A stretch of 32,224 nt of DNA from Candidatus Methanoperedens nitratireducens (GTDB lineage Archaea; Halobacteriota; Methanosarcinia; Methanosarcinales; Methanoperedenaceae), in the NCBI RefSeq assembly GCF_000685155.1, contig NZ_JMIY01000007.1, positions 40,421 to 72,644 on the forward strand. The letters run 5' to 3'. Made by a program: the position numbers and the translations under genes. Positions 1-32,224 of this stretch are shown here, piece after piece. Every line of letters begins with the position of its first letter. The stretch's first letter is position 1. The notes under the pieces are model-generated. The model was given only the letters and a program-made list of their open reading frames with translations, was not told where the DNA came from and made no database searches.

Positions 1-39
1 TGTTGTCATTACCCCACATTACCCTACATTGTAATTCTT

Positions 40-286
40 CTACTTTTCGGATAGGCTCTTAGCTAGAACAACAGACCGCATTCTCGCATCATCAAGCCCT
101 CTGTGCATATTTTCATATTGACCAAGTAAACTTGCATTAGTTTCTGTAAACAGCCCGTCTGGACCAAAACCTATATTAGCCGGAGCCTGTCCGTCCTGGA
201 AGAAAATCAATCTTTCGTGCCCGTGAGACTATATTATCTCTCTTTGCCTCGGGTGTTTTGGCTGCTATCCCGATTCTTTCGTTCAT
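40..286 (-). pseudogene. decayed eCIS cargo remnant (leader plus toxin C-terminal scrap)
   Basis: Two adjoining minus-strand reading frames that together look like a collapsed cargo gene. The first (286 down to 176) has a good ribosome site (CCAGGAGATACAGG before ATG) and begins MNERIGIAAKTPEAKRDN, which matches the leader of the intact cargo proteins (for example MAERALTAKTTDIKRD at 7077); it stops after 36 residues. The second frame (228 down to 40) is open for 62 residues, has no start of its own, and reads as a coherent protein end with the motifs FFQDGQAPANIGFGPDGLF and GLDDARMRSVV before its stop. The two frames overlap at 176-228. The central region (including DUF4157, if it was ever there) is missing, so deletion plus frameshift is the simplest explanation. 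What the C-terminal scrap did is unknown. Confidence 0.6.
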
Positions 287-305
287 CCTGTATCTCCTGG
301 ATATC

Positions 306-704
306 TTATCCTTTACCATCTTTCTCACTGGCAGCATCCTCTTCTATGATATCGGTAATGTCGTTAATTGATGGAGCCACGAGTCCCTGGCCTTTTGTGG
401 GCATCCGGCGGTGAATGGTGCCGGTTACGCGAACCATTTTCCCGTCAAACCGCGTCCGCTCTTTAAGAGGACGCTTTGCCTCGTCAGTATTATATGATTC
501 CATATATACCCTGGTACCGTCTTTAAGAGAGATAATTGCGTATTCCGCAGGTGGTGTCCCCTTATTAACCGCTTTTGTCGGCATCGGGACTGCCTGGTAC
601 CGGCCGTAGACCACCACATGCTGACCGTCATATGCCTCTATTTCAGATCGGTCTGTCACTGCCTTCTGTTTATCGTAGTTCTGTGTTTGAGGCATACTGA
701 TCAT
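306..704 (-). CDS. OB-fold-like partner protein coupled to the distal cargo gene
   Basis: A 132-residue soluble protein that I do not recognise as a named family. Alternating hydrophobic stretches (GQHVVVYGRY, EYAIISLKDGTRVYME, FDGKMVRVTGTIHRR, LVAPSINDITDI) suggest a small five-stranded barrel of OB-fold type, followed by an acidic/charged tail. It has no signal peptide or membrane segment. Its ATG overlaps the TGA of the upstream effector gene (ATGA), so the two are almost certainly translationally coupled. That arrangement fits a cognate immunity protein, or a chaperone/adaptor that loads the effector into the particle; sequence alone does not decide between them. It is the last intact gene of the long minus-strand array. 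The remnant cargo gene follows directly downstream, starting 20 bases past its stop. Confidence 0.75.
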   Translation of the reverse strand: MISMPQTQNYDKQKAVTDRSEIEAYDGQHVVVYGRYQAVPMPTKAVNKGTPPAEYAIISLKDGTRVYMESYNTDEAKRPLKERTRFDGKMVRVTGTIHRRMPTKGQGLVAPSINDITDIIEEDAASEKDGKG

Positions 705-2611
705 CTCAACTCGAATAAGCTATTAAGAATCCATCCGGTTTTTCCCATATGTGCTCCTGATGTCACCTCTACCTTGCGCCAGTTCACTCCCTTCCTGATA
801 ACCTTTAATTCAGTATCTTTAGGAAGCCTGGCGATTAAAGTAGAGCCGGGGTTGGCTGGATCGCCAACGAAATGAACCCCTTCTGAGCTTGTCTTTCCCA
901 GCAATAACTTCTCAGGCTGGGTCACCATGGTGGTATATTTATCACCGTGTCCGTATGCGCCGTGGACATTATGAAAAGACTGTCCCTTTGAATATGGCCC
1001 ATACATCCAGAAGAACCATGAAGAGGCATTCCTTCCAGGGCCCGGATAATTTTCCAGGGTTACATAATCCGGGTCACCCGTCAGGATGACCCCGGCAAAA
1101 TGAAAGTTCCAGTCATCCGGTGAGGTTGGTGTCCACCCGGGCATATCAGATTCTGTATTAATAGCAATTCCCTGTCCTACCTGTGGCTTTGCATATTTAT
1201 TGATTCCGTATTTCTTATCAAACTTATCTTTTTTTGAAGCTGAGAGGTCGTCATATTTCTTTAGCGCCTCGGCACGGGTCAATCCTGCTCCAAATTCTCT
1301 CTTGAATATCTCCTCAGACCATCTATCAGGTGTGGTGTAGGGATTCCCGTGATAAAGCTGGCCTGCGGTATAACTTTCAACTCCCTTTGTCTTGGTTACC
1401 GCAACAAATTTATCCGCACCACCAGGTATTCCCATTACCTGCCTGGCAGTTGTTCCGCAATCTGCCGTTAAGCCCGCGTGCCCGCCCCCAACCCTGTTCT
1501 CGACCTCTACTTCTTTCAAAGTAATCGTTGCACCGGCTCCTTTCCTTTTTGGAGCCTTACCAGAGATCGTATCTGCTCCTTCGATCAATTTAATTTTAGA
1601 ATCCTGAGACTTAAGAATACCTTCTGCTGTCTTGATCTTATCCGGCGTACTCCATGCCCTGTTTGCCCTACCGTGGCTCAGGTTCTTAACTGCCATGGTG
1701 CCATCATCAGAGACCATGAGAGGGTCATTTGATGGATCAACCCAGCCCAGTGAACCTCCGGCAATCTGGGACGCTGAATCATAATCAGTGTAGCGCTGGA
1801 TGCGCTGTGCGCCAGAAGAAACTGCATCTTTGTTCATGTTATCATATCCCCCTTGCTGTACCACATGCGTAAGCTCATGCGCCAGCAATCGCTTTCCTCC
1901 TGCGGTCTGCGGAGCATACTGTCCCCTCCCGAACACCACATCCCGTCCCACCGTAAACGCCCGCGCATTCACCATCCGCGCCGAGTCTGCTGCCTGCGCA
2001 TCAGTATGAATCCTCACCCCGCTGAAGTCGTAACCGAAGTGCGGCTCATAAATAGCACGGACAGATTCGGGCAAAGGCTGGCCGCCACCCCTGATTGCCT
2101 GGATACGAGATTCAATATTATAAGTGGTATCTAAGGTTGTATCATCCATCTTCTTTGCCTGGAGATATTCTTCCTCTTCTTCCTCTGCAGGCTGTTTTCT
2201 GAGTATATCTTCCTCTTCTTCGACCGGTTGCTTCTGTAATTTCTCTTCATCCTCTATCGGCTGTTTTCGCAATTCATTCTCTTCACACTCCTGGCACTGC
2301 CGCTGGATATGTATTTTATCTCCAGGTCTGCTTACGGCACACGGCTCCGGCATCCGCATCACGGAATCCGCCATCCTGTCCGCCTCCTGCTCATATTTAT
2401 CACCGGGCTGACCGATTCGAAGCTTGGCCTGAAGAGTCCCTGATTTGATAAGCCTCTGAACTGCCTGGTTGCCGAAGGTTCTTTGAAGTAACAGAACGCG
2501 ATCAACAGGCGACGTTATGGATTGAGAGAGACCATGTTTTCGTTTCTTAGAGGCTGAGATCTTTTTTTTTGCCTCAGTTGTTCGTATAGTTAATATAGCT
2601 TTTTTACCCAT
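701..2611 (-). CDS. eCIS cargo: leader + DUF4157 + Cys/His peptidase-like domain + SH3-like tail
   Basis: A 636-residue effector candidate. Residues 1-90 are the shared cargo leader (SPVDRVLLLQRTFGNQAVQRL, then an EQEADRMADSVM helix). A CQEC motif lies at 106-109, followed by an acidic linker with three KQP-plus-Glu repeats (115-150). Residues 172-255 are the DUF4157 module: GGGQPLPESVR, FGYDFSGVRIHTD, and HELTH at 245-249, a zincin-like HExxH. The C-terminal part has a Cys in ADCGTTARQVMG (Cys385), His in WNFHFAGVI (His504) and YVTLENY after it, a Cys-His-polar order seen in papain-like/NlpC-P60 hydrolases; this assignment is inference. Residues ~575-636 read as an SH3-like domain ending GKTGWILNSLFELR. 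The ATG is preceded by AAAGGAGATAAGAG. The next gene overlaps its stop codon. The target is likely a cell-wall or protein substrate in another microbe, but this is not shown. Confidence 0.85.
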   Translation of the reverse strand: MGKKAILTIRTTEAKKKISASKKRKHGLSQSITSPVDRVLLLQRTFGNQAVQRLIKSGTLQAKLRIGQPGDKYEQEADRMADSVMRMPEPCAVSRPGDKIHIQRQCQECEENELRKQPIEDEEKLQKQPVEEEEDILRKQPAEEEEEEYLQAKKMDDTTLDTTYNIESRIQAIRGGGQPLPESVRAIYEPHFGYDFSGVRIHTDAQAADSARMVNARAFTVGRDVVFGRGQYAPQTAGGKRLLAHELTHVVQQGGYDNMNKDAVSSGAQRIQRYTDYDSASQIAGGSLGWVDPSNDPLMVSDDGTMAVKNLSHGRANRAWSTPDKIKTAEGILKSQDSKIKLIEGADTISGKAPKRKGAGATITLKEVEVENRVGGGHAGLTADCGTTARQVMGIPGGADKFVAVTKTKGVESYTAGQLYHGNPYTTPDRWSEEIFKREFGAGLTRAEALKKYDDLSASKKDKFDKKYGINKYAKPQVGQGIAINTESDMPGWTPTSPDDWNFHFAGVILTGDPDYVTLENYPGPGRNASSWFFWMYGPYSKGQSFHNVHGAYGHGDKYTTMVTQPEKLLLGKTSSEGVHFVGDPANPGSTLIARLPKDTELKVIRKGVNWRKVEVTSGAHMGKTGWILNSLFELR

Positions 2612-2708
2612 CTCTTATCTCCTTTCTTTTTTTACTTTTATTGTTAACTCTAAGAATTTTATCTGCTATAAGAGCACCGCTATCAAGATGTTTTTTCTTC
2701 GCAGGCAT
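2604..2708 (-). CDS. possible 34-residue Lys-rich mini-ORF ahead of the distal cargo gene
   Basis: An ATG-initiated minus-strand frame in the 166-base gap between two cargo genes. It begins MPAKKKHLDSGALIADKIL, continues Lys/Arg-rich, and stops inside the start region of the next cargo gene (ATGGGTAA overlap). No good ribosome site precedes it. It could be a coupling leader peptide or chance; SGALIADK faintly recalls the SGALQAKLRI stretch of the cargo leaders. The upstream part of the gap also contains a short Lys/Glu-rich open stretch (PEAKSQNSAPQARSES then stop). I rate it weak. Confidence 0.2.
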   Translation of the reverse strand: MPAKKKHLDSGALIADKILRVNNKSKKRKEIRDG

Positions 2709-2777
2709 TTGTTGGTTACGATTCAGATCTGGCTTGAGGAGCTGAATTTTGACTCTTTGCCTCAGGCTTCTTATCTG

Positions 2778-4661
2778 CTAGAACATCCTGGGATACCAAT
2801 GTACTATGAATGCACGACCACTATATGGTAAAGGACAAGTCGGGCTGCAATTTGTCCTATCCCCAGCAGGTTGGGCTGCCGCAGGCCATCCTCGATAGCC
2901 AGAGCGCGCCCAATTCTGTGAAGGTATAAAATTGGCAACGGGAGTTGCCAATCCTGTGAAACCTGTGCCTTTATACTTATTAATCAAGTCTAACATCTCG
3001 CTTTCTGTAAAATCAGAAGCTTTGGCGGAGCCAATGGAGGCAAAGTGTGCGTGACACAATTTGCACATAACACCGAAGATGACATAGTTGGCTGATCCAG
3101 CGTAGTGGCAGTCAGGACCGACTTTAACAGAGGAACCACAGCGCGGAGTTGCACGTGCCGAGGCACAGCTCGGGCGGTATGTAAGAATCCATGCGTTATT
3201 GTGCAAATCAACGATATCCCAGGCGAATCCACCAGTTAATAAAGACGTCAAATTGTTGCAGACATCGGTCTTTTCGCTCGGTGACCATCCAGCAAACGTT
3301 GTCTTAGTTTTGCTCACTGCATTACTAATTTGCGTTGTGACATCTGGGCCGCAAACAAATAGAGGCGACGGTGTTGGCGGTAACGGTATGGGTGTCGGCG
3401 GTGGAGGAGGTGGTGTCGTTCCACCGCTTCCCATGGCCTCAAGTCGAGGCCATGTCTTGTCCCCTATTTTCCCGTCAGAATTGAGACCGCCATCACAGAG
3501 TTGGAACATGACCGTTGCTCGTTTGGTATCATCACCGAACCAGCAATCAACCTTCAACCTTGTCGGCAAGCTCTGACGCTCTGCCTCAATGCGCTGGGGA
3601 TTCCCAGCACAGCCAATCTGATCTCCTGTGCCGGTTTTCGTGTTGTCGTATCTGCGCAGAAATTCGTTCAACAATCTTTGCGCGTGCCCCACGGCCGGCC
3701 GTTTTGACCGTAAGTTTTCATCCACCCCTCGTTGGCGTGCCTCTAGGTAATGGTAGATGAGAGGCTGTCCTGGTTCCTGATTGGCCGGCCCTCGAGTTCC
3801 GCATTCATCTGCCTGACGCTGAAGACCAAGCGCTTGAAGCCGACCAGTCACCTGTGGCAAACCCACCGTGCACGTTTCTATCATGCGCATCGTCTGCAAA
3901 TCGGCTTCGCGTTCCAGTTGTGTCTCACCAGGCTGCTCCATCAGCCCCAGGCGTTGTATTCCACTAGCTGCTCCACTTTGTTGCATCACGTGAGTCAGCT
4001 CGTGGGCAATCAGGCGTTTCCCGGCAGTTTTGTCAGGTGCATACTGCCCTGCTCCGAAAACGATGTCGCGGCCGACCGTATACGCCAGCGCGTTCACCGC
4101 ACTCGCCGACTCAGCCGCCTTCGCATCCACATGCACCCTCGTCTGGCTGAAGTCGTGCCCGAAGCGCGGTTCGAAGAAATCACGCACGGATTCAGGCAGT
4201 GGTTGACCGCCGCCTCTGATAGAATTGATATCTGCATCTAAACCCGGCGTTATTTCAGGAATCAATCCCGGAACTTCTTTAGGCTGCAGTACTTCTTCCT
4301 TTTCCGACAGGCGGTGATCTGTACATTTCGGACACGCGCGCTGGACAGGATTATCCGAGCCCTTTCCAGAAACTTCCGTGTTTTCAGAGACCTTTGTCTC
4401 TGCCATACTCATCACCTGTTCCGCCACCCTGTCAGCCTCCTGCTCGTAGATGTCGCCGGGCGCGCCTATCCTGAGCCTGGCCTGCAGCGCCCCGGATTTC
4501 ATGAGCCTCTGTACAGCCCTGTTACCGATGGTTCTCTGGAGGAACAGGATGCGCTCAACGGGTGAGCCTGTTGATGGAGAGTGCTCAGCCTTTTGCGTGC
4601 GGGAAGCTGAAATCTCTTTCTTTGCTTCAGTAGTTTTGGCAGCAAGTGCTCTCTCAGTCAA
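2778..4661 (-). CDS. eCIS cargo: leader + DUF4157 + peptidoglycan-binding domain + Cys-rich domain
   Basis: A 627-residue effector candidate. The leader (1-90) is nearly identical in places to that of the 6232-7077 protein. CPKC lies at 110-113; DUF4157 spans about 147-230 with HELTH at 220-224. A second EREAD-type helix (249-260) follows. Residues 323-409 fit a PG_binding_1 domain: AQRLLNEFL, then LKVDCWFGDDTKRATVMFQ and GLNSDGKIGDKTWPRL. A proline-rich linker (412-434) leads to a C-terminal domain of about 190 residues with nine cysteines (437, 468, 499, 508, 518, 533, 536, 605, 609) and the segment DLHNNAWILTYRP. I do not recognise that domain's activity. The start is TTG with GGAGATTCCAA upstream, fixed by alignment of MTERALAAKTTEAKK with MAERALTAKTTDIKR. 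Peptidoglycan binding implies a bacterial target, since archaea lack murein (inference). Confidence 0.85.
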   Translation of the reverse strand: MTERALAAKTTEAKKEISASRTQKAEHSPSTGSPVERILFLQRTIGNRAVQRLMKSGALQARLRIGAPGDIYEQEADRVAEQVMSMAETKVSENTEVSGKGSDNPVQRACPKCTDHRLSEKEEVLQPKEVPGLIPEITPGLDADINSIRGGGQPLPESVRDFFEPRFGHDFSQTRVHVDAKAAESASAVNALAYTVGRDIVFGAGQYAPDKTAGKRLIAHELTHVMQQSGAASGIQRLGLMEQPGETQLEREADLQTMRMIETCTVGLPQVTGRLQALGLQRQADECGTRGPANQEPGQPLIYHYLEARQRGVDENLRSKRPAVGHAQRLLNEFLRRYDNTKTGTGDQIGCAGNPQRIEAERQSLPTRLKVDCWFGDDTKRATVMFQLCDGGLNSDGKIGDKTWPRLEAMGSGGTTPPPPPPTPIPLPPTPSPLFVCGPDVTTQISNAVSKTKTTFAGWSPSEKTDVCNNLTSLLTGGFAWDIVDLHNNAWILTYRPSCASARATPRCGSSVKVGPDCHYAGSANYVIFGVMCKLCHAHFASIGSAKASDFTESEMLDLINKYKGTGFTGLATPVANFIPSQNWARSGYRGWPAAAQPAGDRTNCSPTCPLPYSGRAFIVHWYPRMF

Positions 4662-4731
4662 TTGGAATCTCCTCTATAGTATTAATGTAATGTCCACTAA
4701 TCTCATGGGATAATCAGAAATCTCACCTTAA

Positions 4732-4896
4732 AGTCGGCTATGAACTACAGTTCATAGATAACAATGAAAAAGACGATTAACAACGAACTCAAAACGAACT
4801 TAAACGAACTCATCAACCCGAGTTCGTATCGAGTTCGTACCAGTTCGTTGTTTATATTATCTGAACCACATCGAGTCTAAGATGCGATATAATTGA
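4732..4896 (+). repeat. dispersed ~165-bp structured repeat, copy 1
   Basis: This block recurs at 31998-32162 in the same orientation with only scattered differences. It starts with a short hairpin: CTATGAACT (4738-4746), a 2-base loop, then AGTTCATAG (4749-4757). Next comes a larger palindromic unit at 4779-4852: three ACGAACT boxes starting at 4783, 4794 and 4804, and three AGTTCGT boxes starting at 4821, 4832 and 4842. Spacings are 11 and 10 bases on both sides, and the outermost arms extend to 11 bp (AACAACGAACT / AGTTCGTTGTT). It sits between the stop of one cargo gene (4946) and the start of the next (4661), filling most of that 284-base gap. It could be a MITE-like element, a structured RNA or a phased operator. 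No open reading frame is evident. Confidence 0.85.
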
Positions 4897-4945
4897 ACTT
4901 TTTCATACCAGAGCGCAAAGTTTTCCCTATTAAAATAAATATTTA

Positions 4946-6196
4946 TTATTTTTGTGGAGAATTCAACTCTTCCCTGGCTATATCTCCAGGCGGCCTTACA
5001 TATTGGATTAATCCCTGGCTATGAAGCCAATCTATTAATTGAAGCAGGGACAATGTTCCGATATCGGACGCACGAACATGTAGAACATTCGGGTTATGGC
5101 TTCTTAATGCTTGATTTATATCTTCTGTAATTTCGTCTATTAATCCTGGAATTGGAAAACTATCCAATCTACGTGTTATATTGGCTAACAATCCATTAAG
5201 ATTCTGATTCCAGGATATAGAGGATAAAATACCTCCAATTACGTTTAAATGCCTGATGGACCTTGAGGGCAAGCCCTGGAATCTCCAATTTATTGGATCA
5301 ACGGTAGCCCTCGCAGATAGAATTCCTGACACTATTACCTGCCCCAATGCATCAGTAATTGAGCCTGCAATATTACCAGCGGTTTGTACAACTCTGATAG
5401 CTCCTGCAATGGCCTGGGTAATATCGTATACTCTTGAGGTTATAAAAGCGTCAGGACCGGCATACAATATGCCCCCTGTATCCCGTAGAGTATGGGATAC
5501 AGGGCTGTCATCTGAATCATACTGGTTAGGAGTACCTCTGCAACCGGCATAAGGGTGATTCTGGTCAACCAGGGTTCCCGAATGGTCATAAAAACATTCA
5601 TTTTGCGGATCATCTGGTGTTGGAATACGATTTTCAAGAATTCCTCTGAACCCGCAGTGGAATACATTTGGATTGCCATGATATCTTTGCCAGCCCGAAG
5701 GAACAGGATCAGGCCAGCTTGGAGGACATGCCTGTATTCTTTGAATAGTAGGATTAGTTGTACTCTGCTGTATCACATGCGTCAGCTCATGTGCCAGCAA
5801 ACGCTTACCTGCGCTTGTCTGGGGCTGGTACTGACCCGCTCCAAAAACTATATCTTTGCCAACAGTATAAGCCAAAGCATTGATAGAGCCTGCTGATTCC
5901 TCTGCCTTTTGACCCAAATGCACTCTCACCCCGCTGAAGTCGTAACCGAAACGCGGCTCAAAATAAGCTCGCACAGGTTCAGGCAAAGGCTGGCCGATCC
6001 TGAGATTTGCCTGCAATTTTCCTGATTGGATCAATCTCTGAACAACTTGATTGCCAGCAGTTTGTTGGATAAATAAGATGCGGTCAGCAGGAGAATTTAC
6101 ATTTGGCTGAGATATTCTGGTCCTTCGTACCTGAGAACACGATTTTTCTCGTTTTGCTTGAGGTCTTTCGGCATGTAGACTTATCAAATTTCCCAG
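4946..6196 (-). CDS. eCIS cargo: short leader + DUF4157 + unidentified C-terminal domain
   Basis: An effector candidate of 416 residues from the start chosen here, a CTG at 6194-6196. The reason is homology: AAAGGTGATAAAATCTGGGAAA matches AAAGGTGATATTATATGGGAAA at the 7119-8600 gene, and the resulting protein start (xGNLISLHAERPQAKREK) aligns with MGKIAVLHARKTEAKKN. A TTG at 6185-6187 is the first canonical alternative. The leader runs directly into DUF4157, skipping the EQEAD helix, CxxC and acidic linker. In the TTG-start numbering DUF4157 spans ~66-145 with HELTH at 133-137. Residues 165-250 contain YHGNPNVFHCGFRGILENR, NECFYD and HPYAGCRGTPNQYD. Residues 253-350 are rich in Ala/Gly/Ile/Leu (AIAGAIRVVQTAGNIAG), suggesting amphipathic helices, possibly membrane-active. 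No family is recognised for this part. Confidence 0.8.
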   Translation of the reverse strand: MGNLISLHAERPQAKREKSCSQVRRTRISQPNVNSPADRILFIQQTAGNQVVQRLIQSGKLQANLRIGQPLPEPVRAYFEPRFGYDFSGVRVHLGQKAEESAGSINALAYTVGKDIVFGAGQYQPQTSAGKRLLAHELTHVIQQSTTNPTIQRIQACPPSWPDPVPSGWQRYHGNPNVFHCGFRGILENRIPTPDDPQNECFYDHSGTLVDQNHPYAGCRGTPNQYDSDDSPVSHTLRDTGGILYAGPDAFITSRVYDITQAIAGAIRVVQTAGNIAGSITDALGQVIVSGILSARATVDPINWRFQGLPSRSIRHLNVIGGILSSISWNQNLNGLLANITRRLDSFPIPGLIDEITEDINQALRSHNPNVLHVRASDIGTLSLLQLIDWLHSQGLIQYVRPPGDIAREELNSPQK

Positions 6197-6231
6197 ATTT
6201 TATCACCTTTCTATTTTTTATTACAAATCAT

Positions 6232-7077
6232 TCAACTGATATCCAGTACAAGCTTCGCCCACGGATCTGCATTAAAGAGGGATCTGGTTGTGCCACCAGG
6301 ACAATCAGATCCGCTGCAATACCCGAAATCGAAATTACAACCATACTTGTGCACCCATTCATGGATGAGACCCATAGATCTCATTCTATTATTCATTGCG
6401 AAGTAAACCGGGTCACATACCCTTATATCTGTAAAAGGTACGCACCAAGCAGACCAACCATATCTATTTGGCACATTACATATGCCACAATCGGATTTTT
6501 GACATTGATATCCTGCCAGTGGCGCTAATACCCTCAGATACCTCAAGTTTAAATTAATCCAGGTAGCAAATGCATTACTGGATGCCTTGAATCGTCTTTC
6601 TAGAGCGTCTTTTACATCGGCTGGACTCGTACCATCATATGAGGCCAGTTTGGAAATAGCTGTATCAAGCATATTTAGAGCTCTGTCATGGTCGGAATCA
6701 ACAATTGTTTCCCAATCACTCCGGCATGGATCACAGGATGGCATAACAGTATTTGGTGATGTTTTGAGCTTTACTTTCATGTTTACGTCTCTATCCGGGT
6801 CTGAAAACTGCAGTTCAGGCATCCGCATCACCTGCTCGGCTACCCTGTCAGCCTCCTGCTCGTAGATGTCGCCGGGCGCGCCTATCCTGAGTTTGGCCTG
6901 CAAAGCGCCCGATTTGATCAGCTTCGAAACCACCTGGTTGCCGATGGTTCTCTGAAGGAACAGGATGCGCTCAACCTGGGAGCCTGCCGATTGAGAGTGC
7001 TCAGCCTTTTGCACGCGGGAAGCTGAAATATCCCTCTTTATATCAGTAGTTTTGGCAGTAAGTGCTCTTTCAGCCAT
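6232..7077 (-). CDS. eCIS cargo: leader fused directly to M35/aspzincin-like metallopeptidase
   Basis: A 281-residue effector candidate. Residues 1-90 are the full cargo leader (VERILFLQRTIGNQVV, GAPGDIYEQEADRVAEQVMRM), but the DUF4157 core (GGGQPLPESVR...HELTH) is absent. After a CDPC motif (115-118) comes a C-terminal domain with LIHEWVHKYGCNFDFGY: HEWVH at 239-243 is an HExxH zinc site, Asp250 is a plausible third ligand, and NADPWAKLV at 269-277 resembles the NADSYAxF end of M35 deuterolysin/peptidyl-Lys metalloendopeptidases. Paired Cys residues (192, 197, 200, 212, 221, 247, 254, 259) suggest disulfides or metal sites. It probably cuts proteins in the target. The ATG is preceded by AAAGGAGATTCCAG. 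Starting codons are near-identical to those of the 2778-4661 gene, pointing to recombination between cargo genes. Confidence 0.85.
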   Translation of the reverse strand: MAERALTAKTTDIKRDISASRVQKAEHSQSAGSQVERILFLQRTIGNQVVSKLIKSGALQAKLRIGAPGDIYEQEADRVAEQVMRMPELQFSDPDRDVNMKVKLKTSPNTVMPSCDPCRSDWETIVDSDHDRALNMLDTAISKLASYDGTSPADVKDALERRFKASSNAFATWINLNLRYLRVLAPLAGYQCQKSDCGICNVPNRYGWSAWCVPFTDIRVCDPVYFAMNNRMRSMGLIHEWVHKYGCNFDFGYCSGSDCPGGTTRSLFNADPWAKLVLDIS

Positions 7078-7118
7078 CTGGAATCTCCTTTAAAAGCTCG
7101 TTGTTTATTACTTTCAGA

Positions 7119-8600
7119 CTATACGCACCAGGCTCCAACGACATGGCTGTAATCAAGACCGGGATGACTGCGGCTTGCCCGGCATGGACTACAGATCGGC
7201 CCATTTCCAGCAGCATCCTCTCGCCGTGAGTCTGTGCTTCCAGGCTTATGCGACCATCCTTTATCCGCATCCTTCCTGTACCAGTGGAAGTCCCAGGAAC
7301 TGCTGCCCACCGAGGACATTGCACCAGTGGTCACAGCGATGATTTTCCGTTGAGAACCACTGCAGCAGCTCAAGCAACCTGGCGAAAGGGCTGAGCCAAG
7401 ATCTGCTTCTAATTGACTGCGTACACCAGCAGGCGTATAGTAGTTGCTCAATAGATGGGCTCTCGCTGCCGCCAGTCCTCCTAATGCAGTAATTGCTGCG
7501 GCATCTCCTCTTAAGGCTCTAAATTCTACGGTGTTCGCCCTCTGTCCTGGCTGCAGGAATCCACTGGCAGGGCTGCTCAATGCATAAGCATAGCAGTTGT
7601 AGCCCGGGTTACTGATAGTCGCGTAACCCGGTGCAGTGCCCGCTCTGCATGTCCAGGAGCAGTTACCAGTGGCCGGGCCACTTACCGCTCTTAAAACTCT
7701 GCTCTCGCCATCGGGAAGATGCGTAATCTTATCGCAGGACCTGCTGACATCTGCAGCTTTAAATGAAAACAGCCCGCCCGGATTATCTATCTCTTTGCGG
7801 GCGATGGTTGTTTCTTCTTCTCCAACTATCCATTCCGGGATCAATGCCGATTGACCAGAACGCGGTTCCAGGAAGCCATCTTCTCTGTCTCCTCCAGCCT
7901 TACGCATCAGGCGCTGCCCCTGACCCTGCTGCAACACATGCGTCAATTCGTGTGCCATAAGTCTCTTACCATCCGTTGTCTCTGGCGCGTATTCCCCTGC
8001 ACCAAACACAATATTGCTACCCATAGTAAATGCCCGAGCATTTAAAGAACGCGCTACTGCTGAAGCCTGAGAATCTGTACGGATTCGAACCCGACTGAAA
8101 TCATAACCAAATCTGGGCTCAAAGAACTCAGTTAAGGATCCTGGTAAAGGTTGGCCGTTGTCCCGCATGGAGCTCAGGATCGCTTCATCATCTGATGTTA
8201 CCGAGAGCTTCTGGTCAGGTTGTTCTTTTGCTTCGATCACTTCCTCCTCTTCATCTTCGACAGTTTGCATCTGCAATTCTTCACATTCGGGACATTTTCT
8301 CTGGATATGCGGTACTTCACTGGATAACCCTGCTTGCCCAGGATTACGCATGACAGCCTCTGCTACCCTATCCGCCTCTTGTTCATGTTTATCTCCAGGC
8401 TGACTTATCATGAACTTAGCGTGCAGAGCACCTGACATGATTAACCTCTGGACAGCCTGATTCCCGATAGTTTTTTGAAGAAGCAATATGCGTTCGGTCG
8501 GAGAATTTGTTGAACGCATGATTTTATTTTTTTGTTTTTCAAGTGTAAAATTTTTCTTTGCTTCAGTTTTCCGAGCATGAAGCACGGCTATTTTTCCCAT
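7119..8600 (-). CDS. eCIS cargo: leader + DUF4157 + Cys/His (NCYAYAL) domain
   Basis: A 493-residue effector candidate and the first of the cargo block. Leader 1-90 (SPTERILLLQKTIGNQAVQRL, HEQEADRVAEAVM), CPEC at 103-106, acidic linker 114-126, and DUF4157 at about 145-225 with HELTH at 217-221. The C-terminal domain (~285-493) carries GYNCYAYAL (Cys336), SWDFHWYRKDADKGWSHKPG (His439, His451) and GLDYSHVVGAWCV at the very end. Cys plus His in hydrophobic motifs suggests a papain/NlpC-like thiol hydrolase; that is a structural guess, not a family match I can name. The cysteine clusters CLSCC (409-413) and CSPC (470-473) are unusual. The ATG is preceded by AAAGGTGATATTAT. No signal peptide, as expected for cargo loaded in the cytoplasm. 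Confidence 0.85.
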   Translation of the reverse strand: MGKIAVLHARKTEAKKNFTLEKQKNKIMRSTNSPTERILLLQKTIGNQAVQRLIMSGALHAKFMISQPGDKHEQEADRVAEAVMRNPGQAGLSSEVPHIQRKCPECEELQMQTVEDEEEEVIEAKEQPDQKLSVTSDDEAILSSMRDNGQPLPGSLTEFFEPRFGYDFSRVRIRTDSQASAVARSLNARAFTMGSNIVFGAGEYAPETTDGKRLMAHELTHVLQQGQGQRLMRKAGGDREDGFLEPRSGQSALIPEWIVGEEETTIARKEIDNPGGLFSFKAADVSRSCDKITHLPDGESRVLRAVSGPATGNCSWTCRAGTAPGYATISNPGYNCYAYALSSPASGFLQPGQRANTVEFRALRGDAAAITALGGLAAARAHLLSNYYTPAGVRSQLEADLGSALSPGCLSCCSGSQRKIIAVTTGAMSSVGSSSWDFHWYRKDADKGWSHKPGSTDSRREDAAGNGPICSPCRASRSHPGLDYSHVVGAWCV

Positions 8601-8659
8601 ATAATATCACCTTTAGTACAGCTCTTTCACCCATCTGTTATCATACACCCTTGTCCGTC

Positions 8660-8905
8660 TCACTGAACCGCAATGGATTTCTCTTCACCTCTACCTTCAA
8701 GCTGCCCTGTGTCATTTGGTTCTTGCTTGATATCTCTGGCTAATTCCTCCTCCAGCACCTGGATAGCACCGCTGATGCGCAGCAAGGTATTCCTCAGTTG
8801 CATCTGCTTTGCCTCCAGATCAGCCAGCGCTCTCTGGCCGGAATCGAACTCGTCTCTGAGTTCCTTAAGACGCTGTTCAAGCTGTTGTTTCATCAGTTTC
8901 AACAT
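8660..8905 (-). CDS. small coiled-coil protein between fibre and cargo block
   Basis: An 81-residue protein, unrecognised. Residues 1-60 form an uninterrupted charged heptad-type helix (KQQLEQRLKELRDEFDSGQR, LADLEAKQMQLRNTLLRIS), then an acidic, probably flexible tail. Met5 is an alternative start; TTAAGG lies just ahead of Met1. It lies 47 bases after the fibre gene and 59 bases before the first cargo gene, so it is likely co-transcribed with both. Similar short coiled-coil proteins often act as chaperones or adaptors for tail fibres or secreted cargo, which would fit the position, but no direct evidence supports either role. Confidence 0.75.
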   Translation of the reverse strand: MLKLMKQQLEQRLKELRDEFDSGQRALADLEAKQMQLRNTLLRISGAIQVLEEELARDIKQEPNDTGQLEGRGEEKSIAVQ

Positions 8906-8952
8906 CCTTAATTTTTATATAGATTTTGCGCGACTATATTAATGAATACTTC

Positions 8953-11508
8953 TCATCTGATAACAGGGATTGGACCGGTACGGATTGGATCGATAGGTAT
9001 TGGTTCGATAGGTATTGGCTTGATAGGTATTGGTTCGATAGGTATTGGTTCAATAGGTATTGGCTTTAATATAATCTCTTTTTTAGCCAGGAAAGTAATA
9101 CCATCTAAAGAAAACCATCCATTATTTCCACCGGAAGCAACTACCTTCCCGTCGGGTAATATATCGCATCTACCTATAGCATTAGGATTTGTTTGAACAG
9201 GCTGTAGCTCCCGATACTCTGGACGATACCCTTTAGGTAAGGTAAAAATAGACGTACCGATTCCCCCCATCTTTACCATTCCTCTTAAGTGGACGATCCC
9301 ATTTTTATCACGGAAGTAACCCGGGGGATTGTAAATCGCATCATATTTCTGCCAGCCATTCTCTAAAGCAGGGGCAATCCAGCTCTCCTGAATTATTTCT
9401 CCGCTTATCACCATATTTCCATTAATCTCCAATCTTTCAGAGGGTGTCGTCGTTCCGATTCCGACTTTCCCATCTCTTGTAATATTGAAGACATCACCTG
9501 CTCCTGCAGTCCATAAACTCAATCGCCCGCCCGGACGATTCGTAATTTCTACACGATTGTTCAATCCTTCGTTTGTTGATAATCTCAAGTAGGCCTGGCT
9601 TCCAGTAGATTCGAACAACCCCACTGCATCAGGTGCCAGAACATGGAATTTATGACTGGGAGCTGCTGTCCCGATTCCGACATTGCCAGCATCCGAGATT
9701 TCAAATCTTGCAAGGTTCAGCAGTTTATCTGTATTATCATAAACTTGAGTGATTCTAAAGCCTGTATTCTGTAATTCCTGTATTTTCCAGCGGTGAAATC
9801 CATTTCTTCTGAGTGAGATATCAGAATCTTCTATTACATGATCCCCGCCTACCTGATGGAATCTGAATCCCGGACTCAGCGTTCCGATGCCCACATTGCC
9901 TTTGTTATAATAGATCCCGCCTGGAGCGTCTGACCACTGGCCTGCTCCAGTGCTGATACCGGTTAATTTTGATCCATCGCCTACGAACACTGTAGCTTTA
10001 ACTGTGCCGGTAATCTCTAATCTTTCAGAGGGCGTCGTCGTCCCGATACCGATGTTGCCATCATATGTGGCCACGATACGGTCCTGGAATCCTAACGATG
10101 AACCTTGCCATACTCTAATGCGAAAATTATTGCCATCATGCCCTGCTCTCCAGCTTTTTCCTCCAGTCTGAACAAAAAGGATTTCTGGCCAGGTTCCGCT
10201 TTCGACTAAAAGACCGCCATCAGACATACCCGTTTTAACATGCAGCTTCCATGTAGGGTTCGCCGTCCCTATGCCAACGCTACCTTTATCGTAATAAATA
10301 CTCCCTGCCGGAGTAACAGCATCAGACCATTTGCTTGCGCTAATACCGGTTAACTTTGATCCATCGCCTACGAACGCTGTAGCTTTAACTGTGCCGTTAA
10401 CCTCTAATTTCGCGTTTGGACTAGGCGTTCCGATGCCGACATTGCCAGCATCCGAGATCTCAAATCTTGCAAGGTTCAGCAGTTTATCTGCATTATCATG
10501 AACCTGAGTGATTCTAAAGCCTGTATTCTGTAATTCCTGTATTTTCCAGCGATGCAATCCATTTCTTCTGAGTGAGATATCAGAATCTTCTATTACATGA
10601 TCCCCGCCTACCTGATGGAATCTGAATCCTGGAGCCTGTGTCCCAATGCCGATGTTGCCTTTGTTGTAATAGATCCCGCCTGGAGCATCTGACCACCGGC
10701 TTGTGTTAATACCGGTCAACTTCGAGCCATCGCCCGCAAATGCTGTTGCCTTAACTGTGCCGTTAATCTCTAATCTTTCAGAGGGCGTTGTCGTACCGAT
10801 GCCCACGTTTCCTTCTACACTGAGCGCTCCTGTAAAATTGGTTATGCCTGAATTGATCTGAATCCCATTCAGGCTGCCAGATCTCATGCCTTCAATATAA
10901 GGCAGGTTGGAAGAATCTTTTTCATTGGGGAGCGTCAACCTGCCGTAAGCCCCTGCATAAGTACGCAGCGGTATGTTGCCTTCGCTGTATACAATACTAT
11001 CCACTATTTTACCAGTATTGTCTGCATTATCTTTTAAAACTACCTTTGCAAGTATGATCTTTTCTTCTCCACCTGGTTTATCGCCATGCTCTATAAGTGC
11101 ACTCTCTGACCAGTGTATCTTTTTATCTCCCCCTTTTTCCTCTACAACATCACTCTCTTCCTGGTGATAGGAGATGTAAATATATTCATAATTACTGGTA
11201 GAACTGGAAAGATTCACATCAGTATCTTTTGTAAGTACGATCTCCTGGCTTACATCCTCTTCGTAAATTCCATCGTAACTTTTAGCTTTGACTCTATCTA
11301 GCGCCATTCCTTCTTTGATGGTCACTGTGGTCGGGTCTTTTTTTGCAACATCAAGACCCCATACAATCCCCCAGCCGTGGAGATGCCGATTATGAAGACG
11401 GCGCATCCTGATATGGTAATTCTGTTCCAGGTTGAACTCTTCCTGCTTCAGGAACAGACCATCAAAATATCTCATTCTCTTAACTTTTTTTGGATCAATC
11501 TCTACCAT
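8953..11508 (-). CDS. eCIS tail fibre protein (Afp13-like position) with duplicated modules
   Basis: An 851-residue fibre that probably decides which cell the particle binds. The N-terminus (KVKRMRYFDGLFLKQEEFNL, RRLHNRHLHGWGIVWGLDV) looks like the baseplate-attachment domain seen in eCIS fibre genes. From about residue 232 there are repeated phage-fibre strand motifs: GNVGIGTTTPSERLEINGTV followed by KAT.F.GDGSKLTGI, recurring several times. Residues ~268-357 and ~521-610 are near-identical copies (HQVGGDHVIEDSDISLRRNG), 253 codons apart. Residues ~700-800 form a distinct, probably receptor-binding or trimer-tip part (PPGYFRDKNGIVHLRGMVK). The end (814-849) is a run of EPIPI pentapeptides encoded by 15-base tandem repeats. 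Start is ATG with TAGGAGGTAAATAT upstream. Confidence 0.88.
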   Translation of the reverse strand: MVEIDPKKVKRMRYFDGLFLKQEEFNLEQNYHIRMRRLHNRHLHGWGIVWGLDVAKKDPTTVTIKEGMALDRVKAKSYDGIYEEDVSQEIVLTKDTDVNLSSSTSNYEYIYISYHQEESDVVEEKGGDKKIHWSESALIEHGDKPGGEEKIILAKVVLKDNADNTGKIVDSIVYSEGNIPLRTYAGAYGRLTLPNEKDSSNLPYIEGMRSGSLNGIQINSGITNFTGALSVEGNVGIGTTTPSERLEINGTVKATAFAGDGSKLTGINTSRWSDAPGGIYYNKGNIGIGTQAPGFRFHQVGGDHVIEDSDISLRRNGLHRWKIQELQNTGFRITQVHDNADKLLNLARFEISDAGNVGIGTPSPNAKLEVNGTVKATAFVGDGSKLTGISASKWSDAVTPAGSIYYDKGSVGIGTANPTWKLHVKTGMSDGGLLVESGTWPEILFVQTGGKSWRAGHDGNNFRIRVWQGSSLGFQDRIVATYDGNIGIGTTTPSERLEITGTVKATVFVGDGSKLTGISTGAGQWSDAPGGIYYNKGNVGIGTLSPGFRFHQVGGDHVIEDSDISLRRNGFHRWKIQELQNTGFRITQVYDNTDKLLNLARFEISDAGNVGIGTAAPSHKFHVLAPDAVGLFESTGSQAYLRLSTNEGLNNRVEITNRPGGRLSLWTAGAGDVFNITRDGKVGIGTTTPSERLEINGNMVISGEIIQESWIAPALENGWQKYDAIYNPPGYFRDKNGIVHLRGMVKMGGIGTSIFTLPKGYRPEYRELQPVQTNPNAIGRCDILPDGKVVASGGNNGWFSLDGITFLAKKEIILKPIPIEPIPIEPIPIKPIPIEPIPIDPIRTGPIPVIR
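8961..9066 (-). repeat. 15-bp tandem repeats encoding (EPIPI)n
   Basis: On the plus strand the unit GGTATTGGTTCGATA and close variants recur about five or six times; on the coding strand each unit gives one five-residue EPIPI (once KPIPI, once DPI) at the fibre C-terminus. The unit length is a multiple of three, so copy-number changes would lengthen or shorten the tail without shifting frame. The repeats are direct and have no spacers, so this is not a CRISPR array. Confidence 0.85.
9678..9945 (-). repeat. intragenic fibre repeat, copy A (partner at 10437-10704)
   Basis: About 268 bases nearly identical to 10437-10704, offset by 759 bases (253 codons). Both encode a GNVGIGT strand, the NTGFRITQV segment and the QVGGDHVIEDSDISL block. 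Differences are mostly single bases (for example GTCTGACCACTGG versus CATCTGACCACCGG). It indicates a recent in-frame module duplication or gene conversion in the fibre. Confidence 0.85.
10437..10704 (-). repeat. intragenic fibre repeat, copy B (partner at 9678-9945)
   Basis: Second copy of the duplicated fibre module; it corresponds to fibre residues about 268-357. One informative change is leucine-histidine (GLHRW) here against phenylalanine-histidine (GFHRW) in copy A. Confidence 0.85.
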
Positions 11509-11565
11509 TTATATTTACCTCCTAGATTTTTTCGTTAAATACCGTTTTTTATAAATTCTCAAGCA

Positions 11566-12468
11566 TTATTTTTCCGATAATCGGCCGCCAAGCAGTGTAT
11601 CCACACCCACAGTGGAATGATAGGCTATCTGCATGGTTGGAACCTGGATTATCAGCATATAATATGTGTGGGCAGGTTTTTCCTGGTTGATTATGTCAAT
11701 AATAGCTCTCCTCTTTTTATCAAGAAGTACAGGATCAGGTATGGGCAGTTCCATATATACCTGGAAGTAATATGGCCGTCCATCTCCGATCAGAGAATTA
11801 ACCCCGACTGTTGAAGCAACTCCTACCTGGAACGGGTCAAGGAATTCATATATAGATATCTTTACATCCTCACCAACGTAGATTCTGATGTACTCCTTCA
11901 TCCCCTCCAGTGTTCCTCGCTTCTGGTACAATGGGATGATCCTGGCTATAAGATCGCGTTTCTTCCTTGAATTATTTGAATTCCAGTCTTTCTCCTCTTT
12001 CAGGGTAAGAGCCATCCATCCTGCCAGCCATGAAAGAAACTCTGGCGGGGTTTCACCCGGGTCAAAGTAATCATGAATCTGATCCAGTATCTCCTCAATT
12101 CCTTTTCTTTTCACTATTTCATCTGGAAATGCCTTTACTAGAATGTCTATATCGTAGATCGACTTAGCGACCTGGTTGTTTAACTCCCCAGCTAAAGCAC
12201 TCACAAGAGCTTCAGAAGGTGAGCTTAGACTGTTATGTTCGTTCAGCAGTTGCTGCGTCTCCTCCGAAAACTGGGACAAAATATCCTTGTTATCAAGCAG
12301 TTTGATTACCAGGCTTGCTGGATCTTTGATATCAACTCCGGGCAGTGAATAATATGAAAGAATATTTTCAAATGCTTTCAGGAAATTTCCTAAAAAAGGA
12401 TCATCTTCAGTCTGGTAAACCTCTGGAAGGTACTGAAGAAACTTACTTCTATTTTCTTTATTACTCAT
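11566..12468 (-). CDS. gpI-like tail/baseplate protein (TIGR02242-type), fibre attachment
   Basis: A 300-residue protein of the phage tail protein I-like domain family. Signature segments: KFLQYLPEVYQTEDDPFLGN at the start, PPEFLSWLAGWMALTLKEEK in the middle, RDLIARIIPLYQKRGTLEGM, and the AHTYYMLII strand near the end. In phage and eCIS baseplates this family sits at the wedge periphery and connects fibres, and here it directly precedes the fibre gene (57-base gap). The ATG lies inside the end of the upstream baseplate-J gene (8-base overlap), so translation is coupled. Length is normal for the family. Confidence 0.85.
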   Translation of the reverse strand: MSNKENRSKFLQYLPEVYQTEDDPFLGNFLKAFENILSYYSLPGVDIKDPASLVIKLLDNKDILSQFSEETQQLLNEHNSLSSPSEALVSALAGELNNQVAKSIYDIDILVKAFPDEIVKRKGIEEILDQIHDYFDPGETPPEFLSWLAGWMALTLKEEKDWNSNNSRKKRDLIARIIPLYQKRGTLEGMKEYIRIYVGEDVKISIYEFLDPFQVGVASTVGVNSLIGDGRPYYFQVYMELPIPDPVLLDKKRRAIIDIINQEKPAHTYYMLIIQVPTMQIAYHSTVGVDTLLGGRLSEK

Positions 12469-13468
12469 TATTCACCTTCTCTATGCTTAAATCGGGCAAT
12501 GATAATGATACTAACTGATGTTCTTTTATCTCTAATGTTGCATCATCACTCATCCAGATCCCTGCTACATGGTCAACACCAGTGATCCTTTCTACAAGAT
12601 GGTAAAGCTCAGAGCGGTAGACCCTTCTCCCCAGCGGCCACCCGATGCCCTCTGGCCCTCCTGTGGTCGGGTTAAAATATTCATGTATCCTCTTTTTAAC
12701 CTCTAGCAGCACTGAGCTCTCATTTGTATTCTCTTTAAGAGCTATTCTTACCTTAAGGCGAATATCATTATAAAAAGGGGATACGACATGCACCCTGGTT
12801 GTAATCAGTCTTCTGGCATCCAGGAATGTCTTGACCTCTTTCTTCAACAGGGTGGTCGGTTTGCCTTCATCTTCGCAATATTTGGAATCTTTCATCGATC
12901 TGGGGATAATGATAACAGATACATGCCCTGGTTTTACAAGATCCGCCTTGCCGTATTCCAGATCACGGTTATTCACACAAATCGCCCTTCCTGCCATGCC
13001 TTTTTGCAATTTCTCCATACAGATCAGGGCCTTTTCTTCAAAGTCTTTTGAGGTTATTACCCTGTACCTTGATCCTACATAACCCATGACAGCTTCCCTG
13101 ATTTCTGTTACACTATTCTTTTTTCCATCTTCGACACTATTCTTTTCATCTTCGATATCCTTCAGCAGACTCAGAAGCTTTCTATATTCGGTGTCAAGAT
13201 CCGGGGAATTTAATAGTCTGTTCAGATCCTCCTTCTCCTGTACCCCTGCTATGAGCTTTAAGAAGTTGATATAGGACTCCTCAGGCACCCGATTAATACG
13301 GTAAATGATCATTTCCCCGAGCCAGGAGAATAGCTCAAGCAGGGTTATCCCTGGATCGGAAGGATTATAGTTTGTCCATTCCCTGTCATAACGCGGAATA
13401 AGTGACCTGACATCTTTCATCAGATCATCAAAGCTTCTATCATCCAGATTCGGTATCGGTAAAGACAT
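12461..13468 (-). CDS. second baseplate J-like protein (Afp12-like position)
   Basis: A 335-residue baseplate wedge protein. The N-terminus (YDREWTNYNPSDPGITLLEL, SWLGEMIIYRINRVPE) is the typical start of gp6/baseplate-J proteins and also resembles the start of the neighbouring 1248-residue protein. The core contains SRYRVITSKDFEEKA, PGHVSVIIIPRS, LDARRLITTRVHVVSPFYND and GRRVYRSELYHLVERITGVD. It is much shorter than its neighbour because it lacks the large central insert. Two wedge proteins of this class are usual in eCIS and T4-like baseplates (heterodimer). It starts 26 bases after the upstream gene ends. Confidence 0.85.
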   Translation of the reverse strand: MSLPIPNLDDRSFDDLMKDVRSLIPRYDREWTNYNPSDPGITLLELFSWLGEMIIYRINRVPEESYINFLKLIAGVQEKEDLNRLLNSPDLDTEYRKLLSLLKDIEDEKNSVEDGKKNSVTEIREAVMGYVGSRYRVITSKDFEEKALICMEKLQKGMAGRAICVNNRDLEYGKADLVKPGHVSVIIIPRSMKDSKYCEDEGKPTTLLKKEVKTFLDARRLITTRVHVVSPFYNDIRLKVRIALKENTNESSVLLEVKKRIHEYFNPTTGGPEGIGWPLGRRVYRSELYHLVERITGVDHVAGIWMSDDATLEIKEHQLVSLSLPDLSIEKVNNE

Positions 13469-13494
13469 TTATAACTCCTTGGTAGCAATAATCT

Positions 13495-16400
13495 TTATAT
13501 TCCTTCGATAATATGTGCTCCTGAATATACCAGATAGTTATCCTCAACGAATATGGTTTCAACCTGCGTGTTAACTTTTTTAATATATGCAGATTCCGTA
13601 CTTGCAGGATCAGTCCTGTGTCTGATTATGATCTTATCGCCAGCCCCAAAGGTAGCAACTGTCAGGAGAATGCTCTTGCTCTGACCTGATTTCTTCTCAC
13701 TGCTGGAGATATATGATTTAATCCCGCCAGGATTTTTTACGATACCATTTTCTAGAATAGATAGATCCGATAGATCAGCCTCACATTCAAGTACATTATC
13801 TGATACTGATCTTAATACAACCGTGGTGATATAGTCATCACTGCTGTCATGTATAGCTACATGGTCGCCCTCTTTAAACCCTGAGACCGTCAGTGTATCG
13901 ATTTCTGTACCGGATATAAGTTTTTCTGACAGGGAAAAAGCTATTTTGCCATCGTCTGATTCAACCTTGCAGTTCTTTTGATAAGTACTTGAAGGACTGA
14001 GGATGCCCTCCAGTTCCAGCCTGTATATCTGAGCAGAGGCTTTGAGATGAAGTTCTTTAACATAGTCCACACCTTCGGTATCTTCAATGACCTCATAGAC
14101 CTCTGATATATGTACAGCCTTGCCAAAATCCCATCCCTTCTTATCCTGTCCGCCGATCAGGGGATGGAAGAAGCGGTTAAGATTCTCAATAATCCTTCCC
14201 TCTATGATCTTCGCATCAGTAATAGAGGTGAAATGTACCTTTGCATGCGTTCCTACCTGAATATAGCCCGGCCCGATCAGATTGATTTGCAACAGATCTG
14301 CAAGATATGTAGAAGACCGTGAGAATAGATGTTTCTCAATCTCATCTATTAATTCCCGTGTTGGAACGGGTTTTGGACTATCTCGCTCATCAGGAACTAT
14401 AATCATGGTAATCCAGCCCGGCTGGAACTTCTTGCCGGGATCTGTGGTTGGCAGGCATTTAACCCTTGCCACCCTTGGTGAGGCTTCCCTTACAAGCCAT
14501 TCAAAATCCTCATAAGTGACTGCCCTGTCACGATGTTTAATAGTCTGCGGGCCGCGTTCCCTGACCCGATCCAGGCTCTCAGAATTTCCTCCGCCGTCGG
14601 CTGATTCATTGTTGGTTACCGATTCAACAAAAGGAAAAGATGTCCTGAGCTTTGTTATGGTCTGTGCCCCGGCACTATTTCCTTTATCTCCCCCTCCATA
14701 CTGGTAACTGCATATGATATTGTTCTTTTCTGCAGGAGGGATCATACCCCTTTTTCCATCCCCGAAGATTACAGTTCCGTTATTACGGTCTATACTATAG
14801 TGCCTGCTGTGCGGCCCGGATGAATAAAAATGGTTTACTTCATGCCATCGCACCCAGTACCCGATGATGTTGCCATTATCATCCTTTATATCCTCAATGG
14901 CATCCTTCCCTTCCTCGGAGCGTATGATCCGCCTCTCCTCCCCGGTAAGCGATATTTCCCGCACCAGGATTTTCTGTCCCGGTAAAACAGGATAGTGGGA
15001 GAAATTAAAAACCTGATTTATTTTACCATTGCTTGAGCCCAGTATCTCCCTGTTAACTGTAACATGATTATATGCCCAGACCGTATTCGTGTAGATACCC
15101 CTCAGCCTGGGTGGGTTCGCATACTCTCCCTTATCAAGCCGCGCCCGTATCCAGTAGTACTCAGATTGAAATTCAAAACAATGCTTCTTTTTTAGATCGC
15201 CCGGAGCAAGGAATTTGATAAACTCCCTCTTTATCAGGTTCTTTGTTCCGTCCTCAACGCTCAGAAGAGACCAGCTCTTGCCATTCCAGTACTCCCAGGC
15301 AAGGACAGGCGGTGTAGCTTCAGGTAGCGGGCCGGTTTTATTGAATTCCAGGGTAGCAGGCGCAAAAACATTCTCAATCAGGGGAAAGAAAAGGGTAACC
15401 GGCAGTGTAGCAATATCTTTATCAAAAGACAGATAGAGGGCTGGCTCCTTATCCTCAACAGGCTGGAACGGTATCAAGTAGTTCTCGCTTTTAGTATAAT
15501 CCCGATATACAAAATCATTATATGACAGGATAACATCAAGATCAACCAGCAAAGGCTCAACATCATATTCCAGGGTCAAAGTGCTGATCGATGGCGGTTT
15601 ATAAGTAGGTGGTTTATATATCCACCCTGTACGTTTGATAGTAAAACCTGTTGCAGAAAGATCTGGTTTAAAAGCTGAATCAATGGTCAATGAAGTATCA
15701 GTTGCAATGGCAGTGACCGCTCTAGTCTGGCCTGCAGCGGTGATCGAATCACCTGCTTTAAGCTCTGTAGTGAATTTTGTCTCAGTACCTGTTACAATTT
15801 TGTCCTTGCTTGATATTTTCCCTGTACCTGATACATCTGTGGTAGTTACCTCATAAGCTGCCTCACTGCCATAACCACCTTCAACAATACGAACACGTAC
15901 CCAGTAATCCTGTTCTTCATCCCCATCTGCAGCTTTAATTATCGGGCACTTAAATTTCACTATACCACTTCTGGTAAAGGCATTGGTAGTGTCCTTGAAG
16001 CTGTAAGGATCTTTATCATTTGGATCTGGCACACCAGCCCTTGTAGTTTCACCTATCTTCTCCCAGCTCTTTCCATTCCAGAGTTCCCAGAAAAGCTTTA
16101 TTTTTTCTGTATCAGGTAAATCCACTCCCTGTGAAAGTGTAACTGTTATTGTTATTTCTCCTTCAACTTTAGAGAATACCTCTTTTATTTGTTTTGAATA
16201 TATATAATATGTCTCATTGAACTTTGGCTTTTCCCCGAAAGGATAGAAATCCCGGGTCATATCCAGCGGAGCATTATTAAAAAAGCCTGCGGAAAGTGAT
16301 ACTGGATCTGCTTTTCCTATTCCCACTGCTGCTTTTACTTTAATCACTGGTAGTTTATCTTTTGGAATAGGTGTACTTAATTCGGCTAATATCCAGTGGC

Positions 16401-17241
16401 TTGTCCAGCTCTTTTGCAGACCTGTTTCTTTTTCAAATCCCGTCAATGTCCTCTCTGAGATCCCGGCAACAGGTTCGAAGGTAATACTTCCGCTCTTTAA
16501 AAGGTTAGCAACCTTATTATCATATTTTTTATTTAAATCTTCACTTGTTATAACATTAAGGGGTTTTTGTGATAACGTTTCATCAAAGTAGTACCATTTT
16601 ACTTCCCATTCCTGGGGAATTTTCGGAGGATCAACAATCAAAGGAACCTCTATATCAAGAGTAACAACCGCCTTTTCCTTTAAACTGAAAAGTTTACTGT
16701 GGCCGAGATACAGACGGTGAGGTACCTGTTTTTTTCCCCTGAAGAGCTCAACGTCCCCATTCGCACCGCTAAATAAAACAGTACTGTGGTCTGTCCATTT
16801 GTCTTTATCAGGAATAAGGCTTACAGCCCCGATAAGTCCCGGCTGGATAATGGTAAGGTCCTCTGCGGTTTCGAATACCAGTGCCTCCTGCTCCTTGGTC
16901 TGTGCAGTGGCCACCTGTGTTCTTGAGGGTATTTTCTTATACTGGTTATCCCCTTTTGCCATTGTAAAGGTAAGCGCAGCTTTGGCTATCCTTGGAGGTA
17001 ATAGCTGCACACCCACCATATCCAGGAATGTCAGAAAATTCTTATCCGGGACCTTGTTCAGGCGCTGTATGATGATCTCCACCATCCTTGAAAAGATGTG
17101 TATAAGAGCATCGGCCTGCTTATCTGATTCTATAGACGGCAGGTCTTTCCACTCAGGACAATAATAGAGAGCCAGTTCCCTGACCTGTTTGACCAGCATC
17201 TGCTGATCCCGTGAATCGATTCTGGGCGGCGTAATGGACAT
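13495..17241 (-). CDS. large baseplate J-like wedge protein (Afp11/gp6-like)
   Basis: A 1248-residue baseplate wedge protein that would form the ring around the spike and trigger sheath contraction. The N-terminus (YYCPEWKDLP, HIFSRMVEIIIQRLNKVPDK, FLDMVGVQLLPPRIAKAALT) and the C-terminal core (DRAVTYEDFEWLVREASPRV, PGWITMIIVPDERD, HPLIGGQDKKGWDFGKAVHI, SEVYEVIEDTEGVDYV) are characteristic. About residues 480-545 carry an inserted beta-rich domain (SGTGKISSKDKIVTGTETKF, AGDSITAAGQTRAVTAI). A further C-terminal extension of ~110 residues follows the core. The ATG overlaps the stop of the gp25-like gene by one base (TAATG), so the two are coupled. Confidence 0.9.
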   Translation of the reverse strand: MSITPPRIDSRDQQMLVKQVRELALYYCPEWKDLPSIESDKQADALIHIFSRMVEIIIQRLNKVPDKNFLTFLDMVGVQLLPPRIAKAALTFTMAKGDNQYKKIPSRTQVATAQTKEQEALVFETAEDLTIIQPGLIGAVSLIPDKDKWTDHSTVLFSGANGDVELFRGKKQVPHRLYLGHSKLFSLKEKAVVTLDIEVPLIVDPPKIPQEWEVKWYYFDETLSQKPLNVITSEDLNKKYDNKVANLLKSGSITFEPVAGISERTLTGFEKETGLQKSWTSHWILAELSTPIPKDKLPVIKVKAAVGIGKADPVSLSAGFFNNAPLDMTRDFYPFGEKPKFNETYYIYSKQIKEVFSKVEGEITITVTLSQGVDLPDTEKIKLFWELWNGKSWEKIGETTRAGVPDPNDKDPYSFKDTTNAFTRSGIVKFKCPIIKAADGDEEQDYWVRVRIVEGGYGSEAAYEVTTTDVSGTGKISSKDKIVTGTETKFTTELKAGDSITAAGQTRAVTAIATDTSLTIDSAFKPDLSATGFTIKRTGWIYKPPTYKPPSISTLTLEYDVEPLLVDLDVILSYNDFVYRDYTKSENYLIPFQPVEDKEPALYLSFDKDIATLPVTLFFPLIENVFAPATLEFNKTGPLPEATPPVLAWEYWNGKSWSLLSVEDGTKNLIKREFIKFLAPGDLKKKHCFEFQSEYYWIRARLDKGEYANPPRLRGIYTNTVWAYNHVTVNREILGSSNGKINQVFNFSHYPVLPGQKILVREISLTGEERRIIRSEEGKDAIEDIKDDNGNIIGYWVRWHEVNHFYSSGPHSRHYSIDRNNGTVIFGDGKRGMIPPAEKNNIICSYQYGGGDKGNSAGAQTITKLRTSFPFVESVTNNESADGGGNSESLDRVRERGPQTIKHRDRAVTYEDFEWLVREASPRVARVKCLPTTDPGKKFQPGWITMIIVPDERDSPKPVPTRELIDEIEKHLFSRSSTYLADLLQINLIGPGYIQVGTHAKVHFTSITDAKIIEGRIIENLNRFFHPLIGGQDKKGWDFGKAVHISEVYEVIEDTEGVDYVKELHLKASAQIYRLELEGILSPSSTYQKNCKVESDDGKIAFSLSEKLISGTEIDTLTVSGFKEGDHVAIHDSSDDYITTVVLRSVSDNVLECEADLSDLSILENGIVKNPGGIKSYISSSEKKSGQSKSILLTVATFGAGDKIIIRHRTDPASTESAYIKKVNTQVETIFVEDNYLVYSGAHIIEGI

Positions 17242-17639
17242 TAAATCCCACCCCGCTCAAGGTAAAATGGATACACCATGTTGCTCTTCGTGTTTGTTGT
17301 CTTTACCATGTATTCGATATTCAGGATAAGTTTATTCCCCTCATCTTTATCAGGGGCTGTAATCACATTCAGTACTTCAATCCTGGGCTCCCACTTCAGC
17401 AGTGCCTCTCTTATATAGAAATCTATGAGCGTTGCTGTTGAGGTATTGTTTGGTGCAAAAACAAGCTCATTGATTCCGCAGCCAAAATCCGGTCTCATAA
17501 CTCTCTCACCTTTTGCTGTACCAAGGATTATCATAATCGATTCCCTGATAGAATCCTCACCTTCAGAAGAGGCTATCTTTCCATCTTTAACAGATACCGG
17601 GAACTTCCAGCCTCTGCCTAAAAAATCTGCATCTTCCAT
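17241..17639 (-). CDS. gp25-like baseplate wedge protein (Afp9-like)
   Basis: A 132-residue protein of the GPW/gp25 family. The hallmark EGEDSIRESIMIILGTAKGE followed by RVMRPDFGCGINELVFAPNN is present at about residues 26-66, and the beta strand EPRIEVLNVI closes the fold. In T4 and eCIS particles this protein links the sheath to the baseplate wedge and starts sheath polymerisation. It starts immediately after the PAAR-like gene stop and is coupled to the following J protein. Length matches the family. Confidence 0.93.
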   Translation of the reverse strand: MEDADFLGRGWKFPVSVKDGKIASSEGEDSIRESIMIILGTAKGERVMRPDFGCGINELVFAPNNTSTATLIDFYIREALLKWEPRIEVLNVITAPDKDEGNKLILNIEYMVKTTNTKSNMVYPFYLERGGI

Positions 17640-18035
17640 TTATCCTCCTATCAAAACCGTACCAACCGCTATCACCTTGCCAGCAGGAAGATCTGAGGGA
17701 TCATTACAGGTCATCGCCATATCCCCGTTCCTTGCTGCCATCTTCCCATTTATCTTCACCGTAGTACTTCCAAGCTTAACAGTCGCCTTGTTGGATGGCG
17801 GATTCTGGAATGGCCCGCCCTGCGGGATATGGGGAGGCAGGTTCGAAGCTGTTGAGTCAACGGTTGCTGCGGGCATTCCCATTATATTTACATCAGAGCT
17901 CAGATCGCCATCCAGGATACCTACAAAAGGATGCGGCAGCGGAGTAGGAACCGCACCCGACGGTGATGGTATCATGATTATATGCGTATCTGTTGCCATA
18001 ACCTGGTCTCCCTGTTTAGCTGCCGGCTGTCCCAT
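17640..18035 (-). CDS. PAAR-like spike-tip protein (Afp10-like)
   Basis: A 131-residue PAAR-type tip that would cap the spike and pierce the target membrane. Typical features: the opening PAAKQGDQVMATDTHIIM, the repeated strand pattern with PHPFVGILDGDLSSDVNIMG and PAATVDST, proline-rich turns (PPHIPQGGPF), and the closing KATVKLGSTTVKINGKMAAR followed by NGDMAMTCNDP. His and Cys (His15 region, Cys near 110) could hold the tip metal. One base separates it from the spike gene. Confidence 0.88.
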   Translation of the reverse strand: MGQPAAKQGDQVMATDTHIIMIPSPSGAVPTPLPHPFVGILDGDLSSDVNIMGMPAATVDSTASNLPPHIPQGGPFQNPPSNKATVKLGSTTVKINGKMAARNGDMAMTCNDPSDLPAGKVIAVGTVLIGG

Positions 18036-18036
18036 A

Positions 18037-18675
18037 TTAATTAATGTTCACCGTTGCCCCTTTGATATTCATAGTTCCGGATGCCTCAAGATCCATACCT
18101 GCGCTGGCCTCGATCTTTGTAGAAGCACTTGATTTTGCCTCAATATCCCTGGCCTCGATAGTTACTTTCCCGTTTGGTGCAGATATCTCAATGTCCTTAT
18201 CGGATTTAATGGAGATTTTATTATCTTTTGTATCAACAACGATCATGTTATTCCCTGTTTTATCCACTATCTCTATCTTCTCTTTCCCATCTGTATCATC
18301 CAGCCTTATTATGTGCCCGCTTCTGGATTTGAGCATCCTTATATTGTTCTCCCCATCATTATTGGTAATAGGGGGACTATCTTTGCCGTTCCACAACGAG
18401 CCTATTATATACGGGATATTTATATCACCATATTCAAAAGCCACAAGCACCTCATCATCCACCTCAGGCAGGAAAAATGCGCCTCTCTCCTTTCCCGCCA
18501 TAAAGGATGCAACCCGTGCCCAGTTGGATTCATCCTCACCGCTTATTCTGGGTATTCTTACCTTCACGCGCCCGAGATCATCAGGGTCCTTATTATCGGT
18601 AACAATACCAACAACGACCCCGTATATTCTCGACTCAGATCTCCTGCCTTGCTCCAGAATGCCGGTAATGCTCAT
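18037..18675 (-). CDS. spike protein, gp5/VgrG OB domain plus beta-helix (Afp8 C-terminal half)
   Basis: A 212-residue phage baseplate assembly protein V type spike. Residues ~15-110 form the OB domain (YGVVVGIVTDNKDPDDLGRV, KVRIPRISGEDESNWARVAS, PEVDDEVLVAFEYGDINIPY, IIGSLWNGKDSPP). From ~115 the protein turns into strand repeats typical of the gp5/VgrG triangular beta-helix (DNKISIKSDKDIEISAPNGK, VTIEARDIEAKSSASTKIEA). It lacks the gp27-like hub part, which is the adjacent upstream gene with a 4-base ATGA overlap. So the Afp8-type spike is encoded as two coupled proteins. Confidence 0.92.
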   Translation of the reverse strand: MSITGILEQGRRSESRIYGVVVGIVTDNKDPDDLGRVKVRIPRISGEDESNWARVASFMAGKERGAFFLPEVDDEVLVAFEYGDINIPYIIGSLWNGKDSPPITNNDGENNIRMLKSRSGHIIRLDDTDGKEKIEIVDKTGNNMIVVDTKDNKISIKSDKDIEISAPNGKVTIEARDIEAKSSASTKIEASAGMDLEASGTMNIKGATVNIN

Positions 18676-19718
18676 ACCCCTGTTCTCCTGACTTTAAAAT
18701 TTGTTGTATATACTCCTCTACTGATAGAATGAACAGTTGATTCCACATAGTACACACCGCTGAGTCTCTCACCTATGCCCTTGATCTCTATTGTTTTTCC
18801 TGCCCTTATCTCTGGATTCCCGATGCATGATCCTTCTCCTGTTAAAAACTCCCCAAGCATCTGGTTATATTTTGCCTTTGCAATGTTTTCAGCATCTTTT
18901 GAATCAATAATCATATCATCAACAACAGAGACCGATGAGGCACTGAAAGCTTTTTCAGATATTTCATAACCAGATTCTTTACCCATCTTTGTTGTTTCAC
19001 TTCCTTTCGAAGCCGATGAGGAGATCTCCTCCTTATCCTTAACATTCCAGCCCCTGACCTCAACCTTGCTTCCCTCAGTCAGTGTTTTTATCTGCGCTGA
19101 AAAACTTTCCAGATCTACACCGTACTCAAGAGTTAACTCTGGTGATTTATCTTCCTGTGATTTTCGAAAGATCAGAGTCTTGTCATCAACAAGCATTTCA
19201 TACCCTATCCGCTTTGCGCGCTCAAGGAGAAATTCATAATTGCTCTGGTTATTCTGGAATATGTAAGGATGAATGGTTCCTGTATCATCGACCTTAGGAG
19301 TCAGACTTGTCTCTGAAGCAATGGATGATGCAATATCACTGTCCTTCATATCCTTGAATGAGCGCCTCATTGTTCCAAACCTCAGCCTATGAAGCCTGTC
19401 GTAACCTCTTATCTCCATAAAACATGAATCCCCGAATGTAAAATCAAGTGATGTAACCTCCCCGATCATCATCTCAAATGAGCTATCAATACCCATAGAG
19501 ATCTTTACAATATCACCGACCTTGAACGTTTTAAGATCAATACCCCTCCAGTCACCTTTTAAGAAATCAACGGTATTGAACCTGATCGTGAACATCGCAG
19601 GCAGGTTCAGTTCGTCTTCAACAGTAACTCCATTAACTGCGAGGAACAGGTCTGTCGGGAGCTCACTTCCATCCAGGAGCAACCTGAAACTGGCAACATT
19701 TAATATATTACCTGCCAT
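18672..19718 (-). CDS. gp27-like baseplate hub (late control D family; Afp8 N-terminal half)
   Basis: A 348-residue hub protein that joins the inner tube to the spike. Recognisable parts: FRLLLDGSELPTDLFLAVNG at the start, FKVGDIVKISMGIDSSFEMM with IGEVTSLDF, RGYDRLHRLRFGTMRRSF (conserved in VgrG/late control D hubs), YEFLLERAKRIGYEMLVDDK, and the final strand YYVESTVHSISRGVYTTNFK. Its end overlaps the OB/beta-helix spike gene by 4 bases. It follows the LysM gene by 12 bases. Length and motifs are typical. Confidence 0.9.
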   Translation of the reverse strand: MAGNILNVASFRLLLDGSELPTDLFLAVNGVTVEDELNLPAMFTIRFNTVDFLKGDWRGIDLKTFKVGDIVKISMGIDSSFEMMIGEVTSLDFTFGDSCFMEIRGYDRLHRLRFGTMRRSFKDMKDSDIASSIASETSLTPKVDDTGTIHPYIFQNNQSNYEFLLERAKRIGYEMLVDDKTLIFRKSQEDKSPELTLEYGVDLESFSAQIKTLTEGSKVEVRGWNVKDKEEISSSASKGSETTKMGKESGYEISEKAFSASSVSVVDDMIIDSKDAENIAKAKYNQMLGEFLTGEGSCIGNPEIRAGKTIEIKGIGERLSGVYYVESTVHSISRGVYTTNFKVRRTGV

Positions 19719-19730
19719 GGAGCAAGACCC

Positions 19731-20357
19731 CTAATCAGGAATTACTAATACTCTTCCAATGTCGTCATACCCTGGAAATGCCAGAGGATTGTCGATGTTA
19801 TTTTCATCGGCGATTTTTCGCCACAGGGCTGCATCCTTAAGTGCCTTGTAAGCTATAATATCAAGCCTATCCCCGCTCTTGACAGTCCATACTTTCCTGC
19901 AGGCCTCTATGCCCATATTCTTTGCATACTCTTCCGGGGTTGCAACTGATTTAAAAGTAACAGTTAGCTCTGCTCTGACAGGTATCCCATCCGGGAGAAA
20001 CATTGTGAACTTCTGGTTGAGTCTATTAATAACTCCCTTATATGTAAATTTACCCCAGCTAAAAAGGCATACAGGAGCCTTCTTTTTCTCTTTTCCTTCC
20101 ACAAAAGGCATGACAAGTGCGGCGATCTTTTTGGTGATATCCCTTACATCAGATCCTGCAGCGATATTATCATGCTTCTCATAGGTATCAAAAAGTAGCG
20201 TGACAGTAAAATCATCCACATTTACTTTGTTAAAAAAAGGCGTTGAGTCATCCTCTCCCATATCAGCACTTGTAGAAACAGTATAATCCCTGGGATTAAA
20301 CATAACATCAATAGTCTCATTCGTATCCAGGATAACTATTTTGGCTTTCTCTACCAT
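19731..20357 (-). CDS. LysM-containing CIS tube/baseplate adaptor (Afp7-like)
   Basis: A 208-residue protein of the CIS tube protein family. The N-terminal part (AKIVILDTNETIDVMFNPRD, VDDFTVTLLFDTYE) has the FNP...Y signature of this family, and the C-terminal ~50 residues (WTVKSGDRLDIIAYKALKDA, LWRKIADENNIDNPLAF) form a LysM domain. In eCIS particles this protein lies between the inner tube and the hub; the LysM is structural rather than a wall-binding module. The ATG overlaps the stop of the upstream repetitive gene by one base. Confidence 0.92.
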   Translation of the reverse strand: MVEKAKIVILDTNETIDVMFNPRDYTVSTSADMGEDDSTPFFNKVNVDDFTVTLLFDTYEKHDNIAAGSDVRDITKKIAALVMPFVEGKEKKKAPVCLFSWGKFTYKGVINRLNQKFTMFLPDGIPVRAELTVTFKSVATPEEYAKNMGIEACRKVWTVKSGDRLDIIAYKALKDAALWRKIADENNIDNPLAFPGYDDIGRVLVIPD

Positions 20358-21859
20358 TAGAATAATCCTCTCCTATCTTTTTCTATGGATATTTTTCTCT
20401 CTATGATCTTATACACCTTATCTGCAATCGTATTTATTTCGTAAATTGGCTTCTGTTTAAAAGGCTCAATCAGGTTATCACGCATCTTTGTTGTTGTTTT
20501 CATATCATGCAAGTGTTCTTTATCTTCTGAAGTGATGTCGGTTTTTTGTATTACAGGTTTATTGAGAATCAGTTCTTTTGAGCTATAGGCAGTACCGCCA
20601 GTTACGTCCTTTAAGTCTGCTGATGCTCTTCTTTTCTCTATAGTATTAGCATATTGCAGATTATTTATTATATTCAATCTATTAAAGGGATGAATTAAAC
20701 TCCCTTTTCTGGTGATCTCATATTCCCCGGGGGTATTTCTATAGCTTATATTTTTAAGACCTGTATTCTGCTGCAATAACGGGGTATCTACATCTCTGGA
20801 ACTCACGGCTTTATCAGTTGAAGGCCAGATCGCCGTTTTTATGAGCGGGAATCCTGAAGAACGCTTCTCTCTGTCTGAAGGCTGTATTCCAGATAGTAGA
20901 GAATTAGCAGCTTTATTGAGTTTATAACTGGTATTCAGAATATAAGTATTAACACTTCTCTGTAAATAGTTGAGAATTGCAGGATTTTTAGAACTTAAAG
21001 CTATTCTGGCTACGGTTCTTGGATATGGGGCAGGGATTGAAATATTCTCTATAGTCTCTCTGCTGTCTTTTAATATATTCCCATCAATCGTAATTTTAAG
21101 GTTGCTATTCTTTTGTGAAGATGCATCATCTGTATGTTTTGAGATCCTATCTTTCTCAGTTATTACCATTTTTGTGGGCAATGATTTCCAAAAACGCATC
21201 TCTTTGTTTGAAGGCTGCACTCTTAAAATGCTCTTTACAGCCTTCCAGCTCTCTTTAAATTTATTTTCATAACCTATATTTTTTATGTCTCTATGTAGCA
21301 ACAGCGGAGTATCTGCACTTTCTGAGACCATATCTCTCTCAATTGATGGCCTGAGAACCATTTCTTGAGGTGATGATCCCAAAGAATGCCTTTTTTTGTT
21401 TATAGCCTGTATTCTAGATTGAAGAGGATAAGCAACCCTGCCAGGCTTTGAGCTCTGATTCGCAATATCAAAACTTCTTTGTTTAATTATCACATTTTTA
21501 TTAGTTGAATGCCGAACTATTTTTAGAGGCGATGATCCCAAAGAATGCCTTTCCAGATCAACAGACTGTATTCCGGATGGTAGGGAATGATCAACCTTAT
21601 CAGGGTTTGAACTCTGGTTCGCTCTATCAAAGCTCCTCTGGGAATATATTATAGGCTTAGGATTTATGTAATTTAGAGATGTTTTAACCGATCCTGTTGT
21701 ATATCGGGTCGGAATATTCTTTGAAAATACACTTAATGACGGCTTAAAGAGATTTAACCCTGTATTGATCGATAGTGATTGAATAATGTGATATGTATGA
21801 ACATTATAAGCCAGAGGCGAAGGCAGCAAACGATCCTTATCTGTAGACAGATATTGCAA
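20357..21859 (-). CDS. repetitive Ser/Asn/Lys-rich eCIS protein, role unknown (tape-measure candidate)
   Basis: A 500-residue protein from the first usable canonical start (TTG 21857-21859), unrecognised. It has imperfect internal repeats: RSFDRANQSSNPDKVDHSLP...GIQ...RHSLGSSP, then RSFDIANQSSKPGRVAYPLQ...RIQ...RHSLGSSP 53 codons later, then degenerate copies including LLSGIQPSDREKRSSGFP. DTPLL followed by KNIGYEN or KNISYRN occurs twice. It has low complexity, is rich in Ser, Asn, Lys and Ile, and has no membrane segment. It lies between inner tube 2 and the LysM adaptor, and no Afp14-type tape measure is otherwise visible, so tape measure or inner-tube ligand is one possibility. The frame stays open for another ~120 codons upstream without ATG, GTG or TTG. 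The true protein may therefore be ~620 residues. Confidence 0.75.
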   Translation of the reverse strand: MQYLSTDKDRLLPSPLAYNVHTYHIIQSLSINTGLNLFKPSLSVFSKNIPTRYTTGSVKTSLNYINPKPIIYSQRSFDRANQSSNPDKVDHSLPSGIQSVDLERHSLGSSPLKIVRHSTNKNVIIKQRSFDIANQSSKPGRVAYPLQSRIQAINKKRHSLGSSPQEMVLRPSIERDMVSESADTPLLLHRDIKNIGYENKFKESWKAVKSILRVQPSNKEMRFWKSLPTKMVITEKDRISKHTDDASSQKNSNLKITIDGNILKDSRETIENISIPAPYPRTVARIALSSKNPAILNYLQRSVNTYILNTSYKLNKAANSLLSGIQPSDREKRSSGFPLIKTAIWPSTDKAVSSRDVDTPLLQQNTGLKNISYRNTPGEYEITRKGSLIHPFNRLNIINNLQYANTIEKRRASADLKDVTGGTAYSSKELILNKPVIQKTDITSEDKEHLHDMKTTTKMRDNLIEPFKQKPIYEINTIADKVYKIIERKISIEKDRRGLF

Positions 21860-22218
21860 AGACTCAAATGAAGCAGTTGGGATGCCCCTGGAACCAGTAC
21901 AAAAGACACTGAATTTAGGGAATACAGTTATCCCGTGTTGTGCCTTACTATAACCTGCAAGATTGCAGGGTTTTTTGACCTGGCAGTAATGACCGGGTGT
22001 TTTCTCCAGCTTTCTCAGCAGCCTTAAGTAAATACTATTCTTGAAATAATTACTGATCGATTCTATGTAACGGATATTTATTTTTGTATTAGCGCTTCCT
22101 GCACTGAATCTAAGAAATATCAGTGCAGGAAGCTTACTTGCCCTCCTGAAGATGCGGTATTTGCCTGTAATCCTACCATAAAAACCAGGCTCATCAGGCA
22201 GGGCAGGGGATGATCTTG
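21860..22218 (-). other. 359-bp stretch without a canonical-start gene; open in frame with the downstream repetitive gene
   Basis: On the minus strand this stretch is open in the same frame as the downstream 500-residue ORF, back to a stop at 22316-22318. It encodes plausible protein (IARSSPALPDEPGFYGRITG, IRYIESISNYFKNSIYLRLL, TPGHYCQVKKPCNLAGYSK). No in-frame ATG, GTG or TTG exists. An ATA (22220-22222) sits 6 bases after GGAGG and overlaps the TAG of the tube gene (ATAG). No terminator, RNA gene or repeat is apparent, so it is probably the 5' part of the gene. Confidence 0.5.
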
Positions 22219-22752
22219 CTATAAAATCCCTCCAGCCGATGCCGCACCCCTTATTGCAGAGATAACCTGGCTTGCCTTTGGTTTTGTCAGCTTGGTATGA
22301 CTCAGTACAAGTGTCTCAGTGGCAACTGTATTACTTGAGGCGTTAAATGTTGGACCGTCCCATTTGATCGGATACGCTTCATAGAAGTCCCACCACATTG
22401 CTGGTAATCCAGAATGGTCCAGAAGATAGATGGTACCGTTTTTCCGGTTAATGTTCCCATTTATTACCTCCTCATACCAGTTCCAGAGAAGATCAAGATC
22501 AGTCAATCCGTGTTTCAAAGTGATATCCGAGTATTTAACTCCTGTTACAAACTTATACTCCCTATCATTTTCTCCACCGAACATCTTTGATTCTGTATTG
22601 ATCTGGATGCTCAGACCTGATACCTCGGTAAAACCGCCTGCTATAATTCCGTCTATTTCAACCAGAAAATTATAGGCACTGTATGGGTCTAATCTTACAC
22701 CAAGAGCCCTTTTTGCTACACCTATTGCTATATTTGCACCAAAAGCCGGCAT
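22219..22752 (-). CDS. inner tube protein 2 (gp19 family; Afp5-like)
   Basis: A 177-residue tail tube protein. Characteristic text: RLDPYSAYNFLVEIDGIIAG, GFTEVSGLSIQINTESKMFG, EYKFVTGVKYSDITLKHGLT, DLDLLWNWYEEVINGNINRK, and the closing ALPI-type strand AYPIKWDGPTFNASSNTVAT with ETLVLSHTKL. It is a paralogue of the 147-residue tube protein at 23326-23769 and is likely the first ring or rings next to the baseplate, as Afp5 is. ATG; AGGAGGAATC upstream. The stop TAG overlaps a possible non-standard start of the next gene. Confidence 0.92.
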   Translation of the reverse strand: MPAFGANIAIGVAKRALGVRLDPYSAYNFLVEIDGIIAGGFTEVSGLSIQINTESKMFGGENDREYKFVTGVKYSDITLKHGLTDLDLLWNWYEEVINGNINRKNGTIYLLDHSGLPAMWWDFYEAYPIKWDGPTFNASSNTVATETLVLSHTKLTKPKASQVISAIRGAASAGGIL

Positions 22753-22760
22753 GATTCCTC

Positions 22761-22943
22761 CTATATTTCAGAAATACTTTTTGTTTCCTCAGAACTAAGT
22801 TTTTTATTTATTTTACTCACCTCATCACACCATTGCTGCCGCTCTCTATGCTCCATATTCATAATGGTATCATAGTCCCAGTGGAAGTGATAGGCTAGAA
22901 AGGCTACCTCCTCGTAGAGATGATCGAGGGGGTAGCCGATCAT
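22761..22943 (-). CDS. small tail-assembly protein (DUF6760-like)
   Basis: A 60-residue protein: MIGYPLDHLYEEVAFLAYHF, HWDYDTIMNMEHRERQQWCD, then EVSKINKK. The pattern (Y/H-rich, one helix pair with HRERQQW) matches the small protein found after the tube genes of many eCIS and tailed phages, resembling the second product of the gpG/gpGT-type tape-measure chaperone pair. Its ATG overlaps the TGA of the upstream gene by 4 bases, supporting stoichiometric co-translation. Family name is given from memory of the pattern. Confidence 0.8.
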   Translation of the reverse strand: MIGYPLDHLYEEVAFLAYHFHWDYDTIMNMEHRERQQWCDEVSKINKKLSSEETKSISEI

Positions 22944-23308
22944 TCCCCCAGAGATTCCATCTCTACATCGAACTTATGCTCGCACTTCGGACATACTGCC
23001 CTGATTACATTTGAACCGTTCTGATTAATCCTGGTGTACATCTCCTGAAGATATGCGAAGTCTCCCGAAAAGAGTCCTTCGATAACCTTAGGAGTTATCA
23101 TCTTCAGATCTCCCAGGCGGGTAACAACCCTGGAGAGAAGTATGACCGTTAAATACGCAGGATTACTCTGAACCCTGGGGTCTTTCATGGGCAGTATCTC
23201 ATCGGCTGCAGTGGCCAGTCTCATTTTGCCCTCTTTATGGAGAGTGCCTGTCTCGTCCACATAGCCCATAGGCAGGACAAAATCATGCTCTGTCTGTAGA
23301 ACTCCCAT
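22940..23308 (-). CDS. phage tail assembly chaperone-like protein with CPKC motif
   Basis: A 122-residue protein. LPMGYVDETGTLHKEGKMRL, LATAADEILPMKDPRVQSNP, AYLTVILLSRVVTRLGDLKM and VIEGLFSGDFAYLQEMYTRI are typical of the tail-assembly proteins encoded between tube genes in eCIS clusters. The last 20 residues hold CPKCEHKFDVEME, half of a zinc-ribbon-like site. It is not expected in the finished particle if it acts as a chaperone. It is followed by the DUF6760-like gene with ATGA overlap and preceded by tube 1 at 17 bases. Confidence 0.82.
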   Translation of the reverse strand: MGVLQTEHDFVLPMGYVDETGTLHKEGKMRLATAADEILPMKDPRVQSNPAYLTVILLSRVVTRLGDLKMITPKVIEGLFSGDFAYLQEMYTRINQNGSNVIRAVCPKCEHKFDVEMESLGE

Positions 23309-23325
23309 TTAGTATCCTCTCAGTA

Positions 23326-23769
23326 TCACTTCGTCCTCTTAATTCCTTCATGCACTAACTCAAGTGATTCTATAACCACCTCGTTTGATTTTGCACTAAA
23401 ATCCGATGGATCATATTTTGTTGGCCATGCCTCAATAATGTCCCATCGTGACTTATCGTTCCCTTCCTCATCAATCAATATCAGAGAGATATTTTTCCTT
23501 GCTTTTATTGCACCAGACTGCTCAACCAGTTTTCTCCACTCATAGAGCTCCATTGAATCCGTCAGTCCTTTCTTCAGGGTTATATTCCCGTATTTTGTGA
23601 GACCTGAGAGTTTTCTCTGGTATGTTGGGTCTGCGCCCTCCCTGTAATCAACAGTATCAGTGGATGAATCCGGGATAGTGGCTTCTGAGAAACTCGCTGT
23701 CTGGATACCATCAATCTCGACTCTGAACCTGAAATTCCTGTACGGATCATTCCTTGTTCCAGTTGCCAT
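23326..23769 (-). CDS. inner tube protein 1 (gp19 family; Afp1-like)
   Basis: A 147-residue main inner tube subunit. Motifs: RNDPYRNFRFRVEIDGIQTA, SFSEATIPDSSTDTVDYREG, YGNITLKKGLTDSMELYEWR, and AWPTKYDPSDFSAKSNEVVI followed by ESLELVHEGI. It would polymerise into the hexameric tube inside the sheath. It starts 24 bases after the sheath gene with an AAAGGAGGAATATAAA leader, a strong ribosome site, as needed for an abundant structural protein. Confidence 0.94.
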   Translation of the reverse strand: MATGTRNDPYRNFRFRVEIDGIQTASFSEATIPDSSTDTVDYREGADPTYQRKLSGLTKYGNITLKKGLTDSMELYEWRKLVEQSGAIKARKNISLILIDEEGNDKSRWDIIEAWPTKYDPSDFSAKSNEVVIESLELVHEGIKRTK

Positions 23770-23793
23770 TTTATATTCCTCCTTTAATTTAAT

Positions 23794-25281
23794 TTATTTT
23801 TCCAGTGTTTTCTGACTTATTCTGATTATTACGAACTCTGCCGGTCTTACAGGCGCAACTCCGACCTCTATGACCAACTGTCCTGCGTCTCTTACCTCAG
23901 GTGGGTTATTCTCAGCATCGACCTTGACATAAAATGCCTCTTCTGGCGTGCCTCCAAATAGCGCACCGTCCCTCCAGACCCTTGAAAGAAATGCCGTCAG
24001 GTTCCTTTTTACCTTTCCCCAGAGAGCGGGATCGTTGGGCTCAAATACGACCCACTGGGTTCCTTTGTCTATGGACTCCTCCAGGAAAAGGAACAGCCTC
24101 CTGATATTAATATACTTCCATTCCGGGTCTGCAGAGAGCGTTCTTGCTCCCCAGATGCATATTCCTGATGTTGGGAATGAACGGATGACGTTTATTCCTA
24201 CTGGATTTAACCCGTCATGTTCGCTCTTTGTTATGATCCTTTCAACACCGCTCACCGAATCAAGAAAACCCTCTGAGATGCCGGCAGGTGCCTTATGTAC
24301 ACCTCTTACTGAATCGGTATGGGCATATGTTCCGGCAACCGCACCTGATGGAGGCATGGTTTTCTTCTTGCCTGTTAGCGGGTCGCTGATAATAACCCAT
24401 GGATAGTACAGCGCCCCGTATGAGGAATTCAAGCCGCTTCTGAACGTTCTTACCGCCATTGGATCCAGATCTCCGGTAGGGTCAGCGATAAAGAAGCAAT
24501 CTTTTCTAAGTCCGCAGTACTTAAGCCCTGCTGAAATGACATCCTTGTTTATATCTTTGTTTGCAGCTCCATCAGGAATAGCAACAATATTAATATCATC
24601 AACTGTATCAAATGCGTGAAGGCCATTTTGCAGTTTTTCATCACCTTCAAAATCTGCTGCTATAAGTGTGGATTTACCATCATCATCTTTGATACCATCC
24701 TTACCGCCTGCTAATTTTACAGTCTGATCTACCTTCGGGATTCTCTCCGGGTCTTCCCTGCTCATTCTGATGAATGCTGATTTATTATTTACAATCTCTT
24801 CGATATTGGCATTTGTAAGGTTATCGAATATCTCCTCAGTGCCTTTATATTTTACAATCAGCTTGACTCCATCTGCTAAGTCAGTGGCTTTTTTAATTTC
24901 AATACTCACATCTTCGCTCCATTTTCCGTCCGAGGATGCTGTAACGTTTATCGTGTCATCATTTTTATCATCTTTCAGGGTTGCGGTCGATGATGCAGAT
25001 GTCTTTTTATCATCTTCGTAATGGCATGTTCTTACCACATAACATCTTGTTCCGCCCTCACTGAAAAACTGACTTACAGCATATGCAAGATAGCCATCAG
25101 CAGTGTAACTTCCGAATGTATTCACAAACTGTGTCCAGTTCGCGATCTCCTTTGCCACGCCGATTGGCCCCATCTTAGCAATTCCTACAAATGCTCCAGT
25201 TGACGTGCCAACTCCTTCGATTGGCTTTGATCCTCCGGATACTTCCTCAACATAAACTCCTGGTGAAAGATACTGACCCAT
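23794..25281 (-). CDS. contractile tail sheath protein (Afp2/3/4-like)
   Basis: A 495-residue sheath subunit. The N-terminus MGQYLSPGVYVEEVSGGSKP followed by TSTGAFVGIAKMGPIG is the classic sheath start; the C-terminus has the FLEESIDKGTQWVVFEPNDP, LWGKVKRNLTAFLSRVWRDG and ALFGGTPEEAFYVKVDAENN blocks used for extended-arm meshing. Residues ~90-215 are an acidic, Lys/Asp-rich insert (KDDKNDDTINVTASSDGKW) that would face outward. Only one sheath gene exists here, whereas Afp has three. AAAGGAGGTAAAAT precedes the ATG. A separate AT-rich promoter candidate lies upstream. Confidence 0.95.
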   Translation of the reverse strand: MGQYLSPGVYVEEVSGGSKPIEGVGTSTGAFVGIAKMGPIGVAKEIANWTQFVNTFGSYTADGYLAYAVSQFFSEGGTRCYVVRTCHYEDDKKTSASSTATLKDDKNDDTINVTASSDGKWSEDVSIEIKKATDLADGVKLIVKYKGTEEIFDNLTNANIEEIVNNKSAFIRMSREDPERIPKVDQTVKLAGGKDGIKDDDGKSTLIAADFEGDEKLQNGLHAFDTVDDINIVAIPDGAANKDINKDVISAGLKYCGLRKDCFFIADPTGDLDPMAVRTFRSGLNSSYGALYYPWVIISDPLTGKKKTMPPSGAVAGTYAHTDSVRGVHKAPAGISEGFLDSVSGVERIITKSEHDGLNPVGINVIRSFPTSGICIWGARTLSADPEWKYINIRRLFLFLEESIDKGTQWVVFEPNDPALWGKVKRNLTAFLSRVWRDGALFGGTPEEAFYVKVDAENNPPEVRDAGQLVIEVGVAPVRPAEFVIIRISQKTLEK

Positions 25282-25332
25282 ATTTTACCTCCTTTATTTA
25301 ATTTAGAATTTACTTATTTTCTTATCTATTGT

Positions 25333-25347
25333 TTATTATATATTTTA
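25333..25347 (-). promoter_or_regulatory. candidate archaeal TATA box for the sheath/tube transcript
   Basis: In the 226-base gap upstream of the sheath gene the minus strand reads CGTTAAAATATATAATAAAC, a BRE-like then TATA-like run ~60 bases ahead of the ATG. A T6 run just upstream (25351-25356 on the plus strand read, A/T palindromic) could end the preceding transcript. This would give the abundant sheath and tube their own promoter. The rest of the gap (25282-25507) shows no gene. Confidence 0.35.
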
Positions 25348-25507
25348 ACGTTTTTTAAAAAATCTCTTTTTATCTGTCTATTCATAAATATAATATCTCG
25401 CAAGAAGGACTTACTTAACCTTTCGCTACGATATTCTTCACAAATTATGCTTTTTAAACTCCGGTCTTGTTATCTGCAAATCTTGGTTGCAACACCTCCA
25501 TTGTATT

Positions 25508-26071
25508 TTATTTTTTAATTAAAATAATTGGATTCAGGCATATAGTACTTTTTTTTAAAAGAACTGATACTGTTTTAGATTTATAGTTTTTACTTTTAAT
25601 ATTTAAATATATTTTTGTGTTCGTATATGTAGAATCAAACAGGATTAAAAAATCACCGTCATTATCTGAAATTGCGCTCTGGATCATGCTTTTAACATCT
25701 ATTGAGGCTTCAGGAACCGGCCTGTCATCCGTATCAACAATCCTGCCTTCCAGTACGATTATACCCTCAGGAAACGGGTAGTTTGATTTTGGCTTTAAAA
25801 ATAGATCAATGAAAGGTTGTTCAGGTTTGATCGATCCAGTATCAACAGTAAAGTTTCCCTGTCTGTAGAACTTTCCGCCGATTGTGATATTATACTTCCC
25901 TTCGGAGAGGTTGGTTAGAAGAAAGTAGCCCGTGGTATGCTTAATAACAGCCTTCCTTATACCCGGGACTTTTAAGAACACATCTCCTATAACCTTTTTT
26001 TCAGGATGAAGGTTATCCTTTAGCATTACAGCAAGAGACAGGCTTGTCTTTATCCTCTCAAGAAAGATCAT
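25508..26071 (-). CDS. carboxypeptidase-regulatory-like domain protein of the eCIS
   Basis: A 187-residue beta-rich protein with two Ig-like halves. The first has KTSLSLAVMLKDNLHPEKKV, TTGYFLLTNLSEGKYNITIG and GKFYRQGNFTVD; the second is a CarboxypepD_reg-type fold: VLEGRIVDTDDRPVPEASID, SDNDGDFLILFD and YLNIKSKNYKSKTVSVLLKK. Such domains are found next to, or fused with, the DUF4255 terminator in other eCIS loci, so it probably decorates or stabilises the sheath end. It overlaps the DUF4255 gene by 4 bases. No signal peptide is seen. Confidence 0.78.
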   Translation of the reverse strand: MIFLERIKTSLSLAVMLKDNLHPEKKVIGDVFLKVPGIRKAVIKHTTGYFLLTNLSEGKYNITIGGKFYRQGNFTVDTGSIKPEQPFIDLFLKPKSNYPFPEGIIVLEGRIVDTDDRPVPEASIDVKSMIQSAISDNDGDFLILFDSTYTNTKIYLNIKSKNYKSKTVSVLLKKSTICLNPIILIKK

Positions 26072-26637
26072 TTCTTACCCATCCTGTATAAGTCGATATC
26101 CTTTTCCATAACCCTTGAGATCCTGACAGGCGGCCTTCCAGATGGCACCCTGACCGGTGTAAGGATGTAAGAAGGTGAGATCTTAAATGCCTTATTGGGA
26201 AATCTCTCCCAGAGCTTGTTTACATCATCAAGTGTGAGGTTGTCAGGAACGATCCTTATCTCGTCATTTCCGCTCCCTTTCAGGCTACCCATTAGCATTT
26301 CTTCTCTTAGTACAGGGCTATCATAAAATATCTGCATAAGCTTTTCTAATATTATGAGTTCTATCTCTCTGTTTTTAGCGTAAGGGGTAAAGATATAATG
26401 TAGATCAAGCGTAAGGGGTGGATACCGCATCCTGTCTATTCCTACAGGCTCTGATCCTGTATTTCTTAAGTAAGAGCTCTCAACAATCTGATATAAAAAG
26501 ACAGAGAGCTTGGGAGTTGTAGTTGATTCAATATCAGCAGGTGAATCAAAGGTGATTGAATCATCAGCCGAAAGTTCAGAGATCCCCTGCTGAAGAAGTG
26601 CCTTTAAAGTCTCGCCAACATCTTTTAAGATTGCCAT
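26068..26637 (-). CDS. DUF4255 / Pvc16 family sheath-tube terminator (Afp16-like)
   Basis: A 189-residue cap protein thought to end tube and sheath polymerisation. DUF4255 text: ILKDVGETLKALLQQGISEL, TPKLSVFLYQIVESSYLRNT, RYPPLTLDLHYIFTPYAKNR, LEKLMQIFYDSPVLREEMLM, LTLDDVNKLWERFPNKAFKI, and SPSYILTPVRVPS. It starts directly after the ATPase stop and overlaps the next gene by 4 bases. Length is on the short side of the family but complete. Confidence 0.92.
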   Translation of the reverse strand: MAILKDVGETLKALLQQGISELSADDSITFDSPADIESTTTPKLSVFLYQIVESSYLRNTGSEPVGIDRMRYPPLTLDLHYIFTPYAKNREIELIILEKLMQIFYDSPVLREEMLMGSLKGSGNDEIRIVPDNLTLDDVNKLWERFPNKAFKISPSYILTPVRVPSGRPPVRISRVMEKDIDLYRMGKK

Positions 26638-28782
26638 TTATCTCTCATCCGCCTCTATCAGTTCGTAATAAGGTTCAAAATCTGTCTTTAGAAAGGGTTT
26701 ACCGATCTTCTGGTATTCTCTCTTTGCAGCATGCATTATATGGTGCATTCCGATCTCACAGGACTCCTCTGCAGCATAAAATGCTGCTGCTAAAGCAATA
26801 TTCTTAATATTTCCACCTGCAAGCTTTAATTTCTCAGATAAAAACTTGTAATCTATATTCTCAGCAACCGGTGCATCCTTCGGGAATATCCCTGTCCACA
26901 TCAGTTTTCTCTGTATCTCATCAGGAAAAGGGAACTCAACCATGAACTGTATTCTCCTCAAAAAGGCATCATCGATGTTTCTACTTAGATTTGTGGCAAG
27001 TATAACAACACCCTCATACTCCTCCATCTTCTGAAGCAGATATCCGATCTCTATGTTCGCATACCTGTCATGAGCGTCTTTAACTTCAGAGCGTTTTCCA
27101 AAAAGGGCATCTGCCTCATCAAAGAACAGGACAGCGTTGCTCGTCTCGGCCTCTTTAAAAATAGTACCAAGGTTCTTTTCCGTTTCACCGATGTACTTGC
27201 TGACCACACCGGACAGATCGATTTTGTAGAGATCCAATCCTGCCTCCCTTGCGATAATCTCAGCAGTCATGGTTTTTCCTGTACCCGATGGTCCGGAGAA
27301 AAGGACATTCAGTCCCTTTCCCATTGAGAATCTCTTATCAAACCCCCAGTCTGTGTATACGGTTCCCCTGTATTTAATGTGTCCTGATACTTCTTTCAGT
27401 TGCTTTTTTATGTCCTTGGGAAGGATTAAATCCTCCCAGGTATAGATTGGTTCGATCTTTCTGGCAAAGGCAGTAAGGTTCCTGTTGGACTGTGTCTTAC
27501 AACCCTGGTAAAGGTCATCCATTGATAACCTGGAGCCGCCCTTTGCCATTGCGATATTGTGTGCCGTGAAGATGGCATCCCTTATCTGGCCGCCGCTTAA
27601 TTTAAACTTGCTTGCAAGGGCGCCAGTATCCACATCATCGGATATATTACCGTTCAGGAACGATTCCCAGAGCTTCTTACGAAGCGCAAATGATGGCAGG
27701 GGATAACTGATATTGATAAAGCAATGGTTTTTTAAAATTCCTGTCGGTTTCCATGCCCGCTCACCTGACAGGAATACCCAGTTTGGAAACAGGTCCAGCT
27801 CTTGAAGAAGGTATTTCATATTAACTCCTGAATCCGGTAATGCATCAAACCCCTCAAGGTACAGTGCTGAATTCTGTAATAAGGCCTCACGAAGAACGAG
27901 CCTTACAGTCTCAGAGCAGTCATTACCTTTCAAGGCACCGGAATCTACCACAAACAGGGGCATGTTCAATTCCCTGCAAACAGCCTCAGCCATCATCTTC
28001 TTTCCAGTTCCATAGGAACCATGGAAAAAGAGCATCGGGACTTTCATACCCGGCTTTATCAGCTCAACTATCATGTTTTCAGTATCATTCGATAAAATAA
28101 TGTCTCCAAAGGATCTCTTCGGTTCTATTATTGCTGAGAAGTTCCGTATTCTCTGGTCTATCTCGCTGGATCCGAGTATAAAGCTTATTATTCTGTCATC
28201 GACCTTAATAGATCTGGACAGAAGAGGGAGCTGGTCATCGGCTGTAAGATAAACAAGGTGGTTCCTGATAAGAGGCGCTGTCGGTGAAAAAATCTCCCTC
28301 ATCCTGAGCTTATCCTCCATAGAGGAAGAGAGCAGGTTTATCACAAGATCAACAGTAGGCCGCTTTTTTGTCACATCATCCTGCAGGTATGAGTACAGCT
28401 TCTCATATCTCAGGTCAAGCTCAGGCACAAGGCAGATTAAAAGTATATCGACCTCACAGGATTGCAGATGAAAAAGCCAGGACAGAAGATGAAGTCTCAG
28501 TTCTTTTCCTGCCTTTATACTTTCAACTTTTTTTATATTAATTTCCCTGGTTATTGTTTCGATCTTATCATGCTGAGGATTTGAGCGAACGTCCACCTTC
28601 AACTGGTAAGGTGAGGCTTGCAGGATTGCATCCACTTCACTCTCAGAGACGTATAAGCCCTGAAAATCATTCATGCTCTCACTGTGCTCTGCCCTCCATT
28701 TCTCAAGGTTGAGACTGATTATTAGATCGATCCTGCGAAGTTCATCGAGAAGGTGCTCAAGGTTGTTCTCATAGATATTCAT
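26638..28782 (-). CDS. double AAA+ ATPase of the eCIS (Afp15-like)
   Basis: A 714-residue cytoplasmic ATPase, a near-universal eCIS gene thought to act in assembly or cargo loading. The N-terminal ~210 residues are a non-catalytic domain (LLSWLFHLQSCEVDILLICL). The first AAA+ domain has a degraded Walker A (GSYGTGKKMMAEAV, about residue 257) and no clear Walker B acid (ALYLEGFDALPDSG). The second is complete: GPSGTGKTMTAEIIAREAGL near 499, VLFFDEADALFGKRSEVKDA near 554, and the sensor/arginine region ILATNLSRNIDDAFLRRIQF. Only the second domain is likely to hydrolyse ATP well. The gene follows the 112-residue protein by 5 bases. Confidence 0.94.
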   Translation of the reverse strand: MNIYENNLEHLLDELRRIDLIISLNLEKWRAEHSESMNDFQGLYVSESEVDAILQASPYQLKVDVRSNPQHDKIETITREINIKKVESIKAGKELRLHLLSWLFHLQSCEVDILLICLVPELDLRYEKLYSYLQDDVTKKRPTVDLVINLLSSSMEDKLRMREIFSPTAPLIRNHLVYLTADDQLPLLSRSIKVDDRIISFILGSSEIDQRIRNFSAIIEPKRSFGDIILSNDTENMIVELIKPGMKVPMLFFHGSYGTGKKMMAEAVCRELNMPLFVVDSGALKGNDCSETVRLVLREALLQNSALYLEGFDALPDSGVNMKYLLQELDLFPNWVFLSGERAWKPTGILKNHCFINISYPLPSFALRKKLWESFLNGNISDDVDTGALASKFKLSGGQIRDAIFTAHNIAMAKGGSRLSMDDLYQGCKTQSNRNLTAFARKIEPIYTWEDLILPKDIKKQLKEVSGHIKYRGTVYTDWGFDKRFSMGKGLNVLFSGPSGTGKTMTAEIIAREAGLDLYKIDLSGVVSKYIGETEKNLGTIFKEAETSNAVLFFDEADALFGKRSEVKDAHDRYANIEIGYLLQKMEEYEGVVILATNLSRNIDDAFLRRIQFMVEFPFPDEIQRKLMWTGIFPKDAPVAENIDYKFLSEKLKLAGGNIKNIALAAAFYAAEESCEIGMHHIMHAAKREYQKIGKPFLKTDFEPYYELIEADER

Positions 28783-28787
28783 AGTCT

Positions 28788-29120
28788 TTATTTAACAACC
28801 ATTTGAAATGCTGTAATCAGTATATCGCGATCAGATCGATTCCCGCTCGATTTCAGCCGATCAACTTCGACCAGGAACCTTCCGATAGTCTCCTGTTCCA
28901 CATTATTCCTTTCTATAAACCTCATTGCAAGGATCTTCAGGTCTTTCCTTGAAGAATATTTCCTGGGCATCTTATCATCAATAAAATTGAATATGTGCCC
29001 GCATTTTTTGTGCCCTATAGTTGGTGTTGATGGGTTTGCAGACGTCCTTATGTAGTCCCTGAATATGCAGTTCTCTATAATCTCTCCACATTCACATATT
29101 ATCGTTTTTAACACCGCCAT
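28788..29120 (-). CDS. small Cys/His-containing protein, first gene of the eCIS array
   Basis: A ~110-residue protein, unrecognised. The N-terminal half has CECG, ENC and HKKCGHIFNF, enough Cys/His to bind zinc; the C-terminal half is helical and charged (RKDLKILAMRFIERNNVEQE, RSDRDILITAFQMVV). I use the ATG at 29118-29120; a TTG two codons upstream (29124-29126) is an alternative. No Shine-Dalgarno is visible for either. It lies 5 bases ahead of the AAA+ gene. As the first gene it may be regulatory or assist the ATPase; nothing in the sequence decides. Confidence 0.7.
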   Translation of the reverse strand: MAVLKTIICECGEIIENCIFRDYIRTSANPSTPTIGHKKCGHIFNFIDDKMPRKYSSRKDLKILAMRFIERNNVEQETIGRFLVEVDRLKSSGNRSDRDILITAFQMVVK

Positions 29121-29126
29121 ATACAA

Positions 29127-29523
29127 AAATAAATAAAATCAACTAATCAGAAGGAGTTTCATTGCACAATTGCTCGCTCCTTGTTAGAACTATTATTATT
29201 ATGGCTCACATGTACACGGGCATATATATTTGTTTCGTTGTTTAAATTTGAGTGTAGAGTCCTGAAATCCAGCGTTTCTAATTTCCAGAGGAAATGGGAG
29301 TAAGCAATGTAGATGCTCATGACAGAATGGGAAAAAGGGCTAAAGATTCAATATTGATTTACAGTATGAGTTGTTATAACAAGATAGGGCAGGGTATATT
29401 TTTATGATTATAATCATTACAATCAGTCACTATTATCAACACCATAATTTATTTTCCAATAGAAATAAAGGGGTTGAATAATAAGAAATAAAATTAATCG
29501 TTTACAGACCTATCACGTTTCTA
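29127..29523. other. 397-bp intergenic region upstream of the eCIS array
   Basis: AT-rich gap between the first eCIS gene and the 3' end of the cis-prenyltransferase-like gene, both on the minus strand. It holds a candidate TATA box (29222-29231) and a 37-codon plus-strand ORF (29294-29407, MGVSNVDAHDRMGKRAKDS), preceded by AGAGGAA, which I consider weak. No RNA gene or long repeat is apparent. Confidence 0.5.
29222..29237 (-). promoter_or_regulatory. candidate archaeal BRE/TATA promoter for the eCIS array
   Basis: The minus strand reads CGAAACAAATATATATG: a purine-rich BRE-like hexamer followed by an AT-only TATA element, about 100 bases before the first eCIS start codon. It would give a 5' leader of about 70 bases. 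It is assigned by pattern and position only. Confidence 0.35.
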
Positions 29524-30177
29524 TTACTTCCCGAACCTGCGCTGCCGTTTCTGAAAGTCCCGAAGAGCCCTTAAGAAATCCACCTTTCGGAAATCCAGCC
29601 AGTTCACATCAGTAAAATACAGCTCAGAATAAACCGCCTGCCATATAAGGAAATCTATCAATCTCTTTCCACCTGCACGAATTACAAGATCAGGCTCAAA
29701 TTTAAACAACAAATGGGATTCGATTATGTCTTCATTAATGTCCTCAGGATTTAGATTATTATCTTCAATTTTTTTCATTATCTCTTTAATCGCTCGTGTT
29801 AGTTCATACTTCCCACTGTACCCCAGCGAAATATCAAGCCTCATCCCCTTATCCTCATATTTCTTTATCTCCCTGTCCCACCGTGTAATCACATTGATAT
29901 TGCGCGTTATTTCACAGAGTACTGATGGTATCTCCTCAGACAGCTTTAAGCATATCTTTCTACTGAGCTCAGCATCGACCTCGATTATACTGATGTATAT
30001 GGTCACGATACTTATCCCCATCTCTTTACACCATGAGCTAAAAGATTTGAGTTTATTAAAATTATCATCAGCCAGTAGATCACTCTCTGCAAGCGCAAGG
30101 ACAATATGCTTCGGTACTTCCTGGTTTTTTATTGCATTCTGGAGTTTCCATTCATATAGTCTTAACATCAGTACCAT
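29524..30177 (-). CDS. divergent cis-prenyltransferase (UppS/DHDDS family), catalytic Asp motif missing
   Basis: A 217-residue protein of the undecaprenyl-diphosphate synthase family, which builds long polyprenyl carriers for glycans. The C-terminal half is well kept: SLGYSGKYELTRAIKEIMKK, FEPDLVIRAGGKRLIDFLIW, QAVYSELYFTDVNWLDF and a final RRFG (RxG motif). The N-terminal half is not: where active enzymes have the MDGNxRWA diphosphate-binding motif this protein has HIVLALAESDLLAD, and the FSTENW motif is absent. That pattern suits the non-catalytic partner of a heteromeric enzyme, as known for eukaryotic NgBR/Nus1 and reported for Methanosarcina; the application here is inference. It is divergent from the DUF92 gene, 45-60 bases apart depending on the DUF92 start used. 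Confidence 0.85.
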   Translation of the reverse strand: MVLMLRLYEWKLQNAIKNQEVPKHIVLALAESDLLADDNFNKLKSFSSWCKEMGISIVTIYISIIEVDAELSRKICLKLSEEIPSVLCEITRNINVITRWDREIKKYEDKGMRLDISLGYSGKYELTRAIKEIMKKIEDNNLNPEDINEDIIESHLLFKFEPDLVIRAGGKRLIDFLIWQAVYSELYFTDVNWLDFRKVDFLRALRDFQKRQRRFGK

Positions 30178-30237
30178 GACCTTTTATTGGAGTAAAGAGG
30201 ATAAAGTATTTGCCTGTTAGCATTGATTCTGAGTAAG

Positions 30238-31593
30238 ATGAACATAATACAGGAGTATAAGAGGCAGAGCATCTATATTCTTCTTGGATCTATTGCGTTC
30301 CTGTTCCCATTTTTCGATATATCTTATTTTTTACTGGCATTCTTTGGTGGAGCGCTCCTTCTCTCAAGGATCTCACCGCGATCATCTGTTTTTACTATAC
30401 TTGCCCGTGAACCCGATATTAAAGCAGGGAAACTCGTTGGCCTGATTCACCTCTTCTTTACCATGGCCTCCCTTTTTTTGATAGGCCTGATATTTGAACT
30501 CGATAATTTCCCATTATTCATAATAGGCGCAGCCTTCGCTATTACAACGTTCGGGGACGGTATAGCCGATATTATAAATATTCATGACAAAGCAAAAAAT
30601 AATAAAAATCAGAATGATATCAAGATATGCTCCGCAAAATCAAGCATTGTATTTCTAATCTCAGGCAGTGTCTATGCATTCCTTATCGGGATATGGATAT
30701 CTGATTTTACCCTGAATGAATCTTACAGCATGATCTTTTTTCTTGCCGTGATCGGTGCTATTACCGGTGCATTTCTTGAATCGATAACAGTGGCTGAGGA
30801 CAACATCACCATTCCGCTTGGCTCAGCAATGACAATGTGGCTATTCTATGCATTCAGCTACACTTATGATGTGGGTATATTATATCTTATCAAAGTACTT
30901 GTTTTTGCGTTTGTACTCGGATACCTTGCTTACAGGGTGCGTATTGCTGATATCTCTGCTATGCTCAGTGCCACACTGCTGGGGGTCGTGATTATTATAT
31001 CAAGCGATGTATTCTGGTTTTTTATTCTTCTTGCGTTCTTTCTTCTGGGTGGCCTGTTTACCCGTTACAAATACAGCTATAAACTGGCGTACGGTACAGC
31101 AGAAGCAAAAGGTGGTGTTCGTGGGTATAAGAACGTCTTTAGCAATTCCCTGGCTGCTCTTTCTCTGGCAGTGGCGTATAAAGTCTTCCCATCTCACGGC
31201 CTGATCCTGTTATCTGCTTATCTCGGCTCAATCGCCACTGCTACAGGCGATACACTGGCAAGCGAGATAGGGCAGACCTACAGAGGAGAGCCAAGGATGA
31301 TCACAACATTGAAAAAAACACGGACAGGCGTTGACGGCGCTGTTTCAACTCTTGGTGAGATGGCAGCTCTTTTCGGGGCAGGAGTGATCGCGCTCCTGTC
31401 ATTCTTACTCATACAGCAGGATACAGGCATCATAATTGCCGTTATAGCAGGAGGTTTTATAGGTACGAACATCGATAGTGTACTTGGAGCCACACTCCAG
31501 CAGAGGGGTTACCTTACAAATAATGGTGTCAACCTTATGGCTACGATCTCAGGAGCCATTGTATCCGGTATGATCTATTCAGCGGGCTCGTAG
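30238..31593 (+). CDS. DUF92 family integral membrane protein (polyprenol/dolichol kinase-like)
   Basis: A ~451-residue polytopic protein with about 12 hydrophobic segments. The first half resembles CTP-dependent dolichol/phytol kinases (FGDGIADIINIHDKAK is the likely CTP/Mg site). The second half is DUF92: GTAEAKGGVRGYKNVFSNSL, TATGDTLASEIGQTYRGEPR, MITTLKKTRTGVDGAVSTLG, EMAALFGAGVIALL, then IGTNIDSVLGATLQQRGYL. The likely role is phosphorylation or metabolism of isoprenoid alcohols in the membrane, which fits the adjacent divergent cis-prenyltransferase-like gene. ATG at 30238 is preferred; TTG at 30223 is possible. The last codons and the TAG stop lie inside the following tRNA gene. Confidence 0.88.
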   Translation: MNIIQEYKRQSIYILLGSIAFLFPFFDISYFLLAFFGGALLLSRISPRSSVFTILAREPDIKAGKLVGLIHLFFTMASLFLIGLIFELDNFPLFIIGAAFAITTFGDGIADIINIHDKAKNNKNQNDIKICSAKSSIVFLISGSVYAFLIGIWISDFTLNESYSMIFFLAVIGAITGAFLESITVAEDNITIPLGSAMTMWLFYAFSYTYDVGILYLIKVLVFAFVLGYLAYRVRIADISAMLSATLLGVVIIISSDVFWFFILLAFFLLGGLFTRYKYSYKLAYGTAEAKGGVRGYKNVFSNSLAALSLAVAYKVFPSHGLILLSAYLGSIATATGDTLASEIGQTYRGEPRMITTLKKTRTGVDGAVSTLGEMAALFGAGVIALLSFLLIQQDTGIIIAVIAGGFIGTNIDSVLGATLQQRGYLTNNGVNLMATISGAIVSGMIYSAGS

Positions 31594-31657
31594 TATAGTC
31601 CGGATAGTACATGGGCCTCCGGAGCCTAGGACCTGGGTTCAAATCCCAGCGAGCCCG
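31584..31657 (+). tRNA. tRNA-Arg (anticodon CCG)
   Basis: A full cloverleaf can be drawn by eye. Acceptor GGGCTCG (31584-31590) pairs with CGAGCCC (31650-31656), with G as discriminator. D stem GTAT/GTAC; anticodon stem TGGGC/GCCTA around loop CTCCGGA, giving anticodon CCG; a 4-base variable loop; T arm CTGGG-TTCAAAT-CCCAG. No CCA is encoded and no intron is present. Ten bases of its 5' end overlap the end of the DUF92 gene, including the stop codon. Confidence 0.93.
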
Positions 31658-31662
31658 TATCC

Positions 31663-31773
31663 TCAATGAATAACAACAATGGACTCAATTAAGAGAAGTA
31701 CTGTAAGCACTATACCTGTAACTGATACACACGCCCACGCAATATAACCGGGTAATAATGATAAAGAGTTCAT
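31663..31773 (-). CDS. 36-residue single-span membrane miniprotein
   Basis: A short minus-strand ORF: MNSLSLLPGYIAWACVSVTG then a continuous hydrophobic run of Val/Leu/Ile to residue ~34, ending VVIH. This is one transmembrane helix with a short polar start. The ribosome site is good: GGGTGAGGA just before ATG. It converges on the tRNA gene, ending 6 bases from it. There is no family match I can name; a small membrane regulatory subunit or a hydrophobic toxin-type peptide are options. Confidence 0.5.
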   Translation of the reverse strand: MNSLSLLPGYIAWACVSVTGIVLTVLLLIESIVVIH

Positions 31774-31909
31774 TTCCTCACCCGGATATCAGGATGAGGT
31801 GCATGAAGATAAATCTTTCCTACTATTTGAGCCCATCCAATAATTCCAACTTCTCAAATTACATACTGTCTTGAAGAGTTAAGATCTGTAGTCCTATATA
31901 AAAACAATC

Positions 31910-31976
31910 GCCACTGAGGCGCGGAAATACAGAAAAATATATCAAAAAGCTCTATGTGCCTCAGAGTCTCTGTGGC
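31910..31976. repeat. imperfect inverted repeat of the GCCACTGAGGC / GCCTCAGAGTCTCTGTGGC type
   Basis: GCCACTGAGGC at 31910-31920 is opposed by GCCTCAGAGTCTCTGTGGC at 31958-31976; a third GCCACTGAG follows at 31991. Motifs of this kind occur as dispersed elements in many prokaryotic genomes. The surrounding stretch (31774-31997) shows no gene. Confidence 0.5.
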
Positions 31977-31997
31977 TTCATAAAAAACTTGCCACTG

Positions 31998-32162
31998 AGT
32001 CGGCTATGAACCTGGTTCATAGATAACAATGAAAAAGACGATTAACAACGAACTCAAAACGAACTTAAACGAACTCATCAGCCCGAGTTCGTATCGAGTT
32101 CGTGCCAGTTCGTTGTTTATATTAGCTCAACCACATCGAAATCTAAGATACGATATAGTTCA
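31998..32162 (+). repeat. dispersed ~165-bp structured repeat, copy 2
   Basis: Same orientation and layout as 4732-4896. The first hairpin is CTATGAACC-T-GGTTCATAG, so the last stem pair differs from copy 1 (T-A there, C-G here) yet still pairs, a compensatory change. The large palindrome keeps all six ACGAACT/AGTTCGT boxes unchanged; substitutions fall in loops and spacers (ATCAGCCC for ATCAACCC, GTGCC for GTACC). It lies 224 bases beyond the miniprotein start. No ORF is evident. Confidence 0.85.
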
Positions 32163-32224
32163 GCCTATTTTCCGCACTTTTCCACTTTGCAGCATGCTAT
32201 TTTATGATTTTATTTATCGTCCAG

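Follow-up and report, generated by a model that had tools for sequence, protein, structure and literature searches.

A palindromic repeat that occurs twice within a 32,224-nt stretch of the Candidatus Methanoperedens nitratireducens genome (C7:40421-72644, the whole stretch analyzed, hereafter the window) raises the question of whether its symmetry is maintained as base pairing, in an RNA or a cruciform, or whether its short boxes are what is conserved. Methanoperedens archaea, noted for their Borgs and large plasmids, carry out anaerobic methane oxidation. We compared the copies of this repeat within the source genome, with a close relative (G002, ~94% identical over matched flanks) and across the genus and order.

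Nested organization of the repeat

Re-reading of the window confirmed the two same-orientation copies and all twelve boxes at the places where the original prediction had put them, with three ACGAACT boxes followed by three AGTTCGT boxes in each copy and steps of 11, 10 and 11, 10 bp. The element extends beyond the positions first proposed for copy 1 (4732-4896): the full unit is 4734-4911, and copy 2 is without the right end. In copy 1, an outer ATGAAAAAG/CTTTTTCAT stem encloses the box palindrome. The following features were assigned, with their basis in parentheses:

4724..4733, + strand: left flank CACCTTAAAG, which varies the target consensus CCRCARAG that lies just 5′ of scaffold copies (consensus of 57 left flanks)
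4734..4911, + strand: complete outer scaffold of copy 1, 178 bp, TCGGC...ATACCAG, with the core palindrome in its slot (copy alignment, empty scaffolds, clean empty site of L021)
4738..4757, + strand: hairpin 1, CTATGAAC-TACA-GTTCATAG, loop hypervariable (fold and hairpin-1 copy comparison)
4764..4772, + strand: slot-framing palindrome, left arm ATGAAAAAG (fold; arms joined directly in empty scaffolds)
4779..4852, + strand: inner core palindrome (cassette), inverted ends AACAACGAACT/AGTTCGTTGTT, six boxes (core alignment, fold, box positions)
4783..4810, + strand: boxes 1-3, ACGAACT at 4783, 4794 and 4804 (box positions)
4821..4848, + strand: boxes 4-6, AGTTCGT at 4821, 4832 and 4842 (box positions)
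4898..4906, + strand: slot-framing palindrome, right arm CTTTTTCAT, 5 nt from the right end (fold, positions)
4914..4920, + strand: CGCAAAG box just beyond the right end, left over from an outer CGCAAAG repeat (positions)
32000..32160, + strand: scaffold and core of copy 2, right end lost, without CTTTTTCATACCAG (copy alignment)
32044..32117, + strand: copy 2 core palindrome, with its boxes at 32048, 32059, 32069, 32086, 32097 and 32107 (box positions)

Most of the window (306-28782, minus strand) is occupied by a cluster for an extracellular contractile injection system (eCIS) that includes sheath, baseplate J, GPD hub and AAA ATPase. Copy 1 lies between two of the three ORFs with an eCIS_core domain in this cluster (701-2611, 2778-4661 and 4946-6187).

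The alignment of all copies, the comparison with G002 and the classification of scaffolds gave the layout TCGGC - hairpin 1 - ATAACAATGAAAAAG / slot / CTTTTTCATACCAG, with the consensus CCRCARAG directly 5′ of the scaffold in 57 copies. The scaffold measures 178 bp, or ~70 bp when empty, which is too short for a transposase gene, and it has no inverted termini; hairpin 1 lies 4 nt from its left end and the slot-framing palindrome 5 nt from its right end. The core, by contrast, has inverted ends, and it has no coding capacity. Scaffolds with the slot arms joined directly were found both in G002 (L191, L192, L193 and L271) and in the source genome (L208 and L121). In most source-genome copies the slot is filled by the ACGAACT palindrome, but L196 and L199 of the source genome and L193 of G002 have an unrelated palindrome with CACGGAT-type boxes there. 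In several copies (L192 of G002, L003 of the source genome) the scaffold itself separates box 1 from box 2 of a CGCAAAG triad palindrome. A scaffold left half precedes 33 of the ~50 source-genome cores, and the core is also carried by a second unit that looks mobile. Box number varies among cores (2+3, 3+2 and 4+3).

Several individual copies depart from this layout. In L122 (C7:144458) the core loop is inverted, with CTCGGGCTGATGAG in place of CTCATCAGCCCGAG, as expected from recombination between the two arms. In L111 (C1:306.7 kb), L129 (C7:236.7 kb) and L130 (C2:544.8 kb), the box arrays are broken by what appear to be ends of insertion sequences, namely GTGCGACAAGAAAG and a variant of CTGTGACAAGAAG. 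One more dispersed module, GAACCCATCCRNTAATT, occurs in L025, L027, L114, L119, L117 and at 31829-31846 of the window, some of its copies seemingly within the hairpin-1 loop. Another slot content, common to the source genome and G002, consists of direct repeats of CATAAGTTGAAAG spaced ~20 bp apart (L004, minus strand, 1127; L248, 2961).

Copy number and genomic distribution

Counting and aligning all genomic copies, as the original prediction had proposed, yielded ~50 dispersed cores on both strands of the 3.2-Mb source genome by BLAST and pattern searches, with 0 matches to a reversed control pattern. About 40 of 46 copies are outside ORFs of 100 aa or more and are, by this simple criterion, mostly intergenic. 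Next to co-directional genes, the copies show no bias in orientation (17 versus 11). Relatives of the repeat are present in all 31 genomes of the genus, although copy number differs widely among species, and the exact three-box array was detected in 36 of 186 genomes of the order, comprising 29 in the genus and 7 others. Solitary left arms, with three or four ACGAACT boxes and no inverted partner, were seen in other genomes of the order (L163 in G053, L169 in G005 and L162 in G041). A search of IMG/VR for viral carriage returned one isolated, chance-like array and no scaffold.

Conservation of boxes versus conservation of pairing

A stem difference between the two copies (ACT/AGT versus ACC/GGT) had been read as a compensatory change. 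The letters are correct (ATGAACT-AC-AGTTCAT versus ATGAACC-T-GGTTCAT), but the position is part of the hypervariable loop of hairpin 1. Among the 59 copies recovered by a strict pattern search, this loop takes 28 different forms of 1-7 nt, and its first and last bases pair in 8 of the 45 loops of at least 3 nt, where 8.2 would be expected by independence; in the stem, 2 cells were compensated while 38 were changed on one side only. Among the box pairs of 69 three-plus-three cores, 150 were intact, 52 had one arm mutated and 5 had both arms mutated, and none of these 57 changed pairs was compensated, the arms matching in none of the five double changes. Core detection tolerated one mismatch per box, so single compensated changes would have been detectable, whereas greater divergence is invisible to it. 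In the same cores the first spacers were never complementary and the second spacers only 4 times. The covariation test suggested along with the original claim thus lent no support to conserved pairing, either in the 59 hairpins or in the 69 cores. Constraint acts on the box sequence and not on pairing, with the caveat that the box search favors conserved boxes and their conservation is in part a product of this ascertainment.

Taking fixed boxes with variable spacers as a sign of sequence-specific recognition fared better. The boxes are conserved while the spacers diverge, and it is plausible that a putative protein recognizes them sequence-specifically. Helical phasing, which had been taken to suggest protein binding, applies to the ACGAACT family, in which box steps across the genus are 10 bp (220), 11 bp (120) or 9 bp (10). 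It is not a general rule, however: among the box families of these genomes periods run from 8 to 11 (8-10 in the sister families), and phasing therefore cannot be their common principle, which is a 7-bp box plus a short spacer.

Turnover between close relatives

The core is absent from G002 at 9 of 12 resolvable sites (L003, L017, L021, L027, L029, L112, L116, L120 and L124) and common to both genomes at the remaining 3 (L026, L125 and L111, with both L111 copies broken). At any individual site, absence may represent either insertion in the source genome or loss from G002. A clean empty site was found at L021, where G002 reads AACCACAGAG directly followed by TAGGCAAGG and the source genome reads AACCACAGAG, TCGGC...ATACCA, TAGGCAAGG, with a non-repeat right flank. 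The search for target-site duplications gave a mixed outcome: there is none at L021, the sole precise filled/empty pair without duplication that was found, but direct repeats do border other copies. At L124, G002 has a left half-scaffold without core, and the core of the source genome is bordered on both sides by ATGAAAAA, an 8-bp direct repeat; the larger composite at L003 is bordered by 7-bp CTTCACC repeats. Several sites show more complex replacements, and elsewhere G002 carries other repeats; turnover is therefore genuine, although simple insertion does not account for every event. No empty site for the copy at 31998 was found in L031, where synteny ends at window position 29246. A transposon-like unit, which in the form of clear termini would according to the original prediction make the repeat a decayed MITE with no constraint, is largely in evidence, as the repeat is dispersed, insertion-polymorphic and has defined ends; it is not simply decayed, however, because its boxes stay fixed while the spacers diverge.

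A matching transposase, also suggested as a check, was sought at the candidate loci of the genus, where 29 of 31 genomes have Y1 transposases and 25 of 31 have TnpB-type domains. Cores or scaffold ends were near only 1 of 60 sampled Y1/TnpB loci, the scaffold ends there belonging to an ordinary copy, and a RAYT/Y1 or TnpB partner was rejected for want of linkage at the sampled loci. The genes at multi-core loci, considered as a possible autonomous element, were ordinary (type I restriction-modification, nitrogenase-like, MutL, chaperonin).

Candidate explanations

We consider it probable (about 0.68) that the repeat is a nested, gene-free, non-autonomous mobile element resembling the palindrome-associated transposable elements (PATEs) and carrying a small mobile palindrome, similar to the small mobile repeats (SMRs), whose boxes are recognized by a putative protein. 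The outer 178-bp scaffold would insert just 3′ of CCRCARAG without duplicating its target, working like PATEs, and its central palindrome would accept small palindromic cassettes in a slot, which is filled here by the palindrome with inverted ends and six 7-bp boxes. A DNA-binding or recombinase protein supplied in trans would bind the boxes. This reading takes in the copy number, the insertion polymorphism, the nesting, the alternative cassettes in one slot and the conservation of boxes rather than pairing observed here; we infer that the boxes are protein sites and that movement is enzymatic, and not due to recombination or gene conversion.

The palindromes might instead multiply and swap passively, by replication slippage, hairpin-tip repair, gene conversion or homologous recombination, with no dedicated enzyme. 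Variation in box number, the inverted loop of L122, the hypervariable loop tips and many messy junctions are all in keeping with such a mosaic, but we judge it decidedly unlikely, as such processes would hardly produce defined scaffold ends, the 8-bp target consensus of 57 copies or the clean empty site at L021. It is unlikely, too, that the phased boxes are sites of a nucleoid, segregation or regulatory protein of the Methanosarcinales and that copies persist through use by the host: species of the genus differ widely in copy number, 9 of the 12 sites are not common to G002, flanking gene orientations are unspecific and the core is a passenger in a second mobile-looking unit, even though the boxes remain invariant throughout the genus and in a few genomes from the order's other families, where the spacers have diverged, their steps are of 10-11 bp and some solitary half arrays exist. 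The original prediction favored function at the RNA or cruciform level, with pairing kept in a functional transcript, as in a structured non-coding RNA or an mRNA-stability hairpin. The strand does fold far better than dinucleotide shuffles (DNA z -6.8, RNA z -7.4; 0 of 200 shuffles as good), but none of the box pairs in the 69 cores is compensated and compensation is scarce in the 59 hairpins 1. With no match to an Rfam family (the search yielded only a tRNA), no orientation bias relative to genes, and insertion polymorphism as well, this explanation appears very improbable.

A wider class of box palindromes

A scan of 1.12 Mb of G002 gave 33 exact 7-mer triads with a period of 8-11, versus 4-10 in control period ranges; nearly all belonged to six box families, and many were arranged as palindromes. 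The CGCAGAT triad (period 10), found in Methanoperedens at L003 1313-1380 and L032 2646-4040, occurs 157 times in the Anabaena azotica genome (G198, L284) and a few times in Oscillatoria, Geobacter and others, with 0 control matches. Only tentatively, and with more doubt than belief, do we suggest that the ACGAACT palindrome may belong to a set of at least six heptad-triad palindrome families (ACGAACT, CACGGAT, CGCAGAT, CGCAAAG, CACAGAG and ACAGGAT), each with three 7-bp boxes, 1-4 bp spacers and then an inverted set, which a common, unrecognized mechanism would move in archaea and bacteria and which would nest as interchangeable cassettes in each other's hairpins. Six exemplar strings of the sister families occur in none of the papers searched.

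The nested, transposase-free palindromes described here form a genus-wide family that is polymorphic between close relatives and therefore reshapes intergenic DNA. Their slot-and-cassette layout, together with box families common to cyanobacteria and other bacteria, makes the movement of gene-less tiny repeats more directly testable, and the repeat would gain interest if the cross-domain class proves to have a common mechanism.

Comparison with known small mobile repeats

Transposase-free mobile palindromes are a known class, of which the repeat looks like a new variety with nesting; it does not look like an RNA gene. No description of such an element was present among the matches listed for Methanoperedens repeats and MITEs in the literature. 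The small dispersed repeats (SDRs) of Nostoc, which Elhai and colleagues are said to have described in 2008, are reportedly tiny nested mobile repeats of 21-27 nt that lie within heptameric repeats and have a structure supported by compensatory changes; the likeness lies in the tiny, nested, mobile character, whereas covariation was sought in the ACGAACT repeat and not found. MITEs have inverted termini in common with an autonomous element, along with matching target duplications; the core has inverted ends, but no autonomous element sharing them was found at multi-core, Y1 or TnpB loci. REP sequences and BIMEs are dispersed intergenic palindromes that form composite mosaics, and RAYTs are Y1 transposase genes flanked by the cognate palindrome (PMC2817692, PMC3733652). 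The repeat is also dispersed, intergenic, palindromic and mosaic, but its core is a much longer multi-box palindrome, and Y1 genes are not flanked by it (a core lay nearby at 1 of 30 Y1 loci).

PATEs of Haloquadratum walsbyi have no coding capacity and no inverted termini, carry near-terminal palindromes related to the ends of IS605-type transposons, occur in many strain-specific copies, make no target duplication and are preferentially attacked by SMR-A, a short, gene-free small mobile repeat with inverted ends and no target duplication, whose movement is unexplained (PMC3119063). The scaffold likewise codes for nothing, lacks inverted termini, has a palindrome close to either end, occurs in many strain-specific copies and is frequently invaded by smaller repeats. 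Its target is not duplicated at the one clean site (L021); 7-bp repeats border the larger composite at L003. It differs in its 8-bp target consensus and in that the invading repeat occupies a fixed slot at the center of the right-end palindrome; similarity of scaffold ends to IS200/IS605-type transposon ends was sought in the genus and not found, and we therefore do not claim membership among PATEs. The core resembles SMR-A in being short, gene-free, inverted at its ends and preferentially within a PATE-like element, but it has a six-box architecture, unrelated alternative cassettes use the same slot, and an 8-bp direct repeat borders it at L124. The closest described system is the combination of PATE and SMR-A in H. 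walsbyi, the scaffold working as a PATE does and the core as an SMR-A does.
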